From Acidobacteriota bacterium (GTDB lineage Bacteria > Acidobacteriota > Terriglobia > Bryobacterales > Bryobacteraceae), in assembly GCA_016201205.1 (NCBI GenBank), contig JACQDF010000176.1, positions 1-58,456 on the forward strand: DNA of 58,456 nt. The letters are read 5' to 3'. A program made the translations under genes and the position numbers. A model generated the notes under the pieces. It was not told the DNA's origin. It worked only from the letters and a program-made list of their open reading frames with translations, and ran no database searches. Position 1 is the stretch's first letter; every line of letters starts with the position of its first letter. Below, one piece after another: positions 1 through 58,456 of the stretch.

Positions 1-90
1 ACCCTGCGCCTCATGGAATCCCCACTGGTCCAGAATCTGGCCGACGACATACTCGCCAGAGTTGACAGACTGCAGCCGATCCGGCTCTGA
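1..90 (+). CDS. 3' end of an unidentified gene (partial at window edge)
   Basis: Frame 1 is open from the window edge to a TGA at 88-90 and reads like the helical C-terminus of a protein, ending DILARVDRLQPIRL. It converges on the truncated TonB receptor whose stop is at 102-104. The complementary strand is also open here, so the call rests on composition alone. I do not recognise the family. Confidence 0.3.
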   Translation, partial: TLRLMESPLVQNLADDILARVDRLQPIRL

Positions 91-101
91 AAAGGGCGTC
101 T

Positions 102-2444
102 TCACGCCGGATTCAGGTAGTACGGATACTTAATCCCCTTTCCCACGTTGTTGACGGTGGCGAACCCGAGGATCGGGTTGTAAACCTGTCCGGCCAGCGC
201 CGCCTTCTTGCGCTGTGCCAGATAGTCTTCCGTATCGACCAGGGAACTATCCTGGTAGACAAGAGCCACCTGTTTGGCGTTGGCCTCGTACGGGGGCATC
301 TCGAGTCCGTAGGACAGACCGTAGGTGAGGGTAAAGGTCTTCTTCATGCGCCAGGTGTCACTGAAGTAAGCGTTGTAATAAGCAATGATGCTTTCATCGA
401 ACGCCACGCTTCCCACCGGCTGCAACGCCAGGTTGGCGCCAGCGCGGGTGTATGCTACCTGAGGCTGGCCGACCAGACCCAGGACCTCGGAATAAAGATT
501 CTGATAGAAGCTCGTCTGATTGGCAGGCACGGTGACTGGAATGTACGGGGAGTTGTTGAAGTTGATTCCCAGGCTGGCGATCTGATACACGATCTGGTTG
601 TTGATGCCCTGCCCGTTATCCGTGCGCATGTGGTAATTGAAGTTGCGCTGGTACGATCCGCCAAACTGGAACAGGTGATTCCCCTTGATCATCGTGAGGT
701 CGTCGCGAATGAGATGGTCCTTGCCATCCCAGAATCGCTGGCGGGTGTTCTGGGTATTCACGTTAAACGGGATGAGCGCATTGATGCTTTCCGCGTTGGA
801 ACTGTTCCCGTTGGCGATCTCGAGAGCGCCCCCCAGGCCGGGAAGCTGCGGCGGAGCATTGGCGCTGCCCCACTGCCAGAAGTTGCGAATGTAGTTGTAG
901 CGGAACTCGTTGGTGACAGTGGGGGCGATGTTGCTGGTCAACCCGGCCACCCAAAATCCCGGCACTTGTGTGCGCGGAGCCGCTGCCGCCGGCTGTCCGA
1001 AGGTGTTTCCAGGCAGAGCGCCGCCGATGTCCACCTGGTTGGTGGTCAGATTCACCAGCCGAAGGAACCGGTAGGTTCCGAAGAAGCGGTGATTGGAGCC
1101 GAAGTCATGGTCGATCCGGCCGACGTATGTGTTGGACGTGAGCGGCGCTCGAATCGTCGAAAGATATCCCTGCGTGTTGTATTGGTCGCCTCCGCTGTAA
1201 ATCGGGTCGTTGGGAAGCGGCATGTACTTTTCCCAGAGTTGCCTGACGATGGGATTGATGCCGATCCCGCGAGGATCGCATGCGCCCGCGGGACAAACCG
1301 CCGGCTGATAGGTGACCCCGTCCACCGTGACCGGCGACGGGTTCAGGTTGTACGCGATATACCGGCCCGAGGCGTCCGGCACCTGAATCACGCCCGCTCG
1401 CATGAGCTTCGTCGGTACGGGTTTTTCGTAGTTTGCGACGTTCGGAAAGCGGCTTCCCTCGTAGTTAAAGAAGAAGTAGGTCTTGCCTCCCAGGATTCGT
1501 GGTGTGAGCGGCCCTCCCATGCTGACGCCAAACCGGCTGCGGTGGTTGGAAGGGAGCGGCGTATAGGGCAGTCCCTTCGACGGCGTGTGGTTATTGACCC
1601 ATGTGTTGGCGGCGCCGACGTTGGTGGCAAAGTAATACCCGTACCCCGACCCGTGAAACTGGCTGGTTCCGCGCCTGGTGACCATCTGGATGTTGCCGCC
1701 AATCGAGCTATTGAAATCGGCCGTCTGGTTGAAGGTCGTTACCCGGAATTCTTCGATACTCTCGACCGGGGTCGGCAATACTCCGGATGAATTGCCGTTG
1801 GTCTGGGTTCCGCCCGAGCCAGTAAAGTTGGTCACGTAGCTGGTATTGTTCCCAGCCATGTCGTCGGAGTTATTCCCGCCGTCCAGCGTGTAGGTGTTCT
1901 GGTCGGCGTAGGCGCCAGCGGTAAATCCGCTCGGATGCGTTGCCGGCTGAAGCACCGCGAGTGTCGAGACATCCCGGCCGAGGTTTGGCAGGTGCAGCAG
2001 AGACTGTCCGGAGAGGGTCGTCCCCACCGCCGCGTTGGTGCTCTGCAACTCGGCGCCGGCAGCCGCTCTGACCTCGACAACGGTTGTGGTCGCGCCAATC
2101 TGCAAAGTGAGATTGAGAGTCAGAGTCGAACCCACTTCCACTTTTTGTCCCTGCACCTTGGCCTGCGTGAATCCCTCTTTGCTGACTGTGAGGTTGTAGA
2201 AGCCGGGCTCGAGGTTGATAAAGACATATCGCCCGGACTCATTGGTCGATGTGGCTCGTGTGGCGTTGGTGGAGACGTCAACCAGCCTGACTTCAGCCCC
2301 CATGATGACGGCGCTCAGCGGGTCCGTCACCTGACCGGTAACGGTGCTCGTTGAAGTTGCCTGGGCCCAGGCCGGAGTCGCGCTGAGAGTGAGAAGTACT
2401 CCCACGGAGATTGTCAAAAGCGCAAACTTCCTGTTCGGATTCAT
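102..2444 (-). pseudogene. TonB-dependent receptor, Oar-like, C-terminally truncated
   Basis: An outer-membrane transporter of the Oar/SusC-like class. The start at 2444 (MNPNRKFALL) is chosen because AAAAAGGAG precedes it and a signal peptide ending in ATPAWAQ follows. A carboxypeptidase-regulatory-like domain (about residues 35-110, TVTGQVTDPLSAVI) and a plug follow, then part of the beta-barrel. The protein is 780 aa, while its paralogue in this window (43498-47388) has about 1296. The two align through NNVGKGIKYPYYLNPA, then this copy stops; the missing part would be the last 500 or so residues with the terminal strands. Bases 1-101 encode no continuation in any frame. It lies 144 bp downstream of a GH105 hydrolase and an esterase on the same strand, suggesting a glycan-uptake role before truncation. 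Confidence 0.85.
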
Positions 2445-2473
2445 GAGATCTCCTTTTTGGGACACCATGTGGC

Positions 2474-2494
2474 TTTTCCCTGAATGCATCGGCA
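2474..2494 (-). promoter_or_regulatory. Repeated leader motif, copy 1
   Basis: The minus-strand motif GCCGATGCATTCAGGGAAAA lies about 30-50 bp upstream of the truncated TonB receptor start. The same 20-mer occurs at 4990-5010, just before the esterase gene. It may be a shared leader or regulator site, or a duplicated 5' region. Function is unknown. Confidence 0.4.
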
Positions 2495-2588
2495 GCCGAT
2501 GTTGCAAGTGTTACGTGGGACCAGACTACACGATGCCTGCGGCAGAGGCAAGAGGAAACTCCCGTCTGAGGAAACGCCTGTCTGTCAG

Positions 2589-3704
2589 TCAGCGCAAGCG
2601 ATCGATTTCACTGCCGGCCATCAAGTAGGCGCCTGTCCCCCAAGGGTAGGATCCCTGAGGACGGGTTCGATAGTGATCGGCGCCAAAGGGACCTGTGCCC
2701 CCGGAGACTCCGATCACGACTCCATCCCGCACATAGAGCTTGCTGACGGCAGACCAGGCCCGCTGCGCCAGGCCTCGATAGGAGGCTGGGAGCACCTTCA
2801 GGCGAACGAGTTTCAGAAGGCCGTAGCAAACCATCGAGGTGGCCGAGGACTCGGCGTAGCTGGCGTGGTCGTTAAGCACCGTGTGCCAGAGCCCGTCCTT
2901 GTCCTCGGTCGCGCGCAGCCCGCGAGCCAGTTTCTCGGTTACGGTCTTGAGCGGGGCAAAGGACGGATGCTTCCGGTCCAGTACCTCCAGGGTGTCGGCC
3001 AGCGACATCAGGACCCAACCATTCCCGCGACCCCAAAAGTCAGGCGAATGCGTCTGCGTCTGCCAGTCCCACATGTGGTAGAAAAGTCCGGTTTGGGGAT
3101 CCTGGAGATGGCGGGCATAGACAACGATCTGGTTCGCAGCATCGTCAACGTATTCTTGTTTGCTTTGTAACTTGCCGAGCCCGGCGAGCAGGGGACAAGC
3201 CATGTACAGCGTGTCGACCCACAGTTGATGGCTGCCTTGCCAGTGTCCGAGTCCGCCCTCGGGTCCGCGCTCGGCGTCATTGCTGATAAACTCGCCTACC
3301 TGCTCCGCGAGGCGGAGGTGAGCCGAACGGAGGTACACCTGGTATAGATACAGAATTGCGGTGGCCGGGGCCCAGCGCCCGCAGTAGCCGGGTCTGCCAG
3401 GCCCGATCTTCGGCTCGATGCTTATTGGCCCGATGTCGAGGAGTTCGCCAAGTGTCTTCGGCGTATAGAGCGCGGCCCACTTGTCGACATAGTCGGCATA
3501 GCGTTGCTCCCGGGAACGGTCGTAAACCTTCATCAGGCCGATTGCCTGTACTCCTTCTCCCCAGTTGAACGGGTACGACTCCGGGGCAGTCCGGATCAGC
3601 CGCTCTGCGACAGCACGCCACTGGTCTCCCCAAGGGGGTGCGCCCGAAACGCTGGCGCACGACAGAATCCCCAAAACTAGAACGGACGCACGGGGTCTTG
3701 CCAT
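2589..3704 (-). CDS. Glycoside hydrolase family 105/88 (unsaturated rhamnogalacturonyl hydrolase-like)
   Basis: Predicted to remove unsaturated uronic acid residues from the non-reducing end of oligosaccharides made by pectate or rhamnogalacturonan lyases. The 371-aa protein begins MARPRASVLVLGILSCASV, a signal peptide, so it is probably periplasmic. Family signatures are visible: WVDTLYMACPLL near residue 160 and FWGRGNGW near residue 225, in an alpha/alpha-barrel-sized protein. The start at 3704 lies one base after the stop of the upstream esterase (TGATATG), pointing to translational coupling; a 34-codon upstream extension is open but has no signal. With the esterase and the TonB receptor it forms a small polysaccharide-utilisation locus. 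The exact substrate (pectic or another uronide) cannot be read from sequence. Confidence 0.9.
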   Translation of the reverse strand: MARPRASVLVLGILSCASVSGAPPWGDQWRAVAERLIRTAPESYPFNWGEGVQAIGLMKVYDRSREQRYADYVDKWAALYTPKTLGELLDIGPISIEPKIGPGRPGYCGRWAPATAILYLYQVYLRSAHLRLAEQVGEFISNDAERGPEGGLGHWQGSHQLWVDTLYMACPLLAGLGKLQSKQEYVDDAANQIVVYARHLQDPQTGLFYHMWDWQTQTHSPDFWGRGNGWVLMSLADTLEVLDRKHPSFAPLKTVTEKLARGLRATEDKDGLWHTVLNDHASYAESSATSMVCYGLLKLVRLKVLPASYRGLAQRAWSAVSKLYVRDGVVIGVSGGTGPFGADHYRTRPQGSYPWGTGAYLMAGSEIDRLR

Positions 3705-3705
3705 A

Positions 3706-4986
3706 TCAGATCCACTTCTCGAACCAGGCGAAGGCCTCCTCTTGCATCTCCGGCCGGAAGGAGTGGGGCAAGTCGTAAAAGGTTCCGCGAAATCGTTCGG
3801 GAACACCCGCCTTGGCGTAGATTTTCCTCAGCTTCTCAGCGGCGCCCCGCATAGCCGACAGCGGATACAATTGATCGCGGCTGCACTGCTGGACCAGAAG
3901 CGCGCCGGGAGCCATCATAGCCGCGGCATCGGGCAGATCGAGGGAAGGATACAGGCCTGGAATATGCATCATCCAAGTGTGCGTGCGCAGGTGATTGCGA
4001 AGCTGCTCGCCTAATTCCGTCATCCACCCGGTGACACAGGCCGTCCGGATGCGCGCGTCGGCGGCGACCAGATAGGCTGCCCGCAAGCCGCCAATCGAAA
4101 GGCCGAGGCAGCCGAGGCGCGCGCTGTCCACCTCCGGCCGGCTGCACAGGTAGTCGACGCTGCGCATGTCGTCCCACACGAGCATTCCGGGCCAAGTTGC
4201 GCCGGCAGTGAAAATGGTCTTGGCGGTCAGGTGCTCATAATTATGACAAGCGACGTTGACCGCCTGGAACCATTCGGAGGTATTCGGCTTTGTTCCCGCG
4301 AGCGCTCGGAGCGATTCTTGCACATCGGATGGAGCAGTGGCGGCATCGATCAGTTCCGCCCGCAGTCTGCGCTCGCCGAAGTAGAAGGCGTCGATGACGA
4401 CCACCACGTACCCCTTGCGCGCCAGCAACTCGGCGTAGGGACGGCCGTAGGCGCGGTTGCGGAACTCGGTCAGCGCCGGGTGCTCTTGTGGATGGCTGAG
4501 AATCTTTTCATGCCCCCACACATAGCGCCCGCTATGGCAATGGAGCGCCACGATGCCTGGAACCCGTCCCTTCCGGCCTGCCGGAACCAGCACTCGAGCG
4601 GGAATGTCGTAGGCGGCGCCCCGGATCTTGACCGTTTCGATCGTGAATCCTTCCCGCTCCTCGCGGCCCACAAGCTCAGCCGGCAGCGTTGCTGGTTTGG
4701 GGTCGTAACACAGATGGCGGCGGAAAACAGGACGGGCTACTCGCTTCCAGTCTTCCAGCGCCTTCCACTTCGGATCCAGAAAGGACAGGTTGGGTTTGTT
4801 TTCCCGGCTGATCCAATCCATGAGTTCGTAGAGGTTGGCCAGATCCGGGGCCGGGAGTTGCGGGGTTGTTTGGGACGCCGGCTGCGCAAAAGCAGCGGCC
4901 ATAGGGACCCAAGAGGCCGCCAGGCCCGGCGAGCCCGCAGTGGCGCCGGCGATAAGAGTGCGTCTCGAGAAAGAACGTCGTTCCAT
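3706..4986 (-). CDS. Tat-exported alpha/beta hydrolase (acetyl-esterase / dienelactone hydrolase family)
   Basis: A 426-aa predicted secreted esterase. The N-terminus MERRSFSRRTLIAGATAG carries a twin-arginine motif, so export through Tat is likely. The alpha/beta-hydrolase core shows the nucleophile elbow GLSIGG (about residue 290), an acid in SRDQLYP (about 365) and a histidine in LPHSFRP (about 405). This layout fits the abhydrolase_7/acetyl-xylan-esterase-like group found beside pectin and xylan genes. It is first in a minus-strand run with the GH105 gene, which starts one base after its stop. A likely role is to remove acetyl or methyl esters before the hydrolase acts; this is inferred from context. 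A repeated leader motif sits directly before the start codon. Confidence 0.88.
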   Translation of the reverse strand: MERRSFSRRTLIAGATAGSPGLAASWVPMAAAFAQPASQTTPQLPAPDLANLYELMDWISRENKPNLSFLDPKWKALEDWKRVARPVFRRHLCYDPKPATLPAELVGREEREGFTIETVKIRGAAYDIPARVLVPAGRKGRVPGIVALHCHSGRYVWGHEKILSHPQEHPALTEFRNRAYGRPYAELLARKGYVVVVIDAFYFGERRLRAELIDAATAPSDVQESLRALAGTKPNTSEWFQAVNVACHNYEHLTAKTIFTAGATWPGMLVWDDMRSVDYLCSRPEVDSARLGCLGLSIGGLRAAYLVAADARIRTACVTGWMTELGEQLRNHLRTHTWMMHIPGLYPSLDLPDAAAMMAPGALLVQQCSRDQLYPLSAMRGAAEKLRKIYAKAGVPERFRGTFYDLPHSFRPEMQEEAFAWFEKWI

Positions 4987-4989
4987 AAT

Positions 4990-5010
4990 CTTTTCCCTGA
5001 ATGCATCGGC
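4990..5010 (-). promoter_or_regulatory. Repeated leader motif, copy 2
   Basis: Second copy of the GCCGATGCATTCAGGGAAAA motif, ending four bases before the ATG of the esterase gene and starting just after the stop of the E1 gene (5014). Its repetition in front of two genes of one locus suggests a common 5' leader. Function unproven. Confidence 0.4.
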
Positions 5011-5013
5011 CCC

Positions 5014-7098
5014 TCAGTAGCGCAACAGCCGCTCAGCCTCGCGGGCTACGTCCTCGGCTTGCGGCAGGATCTCGTCTTCGAGCGATGGATGGTACGCCAC
5101 CCAGGTGTCCAGGGCGGCGACCCGGCCAACGGGCGCATCCAGGCGCTCGAACAATTCGCCGGCAATGCGAGCGGCGATCTCGGCGCCATAGCCCCAGCTC
5201 AGCACGTCCTCGTGCGCGATCAGCACCCGGCTGGTGCGGCGGACGGATTCCGCAATCGCCGTCCAGTCGTAGGGCGACAGCGACCGCAGATCGAGGATCT
5301 CGATGCTCCACTCCGGATTGCGCCGCTCGAGTTGTGTAGCCGCCAGCAGCGACTTCTGCACCAGTGCACCGTACGTCACGATCGTCAGATGCTGGCCCGG
5401 CTTGACGATGCGCGCGCGGCCGAAGGGGATCGTAAAGTCCGGGCCGGGGTGCGGGGACCGGTTGTAGGGCTCACGGTAGAGCTTCTTGTGCTCGAGGAAG
5501 AGCACGGGATCATCCGAGCGAACCGCCGTGCGCAACAGACCGCAGGCGTCCAGCGCATTGGAGGGCATCACTACGCGCAGGCCCGGAATGTGCGTGAACG
5601 CGACTTCGCCGGACTGGCTGTGGTAGATGGCGCCGCCGCCCAAATAGCCGCCGATGGCGACGCGAATCACGACCGGGCAGGAGAATGCATTATTCGAGCG
5701 CCAGCGCAGCGTCGCCAGCTCGTCGCGAATCTGCATCATGGCGGGCCAGATGTAGTCGAAGAACTGGATCTCGGCGACGGGCTTGAAGCCGCGTGTGGCC
5801 AGGCCGATGGCCCGCCCCACGATCGATGCCTCGGCCAGCGGCGTGTTGAAGCAGCGCTCCGGGCCGAATTCGCGCTGCAAGCCTTGGGTGGCTTTGAATA
5901 CGCCGCCTTTGCCCTTGACATGCGGCAGATTCTCGAGACGGCTGCAATCGGCCACATCCTCGCCGAACACCAGAATCCTCGAGTCCCGGCGCATCTCCTC
6001 GGCCAGCGTGCGATTGATGGCATCGACCATCGTTCTCGGCTCGCCTGCGAGAACCGGATCCGCGGCGAATTCCTCCGAGGTGGGGTCGATCCGGTCTGAA
6101 TAGAGAAAGTGCAACGCCGAGCCGCTCGCCGGAGACTCGGCTTTCAACGCGGCTTCGGTAGCCGCCTGCACTTCCATCTCGACTTCGTGGCCGATCAACT
6201 GTAGAGTGTGCCGGTCCAGCACGCCCTCCCGCATCAACTGCTCGGGGAAGCGGAACACCGGGTCGCGGAGCGATTCCTGGTCGCGTTCTTCCTTGGTCTT
6301 GTAGAGCCGCTCATCGTCGGAGAGCGAGTGTGAGTATGGACGAATCAAGTGGGCGTGAACCAGCGCCGGCCCTTTCCGGGTGCGGCACCACAGCAGCGCC
6401 TCTTTGATCGCATCGTAGGAGGAGAAGAAATCTGTGCCATCGACTTCGCGCACCAGCAGATCCGGAAACCCGCCGGCCAGACGTGAGATCCTGCCACCGG
6501 CCGTTTGCACCTCGACGGGCACGGAAATCGCATAGCCGTTGTCTTCCACCAGATACAGCAGCGGCAGCTTCTGAAGACAGGCCAGGTTGAGCGACTCCCA
6601 GAATTCACCCTCGCTCGTGCTGCCATCGCCGCAGCAAACCAGGGTCACTTCGTCCGGCGTGGTTTTGAGGCGCAGGGATGCTTCCGCGCAGCCGGCCGCC
6701 TGAACAAACTGGGTTCCGGTGGGCGAAGAGCTGGAAACAATGTTCAACTCCCGGCTGCCCCAATGCGACGGCATCTGGCGTCCCCCCGAAGCCGGGTCGG
6801 CGGCGGCGCCAACGGCCTCGAGCAGCATGTCCAAAGGGGTCACGCCCAACGCCAGGCAAAGCGCCCGGTCGCGGTAGTACGGGTAAAGCCAATCCACGCC
6901 CGGCCGAAGCAGAAAGCCGGCGGCCACCTGGACGGCTTCGTGGCCGGCGCCGCTGATCTGGAAGTAGATGCGGTTCTGCCGCTTCAGCAGAACCTCGCGG
7001 TCATCCAAGCGTCGCGACGTCAGCATGAGCCGGTACGCTCGCTTCCATTCATCAGCCGACAGTTCCGGGTAGGCAGAAAGGGGAGCTCGAATGGCCAT
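5014..7098 (-). CDS. Fused E1 alpha-beta subunit of a 2-oxoacid dehydrogenase complex
   Basis: A thiamine-diphosphate enzyme that decarboxylates a 2-oxoacid (branched-chain oxoacid, pyruvate or acetoin type) and passes the acyl group to an E2 lipoyl protein. Both E1 subunits lie in one chain of about 694 aa. Residues about 20-340 are the alpha part with the TPP motif [18 protein letters not shown] and a downstream EDNGYAIS. Residues about 370-545 are the transketolase-type pyrimidine-binding part ([11 protein letters not shown]). The last about 130 are the transketolase C-terminal domain. The ATG at 7098 is used; an in-frame GTG at 7116 with GGAGG almost touching it is the alternative. No E2 or E3 gene is nearby, so the complex partners must be encoded elsewhere. 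Substrate is undetermined. Confidence 0.9.
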
Positions 7099-7161
7099 CG
7101 TCGTGGTCAGACGCACGCCTCCAGTGTAAACAACGGGTCCGTGGTCTGCGATGGCGCCTTC

Positions 7162-7264
7162 TGACGAGTACGCGCAAAACGGACCGCGCCCGCGGCAGGG
7201 ACACTCCGGTGTTCCTCAACGGCTTGGCGCCGCGGGGCGCGGCCTTTGCGCTTTTGACGAGTAC
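7162..7264. mobile_element. Palindromic MITE-like element, copy 1, with 10-bp target duplication
   Basis: An 83-bp core (7172-7254) runs from GCGCAAAACGG to CCTTTGCGCTTT. It is an imperfect inverted repeat: the outer arms GCGCAAA and TTTGCGC and the GC-rich inner arms pair, and the centre contains GGGACACTCCGGTGTTCC, itself a hairpin. The core is flanked on both sides by TGACGAGTAC (7162-7171 and 7255-7264), an exact 10-bp direct repeat of the kind left by transposition. It encodes no transposase. The second full copy is at 30019-30101. It lies between the divergent E1 and truB genes. Confidence 0.8.
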
Positions 7265-7335
7265 TTGGTTCCAACGTGCACGGAATCCGCGAATGACCAG
7301 ACTGAAGCAGCGCCGATGCTACAGTGGACACTTGC

Positions 7336-8217
7336 ATGGACGGAGTGATTGTAGTCGACAAGCCGGAAGGGTGGACGTCGCACGACGCGGTCAACAAGAT
7401 GCGGCGGCTGGCCGGCACCAGGAGAGTCGGGCACCTGGGGACCCTGGACCCCATGGCAACCGGCGTCTTGCCCCTGGTGGCGGGACGCGCCACCCGGCTG
7501 GCGCAGTTTTACATGCGCAACGACAAACGTTACGATGCGCTGATCCGCTTCGGGTATGCCACCGACACCTATGACCGCGATGGAACGGCCACCACGCCGC
7601 GGACCGATCCTGTTCTGGATACCGCCACCATCGAGCCATTGCTCGACGAACACCGCGGCCTGATCGTGCAGACGCCGCCGGCGATCTCAGCCAAGAAGGT
7701 CGGCGGGCAGCCCGCCTACAAGCTGGCGCGTAAGCGCGTCGCGGTCGAGCTGAAGCCGGTGCAAGTCACGGTGTATTCACTCGAATTGCTGGAATGTGCG
7801 GGCAGTGCGATCCGCATCCGGGTGCATTGCTCAGCGGGGACGTACCTGCGCAGCATGGCGCACGATTTGGGGCAAAAAGTCGGCTGCGGCGCGTTTCTGG
7901 AAGCGCTGCGTCGCACGGCCAGCGGTGACTTCACGATTGAGAACGCACGCACGCTTTCGGAATTGGAGGAGATGGCGGGACAAGGACGCCTGAAGGAGGC
8001 GCTGGTGCCCGCCGCCCGTCTGCTTCCGCAGTTTCCCGCTGAAACGGTGGATGCGTTCACCGTGAGCCAGATCCGGCAAGGCCGTGACTTCCGGGTATCA
8101 CCCTTCCGCGTCCAGCGTGGCGCGAAATACGTGAAAGCAATGAGTCCGGAGGGAGACCTGGTGGCGATCGGCGAAGTCAAGATGCCGAATCTGTATCACC
8201 CGATCTTGGTGTTGTGA
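7336..8217 (+). CDS. truB: tRNA pseudouridine(55) synthase TruB
   Basis: Converts uridine 55 in the T-loop of most tRNAs to pseudouridine. The 293-aa protein begins MDGVIVVDKPEGWTSHD and has the catalytic aspartate in GHLGTLDPMATGVL (about residue 40), plus the RVHCSAGTYLRSMAHDLG segment typical of the family. The C-terminal extension resembles the TruB C-terminal domain. The ATG at 7336 matches the conserved family start; an in-frame GTG at 7324 exists and no strong Shine-Dalgarno site is visible. Its TGA at 8215-8217 directly abuts the reverse-strand stop of glmU, forming TGATCA. A palindromic repeat lies 70 bp upstream. Confidence 0.97.
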   Translation: MDGVIVVDKPEGWTSHDAVNKMRRLAGTRRVGHLGTLDPMATGVLPLVAGRATRLAQFYMRNDKRYDALIRFGYATDTYDRDGTATTPRTDPVLDTATIEPLLDEHRGLIVQTPPAISAKKVGGQPAYKLARKRVAVELKPVQVTVYSLELLECAGSAIRIRVHCSAGTYLRSMAHDLGQKVGCGAFLEALRRTASGDFTIENARTLSELEEMAGQGRLKEALVPAARLLPQFPAETVDAFTVSQIRQGRDFRVSPFRVQRGAKYVKAMSPEGDLVAIGEVKMPNLYHPILVL

Positions 8218-9642
8218 TCAGGACCCGACCGGAACCTTCCGGGCGGCGCTGTTCTGATCCGCCTGCCGGCGGCGGCGGCGAGCCCAGCCTTCCTTGACCA
8301 CCTGCCGTCCACGTCCAAGAGCCAGAGCGTCCGCTGGCACCGGATCGGTGATGACGGAGCCCGCTCCCACGTAACTGCCTTCCCCAATCTCGATGGGAGC
8401 GACCAGCGTGGCGTTGCTGCCGATGAAAGCGCCGGCTCCGATGCGTGTCTTGTGCTTCGTCTGCCCATCGTAGTTGCAGGTAATGGCGCCGGCGCCGACG
8501 TTCACGTTCTCGCCGATGGTGGAATCGCCCAGATACGCCAGGTGCTGGGCCTTGGCGCCTTTTCCCAGCCGCGTCTTCTTCAGCTCGACGAAATTCCCGA
8601 TGAGCGCGCCGGCCTCGACGTGGTTCTCCATGCGCAGGCGGGCATAGGGTCCGATGCGCGCCCCCGATTCCACATGGGAGGTGGCCACGATCGAGAACGG
8701 CAGGACTTCCACTGCATCCTCGAGGCGAGACGATTCAATGATCGAGTATGCGCCGATCCGGGCGTCGGATCCAATCACCGTATCGCCCAGAATGCGAGCG
8801 AATGGCTCGATGACGGTGTCCGGCCCGATGGCGACCTGCGCGTCAATGGTGACCGTGTCCGGCCTTTCGATGGTGACGCCATCGAGCATGAGCTGGCGCA
8901 CTTTGCGCTCGCGCAGGATACGGTCTACTTCGGCCAGCTCGATGCGGTTGTTGATGCCGAGCAGTTCGGTGAAGTCCACGGCCGGCAGCGGCAGGACGCG
9001 ATGGCCGGCGGCATTCAGAATCCCGACCAGATCAGTGAGATAATACTCGCGCGCCGGGTTATGGGGCCGAATGTCATGCAGATGCTTCCACAGCAGAGCT
9101 GTATCGAAACAGTAGATGCCGGCGTTGATCTCGCGGATCTGCTTTTGCTCGGCGCTGGCGGCTTTCTCTTCGACGACCGCGAGCACTTGGCCCTCCTGGT
9201 TGCGAACGATGCGCCCGTAGCCGGTGGGGTTCTCCAGCATGGTGGTGATCGCCGTCGCAGCAGCGCCCGATTCCACATGCAAATCGATCAACCGCCGCAA
9301 CGTCCCTGCACCGAGCAGGGGACAATCCCCGTAGAGAATGAGAACCCGGCCCTGGCGGCGTTTCGCGGCCGGCTCGCAACACAGCACCGCGTGACCCGTG
9401 CCCTTCTGCTCGATCTGCCGGACGAAACGAACGCCTCGAGGGCGCAAGAGTGATTCGACTATCTCCGCCTGGTGTCCCACCACAATATAGATGGATTCCG
9501 GATTCGCCAGCTCACAGGCGGCGTCCACCACATGCTCGATGAGTGTTTTCCCGCCCGCGCGGTGAAGCACCTTGGCCTTGCGGGACTTCATGCGCGTGCC
9601 TAAACCCGCCGCCAGGATGAGAACGGTGAGCGCGGAATCCAT
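8218..9642 (-). CDS. glmU: Bifunctional GlmU: GlcNAc-1-P uridyltransferase / GlcN-1-P acetyltransferase
   Basis: Makes UDP-GlcNAc, the precursor of peptidoglycan and lipid A, by acetylating glucosamine-1-phosphate and then transferring UMP. The 474-aa protein has the pyrophosphorylase motif LAAGLGTRMKSRKAK at residues about 10-25 and a GDCPLL metal-site segment near 105. From about residue 260 a left-handed beta-helix of hexapeptide repeats runs through TIGENVNVGAGAITCNYDG. The start at MDSALTV (9642) follows yvcK by only 7 bp, implying one transcript. The tail is arginine-rich and variable. Its stop touches that of convergent truB. Confidence 0.97.
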   Translation of the reverse strand: MDSALTVLILAAGLGTRMKSRKAKVLHRAGGKTLIEHVVDAACELANPESIYIVVGHQAEIVESLLRPRGVRFVRQIEQKGTGHAVLCCEPAAKRRQGRVLILYGDCPLLGAGTLRRLIDLHVESGAAATAITTMLENPTGYGRIVRNQEGQVLAVVEEKAASAEQKQIREINAGIYCFDTALLWKHLHDIRPHNPAREYYLTDLVGILNAAGHRVLPLPAVDFTELLGINNRIELAEVDRILRERKVRQLMLDGVTIERPDTVTIDAQVAIGPDTVIEPFARILGDTVIGSDARIGAYSIIESSRLEDAVEVLPFSIVATSHVESGARIGPYARLRMENHVEAGALIGNFVELKKTRLGKGAKAQHLAYLGDSTIGENVNVGAGAITCNYDGQTKHKTRIGAGAFIGSNATLVAPIEIGEGSYVGAGSVITDPVPADALALGRGRQVVKEGWARRRRRQADQNSAARKVPVGS

Positions 9643-9649
9643 GAGTCGC

Positions 9650-10756
9650 TTATAGGGTACCGCCGGCGGCCAGCGGGCGCAGCAGGCTTTGACGCCGCCG
9701 CCAGCCTTCCATCGCAAGACGCAAAGTGACAGCCGCGGCCAGGTGCGGGTCGTGACGCACCTTATCCGATTCGGCCAGCAACGGCTCCTCGAGCACGCGC
9801 AATCCCATCCCCTTCAGACGAGCCGCGTCCACCTCGACAGGCATCGCTTTCTCGATGGCATAGCGGCGGCGCAACTGAGTGCTGATGGGATTGGTATTGA
9901 CGATGACATCCTCGAGGAGCTTTCCGCGGGCGTGCTTGTGAATGGCGGTCACGTGATCGGAAGCGCGAAAATTCATGGTCTCACCAGGCTGCCACATAAG
10001 GTTGCAGAAGTAGGCTTTGATGGCCTGCGACCGCCGGATGGCCTCCGGAATCCCATCCACAAGAAGGTTGGGGATCACACTGGTGAACAGCGAGCCGGGA
10101 CCGAAGGTGATCAAATCCGCCTGCTCGATGGCTTCCAGTGTTTCCGGCAAAGGCAACGGCCGCCGTGGTTTCAAGAACACGCTCGAGATACGGGAGCGGC
10201 TCTTGCTGATGCGTGTTTCGCCGGTGACCAGCGAGCCGTCTTCCAGACGAGCCTGAAGGACCACGTTGCCGGCCGTTGACGGAAAGATACGTCCTGAACT
10301 CGCCAGCACTTCCGAGGAAACTTTCACCGCATGGGCAAAGTCACCGGTAAGCTGCGTGAGCACCGCCAGAAACAGGTTCCCGAAGCTGTGCCCCTTCAGA
10401 CCGCGGCCGGAGGAGAACCGGTACTGAAAGAGCCGCGAAAGCAGCGCTTCGTCCGAGGACAAGGCCACCATGCAGTTCCGGATATCGCCCGGAGGCTGCA
10501 CATCGAATTCCCGGCGCAAGCGGCCGGAACTTCCGCCGTCATCAGTGACGGTGACGACCGCCGTGATCTCGAGGCGCAGGTCCTCGGGAAGACCGATCCC
10601 GGGGGCTCCGGGAGCGGCGCACAACTCAGGCCTGGCGTAATACTTGAGACCCTGAAGCAGCGTGGATAGACCCGTACCTCCACCGACCGCCAGGATGCGG
10701 AGCGGCCGGTCCGGGCCAAAGATCCTCCGCGAAGACGTAATTGACTTTACCGGCAT
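9650..10756 (-). CDS. yvcK: YvcK/CofD-like family protein (gluconeogenesis factor)
   Basis: Member of the UPF0052/YvcK family, needed in Bacillus and Mycobacterium for normal cell-wall synthesis on gluconeogenic carbon sources; the Bacillus protein is reported to bind UDP-sugars. The 368-aa protein shows the Rossmann-like start ILAVGGGTGLSTLLQGLK, then VTVTDDGGSSGRLRREF, GDIRNC and FGPGSLFTSVIPNLLV, all hallmarks of the family. The start at 10756 (MPVKSITSS) is uncertain: ATG 10804 and TTG 10861 are in frame and the best purine-rich site lies 14 bases upstream. It is followed after 7 bp by glmU, whose product UDP-GlcNAc is the likely ligand. Confidence 0.93.
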   Translation of the reverse strand: MPVKSITSSRRIFGPDRPLRILAVGGGTGLSTLLQGLKYYARPELCAAPGAPGIGLPEDLRLEITAVVTVTDDGGSSGRLRREFDVQPPGDIRNCMVALSSDEALLSRLFQYRFSSGRGLKGHSFGNLFLAVLTQLTGDFAHAVKVSSEVLASSGRIFPSTAGNVVLQARLEDGSLVTGETRISKSRSRISSVFLKPRRPLPLPETLEAIEQADLITFGPGSLFTSVIPNLLVDGIPEAIRRSQAIKAYFCNLMWQPGETMNFRASDHVTAIHKHARGKLLEDVIVNTNPISTQLRRRYAIEKAMPVEVDAARLKGMGLRVLEEPLLAESDKVRHDPHLAAAVTLRLAMEGWRRRQSLLRPLAAGGTL

Positions 10757-10872
10757 GGAGTCGCGGTCTTCCCCTTCCTCCGCTGAGGCTGTTGCACCGT
10801 ACATACCCAATCGGCAGCTATGGATTCCGGCTTTATCCTGCAAGACAGCCGGGCTGCTCAATCGGTTAGTGT

Positions 10873-11481
10873 CTACGCGGACTCCTTTTTCTCAGCAAAT
10901 ACCAATTCTCGCACGGGTGACCGTCTGCCGAATTCGAGCAGATCCGGATCGTTGCGTGCGATCATCCGGTTCTTGGGGTCGAGCCGGATGGCCTGCTCCA
11001 GAAATTTGGCCGCCTGATCCAAGTCCCCCTGCAAGCCGCGGCAGATGGACAGGGCGTAGTAAACGTGATCCGCGTTCGGCGCCTGCTCCAATGCCCTCTT
11101 CAGGGTCTCTTCGGCCGTGCTGAGCTGACGCCGGTTGATCAGGCTGACTCCGTAATTGTAATAATCCTCAGGGCCTTTCAACGCCGGGATCATCTTGGCG
11201 AGCCGCTGCTGGCACATCCGCACATGCTGCCGGGCTACGTGGGCCACCTCCCGGCTGGGCCCGTTGGCGGCCTGCTCGAAAATCCTGACCGCGCCGGTGA
11301 AGTCCCGCGCATGGAATAATTTCATTGCCGATTCGAACAGTTGGATTTGTGAAGGAGTTTGAGTGGTCACAACTTTTGTGGTCACAGTTCTTGGTTTCCC
11401 TGCCACCGGCGCCGGCCGGGCTGGCGCGCGGGACGCGACGGTCTTGGAGCGCTTGGCGGAGGCGCGGGGGGATTTCTTCAT
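10873..11481 (-). CDS. TPR-repeat protein
   Basis: A 202-aa protein with a basic, alanine/proline-rich N-terminus (MKKSPRASAKRSK) and no signal peptide, followed by tetratricopeptide-like helices. Two clear TPR-like units are seen: YYNYGVSLINRRQLSTAEET with its partner helix, and VYYALSICRGLQGDLDQAAK, followed by a Leu-Asp-Pro turn. TPRs mediate protein-protein contacts; the partner is unknown. It ends 12 bp before the longest possible yvcK start and reads in the same direction, so it is probably first in the TPR-yvcK-glmU unit. The start at 11481 is the first ATG giving a sensible N-terminus; an upstream 20-codon extension is possible. Confidence 0.8.
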   Translation of the reverse strand: MKKSPRASAKRSKTVASRAPARPAPVAGKPRTVTTKVVTTQTPSQIQLFESAMKLFHARDFTGAVRIFEQAANGPSREVAHVARQHVRMCQQRLAKMIPALKGPEDYYNYGVSLINRRQLSTAEETLKRALEQAPNADHVYYALSICRGLQGDLDQAAKFLEQAIRLDPKNRMIARNDPDLLEFGRRSPVRELVFAEKKESA

Positions 11482-11927
11482 ATCAAAGCACCGGCTGGAT
11501 CGCAAATTCCTTTTTCTACCAGAACAGCTACGGCTTTGCAAGCGGGCTCAGACGCAGTGGGGTGGCGTTCCGATTCTGCATCGGATGCCGGATTGGGACC
11601 CGGACTGCGACAGCAGGAGGGCATCGCTTCTCCAAGTAACTGATTCCAGGGGCGGGGCGGATTGGCATGGCAGGTGCTCTCCTGGGCGGCGTAGGAAGAA
11701 AAAGGGCGTAGGTTTGTTAAGAGGGCGAAAGGGTTGTTCCTCCCGTGAGTCCACCTGTAGTTCTCAACGTCCCGCCACCGAGCCTGCCACCAATCGACCC
11801 GCCCCCTTGCCCCACCCAACCGGCTCTCTTAAGGCCCGCGCCCCACTTCTCCTACGGTGTTTGCAGGTAGTACTTCGTTCGCTTCTTTCCTACAGTTTCC
11901 CCCAAACTTTGCCGATTTGAAGAACGT
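11482..11927. other. Intergenic stretch without supported gene
   Basis: About 446 bp between the divergent TPR gene and the small ORF at 11928. Open frames exist on both strands but their translations are arginine/serine-rich shadows without family features. It should contain the promoters of both flanking units; no convincing -35/-10 pair was seen. Confidence 0.5.
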
Positions 11928-12098
11928 ATGACGCAGTCACAGCTTGATCTCACCACGCACCTCGGCTTTCAATTGAGCCTGCTCCGGCTTTCTGCCATCC
12001 CGGGCCCCAGCCGTCCGTTGTTCGAGGAGCTCACCGAGGAGACCAGGGAGCTGGAAGACTTGGTGGATTGCGTAATCACCTCGCGCCGGACACGCTAA
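11928..12098 (+). CDS. Small hypothetical protein (56 aa)
   Basis: An ORF below the usual size cut-off, beginning MTQSQLDLTTHLGFQLSLLR. It has high third-position GC like its neighbours and an acidic amphipathic C-terminal half (LFEELTEETRELEDLVD). No signal peptide or known motif is visible. It ends 32 bp before the next gene on the same strand. It could be a small four-helix-bundle or adaptor protein; the function is unknown. Confidence 0.5.
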   Translation: MTQSQLDLTTHLGFQLSLLRLSAIPGPSRPLFEELTEETRELEDLVDCVITSRRTR

Positions 12099-12130
12099 CC
12101 GCTTCTGTTCCACGTGCTATGCTCGAACGC

Positions 12131-12493
12131 ATGACGCGTTCGCTGGCGATTCCCGCAATCCTTCTGGCTGCCGCCTGGCTCGCCACGGCCGCCGATATCA
12201 CCGGAACCTGGAGCTTCGAAGTGCAAATGGATGCCGGCGCCGGCACGCCCGTGTTCGAGTTCAAACAATCAGGCGAGAAACTGACCGGTAAGTATCAGGG
12301 CCAACTGGGCGAGGCGCCGCTGGAAGGAACCGTGAGCGGCAACAACATCAAGTTCATTTTCAAGCTGTCGCTAGGCGACGAACCGGTCGAGGTCACCTAC
12401 GAAGGCGTCATCGAAGGCGCTGATTCCATGAAGGGGAAAGCCACCTACGGGTCTTTTGCTTCGGGAACCTGGACTGCCAGGCGCAAGAAATAA
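12131..12493 (+). CDS. Secreted small beta-rich hypothetical protein
   Basis: A 120-aa protein with a clear signal peptide (MTRSLAIPAILLAAAWLATA) followed by alternating strands: DITGTWSFEV, PVFEFKQSGEKLTGKYQG, PLEGTVSGNNIKFIFK and ASGTWTARRKK. This resembles the short exported lipocalin-like or beta-barrel proteins common in Acidobacteriota, which begin with a Gly-Thr-Trp motif after the signal. A ligand or structural role is possible; no catalytic residues are seen. ATG 12131 is preferred because the signal peptide starts there; ATG 12119 is in frame. It converges on asnB across a palindromic repeat. Confidence 0.75.
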   Translation: MTRSLAIPAILLAAAWLATAADITGTWSFEVQMDAGAGTPVFEFKQSGEKLTGKYQGQLGEAPLEGTVSGNNIKFIFKLSLGDEPVEVTYEGVIEGADSMKGKATYGSFASGTWTARRKK

Positions 12494-12516
12494 CGGAATA
12501 ACGTTGCCAGCCGGTT

Positions 12517-12607
12517 GGGACCGCTTGCTGACGCGCGCGGCTCAGCAAGAGCTTCCGAGCCGCGGCTCAGCAAGGGCTTCCGAGCCGCGACCGTAAGGGA
12601 GCGGTTG
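12517..12607. repeat. GC-rich palindromic repeat (family 2), two-unit copy
   Basis: Runs from GGGACCGCTTGCTGACGCGC to ACCGTAAGGGAGCGGTT and holds two internal CGGCTC-AGCAAGRGCTTC-GAGCCG hairpin units. The same boundaries enclose three units at 22937-23055, and a shortened copy lies at 24737-24774. Its right part overlaps the 3' end of asnB and supplies that gene's stop codon. Confidence 0.85.
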
Positions 12608-14468
12608 AGGCCGATTCCCACTGGCGAAACCAGAGTTCGAGGATCAGCAGCGCCCAAAGGCGCAGATTGTTGTCTCTTCGGCCCGAGTCATGTTCGTTTA
12701 ACAGGTGGCGCACAAACTCCCCGGAGACGATGCCGCGCTCAATGAATTCCCGGCTGGTCAGGTGGTCCTGGAGAAACTCCCGCAGCGGGCCGCGGAACCA
12801 GCTCGCCAGCGGCACGCCGAATCCCATCTTGGGCCGGTTCAGAATGCCGGCGGGCAGCCTGCCGCCGATCGCGTCCAGCAGAATCGCCTTGCCTTTCCGG
12901 TTGCGGATCTTCCAGCTCACGGGGAGAGAAAAAGCAAACTCAGCCAGGTGGTGATCGAGCATCGGGCAGCGCACTTCGAGCGATGCCGCCATCGACATGC
13001 GGTCCACTTTCACCAGCATATCGCCAGTGAGATTGGCGGTGGCCTCGAAGTAGAGCGCCTGGAGCAACGCATCGGCGCCGTTGGGAAGCAGGAACTCAGC
13101 CAGCGTGCTGGTGAGAAACGCTGCGTCGGCAGGCATCATCCATTCGGGCCTCAGCAACCTGCGGCGCAGCAAGTACGGCATGTAGTTGAACTCGAAGTAG
13201 CGCTCCAGAGCCGTCGGGCGCGAGATCATCTGCAAGTAATTCTTGCCGTAGGCAGAGTAGGGAAGCGCATCCGCGATCCAGGACAGGATTCTGCGGGCCG
13301 GTTGCGGAATGCGGTCGAGGCAACGGAGCCGCTCAATTCTGGCGAAACTCTCGTAACCGGCAAACAGTTCATCACCTCCGTCGCCGGTCAGGGCAACTTT
13401 GACGTGCCGCGAGGTGAACTCGGAGACGATATACGCCGGAATCGCGGAAGCATCGGCGAACGGCTCATCGAAATGCCGCAGAAGCTTCTGAACCAGATCG
13501 ATCGCATCCGGCCGGACGACGATCTGGTGGTGATCCGTTCGGTAGTGGCGTGCCACCAGCCCGGCATAAGGCAGCTCGTTGAAGGAACGCTCCTCAAATC
13601 CAATGGAGAAGGTTTTCACGGGCTCGGAAGACTGGCGGGACATCGAGGCGACGACCGAGCTGGAGTCGATGCCCCCGCTCAGGAAAGCGCCCAAAGGGAC
13701 ATCGGCGATCATGCGGATGCGGACCGCTTCGTCGAACAATTCGCGAATGCGCTCGAGGGCTTGTTCATACGCCAGCCCGGCGGGAGGCTCCCGGGCAGGT
13801 GTGGGGAGCCGCCAATAGCGCTGTTCGCTGATGCGGCCTTGTGAATCACAGGTGAGCCATGCGCCGGGCGCCAGTTTGCGAATCGCCAGAAACGGGCTGG
13901 CCGGATCGGGCAGGTAGCCAAACTGGAAATAGAGACGCAACGCCTCGCGGTCCAGCTCGAAGGGGATCTCCAAACCGCGCAGGCACTTCAGCTCGCTGGC
14001 AAAATAGAGCCCGTGCCCGGTGGCCGCATAGTACAACGGCTTCTTGCCGAAGCGGTCGCGGGCCAGCAGCAGCAGCCGCTGGCGGGCATCCCAGATCGCG
14101 AACGCGAACATCCCGCGCAGCCGGGCGATTCCGCCGGCCCCTTCCTGCTCGTACAGATGCACCAGCGCTTCCGTGTCGCTGGAGGTGGAAAAGCGATGTC
14201 CGCGGGCCTCCAGATCCGCGCGCAGCTCGCGGTAGTTATAGATCTCGCCGTTGAACACCACCCAGGCGGAGCCGTCTTCGTTGGAAATGGGCTGATGGCC
14301 CGTCTCGAGGTCGATGATGCTGAGCCGGCGCATGCCGAGCCCGCAGCCGCCATCGACATGGAAGCCTTCATCGTCAGGACCGCGGTGCCGGATGAGGCCG
14401 CACATCGCCTTCAGAGTCGAGGCTTGGGCGGGCCGGTCGAAGAGGTGGAATCCGGCGATGCCGCACAT
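12567..14468 (-). CDS. asnB: Asparagine synthase (glutamine-hydrolysing)
   Basis: Transfers ammonia from glutamine to aspartate, or to a related acceptor in pathway-specific members, using ATP. The 633-aa protein starts MCGIAGFHLF, so Cys2 is the glutaminase nucleophile. The class-II amidotransferase domain (residues 1-~215) includes RHRGPDDEG and FNGEIYNY. The synthetase domain has the PP-loop LGAFLSGGIDSSSV (about 260) and ALTGDGGDELFAGY (about 360). The last 13 residues (about STAPLRSRLGSPC) and the stop codon are encoded by the palindromic repeat 12517-12607, so the original C-terminus has been replaced or extended. It is divergent from the YdcF gene. Such proteins in Acidobacteriota also act in exopolysaccharide clusters, but nothing here shows that. 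Confidence 0.93.
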   Translation of the reverse strand: MCGIAGFHLFDRPAQASTLKAMCGLIRHRGPDDEGFHVDGGCGLGMRRLSIIDLETGHQPISNEDGSAWVVFNGEIYNYRELRADLEARGHRFSTSSDTEALVHLYEQEGAGGIARLRGMFAFAIWDARQRLLLLARDRFGKKPLYYAATGHGLYFASELKCLRGLEIPFELDREALRLYFQFGYLPDPASPFLAIRKLAPGAWLTCDSQGRISEQRYWRLPTPAREPPAGLAYEQALERIRELFDEAVRIRMIADVPLGAFLSGGIDSSSVVASMSRQSSEPVKTFSIGFEERSFNELPYAGLVARHYRTDHHQIVVRPDAIDLVQKLLRHFDEPFADASAIPAYIVSEFTSRHVKVALTGDGGDELFAGYESFARIERLRCLDRIPQPARRILSWIADALPYSAYGKNYLQMISRPTALERYFEFNYMPYLLRRRLLRPEWMMPADAAFLTSTLAEFLLPNGADALLQALYFEATANLTGDMLVKVDRMSMAASLEVRCPMLDHHLAEFAFSLPVSWKIRNRKGKAILLDAIGGRLPAGILNRPKMGFGVPLASWFRGPLREFLQDHLTSREFIERGIVSGEFVRHLLNEHDSGRRDNNLRLWALLILELWFRQWESASTAPLRSRLGSPC

Positions 14469-14525
14469 ACGCCTTTCCGATTCTAGCCCGCGTACAGAGA
14501 CCGTAGGGTATAGTGAGGTTTTCCA

Positions 14526-15140
14526 ATGCGACGGATCTGGCGAGTGATCCGCACCATGCTGGCTGCAATCGGCCTGGTGGTTGTGGTGTGCACGCTGACG
14601 CCGCTGACCTTCTGGCTGGCCACCTGGCTGGCGGGCCCGTGGCATGATCCCAAGGGCGATGTCCTGATCGTGCTTGGCGCGGAGATGGAAAAAGACGGCT
14701 TCCCGGGACGGGTGACTTTTCGCCGGGCGATGTATGCGGCGCGGGTGTGGCGCGAGGGCGGGTTTGCCAGGATTGTGGTGTGCGGGTCCTCGGATCAGGA
14801 CATCGCGGTGGCCCGAGTCATGCGGGACTACCTGATCTTCTCGGGGGTTCCACAGGCGGCGATTATCGAGGAACCCACATCCCGTTCCACCAGAGAAAAT
14901 GCGCTGTATGCGGCGCGGATACTGGCCGGCGAACCGGGCACGAAGGTGCTCCTCACCAGTGATTACCACATGTTCCGCGCCCATCGTGCTTTCCTCAAGG
15001 CAGGGCTCGTGGTGTCCCCGCGACCGATTCCGGACATCCGCTCGCGGCATTCCCGCGTCGAGCAGCGTTGGGCGCTGGTGACGGAATTGATCAGGGAAGC
15101 GGCCCAGATCGGGTATTATTTTGCCCGCGGTTGGATTTGA
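14526..15140 (+). CDS. YdcF/DUF218 family membrane protein
   Basis: A 204-aa protein with one N-terminal membrane segment (about residues 8-35, MLAAIGLVVVVCTLTPLTF) followed by a DUF218 domain: GDVLIVLGAEMEKDGFPGRV, FARIVVCGSS, EEPTSRSTRENALYAARIL and VLLTSDYHMFRAHRAF. Family members include SanA and ElyC, which influence envelope integrity and undecaprenyl-carrier use; YdcF itself binds S-adenosylmethionine. The domain probably faces the periplasm. Its ATG is 57 bp from the divergent asnB start. The precise function is not known. Confidence 0.88.
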   Translation: MRRIWRVIRTMLAAIGLVVVVCTLTPLTFWLATWLAGPWHDPKGDVLIVLGAEMEKDGFPGRVTFRRAMYAARVWREGGFARIVVCGSSDQDIAVARVMRDYLIFSGVPQAAIIEEPTSRSTRENALYAARILAGEPGTKVLLTSDYHMFRAHRAFLKAGLVVSPRPIPDIRSRHSRVEQRWALVTELIREAAQIGYYFARGWI

Positions 15141-15162
15141 TCCGGGAATCTGTACAAAGAAG

Positions 15163-15191
15163 TTGTGTTTCGCCCGGCCCCTATGTTATAC
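15163..15191 (+). promoter_or_regulatory. Putative sigma70-type promoter of the ferredoxin gene
   Basis: TTGTGT (15163-15168), a 17-bp spacer, then TTATAC (15186-15191). The predicted transcription start is near 15198, about 28 bp before the ATG, with AGAGAGGAG as ribosome site at about 15212-15220. Confidence 0.45.
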
Positions 15192-15225
15192 GATAGAGAG
15201 ATTCTTTTGCCAGAGAGGAGCTTTT

Positions 15226-15486
15226 ATGGCTTACGTCATCGCTGAACCCTGCATTGGCACCAAGGATGCCGCTTGCGTGGATGCCTGCCCGGTGGACTGC
15301 ATTCATCCGAAGAAAGACAACGAAAAATTCCCTTCCGCCGAGCAGCTTTATATCGACCCGGTGGAATGCATCGATTGCGGCGCGTGCGTGCCGGTGTGTC
15401 CGGTTTCGGCGATTTTTGCGCTTGATGATCTGCCCGAGAAGTGGGCCGCCTACGCACAAACGAATTCCGAATACTACGGGCGGTAA
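15226..15486 (+). CDS. FdxA-type 7Fe/8Fe ferredoxin
   Basis: An 86-aa electron carrier with two iron-sulfur sites. The N-terminal part CIGTKDAACVDACPVDCIHP has the wide Cys spacing typical of a [3Fe-4S] site in 7Fe ferredoxins, and CIDCGACVPVCPVSA binds a [4Fe-4S] cluster. Pro residues after the last cysteines are conserved. The start is fixed by AGAGAGGAG seven bases upstream. The gene has its own promoter-like sequence and converges on queD: the coding regions overlap by 13 bp tail to tail (15474-15486). The electron partner is unknown. Confidence 0.93.
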   Translation: MAYVIAEPCIGTKDAACVDACPVDCIHPKKDNEKFPSAEQLYIDPVECIDCGACVPVCPVSAIFALDDLPEKWAAYAQTNSEYYGR

Positions 15487-15854
15487 GTGGCGACGCAGGT
15501 GTCCGTTTCCCAAACTCTCACGGACTGAACCCGCACGGGCGCTCTGCCGGCGCCCTCTTCCATGCCGTTCAGCATCTGTTCACAAAAGTACTTCGCAAGA
15601 TTTTCCGCCGACGGGTTGATCACGTCAAAGGGCGGCAGATCGTTAATGAACTGGTGGTCGAGGTAGGCAATGGCGTTCCGCAGGATCTTCTTGAGGTCGG
15701 CGAAATCAGCGAGCAAGCCGGCGGCGTCCAGATCGGCGCCTTCCAGGGTCACGCGGACCCGGTAGTTGTGGCCATGCACGCGCTCGCATTTTCCCTTGTA
15801 ATTGCGCAGCGCGTGCCCGGCGGCGAACGTCTCTTCCACCGAAACTTCAAACAT
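15474..15854 (-). CDS. queD: 6-carboxy-5,6,7,8-tetrahydropterin synthase QueD
   Basis: Converts dihydroneopterin triphosphate to 6-carboxytetrahydropterin, the second step of queuosine/7-deazaguanine synthesis. The 126-aa protein has the zinc histidines in FAAGHAL and VHGHNYRV, the catalytic cysteine in GKCERVHGHNY and the C-terminal VWETDTC segment. Its ATG overlaps the stop of the upstream DinG-like helicase gene by 8 bp, so the two are probably co-translated; no queC or queE lies in the window. The 3' end overlaps the convergent ferredoxin gene by 13 bp. Confidence 0.95.
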   Translation of the reverse strand: MFEVSVEETFAAGHALRNYKGKCERVHGHNYRVRVTLEGADLDAAGLLADFADLKKILRNAIAYLDHQFINDLPPFDVINPSAENLAKYFCEQMLNGMEEGAGRAPVRVQSVRVWETDTCVATYRP

Positions 15855-17775
15855 CCAGGAACCTCTCCACTTCCTTCATGTCCGTCGTGAAGCGGTAATC
15901 GGGAAGGCTGTCGAAGAACACCTGCCCGTAGCGCTGTTTGGTGACCCGGTTATCCAGAAGCGCCAGAACACCGCGGTCCGAGCGGCTGCGGATCAGGCGT
16001 CCGAACCCCTGCTTGAGCGTGATGGCGGCCTGCGGGAGCTGGTAGTCGTAAAAGGGATTGCCCCCGGATTCGCGCACCATTCGCACCCTGGCCTCGACGA
16101 CGGGATCGCTCGGCACAGCGAACGGCAACTTATCTATGATAACGCAGCTCAATTGATCGCCTGGCACGTCAACGCCCTGCCAGAACGAAGAGGTGGCGAA
16201 CAGCACCGCGTGGGGAGTCCTGCGAAATTCCTCGAGTAGCGCGTGCCGAGGCCCGGTCCCTTGCAGCAGAGCAGGGAATTCGAGTTCGAGAGACAGCCGG
16301 TCATGCACCATTCGCATCTGCTGGTAGCTGGTGAACAGAACGAACGCCCGCCCTTGGGTAAGCCGAAGCAGGCGTGCGATCTCGTCGCAGGCGGCTCTGA
16401 AAAACGCCGGGCTGCGCGGGTCCGGCAGATGCTGCGGCACGTAGAGCACGGCTTGCTTGTGATACTCGAATAGGCTGGCCACCTGGGCTGTGCGGGCGTG
16501 GGACACGCCGAGGCGGGTGCGCACATAGTCGAAGCTTCCGGCCACCGCCAGCGTCGCGGAAGTCAGGATCACCGTGTCGATCTTCTCGAACAGCTTCTCG
16601 GCCAGCAGGCTCGAGACGTCGATCGGCGTCGCCTGCAAGTAGCATCCGCGGCCCCGCCGCTCGATCCAATAGACGAAATCCTGGTTGGAGCCATCCATCC
16701 AGAACCTCAGCTTCTCGTACAGCTCGCGGGCCCGGCGGAGCAGTGGGATGACTTCCTCGGGCGCGCTCCTGACGATCTCGAGGTTTGTCCAGACGAGCTC
16801 CAGCCCGTGAAGGACATCTTCGTACTGCTCCCGGTGTTGTTCGAGAAAGGCTGCCTGCCGGCTGAACCCGGTGCGCCCTTCTCCTTCTCCGAACAACCGG
16901 AAGAACAATTCGGAGGCGTCCTCGAGCCCGATCAGCACACGATCCATCTCGGCCGAGCCGAAATTCTTGCTCCGAGCGAGCGCGCTGACGTCGCGGCAGT
17001 AGTCCAGGATCTGGTAGTTGCCCACGTTCACGCCGAAGTACGTGCCGGCCACATCCTCGAGCTCGTGCGCTTCATCGAAGACGACGGCGGTGTACTCGGG
17101 GAGGATGCCGCCGAAATCGTCTTCCTTGACCGAAAGATCGGCGAAGAAAAGGTGGTGATTGACGATGATGATGTCGCTCTCGTGCGCCTTCTGGTGCATC
17201 TTGGTAAGAAAGCACCGCTCGAATTGCGGGCATCGCTGTCCGGTGCACCGCTCGCGGCGCGCGTCCAGCTTGCTCCAGGCGGTGCTGGCTTCGGGCAGAG
17301 TGCGGATCTCGGCGCGATCGCCGGTTTCCGTGGTCTTCTCCCATTCGCGGATGACCTGGTAATCGGCGACCTCTTCCAGACCCTCGAGCACCGGCGCTTT
17401 TTCGGCGTCATACAGCTTCTGGCGGCAGAGATAATTGGCGCGGCCTTTCATGTAGCAGACTTTGAGCGGCGTGGCAAAATGCTGTTGCAGGAATGGGACG
17501 TCTTTGAAAAAGAGCTGCTCCTGGAGATTCTTGGTGCCCGTCGAGACCACCACCCGGCGTCCGGAAAGGATTGCGGGAACCAGATACGCCAGCGTCTTAC
17601 CCGTGCCGGTGCCGGCCTCGACCAGCAGGTGACGCTTTTCCTTGAGGGATTTCTCGACCGCTTGTGCCATCTCGAGCTGGCCCGGTCTGTACTCGTAGTT
17701 CGGGTGCCAGTGCGACAGCGCGCCCTTTGGTGCGAAGAAACCGCGGACACCTACGCTCCTGGCAGTGGAAGACAT
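15847..17775 (-). CDS. DinG/XPD-type ATP-dependent DNA helicase
   Basis: A 642-aa superfamily-2 helicase expected to unwind DNA 5'-3' during repair or to clear R-loops. The Walker A motif is VEAGTGTGKTLAYLVPA (about residue 55) and the Walker B box is VVFDEAHELEDVAG (about 235). Between them a cysteine set (CYMKGRANYLC, then CTGQRCPQFERC) matches the [4Fe-4S] cluster of XPD/DinG proteins. Late motifs include FATSSFWQGVDVPG and QGFGRLIRSRSDRG. No exonuclease domain is present, as in YoaA/DinG of Gram-negative bacteria. It overlaps queD by 8 bp. Confidence 0.95.
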   Translation of the reverse strand: MSSTARSVGVRGFFAPKGALSHWHPNYEYRPGQLEMAQAVEKSLKEKRHLLVEAGTGTGKTLAYLVPAILSGRRVVVSTGTKNLQEQLFFKDVPFLQQHFATPLKVCYMKGRANYLCRQKLYDAEKAPVLEGLEEVADYQVIREWEKTTETGDRAEIRTLPEASTAWSKLDARRERCTGQRCPQFERCFLTKMHQKAHESDIIIVNHHLFFADLSVKEDDFGGILPEYTAVVFDEAHELEDVAGTYFGVNVGNYQILDYCRDVSALARSKNFGSAEMDRVLIGLEDASELFFRLFGEGEGRTGFSRQAAFLEQHREQYEDVLHGLELVWTNLEIVRSAPEEVIPLLRRARELYEKLRFWMDGSNQDFVYWIERRGRGCYLQATPIDVSSLLAEKLFEKIDTVILTSATLAVAGSFDYVRTRLGVSHARTAQVASLFEYHKQAVLYVPQHLPDPRSPAFFRAACDEIARLLRLTQGRAFVLFTSYQQMRMVHDRLSLELEFPALLQGTGPRHALLEEFRRTPHAVLFATSSFWQGVDVPGDQLSCVIIDKLPFAVPSDPVVEARVRMVRESGGNPFYDYQLPQAAITLKQGFGRLIRSRSDRGVLALLDNRVTKQRYGQVFFDSLPDYRFTTDMKEVERFLDV

Positions 17776-17801
17776 CCCCTTCCCAGTATAGGAAGGTCCG
17801 G

Positions 17802-18503
17802 CTAGCCAGCCGGAAGCAGGATCTCCAGCTTCAGCACGCCGTTCTCACAGGACAGCCTGGCCGAGCCTCCGTGCGCTTCTGCGATTCGTCGCACGCTGGC
17901 AAGGGAAAGGCCGGAGCCGGCCGGCAGATGCGGCGTGAACGCCTGGAACAAGTCCTCGGTCCGGTCGCACAACGGCTGAGCGACTTCGCAGGCGCACTCG
18001 AGCGCTGCCTGGTCGCCATCGCGGTAAAACGACAGCTTCACCGGACGGCCGGAGCTGGCCAGTTGGCGAAACACGGAGACGATGGTTCGCACCAGATGCC
18101 CGGCCTGGGCGGGATCAAGGTGAACCAGGACCGGGGCCGGCGATTCTTTCCAGTCCAGCTCGACCCGATCTTCCATGGCTTCCGCCACCAGCGGTTCCGA
18201 GATCAGCTCGCACAGATCCACCCACTCCGGCCTGGGCGGCGCGGCCTGCAAATAATGCACCGCATCGGAAAGAATCCAGCTCATCTGGTGCACCATCTGC
18301 TCCATCTTGTCGAGCTGATGCGCCACACGCGCATCAGACTTCGGCAGGATCAGCTTCAGGTAGTAGGCCGATGTCTCAATGGTGCTCAACGGCTGCCGCA
18401 GCTCATGCGACAGGTGACGCACGACGGCGATCGTGTCGGAGGGCTGCACGGACTGGCGGGATGCACTGGTTTCCTGGACGTGGAGAACGCTGACTGGTGC
18501 CAT
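17802..18503 (-). CDS. Sensor-less histidine kinase-like protein
   Basis: A 233-aa cytoplasmic protein with a HisKA-type dimerisation helix carrying the phospho-acceptor motif VVRHLSHELRQPLSTIET (His about residue 33). It is followed by a compact, divergent HATPase_c domain ending in LPAGSGLSLASVRRIAEAHG (G2-like box). No input domain or membrane segment is present, and the N box is poorly conserved, so ATP binding is uncertain. No response regulator is adjacent. It may receive its signal through a partner protein or act as a phosphatase. It reads in the same direction as the dinG-like gene, 26 bp upstream. Confidence 0.8.
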   Translation of the reverse strand: MAPVSVLHVQETSASRQSVQPSDTIAVVRHLSHELRQPLSTIETSAYYLKLILPKSDARVAHQLDKMEQMVHQMSWILSDAVHYLQAAPPRPEWVDLCELISEPLVAEAMEDRVELDWKESPAPVLVHLDPAQAGHLVRTIVSVFRQLASSGRPVKLSFYRDGDQAALECACEVAQPLCDRTEDLFQAFTPHLPAGSGLSLASVRRIAEAHGGSARLSCENGVLKLEILLPAG

Positions 18504-18675
18504 GGATGTTGGATTCGTACGACTGTTTCTTCTTTTTTCCGGGAGTACAGCACTCGGGGGGACAATCTCTTATACCCCAGAGGCTGGACTGAGTCAACGG
18601 ATTCTTTTCCAGTTTTTTGAAAGAGGTGGCCGGGCAGTGAAAAACGAGGTTGAGCGGAAGCCGGGTTTGAGCGAT

Positions 18676-19080
18676 CTACTTATGCCCGGCCAATGCGAGG
18701 CGGGTTTGCGCCCGCTTGAGTGCGCTGAGAGCGCGCGCGTAATCGAGGTTTTCCTTTGTGCTCCGAAGCCGCTCGGTGGCGCGCTCCAGTGCTCTCCCGG
18801 CGCGCCCCGGCTCGATTTCCTCAGGCTTTTCGGCGGAGATGGCGAGCACGCGGACCTGATCCTCGATCACTTCCAGGACGCCGCCGGCGACCGACAGGAC
18901 CCGGCGCTGGCCGCCGGCCACGTAGGACAAGGGCCCAATGCCAAGCTCGCTCAGCAACGGGGCGTGCCCGGGAAGCACACCCAGCTCGCCGCTGGCGCCG
19001 GGAATCTGAGCCTCGGTCACCTGCTCCCTGAGCAGGAGTCTTTCCGGAGTGGCAATCTCCAATTCAAACGTGTCCGCCAT
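18676..19080 (-). CDS. atpC: ATP synthase F1 subunit epsilon
   Basis: A 134-aa regulatory and coupling subunit of F1. The N-terminal beta-sandwich reads FELEIATPERLLLREQV and GELGVLPGHAPLLSELGIG, the signature of the family; the C-terminal helical pair (RAGRALERATERLRS...ALKRAQTRLALAG) is present, so an inhibitory conformation is possible. It starts 4 bp after atpD and is last in the cluster. Confidence 0.96.
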   Translation of the reverse strand: MADTFELEIATPERLLLREQVTEAQIPGASGELGVLPGHAPLLSELGIGPLSYVAGGQRRVLSVAGGVLEVIEDQVRVLAISAEKPEEIEPGRAGRALERATERLRSTKENLDYARALSALKRAQTRLALAGHK

Positions 19081-19084
19081 ACGG

Positions 19085-20542
<1,458 letters not shown>

Positions 20543-21400
20543 TTACTCCAATGCGTTGGCGCCGCTGACCACTTCGATGATCTCCTTGGTAATGCCCGCC
20601 TGGCGCGCCCGGTTCAGGTGCAACGTCAACTGGTCGATCACCTTGCCGGCGTTGGTTGTGGCCGACTCCATGGCCACCATGCGGGCCGCCTGTTCAGCCG
20701 CGGCCGATTCCAGCACCGCCCCATAGACCATGATGCGCACGTAGTTCGGCAGCATGTTGCCGAGCAATTGCGCGGGCGGCTGCTCGAAGATATAGTTGGT
20801 GGTCTGCTTTCCCTCGGGAACCGGCGCCGGGAGGATGCGGGTGACGGTCAATCGCTGCGAGATCACACTCCGGAACTCGTTGTAGATGAGGTAAACGGCA
20901 TCGACTTGCCCCGCCGTATAGCGCCCGATGGCCTTGTCGGCGATTTTCTGCGCCTGCGTGTAGGATGGCTTGTCAAAGACGCCGATGTGCTCTCCGGACA
21001 GCGTGGCCCGGCGGCGGAAAAAATCCCGCCCCTTGCGTCCCACAGCCTCGATGTCCACGCTGGCGTCCTGCTTTTTCTCGAGCAGGTTCATGCCGCCGCG
21101 GATGAGGTTCGAGTTGAACGGTCCGGCTAATCCGCGATCGCTGGTCAGCAGGATGAGCTGGATGCGCTGTTCCGGGCGAACCTGCAACAACGGATGGCTC
21201 AGCGCCTCGACCTCTCCGCTCGACGCCGCCACCACGTTGGCGAGCAACTTGCGGTAGCCGGAAGTGAACGGTCTGGATGCGATCACACGGTCCTGTGCGC
21301 GGCGCAGCTTGGAAGCGGCCACCATGCGCATCGCCTTGGTGATCTGCTGCGTGTTGCGCACCGAACGGATGCGCCGGCGGAGGTCAATGAGGCTGGGCAT
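20543..21400 (-). CDS. atpG: ATP synthase F1 subunit gamma
   Basis: Central-stalk subunit, 285 aa, beginning MPSLIDLRRRIRSVRNTQQI, the conserved N-terminal helix. The C-terminal helix (MESATTNAGKVIDQLTLHLN then RARQAGITKEIIEVVSGANAL) contains the family signature. It lies 3 bp downstream of atpA and 6 bp upstream of atpD, so the genes are co-transcribed. Confidence 0.97.
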   Translation of the reverse strand: MPSLIDLRRRIRSVRNTQQITKAMRMVAASKLRRAQDRVIASRPFTSGYRKLLANVVAASSGEVEALSHPLLQVRPEQRIQLILLTSDRGLAGPFNSNLIRGGMNLLEKKQDASVDIEAVGRKGRDFFRRRATLSGEHIGVFDKPSYTQAQKIADKAIGRYTAGQVDAVYLIYNEFRSVISQRLTVTRILPAPVPEGKQTTNYIFEQPPAQLLGNMLPNYVRIMVYGAVLESAAAEQAARMVAMESATTNAGKVIDQLTLHLNRARQAGITKEIIEVVSGANALE

Positions 21401-21403
21401 GGA

Positions 21404-22918
21404 TCAGGCCTCGTGGTCGGCGGCGAACTTCTGTTTGAACTCTTTCAGCGCCACCTCGATCTGGCCCTTGAGCATGTCATCCATCGCTCCTTTTTCCCGC
21501 AGCGTCACCAGAAGCTGCGGATGGGCGTTTTCGCAGAACTTGAAAAGCTCGTCTTCGAACTTGCGGCACACCGGCAACGCCAGGTCATCCAGATGGGCGT
21601 TGGTGCCGGCATAGATGATGAGCATCTGCTTTTCCCAGGGCAGCGGGTCGAACTGGCCCTGCTTCAGGATCTCCACCAGGCGCGCGCCGCGGTTCAACTG
21701 ATGCTGCGAGGCTTTGTCGAGCTCGCTGCCGAACTGGGCAAAGGCGGCCAGCGCGCGATACTGAGCCAGCTCCAGGCGCAGCGTGCCGGCCACCTGCCGC
21801 ATCGCCTTCACTTGAGCGTTGCCGCCCACGCGGCTCACCGACAGACCGACGTTGATCGCCGGCCGGACGTTGCTGTTGAATAAGTCCGATTCGAGGTAAA
21901 TCTGGCCGTCGGTGATCGAGATCACGTTGGTCGGGATGTAGGCGGAAACGTCGCCTGCCTGCGTTTCAATGAATGGCAGCGCGGTGAGGGAACCGCCCGT
22001 CTTCAGCTTCGCCGCCCGCTCCAGCAACCGGCTGTGCAGGTAGAACACGTCGCCCGGAAACGCTTCGCGGCCCGGAGGCCGGCGCAGCAGCAGTGAGATT
22101 TCCCGGTAGGCCGCGGCGTGCTTGGACAGATCGTCGTAGAAACACACTGCGTGCAGGTCCTTGTCCCGGAAATACTCGCCCATCGCGCAGCCTGCGTAGG
22201 GCGCCAGATATTGCATGGGTGCGGGATCGGACGCCGTGGCGGCCACGACGATGGTGTACTCCATGGCGCCGAATTCTTCCAGCGTCTTCACCACCTGGGC
22301 CACGGTCGAGCGCTTCTGGCCGATGGCGACGTAGATGCAAATGACGTCACCGCCCTTCTGATTCATGATCGTGTCCAGCGCCAGGGCGGTCTTGCCGGTC
22401 TGCCGGTCTCCGATGATGAGCTCGCGCTGGCCGCGGCCGATGGGCACCATGCTGTCGATGGCTTTGATGCCTGTTTGAAGCGGTTCTTTTACCGGCAGCC
22501 GGTCGACGACGCCGGGCGCCTGGCGCTCGATCGGATTGTGGCGTGCGGCGTCGATGGGACCTTTACCGTCGATCGGCTCGCCGAGCACGTTCACGACGCG
22601 CCCGATGAGTCCCTCGCCGACCGGCACGGACATGATGCGGCCCGTGCGCCGCACTTCGTCCCCTTCCTTGATCTTCTCAAAATCGCCGAACAACACGACG
22701 CCTACCTGGTCCTCTTCCAGGTTCATGGCGAGGCCGCTGACGTTGTGCGGAAGGTCCACCAGCTCGCCGTACATCACGTTGTCCAGCCCGTGAACGCGGG
22801 CGATGCCATCGCCCACCGAAATGACCGATCCGGTCTCGGCCACGCTGACAACCTTGTCAAAATTCTCGATTTCTTCGCGGAGCAGCCGCGTGATCTCATC
22901 CGCTCGAATTTGAGCCAT
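21404..22918 (-). CDS. atpA: ATP synthase F1 subunit alpha
   Basis: Non-catalytic nucleotide-binding subunit, 504 aa. Walker A is [15 protein letters not shown] (about residue 170); the N-terminal barrel reads [20 protein letters not shown], and the alpha signature [20 protein letters not shown] is intact. The 152-bp gap to atpH upstream is unusually long for this operon and contains a three-unit palindromic repeat. Confidence 0.98.
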
Positions 22919-22936
22919 AGTTCTCTAACCCTTTCC

Positions 22937-23055
22937 AACCGCTCCCTCACGGTCGCGGCTCGGAAGCCCTTGCTGAGCCGCGCGGTACGGAAGCCCTTGC
23001 CGAGCCGCGCGGTACGGAAGCCCTTGCTGAGCCGTGCGCGTCAGCAAGCGGTCCC
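22937..23055. repeat. GC-rich palindromic repeat (family 2), three-unit copy inside the atp operon
   Basis: Reverse complement of the 12517-12607 element, with the same ends (AACCGCTCCCTCACGGTCGC to CGTCAGCAAGCGGTCCC) but three internal hairpin units of about 33 bp. It fills most of the atpH-atpA gap, where it would form strong RNA hairpins in the transcript. Confidence 0.85.
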
Positions 23056-23070
23056 GAACGGCCGCCAACG

Positions 23071-23637
23071 TTATTCGGTGACAGGCCCCTTAGATGCCGC
23101 CAGCGAGTTTGCGCCGCAGCGCGTCCAGTTGGCCGCGTACCGAGCCGTCATACAGCGTCGAGCGCGAGCCAGGACGCCGCCTAGCAAGCCGGCATCCACG
23201 CTGTACTGGCAGCGGACGGACTTTCCGGCGATCCGGGCCAGTTGGGCCTCGACAGCGGCCTTCGAGCCCGGGCTCAGATCCACTGCGCTGGAAACTTCCG
23301 CCTTCATGATTCCGGTCCGCTCGTCCAGCAGCCGTTCGATAGCGCCGCGAATCAGCGGAAACAACGATCCCCGGCGTTTGCGCACCACAATAAAGACAAA
23401 ATTCCGTACCAGGCGGTCCATGGCGAGCATGTCACACAGCCGTCCCATGACGGCATTCTTTTTCTTCAACGGCACGGCGGGCGATTGCAGCACGTTGCGA
23501 AAATCGGGTGAGGAGGCGACCAGCGCCTCGAGCGAACGCAACTGGCTGATGACCGCTTGCGGCTCGATGCGCTCCTTCGAAGCCAACACAACATCGAGCA
23601 GGGCGTTGGCGTACCGGGATGCAAGGGCGAGGGACAT
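23071..23637 (-). CDS. atpH: ATP synthase subunit delta
   Basis: Peripheral-stalk subunit (OSCP type), 188 aa. It starts MSLALASRYANALLDVVLAS, with the typical N-terminal Arg-Tyr-Ala-Asn-Ala-Leu signature, and shows the helical bundle and the C-terminal strand region (GIMKAEVSSAVDLSPGSKAA). It is 6 bp downstream of the b-subunit gene. Its end is followed by the palindromic repeat. Confidence 0.94.
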   Translation of the reverse strand: MSLALASRYANALLDVVLASKERIEPQAVISQLRSLEALVASSPDFRNVLQSPAVPLKKKNAVMGRLCDMLAMDRLVRNFVFIVVRKRRGSLFPLIRGAIERLLDERTGIMKAEVSSAVDLSPGSKAAVEAQLARIAGKSVRCQYSVDAGLLGGVLARARRCMTARYAANWTRCGANSLAASKGPVTE

Positions 23638-23643
23638 GTTCTG

Positions 23644-24204
23644 TTAGCGCGTGGCCGGCCGCGTCGAGGCCAGGTCGGACACAAACTGCCGGATCAAACC
23701 TTCCTGTGCCACGCCGCTGAGCCGCTCGCGAATCTGCACCTCAGCCAGTTGCACAGCCAGCGCCGCTGAGTGGGCTTTCAGCTCCCGCCGCGCCAGCTTG
23801 ACGATGGAAGCAATTTCGCTTTCGGCGGACGCTTGCGTCCTGGCCGCCAGCCGCGCCGTTTCCGCCCGGATGCGCTGGATCTCCGCGCTCATCTCCTCCC
23901 GCGACTCCGCCCGGAGCCTTTCAATCTCGGCGCCCAGGTTCGCCAGACGGCGCTCGATCCCGGCGACGCGTGCATCCGCTTGCTGGCTGACCGCGGCTGC
24001 GTCAGCGAGGCCGGACCGAATGGCAGCGGTTCGTGATGAAAAAAACGGCCCTGCGTGCCTCGAGATGAGATAGCCCAAGCCGCCCGCCAGCAGCGCAAAG
24101 TTGGCCCATTTCCACCAGATGCTCGGCTCGCTGTGCGGGCCGCCTTCCTCGGCGGCGAGCGCAGGCGCAAGGGCCAGCGCGCCGAGGATCACCAGGCGCT
24201 TCAC
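23644..24204 (-). CDS. atpF: ATP synthase F0 subunit b with an N-terminal signal-like segment
   Basis: Peripheral-stalk subunit of 186 aa. The GTG start (24204) overlaps the stop of the preceding b-type gene as GTGA. The chain begins VKRLVILGALALAPALAAEE, which looks like a cleavable signal peptide, then a membrane helix WWKWANFALLAGGLGYLI, then a long alanine/glutamate-rich coiled coil ending in the delta-binding region (AQEGLIRQFVSDLAST). b subunits with such an extra N-terminal segment occur in Acidobacteriota and some deltaproteobacteria. With the next gene it gives a b/b' pair. Confidence 0.9.
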   Translation of the reverse strand: MKRLVILGALALAPALAAEEGGPHSEPSIWWKWANFALLAGGLGYLISRHAGPFFSSRTAAIRSGLADAAAVSQQADARVAGIERRLANLGAEIERLRAESREEMSAEIQRIRAETARLAARTQASAESEIASIVKLARRELKAHSAALAVQLAEVQIRERLSGVAQEGLIRQFVSDLASTRPATR

Positions 24205-24650
24205 AGAGGCCTCCGCTCGAGCACGGTGTCGGCGATCTTGACGGCGAGAAAACGGCTTTCCGCATCCAGCGCCCGCCTGGCGTCGCCGGCTTCGGCGGCG
24301 ATTTGCACTCTGGCAGCGGCCACCATCTGCTTGGTCCGGGCGGCCGTCTCGGCGAGTTGCGCGTCCTGCTCCTTCTTCCACTGCTTGCGCATCTCTTCCT
24401 GCTCCCGGTACAGCTCGAAGCGCACGGCGCGGAGCTTCTCTTCGTACTCCCGTGTTTTCTGCCCGGCTTTCTCGATGGTTTCCGCGGCCTTGCGGCGTAG
24501 CCCGGTAGTCGCTTCATCCCGCTCGCGGAGCACTTTTTCCAGCGGTCTGAACAATACCGATTTCAGATAGAAGTGGAGAATGATGATGAGCAGGAATGTC
24601 GGAAGCGCGTTCAGCAGAATCCCACCGAGCGCATTTAGAGTTTCTTCCAT
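24201..24650 (-). CDS. ATP synthase F0 subunit b' (b-type)
   Basis: A 149-aa b-type subunit with a membrane helix near the N-terminus (LLNALPTFLLIIILHFYLKS) and a charged coiled-coil stalk (PLEKVLRERDEATTGLRRKA onward). It lacks a signal peptide. It opens the cluster. Neither atpB (subunit a) nor atpE (subunit c) precedes it; the upstream neighbour is the RodZ-like gene behind a repeat fragment. Which of the two b genes is formally b or b' cannot be decided from sequence. Confidence 0.9.
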   Translation of the reverse strand: MEETLNALGGILLNALPTFLLIIILHFYLKSVLFRPLEKVLRERDEATTGLRRKAAETIEKAGQKTREYEEKLRAVRFELYREQEEMRKQWKKEQDAQLAETAARTKQMVAAARVQIAAEAGDARRALDAESRFLAVKIADTVLERRPL

Positions 24651-24736
24651 TGCTTCGGGATAAGACTCAGTGCGAGGCTTTTGGGCCTGTCCTAAACAGA
24701 GAGGATAGCATGGCGGTATTCACGGGTCAATTGTTC

Positions 24737-24774
24737 GGGACCGCTTGCTGACGCGCGCGGCTCAGCAAGGGCTC
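24737..24774. repeat. Shortened copy of palindromic repeat family 2
   Basis: GGGACCGCTTGCTGACGCGC followed by one CGGCTCAGCAAGGGCT unit, then the match stops at the 3' end of the RodZ-like gene. It lies between that gene and the ATP synthase cluster. Confidence 0.75.
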
Positions 24775-25663
24775 AATTGCCGACGGGTGTGGAAGTCCCT
24801 TCCGTGGAAGGGGCAGGGTTGGGCTGTTTTTGCGGCTCGATGACGGTGAACTTCTCAGGAGTGAACTCGACTGTGCGAACCTGCCCGCGCGGCCCGACCT
24901 GGCCAATCGCCGTCCCGTTGAACTGGATATCGACTCCGCCGGCGTTGCCCAGCAGAATGCGGGCGCGTTCGTTGGCCGATGCGACTCTGGATTCACCGCG
25001 AGCCAGCAGGCGCTCGGCCACCACTTTTCCATCCGCGGTGATGCGGACCCAGGTCTCTTCCTTGGCCACCACCGTCAGGAAAATGCGCCCTGGCGAGAAC
25101 GGCTCCGGTAGGGAAGGCAGAGGTGGCTGTATTGCCGCCGGCGGGGCAACGGTCCTCCGCGCGCTCACCGGCGATGGCGTCTGTGCCTGCGCAGGCTCAC
25201 CTGCCTGGCTCCCGCTGGCGGAAGTGGAACTGAGCTGCGAACGCTGCCAAAGCCAGAAAATCGCTCCGCAGGCGATGATCACCGCTACCAGCATGATCAG
25301 CGAGGCCGTCAACTTCCGAGCGGTGAGCGCGGACGCGGTTCCCTCCGGCAGCGGGTCGACGGAAAACTCCTTGCCGCTCCAATCCGGCAGTCCGGTCTGC
25401 TGCCCCTGGCTCGCGCTGAAAATCTCCACTGGCGCCAACTGCCGTTCGAGCGCCGCGTCCAGCTCCGGCGTGTGGACACCAAGCCTCTCGGCGTACTGGA
25501 TGGCGAACGCGCGAACAAAAAACCGGCCCGGGAGCGGATCGAAATCGTCCTGTTCCAGCGCTTCCAGAAACTGTTGTTTGATCCGCGTTTCGAAGGCGAT
25601 CCGCGCCAGATCGAGACCCTGGCGCTCTCGCTCGCGGCGGAGCATTTCGCCAACGGAAGCCAT
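24773..25663 (-). CDS. RodZ-like helix-turn-helix membrane protein
   Basis: A 296-aa protein resembling RodZ, which links MreB to the envelope during cell elongation. An N-terminal Xre-type HTH (MASVGEMLRRERERQGLDLA then IAFETRIKQQFLEALEQDDF) is followed by a linker, one membrane segment (LIMLVAVIIACGAIFWLW, about residues 135-155), a proline/alanine-rich stretch, and a C-terminal DUF4115-like domain (LTVVAKEETWVRITADGKVV; GNAGGVDIQFNG). The stop codon lies at the edge of a truncated palindromic repeat. It is divergent from the glycosyltransferase gene, with a shared promoter region of about 40 bp. Confidence 0.9.
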   Translation of the reverse strand: MASVGEMLRRERERQGLDLARIAFETRIKQQFLEALEQDDFDPLPGRFFVRAFAIQYAERLGVHTPELDAALERQLAPVEIFSASQGQQTGLPDWSGKEFSVDPLPEGTASALTARKLTASLIMLVAVIIACGAIFWLWQRSQLSSTSASGSQAGEPAQAQTPSPVSARRTVAPPAAIQPPLPSLPEPFSPGRIFLTVVAKEETWVRITADGKVVAERLLARGESRVASANERARILLGNAGGVDIQFNGTAIGQVGPRGQVRTVEFTPEKFTVIEPQKQPNPAPSTEGTSTPVGN

Positions 25664-25687
25664 AAAGGAAGGCCTGTTCCTAGCAGA

Positions 25688-25693
25688 TATAAT
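25688..25693 (+). promoter_or_regulatory. Consensus -10 box (TATAAT) upstream of the glycosyltransferase gene
   Basis: TATAAT lies about 11 bp before the GTG start at 25704, so the transcript would be leaderless or nearly so. No good -35 is visible. The complementary strand offers TATTAT for the divergent RodZ-like gene. Confidence 0.4.
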
Positions 25694-25703
25694 ACTACAT
25701 TCG

Positions 25704-26756
25704 GTGCAAATTCATCCTGGAGATTACTTTTCGGTTGTCGTCGTCAATTACAACCGCGGGGATCTCCTCCACGCCTGCCTGTCTTCTTTGATGGGCCAGC
25801 GGGGGGCCAGGCTGGAAATCGTGGTGGTTGACAATGGCTCCTCGGATGGCTCGGCGGAGATGGTTGCCCGGGAGTTTCAAAACGGCCGTCGCCCCTTTCC
25901 TGTACACCTGGTGCGGAACCGGGCCAACCTGGGCTTCTGTGCCGCCAACAATCAGGGAATTGCCGCCGCCAGGGGAGAATTCGTCGCGCTGCTCAACAAC
26001 GACGCGGAGGCGGAGCCCGACTGGCTTCTGGAAATGGGGCGCGCCATCCACGCCCGTCCGGATGTCGGCATGGTAGCCTCTAAGATTCTGGTTTGGGAAG
26101 ACCCGAGCCGCATTGACAAGGCTGGCCATCTTATATACTTGGATGGTCAGAATCGCGGACGCGGCTCGGGCCAGACCGACTCAGGCCAGTACGATCGACT
26201 GGAGGAAGTCCTGTGGCCGGATGGTTGCGCCGCGCTGTACCGTCGCGAGATGCTGCTCGAGACAGGAGGGTTCGACGAGGATTTCTTTGCCTATGGTGAT
26301 GACGCGGAATTGGGCTTGCGCGCCCGGATCGCGGGTTGGCGTTGTCTGTACGCGCCGGCTGCGGTGGTGCGCCACCATCGCGGGGCTACGCTGGGTGTTC
26401 GCTCCACCAGGCGATTGGAGCTGATCGAGCGCAACCGTGTCTTGCTTGCGGCCAAGCTGTTTCCCTGGAGCCTGTTATGGCTGAACGGCGCCTTCTACCT
26501 GGCGAGGCTGATGGCGGGAGCATGGGCGGCCCTGTCCGGCCGTGGCGAAATCTCTCACTTCCCGGGATGGAAGAACAAGCTCCGGGTGGCGATGGCCCTG
26601 ATCAAGGGGGACTGGGAGGCGCTGTGGATGCTGCCGCGGATTCTGCGCAAGCGCAGGCAAGTGGCTGGCATTCGCAAGCTCACCCCCGCCCAACTGCGCC
26701 GTCTGCTGTGGGAGAATCGCATCTCACTGAAAGCCCTCAGCCAGCAGGCGATCTAG
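25704..26756 (+). CDS. Family 2 glycosyltransferase
   Basis: A 350-aa GT-A enzyme that transfers a sugar from an NDP-sugar, probably to a surface glycan. The start of the domain is YFSVVVVNYNRGDLLHACLS, then IVVVDNGSSDGSAEMV, NRANLGFCAANNQG and the metal-binding segment FVALLNNDAEAEPDWL; a later FAYGDDAELGLRARIAGWRC matches the acceptor-side motif of rhamnosyltransferase-like members. The C-terminal part has an amphipathic or membrane-associated region. The GTG at 25704 gives a domain-length protein; there is no ribosome site, fitting a leaderless message. It overlaps the following methyltransferase ORF. Confidence 0.88.
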   Translation: MQIHPGDYFSVVVVNYNRGDLLHACLSSLMGQRGARLEIVVVDNGSSDGSAEMVAREFQNGRRPFPVHLVRNRANLGFCAANNQGIAAARGEFVALLNNDAEAEPDWLLEMGRAIHARPDVGMVASKILVWEDPSRIDKAGHLIYLDGQNRGRGSGQTDSGQYDRLEEVLWPDGCAALYRREMLLETGGFDEDFFAYGDDAELGLRARIAGWRCLYAPAAVVRHHRGATLGVRSTRRLELIERNRVLLAAKLFPWSLLWLNGAFYLARLMAGAWAALSGRGEISHFPGWKNKLRVAMALIKGDWEALWMLPRILRKRRQVAGIRKLTPAQLRRLLWENRISLKALSQQAI

Positions 26757-27724
26757 CGCCCGGACCGCGCAACCCGCGCCAGTGCTGCCCGGCTTGCGGC
26801 GGCGGCCGGATGCGAACCCTGGTGAAAGGCACCGACCGCTTGTACCAGACCACGCAAGAAGCCTTTCTGGTAGTCGAGTGCACCGACTGCTCGCTCTTGC
26901 GACTGTATCCCTGGCCCGGTCCCGACGAACTGGGCCGCTATTATCCCGACGACTATTGGTATGTTCCACACCAGAACGCAGTAGGCCGCCTGGAAGAGCT
27001 TTACCGGCGATTCGTTCTCTCCGACCATGTGAGATTCGTTTGGCGCGCGCTTCAGGATTCGGGCGAACAAGGTCCTGTTCTGGATGTGGGTTGTGGATGC
27101 GGTTTGCTGCTGCGCATGCTGGCCGAGCGTGGTGCGCGGGTGATCGGCCTGGATTTCGCGTTCTCGGCCGCCAAAGTGGCCTGGAGCACGAATATTGTTC
27201 CTGCCGTCTGTGGCAGCCTCGCACAGACGCCGATTGCACCCTCCAGTTGCGCCGCGGTTACCATGTTTCACGTGCTCGAGCACCTCTACGATCCCGCCGC
27301 CTATATCAAGGAAGCTGCGAAACTGCTGAAGCCGGCGGGCCGCTTGATCGCCCAGGTCCCTAATGCCGCCTGCTGGCAGTTTCTGCTGTTCGGTGAGAAT
27401 TGGAACGGGATCGACATTCCGAGACATCTGATCGACTTCCGGGCCCGGGACCTTCGTCTGTTGCTTGAAGATTGTGGCTTCGAGATCCTCAGAATCAAGT
27501 ACTTTTCCTGGCGGGACAATGCCGCCGGGCTGGCGACCACGCTGCTGCCCGGCCTGGATCCAATGGCCCGCCGCCTGCGCGGCCGGCGGGAATCGCCACG
27601 CCTGGCTTTGCTGAAAGATCTCGTTTACCTGGGTCTTGTCGTGGCCTCGGTTCCGCCCACTCTGCTCGAAGCCGCCTGCCGTCAGGGCTCCACGGTGATG
27701 GTGGAGGCGCGAAAGAAGCCGTGA
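26708..27724 (+). CDS. Zinc-ribbon class I SAM-dependent methyltransferase
   Basis: About 338 aa. A four-cysteine zinc ribbon (CCPACGGG ... CTDCSLLRLYP) precedes a Rossmann methyltransferase domain with SAM motif VLDVGCGCGLLLRMLAERGA, the acidic strand GLDFAF, and HVLEHLYDPAAYIKEAAKLL. The architecture is that of C-methyltransferases or hypothetical methyltransferases in surface-polysaccharide clusters. The start is uncertain: GTG 26708 retains the zinc ribbon and overlaps the glycosyltransferase by 49 bp; ATG 26810 would cut the ribbon. It overlaps the next methyltransferase by GTGA. Confidence 0.82.
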   Translation: MGESHLTESPQPAGDLAPGPRNPRQCCPACGGGRMRTLVKGTDRLYQTTQEAFLVVECTDCSLLRLYPWPGPDELGRYYPDDYWYVPHQNAVGRLEELYRRFVLSDHVRFVWRALQDSGEQGPVLDVGCGCGLLLRMLAERGARVIGLDFAFSAAKVAWSTNIVPAVCGSLAQTPIAPSSCAAVTMFHVLEHLYDPAAYIKEAAKLLKPAGRLIAQVPNAACWQFLLFGENWNGIDIPRHLIDFRARDLRLLLEDCGFEILRIKYFSWRDNAAGLATTLLPGLDPMARRLRGRRESPRLALLKDLVYLGLVVASVPPTLLEAACRQGSTVMVEARKKP

Positions 27725-28407
27725 AGGGGGGAGCCATTCGCGGCCGGTTGCCGCGGTTCCTGGAGCGCTATCTCTGGCATTTCGAAGCGGTGACCGACGA
27801 CCGGGTAAGGCTCTTTGCGGCCTCGCTGCCGCCGGGCGCTCTCGTGCTCGATGCCGGCGCCGGGGAAGGGCAATATCGCGAGCACTTCCGCCAGCGCCGT
27901 TATGTGGGCCTGGACCTGGCTGTTGGAGATGCAAGCTGGGACTACGGACGGCTGGACGTCGTCGGCGATCTGGCCGCACTGCCGTTCCCGGAAAACGCCT
28001 TCGATGCCGCTCTCAGCATCGTGACCCTCGAGCACGTGCGTGACCCCGCCCGCGTGCTCGGTGAATTGGCTCGAGTGCTGAAGCCGCAAGGGAGCTTGCT
28101 GCTGGTGGCGCCCCAGGATTGGGAAGTTCACCAGCCGCCTCATGACTATTACCGCTACACCCGCTATGGAGTGCGCTACCTGCTCGATTCGGCCGGCTTC
28201 GAGCCTGGCGACGTGCAGCCGGCAGGCGGCTATTTCCGCCTGATGGGACGCCGCATGCTCAACGGGCTGCAATTCTTCCATGGCATCTGGATCGTGCCGG
28301 CAGCTCTGGTGCTGGGCCCGGCGGGGCTGGTGTTCCCGCTGCTCGACGGGCTGGACCAGCGTCGCGATTTCACTCTGGGATACTTATGCACTGCCAGAAA
28401 GCGATGA
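27721..28407 (+). CDS. Class I SAM-dependent methyltransferase (Methyltransf_11 type)
   Basis: A 228-aa enzyme with the SAM-binding loop VLDAGAGEGQYREHF (about residue 45), YVGLDLAVGD and the core ALSIVTLEHVRDPARVLGEL; the C-terminus has two hydrophobic segments (IVPAALVLGPAGLVFPLL) that may associate with the membrane. GTG 27721 overlaps the upstream TGA. The gene is translationally coupled to both neighbours. Substrate is unknown; the cluster suggests a glycan or lipid-linked sugar. Confidence 0.87.
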   Translation: MKGGAIRGRLPRFLERYLWHFEAVTDDRVRLFAASLPPGALVLDAGAGEGQYREHFRQRRYVGLDLAVGDASWDYGRLDVVGDLAALPFPENAFDAALSIVTLEHVRDPARVLGELARVLKPQGSLLLVAPQDWEVHQPPHDYYRYTRYGVRYLLDSAGFEPGDVQPAGGYFRLMGRRMLNGLQFFHGIWIVPAALVLGPAGLVFPLLDGLDQRRDFTLGYLCTARKR

Positions 28408-29258
28408 TTCTTTTCTCCTGCTGTCTGCTGGCCGGGTGGGCCGAGGATTTCAACGGCGCCCGCTCGCTCGAATGGACTCGCAAAGCGGTGGCGCTGGGAC
28501 CGCGCCCGCCCGGCTCGGCGGCGATCCAAAAGTTGCAAGCGATCATCCGCACCCAACTCAAGAGCAGCGGCTGGCAGCTCAGCGAGGACTCCTTCACGGC
28601 CTCAACGCCGGCAGGGCCCGTGCCGATGCGCAACCTGATCGGAAAACTTGCGGGCACGTCCGGCCGCGCCGTCGTATTCAGCGGCCACTATGACACCAAG
28701 GCGATGCCCGGCATTACATTCGTCGGCGCCAATGACGGTGGCGCCTCGGCCGGCTGGCTGCTCGAAATGGCGCGCGTGCTGCCGAAGCTGCCTCGCAAGG
28801 ACGATGTGTACCTGGTTTTTTTCGACGGCGAAGAAGCCTTCGGCGAATGGTCCGCGGGCAACGGCATCTACGGAAGCCGTCATCTGGCCGAGCAGTGGAA
28901 CCGCGACGGCGTCCTCGCCCGCATCCGCGCGCTGTTCAATGTCGACATGATCGGCGACCGCGACCTGCGCGTGGTGGACGAAGCCGGTTCTTCGGCCGAG
29001 TTGCGGCGGATGGTGCAGGCGGCCGCTCGCGACTTCGGCTACAGCCGGTATTTTCCGCCGTACGGCGGGGCGATCGAAGATGATCACATGCCCTTCGTGC
29101 GGCTGGGGGTGCCGGCCATGGACCTGATTGATTTCGATTACGGTCCAAACAACTCGTGGTGGCATACCGAGAAAGACACGATGGACAAGCTGAGCGCCAG
29201 GAGTCTGCAAATTGTCGGCGAAGTGCTGCTCGAGGTATTCCGGAGACTCGAACAGTAG
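28386..29258 (+). CDS. M28-family glutaminyl-peptide cyclotransferase-like enzyme
   Basis: A 290-aa secreted zinc enzyme resembling animal-type glutaminyl cyclase, which forms N-terminal pyroglutamate. Metal and catalytic residues are in FSGHYDTKAMPG (His), VGANDGGASAG (Asp), VFFDGEEAFGEWSAG (Glu pair) and SWWHTEKDTMDKLS (His); YGSRHLAEQW and AIEDDHMPFVRLGVPAMDLI are closely cyclase-like. An aminopeptidase function is the alternative. A short signal peptide is present. Two starts are possible: 28386 (GGGA upstream, gives a Lys in the n-region) or 28404 (ATGA overlap with the upstream gene). Confidence 0.88.
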   Translation: MHCQKAMILFSCCLLAGWAEDFNGARSLEWTRKAVALGPRPPGSAAIQKLQAIIRTQLKSSGWQLSEDSFTASTPAGPVPMRNLIGKLAGTSGRAVVFSGHYDTKAMPGITFVGANDGGASAGWLLEMARVLPKLPRKDDVYLVFFDGEEAFGEWSAGNGIYGSRHLAEQWNRDGVLARIRALFNVDMIGDRDLRVVDEAGSSAELRRMVQAAARDFGYSRYFPPYGGAIEDDHMPFVRLGVPAMDLIDFDYGPNNSWWHTEKDTMDKLSARSLQIVGEVLLEVFRRLEQ

Positions 29259-29672
29259 TCACGCCGCCGGCGTGATGCCAAGCACGATGTCGAACTTCGC
29301 GGACAGCTCGCCGATGCGAGAGCCTGGCAACGGGACGAAAGGAACCAGGACGGAGTTTTTCGTTCTTTCGCCAGCCGAGCCGGTGACGAAGCGCCCGAAT
29401 CCCTGGAAGTTCACATCCCGCTTAGCGGCGTTCCCGGTCTTGGAGCGCAGATAGGCGCCGTTGCTGTCGCACTGCCAGATCTCGACGGTGGCGTTGGAAA
29501 CCGGCCCTCCGCTGGAATCGAGGATGCGGCCGCTCAGCCAGGTCACGTCGCCCACCGCTGGTGTAATGGCGTCATTGATCACCAGCAGATCGTTGTCCGT
29601 ATCGAGCGGCAGCTTGTCGGGGTAAGAAGGCCCCTCTGTCTGGCCCGGAGTCAGAAACAGCTCTTCGCGAAT
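29259..29672 (-). pseudogene. Intradiol ring-cleavage dioxygenase remnant with catalytic core deleted
   Basis: The reading frame begins in homologous sequence at ELFLTPGQTEGPSYPDKLPL and continues through WLSGRILDSSGGPVSNATVE, IWQCDSNGAYL and NFQGFGRFVTGSAGE, as in protocatechuate 3,4-dioxygenase-like proteins. It then jumps directly to what looks like the C-terminal tail (SVLVPFVPLPGSRIGELSAK, FDIVLG). The segment that should hold the iron ligands (two Tyr and two His, normally around a PxPxxPHIHF-like stretch) is missing without a frameshift. The upstream frame is open to 29978 but is antisense to the AraC remnant and is not homologous. Not functional as a dioxygenase. Confidence 0.75.
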
Positions 29673-30284
29673 GCGCCTCGCACCAGGGGAGCTTTCGCTG
29701 AGCCGGTTGTCAGAAGTAGGCTGTTTCTCTCCCTTCCACTTCCATCGGATCTTCCAGGCAGTGACCGGCGAGACGCTGAACAGACATGTGCGGCGCGGGC
29801 GGCTCGAAAGAGCGGCCCTGCTCATGAAGACATCCCCCCGCAACCGGATTACCGATGTTGCGATCGAGGCAGGCTTCGCCGGAACCGCGGAATTCTCCCG
29901 CGCTTTCAGGAACCACTTTGACAGGGCGCCCAGCTCATGGGACCGCCGCAGCCCGCTCGAAAAAAGCAAGATTTGCAAAGCGCCGGAGATGCTTTCCCTT
30001 TACCCCTCTAAGGAACACGCGCAAAACGGACCGCGCCCGCGGCAGGAACACTCCGGTGTTCCTCAACGGCTTGGCGCCGCGGGGCGCGGCCTTTGCGCTT
30101 TAGAGGAACTGGAAAGCTGGAAGGCCGCCGCCAATGTGCGGGTCCGGGTCAGCCGGTTCAGCGCGTTCCGCTATGTCTACATTCGCATCTTCGAGCCCTA
30201 CGGCAATACCCGGCTGGTTGACGCCTATCACGCGCTCACCGCATGGCTGGCGGACAGGCAGACCGACATCCGGGACCGGCGATC
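29671..30284 (+). pseudogene. AraC-family regulator with GyrI-like domain, N-truncated and carrying an in-frame repeat insertion
   Basis: Residues from LSRLSEVGCFSPFHFHRIFQ through RITDVAIEAGFAGTAEFSRA form the double HTH of AraC/XylS regulators; the first helix of the usual N-terminus is missing. At 30019-30101 a palindromic element is inserted, but the frame stays open across it (residues [20 protein letters not shown] and on) and then resumes with NVRVRVSRFSAFRYVYIRIF, the start of a GyrI-like effector-binding domain. The domain breaks off near DRQTDIR (about 30284), where a VOC fragment in another frame begins. The antisense intradiol remnant overlaps the 5' end. Confidence 0.7.
30009..30111. 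mobile_element. Palindromic MITE-like element, copy 2, inside the AraC/GyrI gene
   Basis: An 83-bp core (30019-30101) almost identical to copy 1 at 7172-7254, with the same ends and internal GGAACACTCCGGTGTTCC hairpin. Flanks contain AGGAAC at the same offset on each side (30011-30016 and 30104-30109), an imperfect target duplication. Core plus 10-bp duplication is 93 bp, so the host reading frame is preserved. Confidence 0.78.
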
Positions 30285-30515
30285 GACACCGCGAGCCAAG
30301 AGGGCATTCCCGGACACATCACCTCGCTCGGCCACGAGCCGCAGCATTACACGATTTTTTACGTGGAGGTGGATGACGTCCAGGCCTGTCTGGACAAGGC
30401 GTCTTCATTGGGCGGAAAGACACTGGTTCCGCCTGTCAAGATCCCGACCGGAACCTTCGCGTGGTTTTCGGATCTCGATGGCAATACGATTGGCCTGCTG
30501 AAGCGGAACGGGTAA
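30285..30515 (+). pseudogene. VOC (glyoxalase/bleomycin-resistance) family fragment
   Basis: The C-terminal module of a vicinal-oxygen-chelate protein: EGIPGHITSLGHEPQHYTIF leads to YVEVDDVQACLDKASSLGGK, TLVPPVKIPTGTFAWFSDLD and GNTIGLLKRNG, with the typical Gly-Asn-x-Ile-Gly-Leu ending and stop at 30515. The N-terminal beta-alpha-beta unit with its metal ligand is absent and the frame joins the AraC/GyrI remnant upstream in a different phase. No start codon of its own is evident. Confidence 0.7.
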
Positions 30516-30549
30516 TTCTATGAGAGCGAGCTGAGCCATTGCGGCCAGG

Positions 30550-31122
30550 TTGTGCATATTGCCAAGCTACCTGTGGGCATATTCGCTCAGCGGCGCTTCG
30601 GAAGCCCCGACGATTCTGCTCCATGACACCTTTGTCGTGAATCGCGCCGCGTACGATTTGCGCCTGCCATACTCACGCAGCACGCTCTTTCATACCGGTT
30701 CGCCACGACGAGGAGATATAGTCCAGGCCCGACTCCCGGCAAGCATCGGCCTCGGCATCAAGCGGGTGCTTGGTTTACCGGGCGAGACGATTGAGGTGCG
30801 CGAGAACCTCGTCATTGTCAATGGGAGGCCTCTGCCGGTGAATCCGCTCGACAGCGCCGAGTTTTCCTGGGTGCCGATGGCGCACCGCAGGGGATCTACC
30901 GTCGTGATGGAGGATAGTCATTGGGTGGCCTACACGCCCGGAAAGAGCGAGTATCGCCACCTCCCGCCGGTCCGGCTTGGTCCCGGGCAGTACTTCTTGA
31001 TGGGCGACAATCGTGATAATAGCCTCGATTCCCGCGCGTTTGGTCCCGTATCCAGAGGACAGATTCTCGGCAAGGCGATTGCTGTGTTCCCTACCGGTCA
31101 GCGCGTTGCAATGAGCAATTGA
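30550..31122 (+). CDS. Signal peptidase I-like protein lacking a membrane anchor (possibly decayed)
   Basis: A 190-aa S26 peptidase. The catalytic dyad is recognisable: Ser in SGASEAPTILLHD (usual form Ser-Met-x-Pro-Thr) and Lys in GIKRVLGLPGETIEV; the late box MGDNRDNSLDSRAFGPV is intact. The usual N-terminal membrane helix is missing: the frame opens only 6 codons upstream of a TTG (30550), with a TGA at 30532. A start with ribosome site is not visible. Either it uses a non-canonical start as a soluble enzyme, or it is a 5'-truncated relic like its neighbours. Confidence 0.65.
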   Translation: MCILPSYLWAYSLSGASEAPTILLHDTFVVNRAAYDLRLPYSRSTLFHTGSPRRGDIVQARLPASIGLGIKRVLGLPGETIEVRENLVIVNGRPLPVNPLDSAEFSWVPMAHRRGSTVVMEDSHWVAYTPGKSEYRHLPPVRLGPGQYFLMGDNRDNSLDSRAFGPVSRGQILGKAIAVFPTGQRVAMSN

Positions 31123-31349
31123 AGAAGCGGGAGGAGTTCGTCGCCCGAACCGCAATTCGGCTACCCGCGCAGTAACCACTCACCTACCTCGGCTTCAAAG
31201 CTACTTTGCAACTCGTTGACGGGCAAATTGGAGGCGACCGCGGAGGCCAACCACAGCCACTTGACGTGGCTGGTTCGAATCCGCACTGGGGTGTCAGCAG
31301 TGCTCGAACTGGCAAGTTCAAGAATGAGAAAATGGGAAGTGGCGCCTGC

Positions 31350-31378
31350 TTGACACGCCAGGCGCGCCGGAATAACAT
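31350..31378 (+). promoter_or_regulatory. Near-consensus promoter of mazEF
   Basis: TTGACA (31350-31355), 17-bp spacer, TAACAT (31373-31378). The predicted start of transcription is within a few bases of the mazE ATG (31389). Confidence 0.6.
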
Positions 31379-31384
31379 TGTTAT
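31372..31384. promoter_or_regulatory. Palindromic operator candidate for MazE
   Basis: ATAAC-ATT-GTTAT, a perfect 5-bp inverted repeat with a 3-bp centre, covers the -10 box and the expected transcription start. This is where an AbrB-type antitoxin would autorepress. Confidence 0.45.
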
Positions 31385-31388
31385 CACT

Positions 31389-31652
31389 ATGCGGGCAGTA
31401 CACGTAAGCATTCGACAGATAGGCAACTCCCAGGGAGTTGTCATCCCCAAACCGGTACTTGCGCAACTGGGTCTGGACAGCAAGGCGGGAGCGGAAATGA
31501 CGATCGAGGATGGTGCGCTTGTGTTGCGCAGGCCCGCAAGTCCGGCGCGCACCGGTTGGGCCGAGGCCGCCAGGAGAATCGCCGAGGCTGGTGACGACGA
31601 ACTCGTGATGGGCGAATTTGGCAATGCGGAGGATTCGGAGTTGGTCTGGTGA
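31389..31652 (+). CDS. mazE: MazE-like AbrB-fold antitoxin
   Basis: An 87-aa DNA-binding antitoxin. The swapped-hairpin AbrB domain is clear: SIRQIGNSQGVVIPKPVLAQ then LGLDSKAGAEMTIEDGALVL, followed by an acidic C-terminal tail (AEAGDDELVMGEFGNAEDSE) that normally wraps around the toxin. ATG 31389 follows a near-consensus promoter and palindrome. The stop overlaps the toxin start as GTGA, the standard layout for a co-translated module. It appears intact. Confidence 0.92.
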   Translation: MRAVHVSIRQIGNSQGVVIPKPVLAQLGLDSKAGAEMTIEDGALVLRRPASPARTGWAEAARRIAEAGDDELVMGEFGNAEDSELVW

Positions 31653-31960
31653 AGCGTGGAGAGATTTGGCATCTTGATCCTACTGTCGGGAGTGAAATCA
31701 GGAAGACGCGCCCGTGTGTGGTGGTGTCCCCGGCCGAAATGCACGATCATCTGCGTACAGTACTCGTCGCACCCATGACTACGGCGGGTCGCGAGGCACC
31801 GTTTCGGATCGGCGTCACTCATGGTGGCCGGAAGGGTTTGATCCTGCTCGATCAGGTTCGCGCAGTGGATAAGACGCGGCTGGCGAAGAAACTGGGAATG
31901 GTCTCGGCAAAGACGCTCACCTCCACATTGAGGACGCTGCAGGAGGTATTCGCGGAGTGA
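31649..31960 (+). CDS. mazF: MazF-like endoribonuclease toxin
   Basis: A 103-aa PemK/MazF-family mRNA interferase. Conserved features: MKRGEIWHLDPTVGSEIRKT with the catalytic-loop arginine, RPCVVVSPAEMHDHLRTVLV, APMTT and VRAVDKTRLAKKLG. The GTG start overlaps the mazE stop. It is the only toxin in this window whose reading frame looks intact, next to several that are broken. Confidence 0.92.
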   Translation: MKRGEIWHLDPTVGSEIRKTRPCVVVSPAEMHDHLRTVLVAPMTTAGREAPFRIGVTHGGRKGLILLDQVRAVDKTRLAKKLGMVSAKTLTSTLRTLQEVFAE

Positions 31961-31975
31961 AATTCCCCCATAGGG

Positions 31976-32134
31976 GTGCGGCTCCCCACCCTGGACACGT
32001 TTCGAACTCTGACGATTGCCCCATCGGCGGAATTGAGGCTGCTGCTCGACGAGGTACGGGACCTGGCGCCTATCCTGCAAATGCGGATGGCGCACCAGCC
32101 CTTACTCCGGGTCGGCTCGCTGCCGCTCTGGTAA
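31976..32134 (+). CDS. Small ORF of unknown function (52 aa) after mazF
   Basis: GTG-initiated, 52 codons, helical and leucine-rich (TLDTFRTLTIAPSAELRLLL then DEVRDLAPILQMR). It is in the same frame as mazF, directly after its stop codon, with coding-like codon use. It may be a remnant of a longer protein or a third component of the module. The hicB start follows 10 bp later. Not recognised. Confidence 0.35.
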   Translation: MRLPTLDTFRTLTIAPSAELRLLLDEVRDLAPILQMRMAHQPLLRVGSLPLW

Positions 32135-32146
32135 AATAGCGGCGTG

Positions 32147-32362
32147 ATGAAGTATCGGGTCTACTTGGAACAAGACGAGGACGGCGTGTTGGTGGTCACT
32201 TGTCCGGCGCTGCCAGGCTGTGTTTCCCAGGGCCGAACGCGCGCGGAAGCGACCGAAAACATCCGTGAGGCGATCGAAGGTTATCTCACGAGCCTGAAGA
32301 AGCATGGCGACCCAGTGCCTCCGAGCATTCTCGAAGAGGTCATTGAGGTTGTCGGCGGATGA
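32147..32362 (+). CDS. hicB: HicB-family antitoxin
   Basis: A 71-aa antitoxin with the HicB half-RNase H fold: MKYRVYLEQDEDGVLVVTCP, ALPGCVSQGRTRAEATENIR, EAIEGYLTSLKKHGDPVPPS. It lacks a C-terminal DNA-binding domain. GTG 32144 is an alternative start. Its stop overlaps the hicA start as ATGA. The order hicB-hicA is the reverse of the classical E. coli operon but common in other phyla. Confidence 0.88.
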   Translation: MKYRVYLEQDEDGVLVVTCPALPGCVSQGRTRAEATENIREAIEGYLTSLKKHGDPVPPSILEEVIEVVGG

Positions 32363-32579
32363 AGTTGCCGGTGGTTTCTGGCGGCAGGCGGTCAAGGCAT
32401 TCCGAAAGGTTGGCTACGAATTCGATGAACAGCACGGCAGCCACATGATTCTCCGGTACGCCGGCCCACCGCACAGACGCTTGTCGGTTCCCAACCATAA
32501 GGAACTCGCCAAGGGAACCCTTCGGGCGCTGATTCGAGAGGCCGGGCTTACGGTGGAGGAGTTCGCGCAACTTCTTTGA
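32359..32579 (+). pseudogene. hicA: hicA toxin gene with a 1-bp frameshift
   Basis: From ATG 32359 the frame reads MKLPVVSG, the HicA/YcfA start, but then shifts. The rest, QAVKAFRKVGYEFDEQHGSH followed by MILRYAGPPHRRLSVPNHKE and LAKGTLRALIREAGLTVEEF, continues in the next frame and includes the Gly-Ser-His catalytic motif. One missing base near 32381-32384 (GGCGGCAGG where GGCCGGCAGG would be in frame) explains the shift. Unless this is a sequencing error, the ribonuclease is not made. Confidence 0.8.
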
Positions 32580-32823
32580 CGATTCGCCGGTATGGGGCAT
32601 CGTTCGTACGAGGGAGTTCGAATCCCGCATGGGGTGGTTGAATCGAGTTGCGTGCCCAGCCGAGATCCTTCTCGAACGACGCGAGAACGAGCATCTTCGA
32701 GCCGACCACCACCAACTGGGAGCGGGACGGTAAACACTTCCCCGTTCGCGGTCTGGCCCGGATCGTCTGTCGATTCGGTGAAGAACCTGGAACTGTTCCC
32801 TTGGCCGGATCGTAACTACATTG
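32580..32823. other. Spacer without supported gene; one tRNA T-arm-like motif
   Basis: All six frames give partial open stretches of similar quality (for example a 34-codon ORF at 32629-32733), so no gene is called. AGTTCGAATCC near 32615 followed by TGGGG resembles the 3' part of a tRNA, but no acceptor, D or anticodon arm is present. Confidence 0.4.
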
Positions 32824-33344
32824 ATGAGCAAATCCGCAACGAGCCCTGCTTGGATCAACGCGTCTGTTCTCACCGGTGCGGGATTTTTCATCTTCGCGTT
32901 GGTCTTGTCAGCGGTATTCGACCCAAAGATCCGGGTGCTGCATGTGCTCCAGGCGTTGATTTACATTACATTGCAGTGATTGTGCTGACGCGCAAGAACA
33001 GCGCGTGGGGATTCGGCGCGGGCTGCATCATCGCCGCTTTTTGGAATTACATCAACCTCTTCGTTTCGACGTTTGTCACAAGGCTGGGCTGGAACAACTC
33101 TCGACTCTGCTTCGAACGGGTCAACTCCACAGACCCGATCTGTTGATCGCGGTGATCGCCGCCGGCGGCCATTTCCTGCTCATCATCGCCTGCCTCGCCG
33201 GATTCCTCCGCACGGCGTCCGGGAGCTCGGCGATGGGGCCAATTTATAGCTGGCGGCGCTCTGGCCGTGGGCTACTTCGTCGTGATCGTCATCACCACCG
33301 GCCCGCAATACATTGGCCTGTTGAAACGAGTATTCCGGTTGTAG
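32824..33344 (+). pseudogene. Small membrane-protein gene with several frameshifts
   Basis: The product can be reassembled from three frames: SWINASVLTGAGFF-type start (ATG 32824) with FIFALVLSAVFDPKIRVLHV; then AVIVLTRKNSAWGFGAGCII and AAFWNYINLFVSTF; then LLIAVIAAGGHFLLIIACLA; finally GQFIAGGALAVGYFVVIVIT and TTGPQYIGLLKRVFRL to TAG 33342-33344. That gives about 170 residues with four membrane segments. The first shift coincides with a 5-bp tandem duplication (TTACATTACA, 32961-32970); others lie near 33079 and 33225. It is a decayed gene; its function was not recognised. Confidence 0.7.
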
Positions 33345-33843
<499 letters not shown>

Positions 33844-33975
33844 TCAGGTGGTCACTTGCAATCGCTCCGCTGCAACCTCGGAGAACTTCCGGCCATCCGA
33901 TGAGTTGCCTCCCTTGCCACTGAACTCCTCGAAGAGCCGGACGCTCACGTCGCAGCACCTCGGATCCAGTTCCAT
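33844..33975 (-). pseudogene. C-terminal fragment of a DNA (N4/N6) methyltransferase
   Basis: The minus-strand frame reads HLMELDPRCCDVSVRLFEEF then SGKGGNSSDGRKFSE and ends TGA at 33844. This closely resembles the end of phage- and plasmid-type DNA methylases, which finish with a Met-Glu-x-Asp-Pro-x-Tyr-Cys-Asp-Val-x-x-x-Arg-Trp-Glu-x-Phe-Thr-Gly pattern. No upstream catalytic portion (DPPY/SPPY motif) is present within the following kilobase. A relic of a mobile element or restriction-modification gene. Confidence 0.6.
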
Positions 33976-34082
33976 GAGGTGCGCCTGCCGCCCGGGCGAG
34001 GCCTACGTCACCGACCTGCCTCTCCGGACGTTGATGCGTTGCCGCCCTTGGCCTCCCGCGGGAACGATACAATCTTTGGGTT

Positions 34083-34496
34083 ATGGCCCGAAGAAGAAAC
34101 TTCCTCCAATCCTTTGCGGCGATGCCCGCTCTGCTGATGGCCCAAGGCGGCAATCGCATCCCCAACGCGGCGCTTTCCGAGCAGCAATCCAAGCTCACCA
34201 ACGAGCCCTTCGGCGACCTGCGCATCTACTACGAAGGGTCCACGGATCAGGTGAAGTCGATGACAGCCGGCAGCCTGAAGCTGAAGCCCGGCATGAGCCC
34301 TCATCCGCCGCACAGCCACCCGGAAGAAGAATTTCTGCTCATCACCGAAGGGACCGGCGAGATCTTTGTCGACGGCAAGACCGCGAAAGCGGGCCCTGGT
34401 CTGATGATGTACTGCGCCGCCAACAAGCTTCACGGCATCAAGAACACGGGCACGGCGCCATTGCTGTTCTTCTTTTACAAGTGGAAGGTGTCCTGA
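34083..34496 (+). CDS. Exported cupin-domain protein
   Basis: A 137-aa protein with a short Tat-like N-terminus (MARRRNFLQSFAAMPALLMA) and one conserved barrel. Cupin motif 1 is GMSPHPPHSHPEEEFLLITE (His-x-His-x4-Glu metal ligands) and motif 2 is GPGLMMYCAANKLHGIKNTG (His ligand). Enzymatic dioxygenase or isomerase activity or ligand sensing is possible; the substrate is unknown. It stands alone, with the eroded region upstream and the opposite-strand operon downstream. Confidence 0.85.
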   Translation: MARRRNFLQSFAAMPALLMAQGGNRIPNAALSEQQSKLTNEPFGDLRIYYEGSTDQVKSMTAGSLKLKPGMSPHPPHSHPEEEFLLITEGTGEIFVDGKTAKAGPGLMMYCAANKLHGIKNTGTAPLLFFFYKWKVS

Positions 34497-34513
34497 TCGA
34501 AGCTGGCGGCTTC

Positions 34514-35383
34514 TCAGCCAGGCGTCACTGCGTGGCGCCGCTGCCGCGCCGGGCGGTCGCGGACCTCCACCAACCGCGGCGTCGAGTCGCCGCAGCCGCA
34601 GACGGCTGTCTCCAGCCGGGCTGACATCTCGGTTCCCATTCGCAGCAGCGTGTAATCGCTGCAATCGAGGCAGGTCAGCAACGCCTCGCCATCAGGCGAA
34701 GCTGTTTCGAAGATCGCATTGTCGGACCGGATGTGCAGGCCGTCGTGGGCGTCGCACTCTGCCGCCAGCAACTCCCGCGAGAAGCCGCGGAATTGTTCGA
34801 ACAGGGGAACCTGGAAGGCTCGCCAAAGCAGATCACGGTCGGCCGCATTGAGGCAGCCATGCCGCAGCCCGGTGAAAGCGATCACCGCGGTACACAGCGA
34901 ATCCAGACGCACTTTTTCGTTCAGAACCTCGCGCGCCAGCCATACCAGCCGGCTCACGGGCCCGGCTAGCGCCGCGGGGCGGTATTCTTCGAGGTCCTCC
35001 AGCGTGAGGTAATTGAACGAGCACACGTCCTCGGCCTCCTCGACCGGGTCCCCCAGCAGCGCGATCCGGCCCATCCGCTCGAGCGGGCGCTCCAGTCTCG
35101 GAGGCCGCACTGCGCCCCCTTGCCAGTTGTAGAATTCGGCCGGATTGCGGAGGAAGATCTCCAGGACAACAGGAGGGATCTTCTCGAGAAGCGAAGGCAG
35201 GTGCCGTTCATCACGCGGGGCGCATGCGGGCAGCCCGACTCTCCGGCGGCGGTAGTAGCCGCACTCGGCGGCCTGCTTGAGCAGCCGGTCCAACCGCTCC
35301 AGGCGCAGGTTCTTCGGTTGGGCGGGCGTCCCGTTTCGCCAGCGTATGGTGCAGCGCATCTCATATGTATGAGTGAGCCGCAC
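34514..35383 (-). CDS. Protein of unknown function, faintly PaaK/F390-synthetase-like
   Basis: A 289-aa protein with codon use like its neighbours. Its ends recall adenylate-forming PaaK-type enzymes: RLERLDRLLKQAAECGYYRR near the start and GEALLTCLDCSDYTLLRMGT plus CGCGDSTPRLVEVRDRPARQ near the end. The central AMP-binding motifs are not present, so activity as a ligase is unlikely. It is the last gene of the kinase-regulator-amidohydrolase operon, 22 bp after the amidohydrolase stop. GTG 35383 is used; ATG 35359 is an alternative. Confidence 0.6.
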   Translation of the reverse strand: MRLTHTYEMRCTIRWRNGTPAQPKNLRLERLDRLLKQAAECGYYRRRRVGLPACAPRDERHLPSLLEKIPPVVLEIFLRNPAEFYNWQGGAVRPPRLERPLERMGRIALLGDPVEEAEDVCSFNYLTLEDLEEYRPAALAGPVSRLVWLAREVLNEKVRLDSLCTAVIAFTGLRHGCLNAADRDLLWRAFQVPLFEQFRGFSRELLAAECDAHDGLHIRSDNAIFETASPDGEALLTCLDCSDYTLLRMGTEMSARLETAVCGCGDSTPRLVEVRDRPARQRRHAVTPG

Positions 35384-35405
35384 GCGCCAAATTTCTCGGC
35401 CTGTT

Positions 35406-36323
35406 TTACCGGCTTAATAGTTGCTCCAGGTTTTCTCCGAGGATGCGGCTGGCATCCTGGACCGAGACCCCGATCTGGTGGAGAGCGGTTGTCTGCTGCT
35501 CGAAAATCCCGCTCTGCCAGCCGCGCGGAAAAAAGGAGGAGTCCGTCCCGAACAGCAGCCGTCCCGGGCCGGCCACGTCGAGAGCCCGGCGAAACACTTG
35601 CGCAAGGGTCCATTCTCCCTCCAGGTAGCGCGTCCAGCTATTGCTGCTGGACGTGTCCAGGTAGACATTCGGGCATAGATCCGCCAGCATGAGCGCTTCG
35701 CGGAAGAAGCCCGCGCCAAAGTGCGGAACGATGAAGCGCACATTGGGATAGCGAAGCGCAACGGAGTGCAGATCGATGGGATTGGAAAAGCGCATGTCAA
35801 AAGGAGAAGGGAGGTCCAGCTTCTTCCGTACGCCGACTGTCAGCACTCCGCAATGCACGAAGATGACCGGGGACGGTGTCTGGGCGACCGCTTCGAGGAA
35901 AGCCCGCACTAGAGGATTCTCGAGGGAGTAGCGGTGCATCACCGGGAAGAGGCACGGCACCCGCAGTGGCCCGGAGTTGAGGGCCGCGCACGCGCGTTCG
36001 CCGGCGCCTTCCACGGCAGGATTCACCATGAAAAAGCCGTGGAAGCGTCCGGGACACGCAGCCACGGCGGCGCTGACGGAGGATTCATCGCCAGGCAGGC
36101 TTGCGATCAGCGCCGCCCGCGCCACGCCCCGGGCATCTAATTCCGCTGCCCACCGGTTCGCCAGCCTGGCGGGATCTTCCGGAGGCATCTCCCAGCCGAG
36201 CGCGTCGCCCATCGCTTCCAGAGTCAGTCCGGGCTTCTGTTGCGCAAGCAAGCGGAAAAAGCCATGAGAGAAGAAGTGGACATGGGCATCGGAAACGGCC
36301 AGGTCTCCCCACCGGGTCTGCAT
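35406..36323 (-). CDS. Amidohydrolase-family (Amidohydro_2) TIM-barrel protein
   Basis: A 305-aa metal-dependent hydrolase or decarboxylase of the ACMS-decarboxylase/amidohydrolase-2 group. Metal-ligand motifs: VSDAHVHFFSHGF (His-x-His), FVHCG, RFIVPHFGAGFFREAL and LLFGTDSSFFPRGW (Asp). The ATG lies one base after the stop of the response-regulator gene (TGAGATG), so translation is coupled. Placing a catabolic hydrolase inside a two-component operon suggests that the pair regulates or senses its substrate; this is inference. Substrate is unknown. Confidence 0.85.
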   Translation of the reverse strand: MQTRWGDLAVSDAHVHFFSHGFFRLLAQQKPGLTLEAMGDALGWEMPPEDPARLANRWAAELDARGVARAALIASLPGDESSVSAAVAACPGRFHGFFMVNPAVEGAGERACAALNSGPLRVPCLFPVMHRYSLENPLVRAFLEAVAQTPSPVIFVHCGVLTVGVRKKLDLPSPFDMRFSNPIDLHSVALRYPNVRFIVPHFGAGFFREALMLADLCPNVYLDTSSSNSWTRYLEGEWTLAQVFRRALDVAGPGRLLFGTDSSFFPRGWQSGIFEQQTTALHQIGVSVQDASRILGENLEQLLSR

Positions 36324-36324
36324 C

Positions 36325-37014
36325 TCAGCTTACCTGGGGCGGCTCGGTGGAAAGCGCGCTGGCAAACCGCGTAAGGCCCGCGGCCAGCGCCAACTGCGTC
36401 AAACCGGCCACGTTGCTCACACCAAGCTTTTTCATCATCGTCTTGCGATAGCTGCGCACTGTTTGCAGACCGAGATCCAGCAGCACGGCGATTTCCTTGC
36501 TCGTCTTGCCTTCCGCCACCAGACGCAGCACCTGTAACTCCCGCGGCGAAAGACCCTCCAGCGCCTGCGGCGCTCTCCTTTCCTCGAGCTCCCCCCGCTT
36601 GACGCGGTTCAGCAGGCGGTTGGAAACCCGCGGGCTCAGGTAGGATCCGCCGCTCACGACAATGCGCAAGGCATCGAGCAGATCATTGTCGGAGGCCGTT
36701 TTGAGTACGAAGGCATGCGCACCCGAGCGGATGGCGCTGACCACTGAGTTCTCGTCATCGTACATCGACAGCACGATGATCTTGGTGCCCGGCCGGTGCC
36801 GAACGATCTCCGTGGTTGCCTCAATGCCATTCAGCTTGGGCATTCCGATGTCCACCAGAACAATGTCGGGCTTCAGATTCTTGGCAAGCAGGATCACCTC
36901 CGCTCCGTCCTCTGCTTCGCCAATGACTTGGAATTCCTCATGCGCTTTGAGGATGGCCTTGATTCCATCGCGCATGATCTTGTGGTCGTCGGCGAGCAGA
37001 ATCGTATGCGGCAT
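36325..37014 (-). CDS. NarL/LuxR-type response regulator
   Basis: A 229-aa regulator. The receiver domain reads TILLADDHKIMRDGIKAILK with the phospho-accepting Asp in PDIVLVDIGMPKLNG (about residue 54) and the switch Thr/Ser-Lys near FVLKTASD. The C-terminal LuxR HTH is LSPRELQVLRLVAEGKTSKE then IAVLLDLGLQTVRSYRKTMM. The start at 37014 is chosen because AAGG lies between the kinase stop and this ATG. Partner of the upstream kinase; likely controls the operon that contains both. Confidence 0.94.
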   Translation of the reverse strand: MPHTILLADDHKIMRDGIKAILKAHEEFQVIGEAEDGAEVILLAKNLKPDIVLVDIGMPKLNGIEATTEIVRHRPGTKIIVLSMYDDENSVVSAIRSGAHAFVLKTASDNDLLDALRIVVSGGSYLSPRVSNRLLNRVKRGELEERRAPQALEGLSPRELQVLRLVAEGKTSKEIAVLLDLGLQTVRSYRKTMMKKLGVSNVAGLTQLALAAGLTRFASALSTEPPQVS

Positions 37015-37022
37015 GGTCGCCT

Positions 37023-37745
37023 TCACTTGCCTTTCTCTGAACAAGCGGCCTCATCGACGCGGCCTGTCGTCCCTCCGGGATGGCGGTACAGCGCCTCGAG
37101 TACCGTTCCCTGGCCAGGGACGCTTTCGAGCGTACATTCCAGACCCGCGCGGGCAGCGCGGTGGAACATCCAGGGAAGACCGAGCCCCTTCTGCTGAGCC
37201 AGCGTTTCTTCCACGTTAAAGCCGACGCCGTTATCGCGCACCTCGAGACGGACGCCATCCTGCACGGGTTGCAGCACGGCTTCAATCAGGGTGGCCTGCG
37301 AATGCCTCACCGCGTTTTGGAGGGCCTGCTCGGCCACCTGGTACACCGCGCCGGCGACGGCGGGCGGCAGTTGCACTCGGGTGTCCATCAGGCAGCGAAT
37401 GGTCGCCGGCGAAGAATCCCGCAGGCGTCCGACGAGCACGTCGAGTGAGTACCGCAGGCCCGAGCGTTGCACCAGATTCGTATCCAGCTCATAGCTGAGC
37501 CGGCGGACCTGATCGATCGCTTGTTCCAGGAGCTGTTGCACCTCGGCGGTCCGGGCGGCGATCTCCGGATTCCCGGTGGCGTAATCCTGCCGCACCAGAT
37601 CGAGCTGCATTCCTACCACGGTGAGCACCTGGCCGACCTCCTCGTGCAGGACGCGGGCCACGCGATACAGCTCGTCCTGGTTGCGGCTGAGCGCGTCAAT
37701 CAGCCTGGCGGCCAGCCCGTCCCCCGATGAGACATTTCCAGCCAT
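37023..37745 (-). CDS. NarX-like cytoplasmic histidine kinase (HisKA_3)
   Basis: A 240-aa kinase without membrane segments or a recognisable sensor domain. The HisKA_3 helix is YRVARVLHEEVGQVLTVVGM (phospho-His about residue 35). The HATPase domain shows AEQALQNAVRHSQAT (N box), VRDNGVGFN (G1) and KGLGLPWMFHRA (G2). The signal must come through a partner or the cytoplasm. It opens the minus-strand operon that continues with the response regulator, an amidohydrolase and an unknown protein. Confidence 0.92.
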   Translation of the reverse strand: MAGNVSSGDGLAARLIDALSRNQDELYRVARVLHEEVGQVLTVVGMQLDLVRQDYATGNPEIAARTAEVQQLLEQAIDQVRRLSYELDTNLVQRSGLRYSLDVLVGRLRDSSPATIRCLMDTRVQLPPAVAGAVYQVAEQALQNAVRHSQATLIEAVLQPVQDGVRLEVRDNGVGFNVEETLAQQKGLGLPWMFHRAARAGLECTLESVPGQGTVLEALYRHPGGTTGRVDEAACSEKGK

Positions 37746-38090
37746 TTTTGTTTAAGCCATCATGCAACACATTCGTTCTGAAAGGCAAGGGGTCGCAGCG
37801 GATGGCTGGCCCCAGCCTTAGCGGGGCGTGTGACAAGGTGGCCTGGCGGCTGAAGCCGGACTGCTCCGCTAACTTAACTAGGCACATCTTGGCCTAACCA
37901 TTTTCCAAGTGCGTGCTGCCTATGCCCGCTAGACAAACCGGCGCGGTTTACTGGGCAGGATTGGGAAGTGGCGCGTGCCGTTTGGGAGGAGGAGAGGACC
38001 ATCCCTGAGGCAGCAAGCAACGTTCGCGTGCTTGCTCAAATGCTTCAGACGTATCAGCTGTCCCAAAGGAGCCAACGAAGGAGAACCACA

Positions 38091-39872
38091 ATGCAGGAGA
38101 AACTTGCTATGTCTTCCGTAGAGTTGTTGAAAAGGGCTCTCTTTTCAAAGGACGAGCGGCTTTTGGACGAACTGCGTCACCGCTCGAAAGAGGTTCTCAG
38201 AGATCTGGATGCCTCCTCCGCTGCAGATGTGGACGTAGATCTTGAACAGGTAGATCCGGAGTGGCTGGCCCAGGTGTATGGCGCCATCGCCGATGCGGAA
38301 CAGATCTCGGCAGAAGATGAGTCCTCCGTGCAGGCACTGCTTCAGGCAAGCGTCAAGGAGGAATCCTCGATCGGATATGCCTTTCGAGACGCGTTAATGC
38401 CGGCGCTGCCGGAGCGCTTGAGAGATTTCCCTGCTTGGTTTGGCTTCCTCGATAGAGTCGAGGAGGAAGAGCAGCGGGAACTGCTAGCGACTCCCGCCGC
38501 GCAAGCAGGCATGCCCTATTCGGAGGAACTGAGCATTTACGGGATAACCCCCCTCACGATCTTTTATGCCACGGAGGGGATGTCCATGGTCGTGGACCGC
38601 CTGATGGATTACAAGGCTGTTAACGAGGGTGCCCCAATTCTCCTTTCGCTTAACCCACAGGGTTTCTCTGACAAGTATCAGGTCCTCGAGCCTCGTATGG
38701 TTGTCAGAGAGATTGAGCAGGTGGCAGAGTGCCCGAAAAAAACCGCCCAAGCCTTGCTCCCATGGTTGATCGAAGCGGCTCAGTATCGCCCTTTCCTTTT
38801 TCGGAATCTGGAGGCACGGCCAGAGTGTGAGGCGGTCCTACTCAGACGGACCCAGCAAAACTACTCCAATGTGTACCAATGCTGGGGCCTGTCGCGGGGC
38901 GTATCCGTTCAGGTTCCCGTGGCTGCGGTGCACAGGCTGAGTGGTCGGCGATTAGGCCCTTCATGTAACATCCCAAGCATGGCTCTGGCCGCCGGCGCCA
39001 AGCTCGGCCCCTATGAGATTCTTGCCCCACTGGGGGCGGGGGGCATGGGAGAGGTGTATCGGGCGCGAGACCCGCGGCTGGGCCGGGAAGTGGCCGTTAA
39101 GGTCCTGCCGGAGCATCTCTCCCAGACTGCGCTGGCGCCGTTTAAGCGGGAGGCCCGGGTGGTAGCAGCCTTGTCGCATCCCAACATTATGGCGCTCTAC
39201 GATGTCGGCGCGGAGCAAGGCGTTTCCTATGCGGTGACGGAGTTGCTGGAAGGGGAAACGCTGCGCAGCCGACTGGCGGGCTCGGCGATAAGCTGGCCTA
39301 AGGCAGTGGAAATCGGGGTGGCGCTGGCGGAGGGCTTGGCGGCGGCCCACTCCAAGCGAATCATCCATCGGGACCTGAAACCGGAAAACATCTTCCTGAC
39401 CTCCGACGGGCGGGTGAAGATCCTGGACTTCGGTTTGGCGCGAGTCGTCGCCGTGACGCCGGAGGCCGAAACCGCCACCGAACCCGGCGCGGTCATGGGC
39501 ACTGTCGGGTATATGTCGCCCGAGCAGGTGCGGGGTGAGCAAGTCGGGCCGCCCAGCGACATCTTTTCCCTCGGCTGCGTCCTCTATGAGATGATCGCCG
39601 GGCGGCGTGCCTTCAGCCGGCCCACGGCGTCGGAGACGCTATCGCCCATCCTGCGAGACGAGCCGCCGGAACTGGGAATCCAGATCCCGCCGGAGCTCGA
39701 CCGGGTCATTCGCCATTCCCTCGAGAAAAACCCCGGCGAGCGCTTTCAGTCGGCCCGCGATCTGGCCTTCGCCCTCAAGGCGATCTTAAGTGGCTCGCCC
39801 CTGCCCTCCGGGTCCCGTGCCATCGATTCCATTGCCGTCTTGCCCTTTGATCCCTGGCGCTCTCCGAGCTGA
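38091..39872 (+). CDS. Chimeric ORF: unknown N-terminal region joined to a truncated Ser/Thr protein kinase
   Basis: A 593-aa reading frame. The start at 38091 (MQEKLAMSSVELLKRALFSK) follows AAGGAG by 8 bases. Residues 1-~290 are acidic and helical with conserved-looking stretches (FGFLDRVEEEEQRELLATPA; YGITPLTIFYATEGMSMVVD) that I do not recognise. At about residue 297 (ATG 38979) a complete eukaryote-like kinase begins: GPYEILAPLGAGGMGEVYRA, VAVKVLPE, IIHRDLKPENIFLTSDGRVK, ILDFGLARV, GTVGYMSPEQVRG. Acidobacterial kinases usually start at that Met-Ala-Leu-x-x-Gly point and continue after AIDSIAVLPF into a long sensor region. Here the protein ends 7 residues later. So both genes seem truncated and joined in frame; a true fusion is the alternative. 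Confidence 0.75.
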   Translation: MQEKLAMSSVELLKRALFSKDERLLDELRHRSKEVLRDLDASSAADVDVDLEQVDPEWLAQVYGAIADAEQISAEDESSVQALLQASVKEESSIGYAFRDALMPALPERLRDFPAWFGFLDRVEEEEQRELLATPAAQAGMPYSEELSIYGITPLTIFYATEGMSMVVDRLMDYKAVNEGAPILLSLNPQGFSDKYQVLEPRMVVREIEQVAECPKKTAQALLPWLIEAAQYRPFLFRNLEARPECEAVLLRRTQQNYSNVYQCWGLSRGVSVQVPVAAVHRLSGRRLGPSCNIPSMALAAGAKLGPYEILAPLGAGGMGEVYRARDPRLGREVAVKVLPEHLSQTALAPFKREARVVAALSHPNIMALYDVGAEQGVSYAVTELLEGETLRSRLAGSAISWPKAVEIGVALAEGLAAAHSKRIIHRDLKPENIFLTSDGRVKILDFGLARVVAVTPEAETATEPGAVMGTVGYMSPEQVRGEQVGPPSDIFSLGCVLYEMIAGRRAFSRPTASETLSPILRDEPPELGIQIPPELDRVIRHSLEKNPGERFQSARDLAFALKAILSGSPLPSGSRAIDSIAVLPFDPWRSPS

Positions 39873-40257
39873 ATCGGCATGCCGGGTTTGCGGCGTCGGC
39901 TGCTGCACGCCATCCTCAGAACCACGCCGCCGGTCGGGCGCATCGACCTTCTCTGCAAGGACCCAAAGGGAAGTCTCGTACTGGCTCGGTTGCGGCCAAA
40001 GGGCGCTGTACAATGTGGCGAGCAGTGCCAAGGCGGCCCGGTTCGGGCTTCCAGCAGCGCACAGCGCCCCGGCAAACACGCCGGCGGCAGCCTAACGAAC
40101 TAAGATTAAGGATTCCTGTCGCGCGTAAGCCGCGACCGGTCGGTGTGGATTCGAGGTATGGTGTGGCACCGCTTGCGGTTGAGCGCCCAAGCCGTTGGGT
40201 ACCTGCCGGGCCGCACCTCAGACGGCGGTGATAACCTGATCGCGGTAAACTGAGGTC
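39873..40257. other. Intergenic stretch without supported gene
   Basis: About 385 bp after the kinase. Open frames on both strands are short and low quality. A plus-strand stretch GRIDLLCKDPKGSLVLARLR (about 39937-39996) recalls the nuclease core of NucS-like proteins but lacks the following catalytic residues. Likely decayed sequence. Confidence 0.4.
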
Positions 40258-40431
40258 GTGCCCACCCTGCTGAGGGTCCGCGGTTATCGGTTCTTTTTCT
40301 TCAGCTTGGAGGGTCGCGAGCCACCACACATGCACGTGGCTCATGGGGGGAGGTACGCGAAGTTTTGGCTATTGGGCAATTGGGCAACGAATTGGGTCCT
40401 GTCTCTCCCTACCCGTCGGGCAGACGCATGA
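40258..40431 (+). pseudogene. DUF4160 protein, C-terminally truncated
   Basis: GTG 40258 begins VPTLLRVRGYRFFFFSLEGR then EPPHMHVAHGGRYAKFWL, a clear DUF4160 domain (conserved Pro-Pro-His-x-His-Val). After KFWL the expected tail is replaced by LGNWATNWVLSLPTRRADA and a stop. The family normally has about 80-90 residues; this has 57. DUF4160 genes are usually followed by DUF2442 on the same strand; here the DUF2442 gene is inverted and overlaps the 3' end. Confidence 0.72.
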
Positions 40432-40654
40432 AATGCTCAGGCTGTAATAGGCTGGCGACCAGGATGTCTTCGTCGATGGCTTCCCAGTGAATGCCGATGC
40501 CTCCGCCGATCAGCTCCCACTCTGCCCTTTGTTTCGGACTGGCGGCAAGAAGTCTCGGAAACCAGGCGAGCGGTACCGAGACTACCCGCCCATCAGCGAG
40601 AACGATTGTCAGTGCATGAGCCTGTGGACCTGGCGAACAATCGTGGGTTCGCGG
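40409..40654 (-). CDS. DUF2442 protein (5' end uncertain)
   Basis: The minus-strand frame reads HALTIVLADGRVVSVPLAWF, PRLLAASPKQRAEWELIGGG, IGIHWEAIDEDILVASLLQP, EHFMRLPDG and stops at 40409. This is a typical full-length DUF2442 core, a presumed partner of DUF4160 in a toxin-antitoxin-like pair. The frame is open back to 40654 but has no ATG/GTG there; an ATG in another frame (about 40680) suggests the 5' end is shifted or rearranged. It lies tail-to-tail with the truncated DUF4160, the opposite of the usual tandem order. Confidence 0.65.
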   Translation of the reverse strand, partial: PRTHDCSPGPQAHALTIVLADGRVVSVPLAWFPRLLAASPKQRAEWELIGGGIGIHWEAIDEDILVASLLQPEHFMRLPDG

Positions 40655-40748
40655 TCACGAGCTCACTGAGATTCGAAAGATCATGATTGAGAATGGAAAG
40701 CAGTGAAGTGACGGCGGTCGACGTCTCGTGCAAAGCCGATGCTTGCCC

Positions 40749-40792
40749 AATTCATTGCCAATACATTGCCAATTATTGCCAATTCATTGCCT
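40749..40792. repeat. Four tandem ATTGCC boxes at 10-11 bp spacing abutting a promoter
   Basis: ATTGCC occurs at 40754, 40765, 40775 and 40786, each followed by AA or TT, giving spacings of 11, 10 and 11 bp, i.e. the same face of the helix. The last box runs directly into the -35 hexamer TTGACA. This arrangement suits cooperative binding of a regulator or an activator. Confidence 0.7.
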
Positions 40793-40820
40793 TGACACCC
40801 TTCCGGACATGCAATAGAAT
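40792..40820 (+). promoter_or_regulatory. Consensus sigma70 promoter
   Basis: TTGACA (40792-40797), 17-bp spacer, TAGAAT (40815-40820). The expected start of transcription is near 40827, about 50 bp upstream of the Gfo/Idh ATG, with GGGAGG at about 40867 as ribosome site. Confidence 0.75.
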
Positions 40821-40876
40821 TTACTCCACCCGAGTGCACAGTAGCGGCTGAGGGAAGGACCTTCGGGAGGACTCTT

Positions 40877-42337
40877 ATGCCAGAAGATGCGCCCAACGCG
40901 ACTGTCTCACAGTCCGCCAAAGGGCTGGATCAAATCGTCCACATGCCCTCGTCCCGGCGAGCGCTCCTGGGCGTGGGTGCGATGAGCGCCGCGTCCTACG
41001 AGCGCGTCTTGGGCTCCAATGACCGCGTGCAAATGGGCTTCATCGGCTGTGGAATTATCGCCCGGTGGCACCTGGCGGATTTCAAGGCTCTGGCGGACGT
41101 CGACATCGCCGCCACCTGCGACGCCTACCTGCCCAGGGCCGAGCAGTGCGTCGCTGATTTCAACCCGCGGGCCAAAGCCTGCCAGGATTTTCGCAGGGTG
41201 CTTGAGAACAAGGACATCCAGGCGGTGTGTATCTCGACCCCCTCCCACTGGCACGCGCTGATGACGATCATGGCCTGCGCCGCGGGCAAGGATGTATACG
41301 TCGAAAAGCCGATGACGGTGTGCGTGAAGGAAGGGCGTTGGATGATCGAGGCCGCCCGCCGTTACAAGCGCGTGGTGCAGGTGGGCACGCAGCAGCGCTC
41401 GGGAGCGCACTATCAGAAGGCGGCAACGGAGCTTCTGCGCGGCTACCTCGGGAAGATCGTCAGCATCCGCTCGGGTTCGGTGCGAAACTGCATGCCTGGC
41501 TTCGGAAAGCCGCCCGATTCGGCGCCGCCGCCCGGTCTGGACTGGGACCTGTTTGTCGGTCCTGCGCCCAAGCGTCCCTATAACGTGAACCGGGGACTGT
41601 ACAATTTCCGCTGGTTCTGGGATTACGACGGTGGACAGCAAACCAATATGGGCGCCCACGAAATGGACATTGTCCTGTGGGCGTTGCAGGTCAAAGGTCC
41701 AACGGCTGTGTGCTCGTTCGGCGGGCGCTATGCCCTTCAGGACAACTGCGAAGTCCCCGACACGCAGGACTCTCTGTTCGAATTTCCGGGGGGCTGTACC
41801 GCTGTGTTCAGCTATCGAGAGGCGAGCTCGGGCGGCGGGCGTATTCCGGTTCTGTGGTTCTACGGATCCAAAGGGGGCATGGAACTCTCTCGTGCTGGAT
41901 ATCGCGTGTACGGCGATGCCAGAATGCCAAAGAGTGGTCATATTCCGGCAGCCGACAAGCAGCCTGCGATACCGCCGGATGGCCCGCGGCAGCTTGCGAG
42001 AGGTGAGAAACGGGAGCCCTGGATCGAGCCGCTGGAGATGGGTCCCTCCTCCACACGCTACGGGGGGATGGATATTCACGCACGCAACTTTGTCGACTGC
42101 ATCAAGTCACGGCAGCGGCCGAACGCGGACGTCGAGGGTGGCCACTATGCGACGGCCGCCTGCCACCTCGCCAACATATCGTTGCGTCTCGGAGGCCGCA
42201 AGCTGCGCTGGGATGCCGAAAAGGAGGACTTCCCGGACGATCGGGAAGCCTCAGCCATGCTCGTCCGGCCTTACCGCCCGCCCTGGGACAAGGAATTGCG
42301 CAGTTTCAAATTGGGGGATCGCTCTTCGGCAGCATAG
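40877..42337 (+). CDS. Gfo/Idh/MocA-family oxidoreductase
   Basis: A 486-aa NAD(P)-dependent sugar or sugar-acid dehydrogenase-like protein. The N-terminus has a Tat-like SSRRALLGVGAMSAA segment, so periplasmic location is likely. The Rossmann start is VQMGFIGCGIIARWHLADFK; the family motif is DVYVEKPMTVCVKEG (Glu-Lys-Pro), and the substrate-side helix reads GGQQTNMGAHEMDIVLWAL. Members of this secreted subgroup are abundant in Acidobacteriota and Planctomycetota, and some act in glycoside cleavage by oxidation. It heads a likely operon with a second Gfo/Idh gene and a TonB receptor, under the best promoter of the window. Confidence 0.92.
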   Translation: MPEDAPNATVSQSAKGLDQIVHMPSSRRALLGVGAMSAASYERVLGSNDRVQMGFIGCGIIARWHLADFKALADVDIAATCDAYLPRAEQCVADFNPRAKACQDFRRVLENKDIQAVCISTPSHWHALMTIMACAAGKDVYVEKPMTVCVKEGRWMIEAARRYKRVVQVGTQQRSGAHYQKAATELLRGYLGKIVSIRSGSVRNCMPGFGKPPDSAPPPGLDWDLFVGPAPKRPYNVNRGLYNFRWFWDYDGGQQTNMGAHEMDIVLWALQVKGPTAVCSFGGRYALQDNCEVPDTQDSLFEFPGGCTAVFSYREASSGGGRIPVLWFYGSKGGMELSRAGYRVYGDARMPKSGHIPAADKQPAIPPDGPRQLARGEKREPWIEPLEMGPSSTRYGGMDIHARNFVDCIKSRQRPNADVEGGHYATAACHLANISLRLGGRKLRWDAEKEDFPDDREASAMLVRPYRPPWDKELRSFKLGDRSSAA

Positions 42338-42351
42338 GTTCTGAGGAACTC

Positions 42352-42378
42352 GCGCACAACGGACCGCGCCCGCGGCAG
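42352..42378. mobile_element. Half copy of the palindromic MITE-like element
   Basis: GCGCACAACGG followed by ACCGCGCCCGCGGCAG matches the left arm of the 83-bp element (one mismatch); the right arm is absent. Its left flank TGAGGAACTC resembles the flanks of copy 2. It ends 19 bp before the ATG of the next Gfo/Idh gene. Confidence 0.7.
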
Positions 42379-42397
42379 ATGGGATGTGGAGGAAGCC

Positions 42398-43450
42398 ATG
42401 AAGAGGAGAGAATTCGTTCTGGGCGGGGCGGCGACGCTGGCGGCGGCCCCGATTGGCAGGCGGATCCGGATCGCATTCCTGGGCGGCGGCCATGGGCACG
42501 GCAGCGCCAAGGTGGCTCTCGCAAGCAAATCGCCCGATTGGGAACTGGTGGGAATCTGCGAGCCGGATGCCACCGTGATGGCCAGGTATGAGCGGATGGG
42601 CGTGCCCGCGCTGACCCGCTCGCAGGTCCTGGAGGATCCTTCGATCGAAGTAGTCGGGATCGAAGGGTGGGTTTGGGACTTAGCCGCATCTGCAAAGGCA
42701 GCGCTTGAAGCCGGCAAGCACATTCACCTGGACAAGCCGCCGGCGGCAAGCATGGCGGATTTCCGCGCCATTCTCGATTTGGCCGCGCGCCGTAAGCGGT
42801 TGGTTCAAGTCGGGTACATGTGGCGGTACAACCCGGCAGTCAACCTTGCGCTGGAAGCTGGGCGGGCTGGCTGGCTGGGCGAGATTTTCCAGGTGCGCGG
42901 CTTGATCAACACCACCATCGATGCCAACGAGCGCAAGAAACTGGCGCGGTTCAAGGGTGGTCAGATGTTCGAGCTGGGCGGCCACGTGATTGACCCGATC
43001 GTGCGGCTGATGGGCCGCCCGGAGCGGGTCACGCCCTACCGCCGCCATGACTATCGTGGGATTGATGACGGCCTGGCGGACAACACCATGGCAGTGTTCG
43101 AGTGGCGCGGGGCGATCGGAACCGTCACCACCGCCTCGATGCACCACCAGAATCGACAGAGGGGCGGGAACAGCGGCGCACTTCCCTATCGGGCGCTCGA
43201 GTTTTATGGCACACAGGGGGCGGCCGTGGTGCGGCCCATCGAACCGCCTTCTCTCAGTATCGACCTGGCATCCGCCGCCGGGCCATACAAAGCCGGCCCA
43301 CAGACGCAATCCTTCTCGTACAGCCGTTATGTCGACGACTTCGTCGAATTGGCAGCCGCCGTCCGCGGTGAGCGCAAGCTGCGGGTCAGCCCCGAGGAAG
43401 ACCTGCTGGTGGAGGAAAGCTTGCTCCGCGCGAGCGGAATGGAAGGCTGA
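42398..43450 (+). CDS. Gfo/Idh/MocA-family oxidoreductase (second)
   Basis: A 350-aa protein starting MKRREFVLGGAATLAAAPIG, a Tat-type signal, with GGAGG five bases upstream of ATG 42398. The nucleotide-binding segment is RIRIAFLGGGHGHGSAKVAL, the family motif is GKHIHLDKPPAASMADFRAI (Asp-Lys-Pro instead of Glu-Lys-Pro), and a GGQMFELGGHVIDPIVRLMG helix carries the catalytic-type histidine. It lies 60 bp after the first Gfo/Idh gene and 47 bp before the TonB receptor on the same strand, so the three probably handle one substrate. A half palindromic repeat lies in its 5' region. Confidence 0.9.
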   Translation: MKRREFVLGGAATLAAAPIGRRIRIAFLGGGHGHGSAKVALASKSPDWELVGICEPDATVMARYERMGVPALTRSQVLEDPSIEVVGIEGWVWDLAASAKAALEAGKHIHLDKPPAASMADFRAILDLAARRKRLVQVGYMWRYNPAVNLALEAGRAGWLGEIFQVRGLINTTIDANERKKLARFKGGQMFELGGHVIDPIVRLMGRPERVTPYRRHDYRGIDDGLADNTMAVFEWRGAIGTVTTASMHHQNRQRGGNSGALPYRALEFYGTQGAAVVRPIEPPSLSIDLASAAGPYKAGPQTQSFSYSRYVDDFVELAAAVRGERKLRVSPEEDLLVEESLLRASGMEG

Positions 43451-43497
43451 GTTTCCGTGAACGCTTCAGGAGTTTGGTTTCCGCAAAGGGGGATCAT

Positions 43498-46400
43498 ATG
43501 ATGTTGAATCAGAGGCCGATATCGTGGGCCGTCTCCAATTTCTTCCCTTGGCTTGGCGTTGTTTGCCTGGGATCGTGGCTGATCCTGAGCGCGTCTCCGG
43601 CCTGGGCGCAATTAACCTCAGCAGGCACCGTATCGGGTCAGGTGACGGACCAACAGGGCGCAGCGGTTGGGGACGCGGCCGTCCTGCTCACGGACACCTC
43701 GACCGACAGCACGAGAAAAACAACGACCAACGACGTAGGGCGATATATCTTCCTCAACGTAGCCCCCGGTGCGTACGACCTTGTGGTGAGCAAGAGTGGT
43801 TTCAAGGAAGCCAGATTATCGGGTCAAAAGTCGCTGGTCGGTACGGTGCTGACGCTGAATGTGACATTGGAAGTCGGGGCGGTGACAACCCGGGTGGAGG
43901 TTTCCTCGACGCCGGCTGCCGAGCTGCAAACCACAACCGCATCCGTGGGGACGACGATCACGGGCGGGGCGCTGCTGGCGCTGCCGAACATCGGCCGCGA
44001 TGCCAATGCCTTTGTCAGGCTCCAGCCGGCGGTGGCGCCGGGCGGCGAGGTAGCTGGAAAGGCGAACGACCAGAACGTGTTCATGGTCGATGGCGGAAAT
44101 ATTTCGAGTGATCAGGATGGCAACTATCGGAACTACACAGTTTCGAGCGGCTCGATGCGGACAGGCTCAGGCGGCGATCCCTCGGGGGTGGTTCCGACTC
44201 CTGTCGAAAGCGTCGAAGAGTTCAAAGTCAACATCAACAATCAGACCGCCGATTTCAATGCCGCCGCCGGCGGCCAGGTGCAGATGGCCACAAGACGCGG
44301 GACCAGCAAGTTCCACGGTTCGGCGTATGAATACTACTTCGATACGAACTTCAGCGCGAACACGTGGGCGAACAACCGGAGGGGTACTCCGAGGGTGAAG
44401 ACTCATGAGAGCCGGTTTGGCGCGGCGCTGGGCGGACCACTGACGCCGAACTGGCGGGGAGCCAAGACCTTCTTCTTTTTCAATTACGAAGGCCGGCGTT
44501 TTCCGCAAGTGGTCACCTACGAGAGGGCAGCGCCGACAAAGCTGATGCGTGCTGGAGTGATTCAAGTTCCGGACGCCGGGGGAAGCTGGAGACCCTATAA
44601 CCTGAATCCGCGGCCGGTCACGGTGGATGGCGTCCCGTATCAGCCGGCCCTATGCGGAACCAGTTCCTGCGATCCGCGCAGCCTCGGTCTGAATCCGATC
44701 GTCTCCCAGATCTGGGAAAAGTACATGCCTCTGCCCAACAATCCGGATGGAGGGGACAGGTTCAATACGCAGGGTTACCGCTCGCAGCTTCAGTTGCCGG
44801 TAAAGTCCAACTTCGCGGTGGGCCGGATCGACCGGGACCTTCACCCGAATCATCGACTCATGCTGAGCTATCGCTATTACCATTTCTTCCAGTCCACCAC
44901 CAGTCAGGTGGACATCGGGGGATTCTTTCCGGGTAATACTCTGGGACAGCCGAAATCTCTGACGGACAGGCCGCAGACCCCCTCCTTTTACGTGGCCTGG
45001 CTCACCAGCGTGCTCACGCCGCGTCTGATCAATGATCTCCGGCTAAGCTATACACGCAATTCGTGGGAGTGGGGCTCGGCCGGGGCTCCCGCGCAGCTCG
45101 CCGGTCTGGGCGCCGCGGTCGACTTTGGGCTGCTCCCATACGAGACCGCCCGCGGCAACGCATTGTCACGGTATTGGAACGGCCAGGACAAGGTTGTTCG
45201 CGACGACTTAAGCCTGATTCACGGCAACCACCTGTTCCAGTTTGGCGGCGCCTATACCCGCTGGTTCCTTCAACACCAGCGCAACGACAACGGCCTCAAC
45301 ATGATCAGCACACCGACCTATGTGCTGGGCGCCGGAGAGGGCATTGCGACGCCAACCACTTACATTCCCGCGGCCGTTCCCTCCAGGGAGTACGGCAGGT
45401 GGTACTCGCTGTACTCGCAGGCACTGGGGTTCGTCCCCGAATCGCACGTTTTCTATCCGCGTAAGGGCGGCCTTCTGCAACCGTTTGGGACCTCGATCAA
45501 GTCGGCGAACGTGGTCGCCAATTACAACGCATATTTCAGCGATACCTGGAAAATGAGGCCGGCCTTTACGCTCACTTACGGGCTGGGGTACGAGGTCCAG
45601 ATGCCGCCTTATGAGCTAAACGGGAACCAACCAATGCCGGTGGACCGGGATGGGAACTCTTTCTCCTCGAGTGACTATCTGACCCTGCGGGAAAAGGCAG
45701 CTCTTGCGGGAACGGCGTACCAGCCGCTTCTCGGCTTCTCAACGATTCGTAACGTCGGAGGCGGCAGGAAATACCCGTTCGATCCTGTCTATTACGGATT
45801 CAGCCCTCGCCTTGCGACGGCCTGGAATCCGTCGTTCGATCGGGGGATTCTGGGAAAGTTGTTCGGTTCCGGCAAGACAGTGATCCGCGGAGGGTACGGC
45901 AGGATCTTCGGGAGGATCAACGGGATCAACGTTGTCCAGGTTCCGCTGCAAGGCACGGGAATCGGGCAGGCCGTGGCCTGTATCGGCGCTCACAGGAATG
46001 GACAATGTCTCGGATCAGCGGGGGTCGATCCCACCAGTGCATTCCGCATCGGGACCGATGGCCTGAGCGCGCCGCTTCCAGGTGTCGACCGGGTTTTGGA
46101 ACAGCCGTACTTTCCGGGAGTGGGCGGCAATGCGCCGTTGGGCGAGACATGGATCCTGGACAAGGAAATCGCGCCCCCTCGCACCGATCAGTTTACCTTC
46201 TCGTTTCAACGCCAGCTTTCCTCGAACGCAAGAATCGAGGTCGGCTACATCGGAATGATCAGCAGGAACGAGATGTGGCGGGCCGAGTTAAACGCGACGC
46301 CCTACATGACGACGCTGAATGGGCAGAGCTTCGCGACGGCGTTCGCCAGTCTTTACCAGGCAATGAGCTCGGGTCAGGCGGTTCAGCCGCAGCCATTTTT

Positions 46401-47388
46401 CGAGGCGGCCATGGGAGGCGCGCGTTCCGCTTATTGCAGTGGGTTTGCCCATTGCACTGCCGCGATAGCAAGTAAGCAGAGAAGTGACATCCTGAACACG
46501 AATGTCCGCCGATTGTGGTCAGCTCTCGATAGCGCACCGGGGTGGACCTTGGGGCGGACGTTGACGAGTTCGAATCCGACCCAGACGGCGAGAGTTCCGA
46601 GCAACGTCAGCGGCGCTTCGTCGAATTACAACGGAGTGTTCACCTCGCTGAGGATACAAGACTGGCATGGGCTGATGCTCACTTCGAATCTGACCTTCAG
46701 CCGTTCCCTGGGCAACGGCGGGACAACACAAAACGGAATCACGAGTATGGATACCTTCCATCGCGATACCGATTACCAGCCGTTAACGCAGGATATCGAA
46801 TGGGTCTACAACATGACGGCGCTCTATGATGTGCCGGTGTACCGCAGTCAGGCCGGGGTCATAGGGCGGCTGTTGGGCGGTTGGTCCGTCGCTCCGCTGT
46901 TCACGGCACAGAGCGGGAGTCCGTTGTGCGTGGGCACCGGCGCGGAATCGTTCGGTAGTTGGATGGGCGGATGTGCGGTGGGCCTGCGGAGCTACACGGG
47001 CGGCAACACCGCCCATCGGAACGTTGTTGCTTCAGGTTCGGCGGGCAGTTCCGGCAACGCGTCCAGCAGCGGTTCCGGGATGAACATGTTCAGCGATCCG
47101 CAAGCCGTTTACGACAGTTTCCGGCCGATGGTCTTGGGGCTCGACGGGCGTTTCGGCGGCCCTCTCCGGGGTTTTCCGGGATGGAACCTGGACTTGGCTG
47201 TAAGGAAGTCCATCGCTTTTCGGGAGAATATGGGAGCAACGCTGAGCTTCGAGTTTATGAACGTTCTGAACCACTTCCAACCGGCGAATCCGGGTCTGAA
47301 TGTCTTCAACGCGGCTGGTTGGGGTGTGGTCACCGGTCAAGCGATCGATCCGCGGAGAATTGAATTCGGATTGAGAATCTTCTTTTAG
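43498..47388 (+). CDS. TonB-dependent receptor, Oar-like, full length
   Basis: An outer-membrane transporter of about 1296 aa. The start is set by AAGGGGG six bases before ATG 43498. A signal peptide ends in ASPAWAQL; then a carboxypeptidase-regulatory-like domain (TVSGQVTDQQGAAVGDAAVL), a plug region (ATASVGTTITGGALLALPNI; VFMVDGGNISSDQDGNYRNY) and a long beta-barrel that ends in an aromatic residue (RRIEFGLRIFF), as outer-membrane proteins do. Its 5' leader and N-terminal two-thirds resemble the truncated receptor at 102-2444. Ligand unknown; neighbours suggest a sugar or glycan. Confidence 0.93.
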   Translation: MMLNQRPISWAVSNFFPWLGVVCLGSWLILSASPAWAQLTSAGTVSGQVTDQQGAAVGDAAVLLTDTSTDSTRKTTTNDVGRYIFLNVAPGAYDLVVSKSGFKEARLSGQKSLVGTVLTLNVTLEVGAVTTRVEVSSTPAAELQTTTASVGTTITGGALLALPNIGRDANAFVRLQPAVAPGGEVAGKANDQNVFMVDGGNISSDQDGNYRNYTVSSGSMRTGSGGDPSGVVPTPVESVEEFKVNINNQTADFNAAAGGQVQMATRRGTSKFHGSAYEYYFDTNFSANTWANNRRGTPRVKTHESRFGAALGGPLTPNWRGAKTFFFFNYEGRRFPQVVTYERAAPTKLMRAGVIQVPDAGGSWRPYNLNPRPVTVDGVPYQPALCGTSSCDPRSLGLNPIVSQIWEKYMPLPNNPDGGDRFNTQGYRSQLQLPVKSNFAVGRIDRDLHPNHRLMLSYRYYHFFQSTTSQVDIGGFFPGNTLGQPKSLTDRPQTPSFYVAWLTSVLTPRLINDLRLSYTRNSWEWGSAGAPAQLAGLGAAVDFGLLPYETARGNALSRYWNGQDKVVRDDLSLIHGNHLFQFGGAYTRWFLQHQRNDNGLNMISTPTYVLGAGEGIATPTTYIPAAVPSREYGRWYSLYSQALGFVPESHVFYPRKGGLLQPFGTSIKSANVVANYNAYFSDTWKMRPAFTLTYGLGYEVQMPPYELNGNQPMPVDRDGNSFSSSDYLTLREKAALAGTAYQPLLGFSTIRNVGGGRKYPFDPVYYGFSPRLATAWNPSFDRGILGKLFGSGKTVIRGGYGRIFGRINGINVVQVPLQGTGIGQAVACIGAHRNGQCLGSAGVDPTSAFRIGTDGLSAPLPGVDRVLEQPYFPGVGGNAPLGETWILDKEIAPPRTDQFTFSFQRQLSSNARIEVGYIGMISRNEMWRAELNATPYMTTLNGQSFATAFASLYQAMSSGQAVQPQPFFEAAMGGARSAYCSGFAHCTAAIASKQRSDILNTNVRRLWSALDSAPGWTLGRTLTSSNPTQTARVPSNVSGASSNYNGVFTSLRIQDWHGLMLTSNLTFSRSLGNGGTTQNGITSMDTFHRDTDYQPLTQDIEWVYNMTALYDVPVYRSQAGVIGRLLGGWSVAPLFTAQSGSPLCVGTGAESFGSWMGGCAVGLRSYTGGNTAHRNVVASGSAGSSGNASSSGSGMNMFSDPQAVYDSFRPMVLGLDGRFGGPLRGFPGWNLDLAVRKSIAFRENMGATLSFEFMNVLNHFQPANPGLNVFNAAGWGVVTGQAIDPRRIEFGLRIFF

Positions 47389-47407
47389 TTGCTGTCTGTT
47401 GTAGCGG

Positions 47408-47436
47408 CCCCAACGAGAATTCTGTACTTGTTGGGG
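47408..47436. terminator. Hairpin after the TonB receptor gene
   Basis: CCCCAAC (47408-47414) pairs with GTTGGGG (47430-47436) across a 15-base loop, 20 bp after the stop codon. No T-run follows, so a factor-independent terminator is only a possibility. Confidence 0.35.
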
Positions 47437-47542
47437 ATCAAGCAGCGACCTTGGATCAGGTGACGCGGCTGGCGGCGCGGGCGGCCTGGAGGCGGCTTGC
47501 GCTAAGCTCCCAAAGTGTCGGCCTACGCGTTACAGTGGAGAC

Positions 47543-47770
47543 ATGACGGATCTGATCTCGCGCATCACGACCAACCCGGAACAGTGTGGAGGACGGCCGT
47601 GCATCCGAGGCATGCGTGTCCGCGTGGCGGATGTGCTGGACTTGTTTGCCGCTGGCTTGACCGCCGAACAGATTCTGCAAGAACTTCCTTACCTCGAGCC
47701 AGAGGACTTGCAAGCTTGACTTCAGTATGCTGCTCGCGAGATTAACCACCCGGTCCTCGTGTCTCGATGA
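47543..47770 (+). pseudogene. DUF433 antitoxin gene with an in-frame nonsense codon
   Basis: ATG 47543 gives MTDLISRITTNPEQCGGRPC then IRGMRVRVADVLDLFAAGLT and AEQILQELPYLEPEDLQA, a DUF433 protein. A TGA at 47717-47719 interrupts the frame, but the family tail continues in the same frame (LQYAAREINHPVLVSR) to a TGA at 47768-47770. The expected Cys codon at this site (TGC) has become TGA. The downstream ATGA overlap with the DUF5615 start is preserved. Confidence 0.75.
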
Positions 47771-47814
47771 CGATCTGGATTGATGCGCAATTGTCGCCAG
47801 CATTAGCAGCCTGC
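47767..47814 (+). pseudogene. DUF5615 PIN-like toxin, truncated after about 15 codons
   Basis: MTIWIDAQLSPALAA is the characteristic start of DUF5615 proteins, partners of DUF433. After this the frame runs into unrelated sequence (Cys-Pro-Gly-Arg and on), without the later acidic residues of the PIN fold. The start overlaps the DUF433 stop as ATGA. The toxin is destroyed. Confidence 0.6.
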
Positions 47815-47898
47815 CCTGGGCGAAGCCCTTGCCTGGTTAGGCGGCGGGAAAGGGCCGGCGCATGCCGGGACCGGCTGTCCCAACGGCGTTAGGAAATG

Positions 47899-50800
47899 CT
47901 AATCGCCCACCGCGGGCGCCTGTACCGGCGCCGGCTTGCGTTTGAAGAACAGCCGCGCCTGCTCGACCAGCGAATAGCCCACCGGCACCACCACCAGCGT
48001 CAGCAGCAGGCACAACAACTGGCCGCCGATGATGGTGATGGCAATCGCCGAACGCTGGCTGGCCCCCGAGCCGATGCCGATCGCCGTGGGCGCCAGCCCC
48101 GCGATGATTGAGAACGTCGTCATCAGGATGGGGCGCAGCCGAACACGGTTGGCCTCCAGGATGGCCTCCCGCAACGGCCTGCCCTCGGCCAGCAGGCGGT
48201 TCATGTAGTCGATCTGCAAGATGCCGTTCTTCTTCACGATGCCCAGCAGCAGCAGAACACCGAGCGCGCTGAACAGATTCAGCGAACGGCCGGTGGCGAT
48301 CAGCGAAAGCAGGGCAAAGGGAATCGAAAGCGGGAGCGTGGTGAGGATGACGAAGGGGTGCAGGAGGCTCTCAAACTGCGCCGCCAGCACCATGTACATA
48401 AAAATGGAAGCCAAGCCGATCGCGAGCACCATGTTGCGCGTGGTCTCTTCCAGCACAGCGACCTGGCCGGAAAGCTTGACATCGTAGCCCGGAGGCAAGC
48501 CGACCCGGTCCACCGCGGCTCGAGTTCGCTCGGCCGCTTCCCCCAGCGAATATCCCTGGCCGACATTGGCGTAGATGCCGACCGAGTACTGGCGTGAATA
48601 GCGGTCCAGACGGCTCGGGCCGAGGCCGCGTTCGAGTTTGGCGATCGAGTCCAGCCGGATGAGCCCCTGCTTGGCGGATGGAATCAGCAAACGGCTGAGC
48701 ACCGCCGGGTTGTCGCGCTGGCCGGGCAGCAGCCGCATCGTCACCATGTATTGTTCGGACTCTTCTTTGAAGGTGGAGATCTGGTCCTCGCCGGACATGA
48801 GCAGGCGGACGGCGCTGGCGATGTCGGCCACGCGCACGCCGAGATCGGAAGCAAGCTGGCGGTCAATATCCACTTGCAGCTCAGGATTGTTCAAGCTGAG
48901 ATTGACGCGCAAATCGACCACCGACGGCTCTTTGATCAGTTCCCGATTCACCTGCCGGGCCAGCTCGACCAGCCGGCTCAGATCCGGTCCCAGCAGCATC
49001 GCCCGGATCGGAGAATAGGTTTCGCGGCCGCCGAGGATGTTCGGAAAACTGACTCTCGGCCGGGCTTGCGCAAAAGGCCGCATGGCTTCCCGGACCTTCT
49101 GGCCCATCTCGCCGATGTCTGCACGCTCGTTCTGCGGGTGCAGCAGCACCGTCATCATGCTCATCGTGACGCGATCGACAAAGTCGGAGCTGGTGGGGAC
49201 CACCGCTTTCACGCCAGGGATCTGCTCGAGGCGCCTGGCCATCTGGAGCGCCGTCCTCTCAGTCAGCTCGAGCGAAGACCCTTCTGGAAGCTCGGCCCAA
49301 ATCGACAGCTCGCTTTGATCTTCCTGCGGCATCCAGTCGCGGCCGATGTGCTTGTTCAGGTAGAAGGTGGAGCAAAAGGTAGCGATCGAGATCACCATCA
49401 CCGCCCAGCGATGGTTCAACGCCACCCCAAGCACGGCCAGGTAGGCGCGCTCAAACCACGTCGTGCGGTGCACGATCTTGAGCGGCTTGCTGCCTTTGGG
49501 AAACTTGGGCTTCAGCAAGCGGGCGCTCAGGGCGGGCGTCAGCGTGAACGCCACCAGCATCGACATCAGGATGGCGACGGTCATCGTCCAGCCGAACTGA
49601 TTCAGGAATTTCTTGGCGTAGCCTTGCATGAAGGCGACCGGCACGAAGACGATCACCAGCGAAAGCGTCGTAGCCATCACCGCCAGCGAGATTTCCTTGG
49701 TGGCGTGGACCGCCGCCTCAATGGGCGGCGTGTTCTTTTCGTCGATGTAGCGGTAGATGTTTTCAAGAACAATGATGGCGTCGTCAATGACAATGCCGAC
49801 TGCGAGCGTGAGCCCCAACAGCGTCATCGAGTTCAGCGTGAAGCCCATCAGCTTGAGCAAGGTGAACGTGGCGATCACCGAAGTGGGGATCGCGAGCGCG
49901 CTGATGAACACCGTGCGCCAGTCGCGAATAAAGAGGAACACGACCATGGACGCCAGCAAACTGCCAAGGATGAGGTGCTCCTGAAGAGCCCCGACCGAGT
50001 TCCGAATGTAGGTGGCTTGTTCTTTCACCACGTCGATGTTGACGCCGCTCGGCAGCGTCTTCTTGACCACGTTGAGCTTGGCAAGGATGTCGTCAACCAC
50101 CTTGACGGTGTTGGCGCCAATCTGGCGCCGCACTTGCACCATCACCGCGGACTGGTTCTTGTAGTAGCCGAAGCTGCGCCGTTCGGCCATGCCGTCTTCG
50201 GCGTTGCCGACGTCGCGGATGCGGATGGGCGCGCCTCCGACATTCTTAACAATGATGTTGTTGAATTCACTGACATGCTCGACGCGCCCCAGAGTGCGCA
50301 CGCCAAGCTCGCTGGGGCCGCGGACGATACGGCCGCCGGGCGTCTCCACGTTCTCGGTGCGGATCGCCCGCTCGATTTCCTGGGCGCTCAGGTTGTAGGC
50401 GTTGAGCTTGTCGATATCGAGAAAGATATTGATCTGGCGCTGCCGCCCGCCAAAGACATCCACTCCGCCGACGCCATCCACGGCCTCGATGGCTCGCCGG
50501 ATCTGCTTGTCGGCGATTTCGGTCAGTTCGCGTTGCGAGCGCTTGCCGCTGATCGCCATCGTAATCACCGGATCACTGTCCGGATCGGACTTGGTGATGG
50601 ACGGAGGCAGAACGTTGGGCGGCAGCTTGCGCATGGCCGCGCTCACCTTCTCCCGGACGTCCTCGGCCGCCTCGCCGATGTCTCGCTCGAGCACAAAGGT
50701 GACCGTCATCCGCGCCGACCCCTCGAAGATAAACGCGCGGATCTCGTCGATGCCGCTGATGGCCGAGATCGATTCCTCCAGCGGGACCACGACCTGCGAA

Positions 50801-50979
50801 GCAACTTCCTCGGGGCTGGCGCCCGGCAGCCGCACCATCACGTTGACGCTGGCCGGATCGGTGCGAGGAAACAGATCCAGTCCCAGGTCCCGATAGCTGA
50901 ACACCCCCAGGGTGACCAGGAAGAAGATCAGCATGAAGGCGAACACCGGCCTTCGAACACAGAGTTCAGAAATTTTCAA
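47899..50979 (-). CDS. RND-family efflux transporter (HAE1/AcrB type)
   Basis: A 1026-aa inner-membrane proton-driven pump. It begins MKISELCVRRPVFAFMLIFF (TM1) and shows the first porter loop (LPGASPEEVASQVVVPLEES) and the charged TM4 region around LTLAVGIVIDDAIIVLENIY, where the acidic pair drives proton transport; FVPVAFMQGYAKKFLNQFGW marks TM6, and a second repeat half follows after about residue 520. Drugs or lipophilic compounds are likely substrates. No membrane-fusion protein or outer-membrane channel gene is next to it, which is unusual, so it must pair with components encoded elsewhere. It is divergent from fabD with about 100 bp between. Confidence 0.95.
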   Translation of the reverse strand: MKISELCVRRPVFAFMLIFFLVTLGVFSYRDLGLDLFPRTDPASVNVMVRLPGASPEEVASQVVVPLEESISAISGIDEIRAFIFEGSARMTVTFVLERDIGEAAEDVREKVSAAMRKLPPNVLPPSITKSDPDSDPVITMAISGKRSQRELTEIADKQIRRAIEAVDGVGGVDVFGGRQRQINIFLDIDKLNAYNLSAQEIERAIRTENVETPGGRIVRGPSELGVRTLGRVEHVSEFNNIIVKNVGGAPIRIRDVGNAEDGMAERRSFGYYKNQSAVMVQVRRQIGANTVKVVDDILAKLNVVKKTLPSGVNIDVVKEQATYIRNSVGALQEHLILGSLLASMVVFLFIRDWRTVFISALAIPTSVIATFTLLKLMGFTLNSMTLLGLTLAVGIVIDDAIIVLENIYRYIDEKNTPPIEAAVHATKEISLAVMATTLSLVIVFVPVAFMQGYAKKFLNQFGWTMTVAILMSMLVAFTLTPALSARLLKPKFPKGSKPLKIVHRTTWFERAYLAVLGVALNHRWAVMVISIATFCSTFYLNKHIGRDWMPQEDQSELSIWAELPEGSSLELTERTALQMARRLEQIPGVKAVVPTSSDFVDRVTMSMMTVLLHPQNERADIGEMGQKVREAMRPFAQARPRVSFPNILGGRETYSPIRAMLLGPDLSRLVELARQVNRELIKEPSVVDLRVNLSLNNPELQVDIDRQLASDLGVRVADIASAVRLLMSGEDQISTFKEESEQYMVTMRLLPGQRDNPAVLSRLLIPSAKQGLIRLDSIAKLERGLGPSRLDRYSRQYSVGIYANVGQGYSLGEAAERTRAAVDRVGLPPGYDVKLSGQVAVLEETTRNMVLAIGLASIFMYMVLAAQFESLLHPFVILTTLPLSIPFALLSLIATGRSLNLFSALGVLLLLGIVKKNGILQIDYMNRLLAEGRPLREAILEANRVRLRPILMTTFSIIAGLAPTAIGIGSGASQRSAIAITIIGGQLLCLLLTLVVVPVGYSLVEQARLFFKRKPAPVQAPAVGD

Positions 50980-51081
50980 GAAACACTCCCGCTTGCCGCT
51001 GGCTGGCCGTCCAGGGGCCGCCCCTCAACAAGGCAAAGATGATGGGGCGGCCTTACAAGGTTACCATTGAAGCTTGACGTT

Positions 51082-52041
51082 ATGAGTAAGGCAGCATTCC
51101 TTTTTCCGGGGCAGGGGTCGCAGTTCGCCGGCATGGGCAGGAGCCTGGCCGAAGCATATCCCGTTGCCAGACAGACGTTTGCGGAAGCAGACCAAGCGCT
51201 AGGGTGGGCTTTGTCGAAGCTCTGCTGGGAGGGCCCGGAAGACGAGCTGAAGCGAACGGAAAACACCCAGCCTGCCATGCTCACCGTATCGGTGGCCGCT
51301 TGGCGAGTGTTGCATGAAAAGGGCCTCCAGCCCGATTACGTCGCCGGGCACAGCTTGGGGGAATACTCGGCGCTGGTGGCGGCTGGTGCACTCGATTTCA
51401 GAGATGCCGTGAAACTGGTGCGCAAGCGAGGGCGCTACATGCAGGAGGCGACGCCGGAAGGAGTGGGAGCGATGGCGGCCATCCTGCGCCTGCCGGATGG
51501 CAAGCTGGACGCCATTCTTGCGGAGGCTGCACAGGGCGAAGTGGTCGCTGCCGCGAATCTGAACTCTCCGGACCAGGTTGTCATCGCGGGCCATGCCACT
51601 GCCGTCGCCCGAGCCTCCGAGCTGGCCAAGGCGGCAGGCGCCAGGCGTGTGGTGCCGCTGGCAGTGAGTGCTCCGTTTCATTGCCCTCTCATGAAGCCCG
51701 CGCAAGAGCGGCTGGCTGTGGATTTGCTGGCCACGGAATTCCACGACCTGGCAGTACCGCTGGTGAACAACTGGCAGGCGCGTGAAATCCGAACCGCGGA
51801 AGGGGCCCGGCGGGGGCTGATCGGGCAGGTGCCGGATCCGGTGCGCTGGCTGGAGACAGTGCGCTTTCTGGCGGCGCAGGGGGTGACGCGCTGTATCGAA
51901 GTCGGCGCCGGAGCAGTGCTGAGCGGGCTGGTGCGGATCATTGCACCGGCCATCGAGTGCGGAAGGTTTGGCGAACCGGCGGATTGGGAGAAACTGGCCG
52001 TCCCTTCGCCAGGGCAGCCGGCTTGCCACCCTCAGGGATGA
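51082..52041 (+). CDS. fabD: Malonyl-CoA:ACP transacylase
   Basis: Loads malonate onto acyl carrier protein for fatty-acid synthesis. The 319-aa protein starts MSKAAFLFPGQGSQFAGMGR, has the active serine in YVAGHSLGEYSALVAAGAL, an arginine in AVKLVRKRGRYMQEA, the QVVIAGHA segment and the catalytic histidine in VSAPFHCPLMKPA. ATG 51082 fits the family start; a TTG 15 bp upstream is open. It stands alone rather than in a fab operon. Confidence 0.96.
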   Translation: MSKAAFLFPGQGSQFAGMGRSLAEAYPVARQTFAEADQALGWALSKLCWEGPEDELKRTENTQPAMLTVSVAAWRVLHEKGLQPDYVAGHSLGEYSALVAAGALDFRDAVKLVRKRGRYMQEATPEGVGAMAAILRLPDGKLDAILAEAAQGEVVAAANLNSPDQVVIAGHATAVARASELAKAAGARRVVPLAVSAPFHCPLMKPAQERLAVDLLATEFHDLAVPLVNNWQAREIRTAEGARRGLIGQVPDPVRWLETVRFLAAQGVTRCIEVGAGAVLSGLVRIIAPAIECGRFGEPADWEKLAVPSPGQPACHPQG

Positions 52042-52097
52042 GATGTATAGTTTGACCAAATCGGGCAGTTCTACTGGAGCCCGGCTGAGGTGGGTGC

Positions 52098-55000
52098 ATG
52101 AAATCGATTCTTCTGGCCTCGACGTTGGTTGCTGCTATGGCTGCGCCAGCGGCCGCGCAAAGCATCTTCGCCACTGTCGTCGGCACGGTAACCGACAAGA
52201 GCTCGGCGGTGATTTCCGGAGCGCGGGTGACGATCGTCAACGTGAACACCAACGAGAAACGCGAGTTCACCAGCAACAGCGCCGGCAACTACGAAATCAG
52301 CAATCTCTTTCCCGGCACGTACACGATGGAGGTCCAGATGGCCGGGTTCACGCGATCCCGCAAAGAAGGGATCGCGCTGGCCTCGAACGAAAACGCACGC
52401 ATTGACGTGGCGCTCGAAGTCTTGACGCAGGTCACTGAAGTCACCGTGACGGCCGACTCCGGAGCGCGTCTGGAGACGGAATCCTCGATGCTGAGCGACG
52501 TGCGCAGCTTCCGCCACGCAGCATCTACCGCTACCTCGTGCTGACGCCCGGCGTTTGAGCGTCGGGCCGATGGTGTTCGAGGACCGCACGTCGGACATGG
52601 TGACGCCATCGACGGCGTAGTGGACCTGCCGGTTGCGGCTCACGGAGACCGACATCGTACGGCGGCAACCGCATCCATGGCGCCGTGTACGACTACTACT
52701 CGACTGGCGTGTTTCGCGCGCGCGATTATTTCACTCACGCCCGCAGCGGCACCCCCAGCCACGGCTTTGGCGGCCACGTGGGCGGACCCGTCTACCTGCC
52801 CAAGCTCTATGATGGCCGCGACAAGACCTTCTGGTTCACTTCTTACGAAACGACGTTCGCCCCGCAGGCGGTGAGCAACCTGACGCCTTCGGTGCCGCTG
52901 ACAGCGTGGAAGCGAGGCGACTTCTCCGGCGAGCGAACCGTCATTCGGGATCCGTTTGCCGACGGCACGCCGTTTGCCGGGAATCTGATTCCCTCGAGCC
53001 GTATCAACAGCGTCTCGCGAGTCTACATCCCGCTGTGGCCGGACCCGAACTTCGGCGAGCCCGGCGTGTTCGCCAACCAGAACTATCGCGAGCAGAAGCT
53101 TCGCCCGTTCGACAAGCCGCACAACGTTCAGGTGAGGGTGGACCACCGCATCTCGACACAGAACACCGTCTTCGGCCGCTATCTCCACCAGCGCCAGCAG
53201 AACTATGATTTCGAGAGCGGCCTCCCAGGCGTCTTCGGGCTGCGGCAGCAGTTGCGTGTCGTCAAACACGCCCTGGTTTCCGACACGCACATTTTCTCAC
53301 CGACGCTGATCAACGAGTTCCGCTTCGGCGTCTCCTACAACACCAACCCGCGTTGGGCCAAAGACGTCAAGGGTCCCGAGTTTCTCGCTCGAACGGGCTT
53401 ACAGAACACCAGCCGTGACGGTAAGATCCCCGACTCGTTCGTCGTGCCCATCGTGAGCTTCGCCCAGGGGCCGGGCATCCAGACGATCGAGGTGACCCAG
53501 CAGCGGTTCTTCAACGAGGATCTCACCCTCCAGTGGCAGGACACGGTCAGCAAGATCTACGGCAAGCACAGCCTGCGGCTGGGCTTCGAGGTCAACCAGA
53601 GGCAATTCAACGACCAGAACCAGCCGACGAACCTTTACGGCAGCTTCCAGTTCACCAATCGCTACACCGGCTTCAACTTCGCCGACTTCGTGCTGGGAGT
53701 GCCCACTTCGATGAGCCGCGGCGCCTTCGCCCTGAAGCGCGAAGACCGCTCCATCGCCTACGACTGGTTCATTCACGACCAGTACAAAGTCACCCCTCGC
53801 CTCACGTTGAACCTCGGGCTTCGCTATGAGCTGCATCCGTCATGGACGACCAGCGGGAACCGCATCTCGGCGTTCGACAAAACCAGCGGCCGCATCGTTG
53901 TGCCCGACAGTGCGCTGCCGCTGGTGAGCGACCTGTTCCCCACCGACCTGGTGGCTGTCGTCGGCCATTCGAAAACCGCCTTCAACGAGCGGCTGTTCAA
54001 CACGGACAAGAACAACCTGGCGCCCCGCATCGGCTTCGCCTGGCGGCCGTTTGGCGCCAAGACCTTCGTCGTTCGCGCCGCCTACGGAATCTTCTTCGAG
54101 GTCATTCCCCGGCAGCAATCGCTCTTCGGCACGCCATTCATCGTCAATGAGCCGGGCCACACGAACCCCACCGATCTGCGCGACCCGCTGTTCGTCCAGT
54201 GGCCGCTGGCGTTCCCGCGCATCACGCGCGGGGCCGGCGTCAGCATCCCGTCGTCGTGGGAGATCGGCTTCCGCACGCCGTACGCGCAAAACTGGAACTT
54301 CACTCTCGAGAAGGAAATCGCCGACATGAAGGTGCGCGCTTCGTACGTCGGCACGGGCGGCCGTCAGATGCCGCACCCGTTCAACATCAATCAGCCCGCG
54401 CCCGGCCCGGGGTTCTATGTCGACAAACCGCGGCCGTTCCCCGCGCTGTCCGGGATCACCGAACAGCGCAACGGCGCCAGCCATACTTACCATGCGCTGA
54501 ACTTCGAAGTCGAGCGCCGGTTCGCCCGCGGCCTGCTGTTTGAAACTTCGTTTACGTTTGCCAAGGATCTCGGGGACGAAGATGTGACTCCGGAGAACAC
54601 CTTCGACCGGAGTCGCGAGCGCGCACACACCATCGTGACGCCGTTTCGCCGCTGGGTCGGGTTCATGGTTTACGAGCTGCCCTTCGGCCCGGGAAAGCCG
54701 TGGTTGAACCGGAACAGCGGTCTGGCGAAGCGTCTGGCCGGCGGCTGGGAAATCAGCGCCTCGGCGACCTTGCAGGATGGCCAGATGGAAACGCCGCTCT
54801 GGCAAATGCCCGACATCCACGGGATCGCCTTCACCTCGACACGCACACCGCCCAACGTCGCCTATCGCCCGGACTGCGTCGCCAATCCGAATCTTCCCGA
54901 CGATCGCCGGTCGATTACGGCCTGGTACGACGTCAGTGCCTTCCGGCTGCCGGCTACGCCGGGCGTCTTCGGAAGCTGCGGGCGCAGCGTGATCGAAGGG

Positions 55001-55255
55001 CCGGGAGTGCGTGTGCTGCACGCGGGTGTGTTCAAGCGCATCAGCTTTACCGAACGCTTCAGCGCGCGCCTCGGGCTGCAAGCCGTCAACGCCTTCAACC
55101 ATCCCAACTGGGGCAACCTTGGCGGCGGGGCGCTGCGGCTGGACAACACGAGCGCGCGCGCCCGCATCACCGATGCCGGCGGCGCCACCTCCGGCTCAGC
55201 CGGAGACGCCCCCGGAGCGAGGGGGTTGCGGCTGGACTTGCGAATCGAATTCTGA
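52098..55255 (+). pseudogene. TonB-dependent receptor gene with inverted and partly deleted plug region
   Basis: The 5' part (52098-52544) encodes a signal peptide (SILLASTLVAAMAAPAAAQS), a carboxypeptidase-regulatory-like domain and the start of the plug. Sequence encoding LPPRSIYRYLVLTPGV (about 52505-52553) already lies in another frame. From about 52556 to 52655 the opposite strand encodes SRNRQVHYAVDGVTMSDVRS followed by SNTIGPTL, which is the expected plug sequence. The plus strand then resumes with GGNRIHGAVYDYYSTGVFRA and an open barrel of about 850 residues to 55255. Some 50 residues of plug are missing. A 100-bp inversion plus deletion explains this; an assembly error is the alternative. 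Confidence 0.75.
52556..52655 (-). other. Inverted plug segment inside the TonB receptor gene
   Basis: Read on the minus strand this segment encodes QVHYAVDGVTMSDVRSSNTI and flanking plug residues, in the opposite direction to the rest of the gene. Related GCCGGTTGCGG and GGCAACCGCAT sequences lie in inverted orientation near the right end (about 52627 and 52665). Confidence 0.65.
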
Positions 55256-55298
55256 GCCGCGCCGGTGGGTCGAAGGAGAAGGTTCGTGAGGAGGCATG

Positions 55299-55523
55299 CT
55301 AAGCCGCCGTCGTAATCTCGACTTCGCCCGCCAGGCTGGACGGTTCGGGAATGGGGTCTCCACACTGGCGCAGCGTGTCCAAGTGGCCTTGAATCGCCTC
55401 GCGGATGTTGTGCTTCGTTTCGTCCAATGTGCGGCCAGTGGTCATGCAACCCGGCAGATCCGGAACATAGGCAGCCCAGTTCGCTTGGGCGAGCTCAAAA
55501 ATGACAGCATACTTCACGCTCAT
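55299..55523 (-). CDS. hicB: HicB-family antitoxin (second copy)
   Basis: A 74-aa HicB protein: VKYAVIFELAQANWAAYVPD, LPGCMTTGRTLDETKHNIRE and AIQGHLDTLRQCGDPIPEPS. It is not a close copy of the 32147-32362 protein. Its ATG overlaps the TGA of the upstream toxin remnant, so the order here is hicA-hicB. It appears intact while its toxin is broken. Confidence 0.87.
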   Translation of the reverse strand: MSVKYAVIFELAQANWAAYVPDLPGCMTTGRTLDETKHNIREAIQGHLDTLRQCGDPIPEPSSLAGEVEITTAA

Positions 55524-55673
55524 CCCTTGTCCTCCAATCCCGCAGACCTGAGGATCGCCTTCCGCGTTTCAATCGGAATCTCATCGCCGAAACTGCCTGG
55601 CACAGTCACGACGTGCGGCTTCGTGCTTCCATCCATCGGATTCGATCAATCGGATCAGATCCCGGACCTTCAC
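55520..55673 (-). pseudogene. hicA: hicA toxin gene with internal deletion and frameshift
   Basis: GTG 55673 begins VKVRDLIRLIESDGWKH, the HicA start. The expected Gly-Ser-His catalytic segment is absent. The next frame supplies TKPHVVTVPGSFGDEIPIET then RKAILRSAGLEDKG, the normal end of the protein, to a stop overlapping hicB. A deletion of roughly 30-40 bp that also shifts the frame fits. The active-site histidine is lost. Confidence 0.75.
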
Positions 55674-55796
55674 TCTCGCTAGTCGATTAAGGTAACCGGC
55701 ATATAACGGATACCTGAACGTAGAGTAGGTCGAAGGCGTCAGAATTCGTCAATACTGCGGTGTGTTTCGCGGCTAATCACGGGCACGGAAGCGGTG

Positions 55797-56255
55797 TCAG
55801 CCGCCGGCCGCTTCCTGCACCATGCTGGTGCGCTTTTCGACGTCCCCGATCCAACCAGCGTCCATCGCGTCGAAGCCCTCTTGCTCCCATTGCCACTTGC
55901 CTTTGGCGTCCACGATCCAAAGGCGCGGCACGCTCAGGAAACGCACCACTTGATTTACGTAGACATTCCCCAGCAAAACGGGAAACGTGTACGAGTGCTC
56001 GGCCAGAAACTCCAGCAGCGAGTGCGAGTCTTCATCGACGTTCAGAGTGAGCACCGCGACGTCTTTGCGGTCTTTGAAGCGGTCGTAGAGTTGCTGCATG
56101 AACGGCAACTGGAGCATGCACGGCGCGCTCCAGGTGGCCCAGACGTTCAGCACCAGCGTCTTGCCGGCCAGCTTTTCCAGATTCCACACTTTCCCCTCCA
56201 GATTCGCCAGGCGAAACGGGGGCAGCTCGCGGTCCGGTCGTTCCCAACGGCTCAT
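55797..56255 (-). CDS. TlpA/redoxin-like thioredoxin-fold protein lacking the first active-site Cys
   Basis: A 152-aa thioredoxin-fold protein: LPPFRLANLEGKVWNLEKLA, GKTLVLNVWATWSAPCMLQL, VAVLTLNVDEDSHSLLEFLA. The usual Trp-Cys-x-x-Cys motif is Trp-Ser-Ala-Pro-Cys; the codon is AGC, so the nucleophilic cysteine is replaced and classical disulfide exchange is not possible. No signal peptide or membrane anchor precedes the fold. It starts 10 bp after the stop of the Gfo/Idh gene on the same strand and is probably co-transcribed. It could act through the single Cys (peroxidase-like) or as a binding module. Confidence 0.82.
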   Translation of the reverse strand: MSRWERPDRELPPFRLANLEGKVWNLEKLAGKTLVLNVWATWSAPCMLQLPFMQQLYDRFKDRKDVAVLTLNVDEDSHSLLEFLAEHSYTFPVLLGNVYVNQVVRFLSVPRLWIVDAKGKWQWEQEGFDAMDAGWIGDVEKRTSMVQEAAGG

Positions 56256-56265
56256 TCAGTTGAGT

Positions 56266-57576
56266 CTAAACCTTTTCGGGCACTACGTATGGGGCCCGGT
56301 AATTTCGGGTGAGGAGCGCATCGGCTTCGGCGTCGTTCCTGAACCGTTCCCTGGCCGCATCCCACTGCAAGCGGCGCCCAACGCGGTAGCTGATGTTGGC
56401 CAGATGGCAATAGTCCGAAGCAATCACATTCAACGCAACTTCCGCGTGCAGATCCTCGCGGCGGCGGCTCTTGACAGCCTTGAGGAAATTCTCCATGTGG
56501 GCCATCGTTCCGTCGGATCGCTCTGATTTACCTTCCCTGGCCAGTTCCCGTTTTTCTCCTTTGTAGAGCCAGTATCCACTCCCGTCCACGGCGAGATAGC
56601 CATCGCTGCCGTAGAAAATGTTTCCGACTACGTTGCCTCCCCGGTGGCCGAGCGGGCCCTCTTCCGGGCTCACCAGGCCGCGCACTTCAAACACCAGCTC
56701 GGCATCGCCGTAACTGAACGAAGCCAGTTGCGTGTTGGGCGTTTCCTGGTCGTCGTCATAGACGAACTTGCCGCCGGTCGCCACCACGGACTTCGGGAAA
56801 ACCGTCTTGCCGAGACCCCACAGCGCGACGTCCATTTCATGCACGCCCTGGTTTCCGATGTCGCCGTTGCCGGTGTCCCAGAACCAGTGCCAGTTGTACT
56901 TGAAGCGGTTCTCATTGAACGGGCGCATGGGGGCCGGGCCCAGGAAAAGGCTCCAGTCGATGCCCGCCGGCGTGGGCTGGTCCGGCTTGCGCCCGATCGA
57001 CGGCCGCCGCTTATAACAGAGTCCTTTGGCCATGTAGATCTTGCCGATGGCGCCATCTTCGAGCAGCTTCATCGCCTCGATCTTATGCGCCGTGCTGCGG
57101 CTCTGCGTGCCCGCTTGCACCATACGGTTGTACTTGCGAGCCGCCGCGATCATCTGCCTGCCTTCATACACGTTGTGGCAGACAGGCTTCTCGATGTACA
57201 CGTCCTTGCCGGCCTTGCAGGCCCAGATGGTTGACAGCGCGTGCCAGTGATTCGGCGTGGCGATGGAAACGGCGTTCACGTCCTTGTCTTCAAACAACTG
57301 CCGCATGTCGGTGTAGACCTTCGGCTTGTGTCCTCTGACACGCTCGACGAGCGCGACCGCGCGCTCCTGAGCGGCCTGGTTGACATCGCAGACGGCGGCC
57401 ACGTGGCAGTCCTCGATCTTTGTGTACTGGTTCAGATGCGAGGTGCCGCGCCCGCCGATGCCGATGACGGCGATGTTGATGCGATCATTGGCTCCCAGAA
57501 TGCGGGAAGTTTGCGTCGAGAGGGCAGCGGCGCTGATCGTCTGAAGAGCGGCTCTGCGGCTGGGTTCCAGGCTCAT
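56266..57576 (-). CDS. Gfo/Idh/MocA-family oxidoreductase (third)
   Basis: A 436-aa exported oxidoreductase. The N-terminus SLEPSRRAALQTISAAALST has a Tat-like arginine pair. The Rossmann motif is INIAVIGIGGRGTSHLNQYT, followed by ATPNHWHALSTIWACKAGKD and VYIEKPVCHNVYEGRQMI (Glu-Lys-Pro). The second domain contains GNGDIGNQGVHEMDVALWGL. AAGGAG precedes the ATG by eight bases. It is similar in layout to the 40877 protein. The gene is followed by the TlpA-like gene after 10 bp. Confidence 0.92.
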   Translation of the reverse strand: MSLEPSRRAALQTISAAALSTQTSRILGANDRINIAVIGIGGRGTSHLNQYTKIEDCHVAAVCDVNQAAQERAVALVERVRGHKPKVYTDMRQLFEDKDVNAVSIATPNHWHALSTIWACKAGKDVYIEKPVCHNVYEGRQMIAAARKYNRMVQAGTQSRSTAHKIEAMKLLEDGAIGKIYMAKGLCYKRRPSIGRKPDQPTPAGIDWSLFLGPAPMRPFNENRFKYNWHWFWDTGNGDIGNQGVHEMDVALWGLGKTVFPKSVVATGGKFVYDDDQETPNTQLASFSYGDAELVFEVRGLVSPEEGPLGHRGGNVVGNIFYGSDGYLAVDGSGYWLYKGEKRELAREGKSERSDGTMAHMENFLKAVKSRRREDLHAEVALNVIASDYCHLANISYRVGRRLQWDAARERFRNDAEADALLTRNYRAPYVVPEKV

Positions 57577-57609
57577 GGGGGGTCTCCTTGTCCTTTGTGA
57601 TTATATCCA

Positions 57610-57912
57610 ATGCGGTGCGATATGATCGGCCCGCATCCGCAACGTTCACCGGAGCTGGGGCACATCGCCTACTTGAAGCGCAAGCATGGCCCGGATGCCG
57701 CCAAGTGGGCCATCGTACCGGGGACTTGCCCGAGGCGTCACCACCACCGCGCGCTGCTCGCCCCCCTCGACACCCAGACTACAAAACCCGAAGTGATACG
57801 TGCTGGCTTGGCCGACTGGTGTCATCCGGCGCCGCCCAACGGTCTCATAGCCCGATCATCGGGGCCGCGTTGTTCGGCGTCACCATTTATGCAGAAATCG
57901 GCTACCTCTTGA
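57610..57912 (+). CDS. Doubtful ORF upstream of the third Gfo/Idh gene
   Basis: An ORF of 100 codons, of which only the first about 40 (MIGPHPQRSPELGHIAYLKR then KHGPDAAKWAIVPG) look coding by third-position GC; the rest is low quality. It may be the start of a truncated gene. No family recognised. The rest of 57577-57901 holds no other gene I can support. Confidence 0.3.
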   Translation: MRCDMIGPHPQRSPELGHIAYLKRKHGPDAAKWAIVPGTCPRRHHHRALLAPLDTQTTKPEVIRAGLADWCHPAPPNGLIARSSGPRCSASPFMQKSATS

Positions 57913-58357
57913 ATGGATATCTTGCCGCACCTTCACTGCACGCCCAGTTCACGGTGGACCCTGCGAAGGACGCACCACCGTGTCTGGCCAACGTCGCATC
58001 GTCCAATGAATAGTCCTTGGGAATGTGCTTCCGTAACTGTTCGGCCGCTTCATCATACGACATTTCTTTGCGATTCCTAAAGTCGTAGCCGTACTGAAAC
58101 GCTTCGACCTGGCATAGCAGCGCAATTACGCTTGAGGAGTCTGGTTCCCAATGGACATAGGCGAACTCCAATCGTCCCGACCCGGGCACTCTTTCATTCT
58201 TGATTTCCGTTGCCCGTGCATCCTTCGCTACAAGCTTGATCAACTCACCATAGTTGCCCCCTTCCTTCCGATACAGCACGAGCTCGCGCTCGTGATTAGG
58301 TGATGGATACCTTCTTAAGTGACCACGCAATAATAACTGCACGAGTCGGGGCGTCAC
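57902..58357 (-). CDS. Hypothetical protein, possibly missing its N-terminus
   Basis: A 151-aa product. The central part is convincing: RRYPSPNHERELVLYRKEGG, NYGELIKLVAKDARATEIKN, RLEFAYVHWEPDSSSVIALL and RNRKEMSYDEAAEQLRKHIP. The Pro-Ser-Pro-Asn start followed by a charged beta-strand resembles small exported proteins that normally carry a signal peptide, which is not present from the GTG at 58357, so the 5' end may be truncated. No catalytic motif. The last 99 bp of the window show no gene. Confidence 0.6.
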   Translation of the reverse strand: MTPRLVQLLLRGHLRRYPSPNHERELVLYRKEGGNYGELIKLVAKDARATEIKNERVPGSGRLEFAYVHWEPDSSSVIALLCQVEAFQYGYDFRNRKEMSYDEAAEQLRKHIPKDYSLDDATLARHGGASFAGSTVNWACSEGAARYPFKR

Positions 58358-58456
58358 TCAAGCAATATGCTGCACCATTCTCGCTTTGAGGTCGCGGGAT
58401 CGCCTATCGCCAGAAGCCCGTAAGAATCGTTGGTCGATGCTCCTGTAGCGGCTGGA

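What the first reader, a model, noticed from the sequence alone, without database searches (positions are those of the whole stretch)
7162..7264. Non-autonomous palindromic element with exact 10-bp target duplication
The 83-bp core at 7172-7254 and its near-identical copy at 30019-30101 have nested inverted repeats and no coding capacity for a transposase. Copy 1 is flanked by TGACGAGTAC on both sides, direct evidence of insertion. This looks like a MITE whose mobilising transposase makes about 10-bp duplications.
Basis: seen in the sequence. Interest (0 to 1): 0.75.

Follow-up and report, generated by a model that had tools for sequence, protein, structure and literature searches.

The report
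Small mobile hairpin in soil Acidobacteria
A 93-base stretch of DNA that folds into a hairpin and carries no gene has spread to dozens of places in a soil bacterium's genome, often duplicating a few bases of its target; it is a new family of a known sort of tiny mobile DNA, and what enzyme moves it is unknown.

Summary
Both 83-bp cores are present, and copy 1 has the exact 10-bp direct repeat (14 bp with one mismatch). The window's genome holds at least 49 copies. Relatives carry 72-81% identical families; 113 of 120 named stretches are titled as Bryobacterales or other Acidobacteria. The unit is [TRAGGAACWC foot]+[80-nt hairpin GCGC...GCGC], inserted at TTYTRAG-like sites, period 93 bp.

Mobility is shown. 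One G003 locus has CTTCGAAG on both sides of the element; the orthologous site in G010 has it once (G009 a one-base variant, once). Another copy interrupts a thioredoxin-like gene that reads through without it. Flank duplication exceeds chance (23 of 109 isolated copies at 7/8 or better, 12.9 expected, 0/5000 shuffles).

The '10-bp duplication' is not general: reconstructed duplications run from about 2 to 8 bp; copy 1 and L033 look like 14-15 bp outliers. The right end is exact, the left junction varies. The base stem covaries; bulges AC and A on one arm are invariant in 46 of 46 aligned copies. No longer element with these ends, adjacent RAYT, or phage/plasmid carrier was found in what was searched. 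A classic fixed-duplication MITE is only partly supported; the mobiliser is unknown. Closest known: YPAL and REP hairpins.

The parts
7158..7171 (+). copy 1: left 14 bp CTTCTGACGAGTAC (target-like; most copies have CTTYTRAGGAACWC here)
7172..7251 (+). copy 1: bulged hairpin GCGC...GCGC, 80 nt
7251..7264 (+). copy 1: right copy of the duplicated flank CTTTTGACGAGTAC (first C shared with the hairpin)
30005..30018 (+). copy 2: left foot CCTCTAAGGAACAC
30019..30098 (+). copy 2: bulged hairpin, inside an AraC-type ORF that stays in frame (93 bp = 31 codons)
30098..30109 (+). copy 2: right flank CTTTAGAGGAAC, imperfect repeat of the left foot
42339..42378 (+). copy 3, truncated: foot TTCTGAGGAACTC and the left arm only, between two GFO/IDH-type oxidoreductase genes

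Best explanation
It is a non-autonomous mobile element of about 86-90 bp: a 5' foot (TRAGGAACWC) followed by one long bulged hairpin that ends flush with GCGC. Shown: it inserts at sites like TTYTRAG, its right end is exact, and target bases are duplicated over a short, variable length in a part of the copies, giving a 93-bp period. Because each copy rebuilds its own target at its left foot, new copies can land beside old ones and form tandem arrays (inferred from the arrays). Inferred: an enzyme encoded elsewhere recognises the folded single strand (RNA or DNA) by its foot and invariant bulges and joins the 3' end to the target first, which would explain the exact right end and ragged left end. 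The enzyme is not identified. Among concrete mechanisms I rate target-primed copying of an RNA, a HUH-type enzyme and a DDE transposase about equally (0.2-0.25 each), the rest undecided.
For: Copy number and spread: own genome; relatives. Filled versus empty site, L070 against G010 and G009, flanks 88-95% identical; further reconstructed sites L079, L132, L130, L041 inside a thioredoxin-like gene. Flank duplication against shuffles: 23 of 109, 12.9 expected, 0/5000; own genome 9 of 36, 2.8 expected, 3/5000. Of 20 copies with an unusual left core, 6 share it exactly with the right. Tandem 93-bp arrays and insertion at the left foot of a second family; one locus has two units in G010 and one in G009 and in L121. 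Base stem: 99% of cells paired, 11 cells with two-sided change against 2.0 in shuffles, 0/500. Bulges A22 C23 and A26 invariant in 46 of 46.
Against: 86 of 109 isolated copies do not reach 7/8 flank identity, and in the other genomes taken alone the excess is weak (14 of 73 against 10.2, 456/5000). Of 54 copies with an unusual right core only 6 share it with the left. The two-sided changes of the stem fall on only 2 of 11 pairs (92/500 shuffles reach 2). No mobiliser, excision product or transcript was seen. Foot/internal GGAAC-GUUCC pairing is not compensated in variant copies (2 of 35). The bulges could be a mere asymmetry of two double-stranded ends. No GC-skew bias (60 of 105, p 0.17), so no support for a lagging-strand DNA route.
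Confidence: 0.62

Rival explanations
1. Classic MITE: a deletion derivative of a DDE insertion sequence with about 8-bp duplication at near-palindromic CTTYTRAG, mobilised in trans. Missing duplications are decay or recombination between copies.
For: L070 has an exact 8-bp CTTCGAAG on both sides and once in the empty site of G010; the arms are inverted repeats with two compensated pairs.
Against: Ends are asymmetric (6-9 nt foot on the left only, bulges on one arm). Duplication length varies. Of 216 distinct left ends held, 205 have a right end (exact or degenerate, loose pattern) within 125 bases, 7 are cut by the sequence end and 4 escape the pattern; none of the 4 has a further right end within 3.5 kb.
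Confidence: 0.25
2. REP-like element acted on by a HUH (Y1) enzyme such as a RAYT, TnpA of IS200, or the 'class 3' TnpAY1 described for Acidobacteria: foot plus bulged hairpin recognised as single-stranded DNA.
For: Architecture foot + bulged hairpin; 34-nt hairpin forms in four assemblies. Full-length TnpA_IS200 (E below 1e-30) in 5 of 7 element-bearing and 0 of 5 element-free genomes of the genus. Class 3 proteins (NHVH, YVVxEQ) in G002 and G004.
Against: IS200-type transposition is recalled (no call) to leave no duplication, whereas duplications are seen. None of 28 Y1 loci inspected, a part of those hit, has a copy within the roughly 1-1.5 kb held. Eight Y1 loci scanned show no left-end motif. 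The own genome gave no full-length TnpA_IS200. Published feet are GTAG/GTGG, CGTC or CnGA, not GGAAC.
Confidence: 0.25
3. SINE-like retroelement: the hairpin RNA is copied into nicked target DNA by a reverse transcriptase acting in trans.
For: Exact right end, ragged left end and variable duplications; stem covariation. RVT_1 present in 6 of 7 element-bearing genomes of the genus.
Against: RVT_1 also in 3 of 5 element-free genomes and not found in G010. No transcript evidence; nothing links any one RT to the element.
Confidence: 0.2
4. Not mobile: a vertically inherited structured RNA or terminator at gene ends.
For: 36 of 115 copies with TRA in the foot end an ORF of 100 codons or more, against 39 of 227 background sites.
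Against: Empty sites, gene interruption, high identity within one genome and divergence between species.
Confidence: 0.03

Closest known systems
YPAL/RU-2 of Yersinia (PMC2229807, passages read)
   Same: small, not A+T-rich, internal inverted repeats, no TA ends, target duplications of variable length (3-26 bp in the review), targets spanning or next to dyad symmetry, mobiliser not named in the passages
   Different: about 168 bp; sequences were not compared here; here 93 bp, a fixed TRAGGAACWC foot, target TTYTRAG, another phylum
REP sequences and RAYT/TnpAREP (PMC3733652, PMC6006769, passages read)
   Same: 5' foot plus hairpin (bulged in some), many copies, close to or overlapping coding regions, sometimes supplying a stop codon
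   Different: REPs are 20-40 bp with GTAG/CGTC feet; here the foot is GGAAC, the full form is 93 bp and target duplications occur; no copy beside the RAYT-type genes inspected
Class 3 TnpAY1 with CnGA-foot hairpins, about 600 copies in Solibacter usitatus (PMC6006769, passages read)
   Same: same phylum, hairpins in high copy
   Different: foot CnGA; no copy of the present element near the class 3 genes inspected
MITEs such as RUP (PMC2229807, passages read)
   Same: non-autonomous, inverted repeats, target duplication
   Different: RUP shares ends with IS630-Spn1 and targets TA; no such IS found here, though no IS census was possible
Rickettsia palindromic elements (PMC2229807, passages read)
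   Same: length divisible by three in the main form; copy 2 lies in frame in an ORF
   Different: no general in-frame insertion seen; the foot often brings TAA/TGA (115 of 141 copies)

Membership tests
MITE (DDE-mobilised) | terminal inverted repeats at both exact ends | tested here: inconclusive
   arms covary but the left end carries a 6-9 nt foot and bulges not present on the right
MITE (DDE-mobilised) | target duplication of fixed length | tested here: not met
   about 2-3, 4, 5 and 7-8 bp in four reconstructed sites; 14-15 bp repeats in L001 and L033
MITE (DDE-mobilised) | autonomous partner with the same ends | tested here: inconclusive
   no longer element among 216 distinct left ends held; whole-genome IS census not possible
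REP/RAYT system | 5' tetranucleotide foot GTAG/GTGG (or CGTC) | tested here: not met
   foot is GGAACWC
REP/RAYT system | copies flank the RAYT gene | tested here: not met
   0 of 28 Y1 loci inspected carry a copy by pattern; not all hits were inspected
REP/RAYT system | foot followed by a bulged hairpin in high copy | tested here: met
IS200/IS605-type derivative | insertion without target duplication (recalled) | tested here: not met
   L070 empty/filled site; excess of shared flanks
YPAL-like small mobile palindrome | variable-length target duplication, no TA ends, internal inverted repeats | tested here: met
   homology to YPAL itself not tested
known RNA families | match to an Rfam family | tested here: not met
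   12 loci, E up to 5: one hit, off the element
Retroelement (SINE-like) | RNA intermediate | not testable with these tools
   needs a marked-element assay

The most novel reading that the evidence does not exclude
A bacterial SINE: a tiny structured RNA without any gene that is copied into TTYTRAG sites by a reverse transcriptase in trans, starting at its exact 3' end and leaving a ragged 5' junction with variable target duplications.
Probability: 0.15. Interest if true: 0.85.

Novelty: new member of a known kind. Interest (0 to 1): 0.42.

Why it matters
Small mobile palindromes are common in bacteria, and the review read in passages (PMC2229807) says that how they move has no experimental support. 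This family has empty sites, tandem growth, a recognisable target, a sister family and close relatives with and without copies at the same site, so the question of what moves such hairpins can be tested directly. It also lies at contig ends and interrupts a gene in soil Acidobacteria.

Tried and rejected
In-frame protein insertion like Rickettsia elements: copy 2 is in frame and the main unit is 31 codons, but other lengths are not enriched for multiples of three (lengths, judged by eye) and the foot often carries TAA/TGA. Dropped.

IS200 as mobiliser: full-length TnpA_IS200 tracks the element in the genus (5 of 7 against 0 of 5), but the loci scanned show no left-end motif. Not supported, not excluded.

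Class 3 TnpAY1 as mobiliser: present in G002, G004 and relatives; no copy beside those inspected.

Reverse transcriptase link: weak.

GGAAC-GUUCC pseudoknot and an HDV-like ribozyme reading (the ribozyme fold is recalled, from no call): 122 of 178 copies contain the complement of their own foot 5-mer, and within family 1 foot position 13 goes with the internal partner (86, 2, 8, 4; p 0.0016, relatedness not corrected), but variant feet are not compensated (2 of 35), and I saw by eye no catalytic core. My first structure string was off by a column and was replaced.

Strand or gene-direction bias: none. Viral contigs, plasmids, phages: no match. Empty site of copy 1 itself: G004 and G006 have the E1-truB junction without the element, but the spacer is too diverged to align base by base. 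L130 had a flanking match in G010 only. An earlier flank test on 78 copies (positions 4-6: 125 of 234 against 108.5, 46/5000; 59 copies without neighbours: 100 of 177 against 83.5, 8/5000) is. Stop-codon enrichment is modest.

Print: searches listed no paper whose title or abstract start describes this element; only open-licence PMC text is searched, and the Solibacter genome paper (PMC3174227) was seen as passages only.

Full report
OBSERVATION. The two 83-bp cores at 7172-7254 and 30019-30101 are there and 99% identical. Copy 1 has TGACGAGTAC on both sides; the direct repeat extends to 14 bp with one mismatch. Copy 2 has only a rough repeat (AGGAAC). A third, truncated copy lies at 42339-42378 between two GFO/IDH-type genes.

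COPIES IN THE GENOME. A search of the window's own genome gave 44 matches, 43 of them copies at 94-100% identity (40 of 124 candidates were scored); a later search listed six further places at 91-96% over core and flanks, so at least 49. The left end GGAACWCGCGCAMA occurs 54 times exactly and 96 times with up to one mismatch; the reversed control pattern gives 11. Several contigs end inside copies, so the true number is probably higher (inference).

WHAT THE UNIT IS. The flanks of 43 copies, printed in register, show that the stretch left of the hairpin is conserved (CTTYTRAGGAACWC) while the right flank keeps only CTTYTRAG-like letters (column counts over 78 copies). In tandem arrays the period is 93 bp (C124, C143, C383; G003:C192). 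So in most copies GAACAC belongs to the element, and copy 1, where the left 14 bp equal the right flank but for one base, is unusual; L033 is the clearest similar case, L043 a partial one. A second family (GCYCGCACAACG...TGTGCGRGC) has the same design, and family 1 sits exactly at the left foot of family 2 in L013, L025, L027, L039, L048 and L054; in G004 and G006 the reverse order also occurs. Seven short forms of 34 nt keep only foot and base stem.

DISTRIBUTION. 21 of 61 genomes searched, own included, have a match at E 0.01 or better, but only the stronger ones are clearly the element: in the genus, G002, G003, G004, G006, G009, G010 and the own genome carry it, and G001, G005, G007, G008 and G011 gave no match. 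Strong hits in other genomes are 72-81% identical to the own-genome consensus. IMG/VR (exact pattern), PLSDB plasmids and INPHARED phages (blastn) gave nothing.

INSERTION. L070 in G003 has CTTCGAAG on both sides of the element; G010 at the orthologous place has CTTCGAAG once and G009 CTTCGAGG once, with flanks 88-95% identical. L130: the empty site in G010 is GGTTCTATCG; the filled site has GGTTCTA before and CTTCTATCG after the element, so the right-hand C is best read as the element's last base and the duplication as TTCTA. L132: duplication about TT/TTT; L079: about TTCT(T)A, with extra bases of unclear origin; both empty sites are diverged and the readings rough. L041 interrupts a gene; with the flanks joined it reads as a 183-codon frame whose 175-aa part matches AhpC-TSA/thioredoxin families across the junction, and the duplication is TTCT. 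So the duplication varies, the right end is exact and the left junction varies.

STATISTICS. Among 212 distinct copies held (52 own; 183 family 1, 29 family 2), 109 have no neighbouring element. 23 of these 109 match at 7 or 8 of 8 flank positions (shift up to 2); 12.9 are expected when right flanks are shuffled, 0 of 5000 shuffles reach 23. Own genome 9 of 36 against 2.8 (3/5000); other genomes 14 of 73 against 10.2 (456/5000). In an earlier, unshifted test on 103 copies, positions 1-8 gave 499 of 824 against 480 (283/20000); of 20 copies with an unusual left core 6 share it with the right, but of 54 with an unusual right core also only 6. The majority show no clear duplication; decay, recombination between copies, or true absence are all possible.

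STRUCTURE. In 46 copies of equal length whose cores are less than 95% identical (chosen from 126), the base stem is paired in 99% of cells, with 11 two-sided cell changes against 2.0 in shuffles (0/500), on 2 of 11 pairs (92/500 shuffles reach 2); with partners slid by 1-3 columns at most 62% of cells pair. The extrahelical A22, C23 and A26 on the left arm are invariant. No Rfam family fits in 12 loci. A pairing of foot GGAAC with an internal GUUCC is possible but not supported by compensation.

SETTING. Copy 1 lies between divergent genes, a fused E1/transketolase-type dehydrogenase (5014-7116, minus) and truB (7324-8217, plus). G004 and G006 have the same two genes with a short spacer and no element; G003, G009, G010 and G011 have them about 0.8 kb apart. 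Copy 2 lies behind the HTH_18 domain of an AraC-type ORF that happens to stay open. Over the loci held 36 of 115 copies with TRA in the foot end an ORF of 100 codons or more, against 39 of 227 background CTTYTRA sites. No GC-skew or gene-direction bias.

MOBILISER. Of 216 distinct left ends in the loci held, 205 have a right end (exact or degenerate, by a loose pattern that can also match by chance) within 125 bases, 7 are cut by the end of the sequence, and 4 escape the pattern; two of these four (L075, L156) show a right end by eye, two (L128, L313) look truncated, and none has a further right end within 3.5 kb. So no longer, gene-bearing version was met, but no IS census was possible. Full-length TnpA_IS200 occurs in G002, G003, G004, G006 and G009 and in none of the five element-free genomes; the own genome and G010 gave only weak or partial Y1 matches. 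Eight Y1 loci scanned lack the left-end motif. Of 28 Y1 loci inspected none has a copy in the stretch held; G002 and G004 hold 'class 3' TnpAY1 (NHVH, YVVxEQ; motifs from PMC6006769). RVT_1 is in 6 of 7 element-bearing and 3 of 5 element-free genomes. The enzyme is therefore unknown. My preference for recognition of a folded single strand rests on the one-sided foot, invariant one-sided bulges, exact 3' end and ragged 5' end; it is inference.

COMPARISON. YPAL of Yersinia shares the variable duplication and absence of TA ends (PMC2229807, passages). REP hairpins share foot plus hairpin (PMC3733652, passages), and class 3 TnpAY1 is tied to CnGA-foot hairpins with about 600 copies in Solibacter usitatus (PMC6006769, passages); feet and neighbours differ here. 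I file it as a new family of small non-autonomous mobile palindromes, not as a member of the REP/RAYT or IS200 systems, and not proven to be a MITE.

Noticed in passing
   Followed up: partly
L013, L025, L027, L039, L048, L054, L089-L091, L094-L098: sister family GCYCGCACAACG...TGTGCGRGC with the same foot and target, head to tail with family 1
   Followed up: partly
   Followed up: partly
L118, L148, L165, L167, L189, L211: seven minimal hairpins of exactly 34 nt (plus foot) in four assemblies; seem to be recurrent internal deletions
   Followed up: no
L344, L345, L346, L348, L349, L352; own genome L064: class 3 TnpAY1-type genes (NHVH, YVVxEQ) in relatives; the one in the own genome is interrupted by an in-frame stop (read by eye)
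   Followed up: partly
G002, G003, G004, G006, G009: full-length TnpA_IS200 is found only in element-bearing genomes of the genus (5 of 7 against 0 of 5)
   Followed up: partly
L167, L196, L207, L212, L216, L222, L224: contigs titled Nevskia soli (isolate BOG_genome_mining.15) carry this acidobacterial repeat; the label may be wrong or the bin mixed
   Followed up: no
L065 2100-2450: another GC-rich palindromic repeat (GCCGGCCAGAAGGCCGGC) near a Y1-type gene in the own genome, perhaps a separate REP-like family
   Followed up: no
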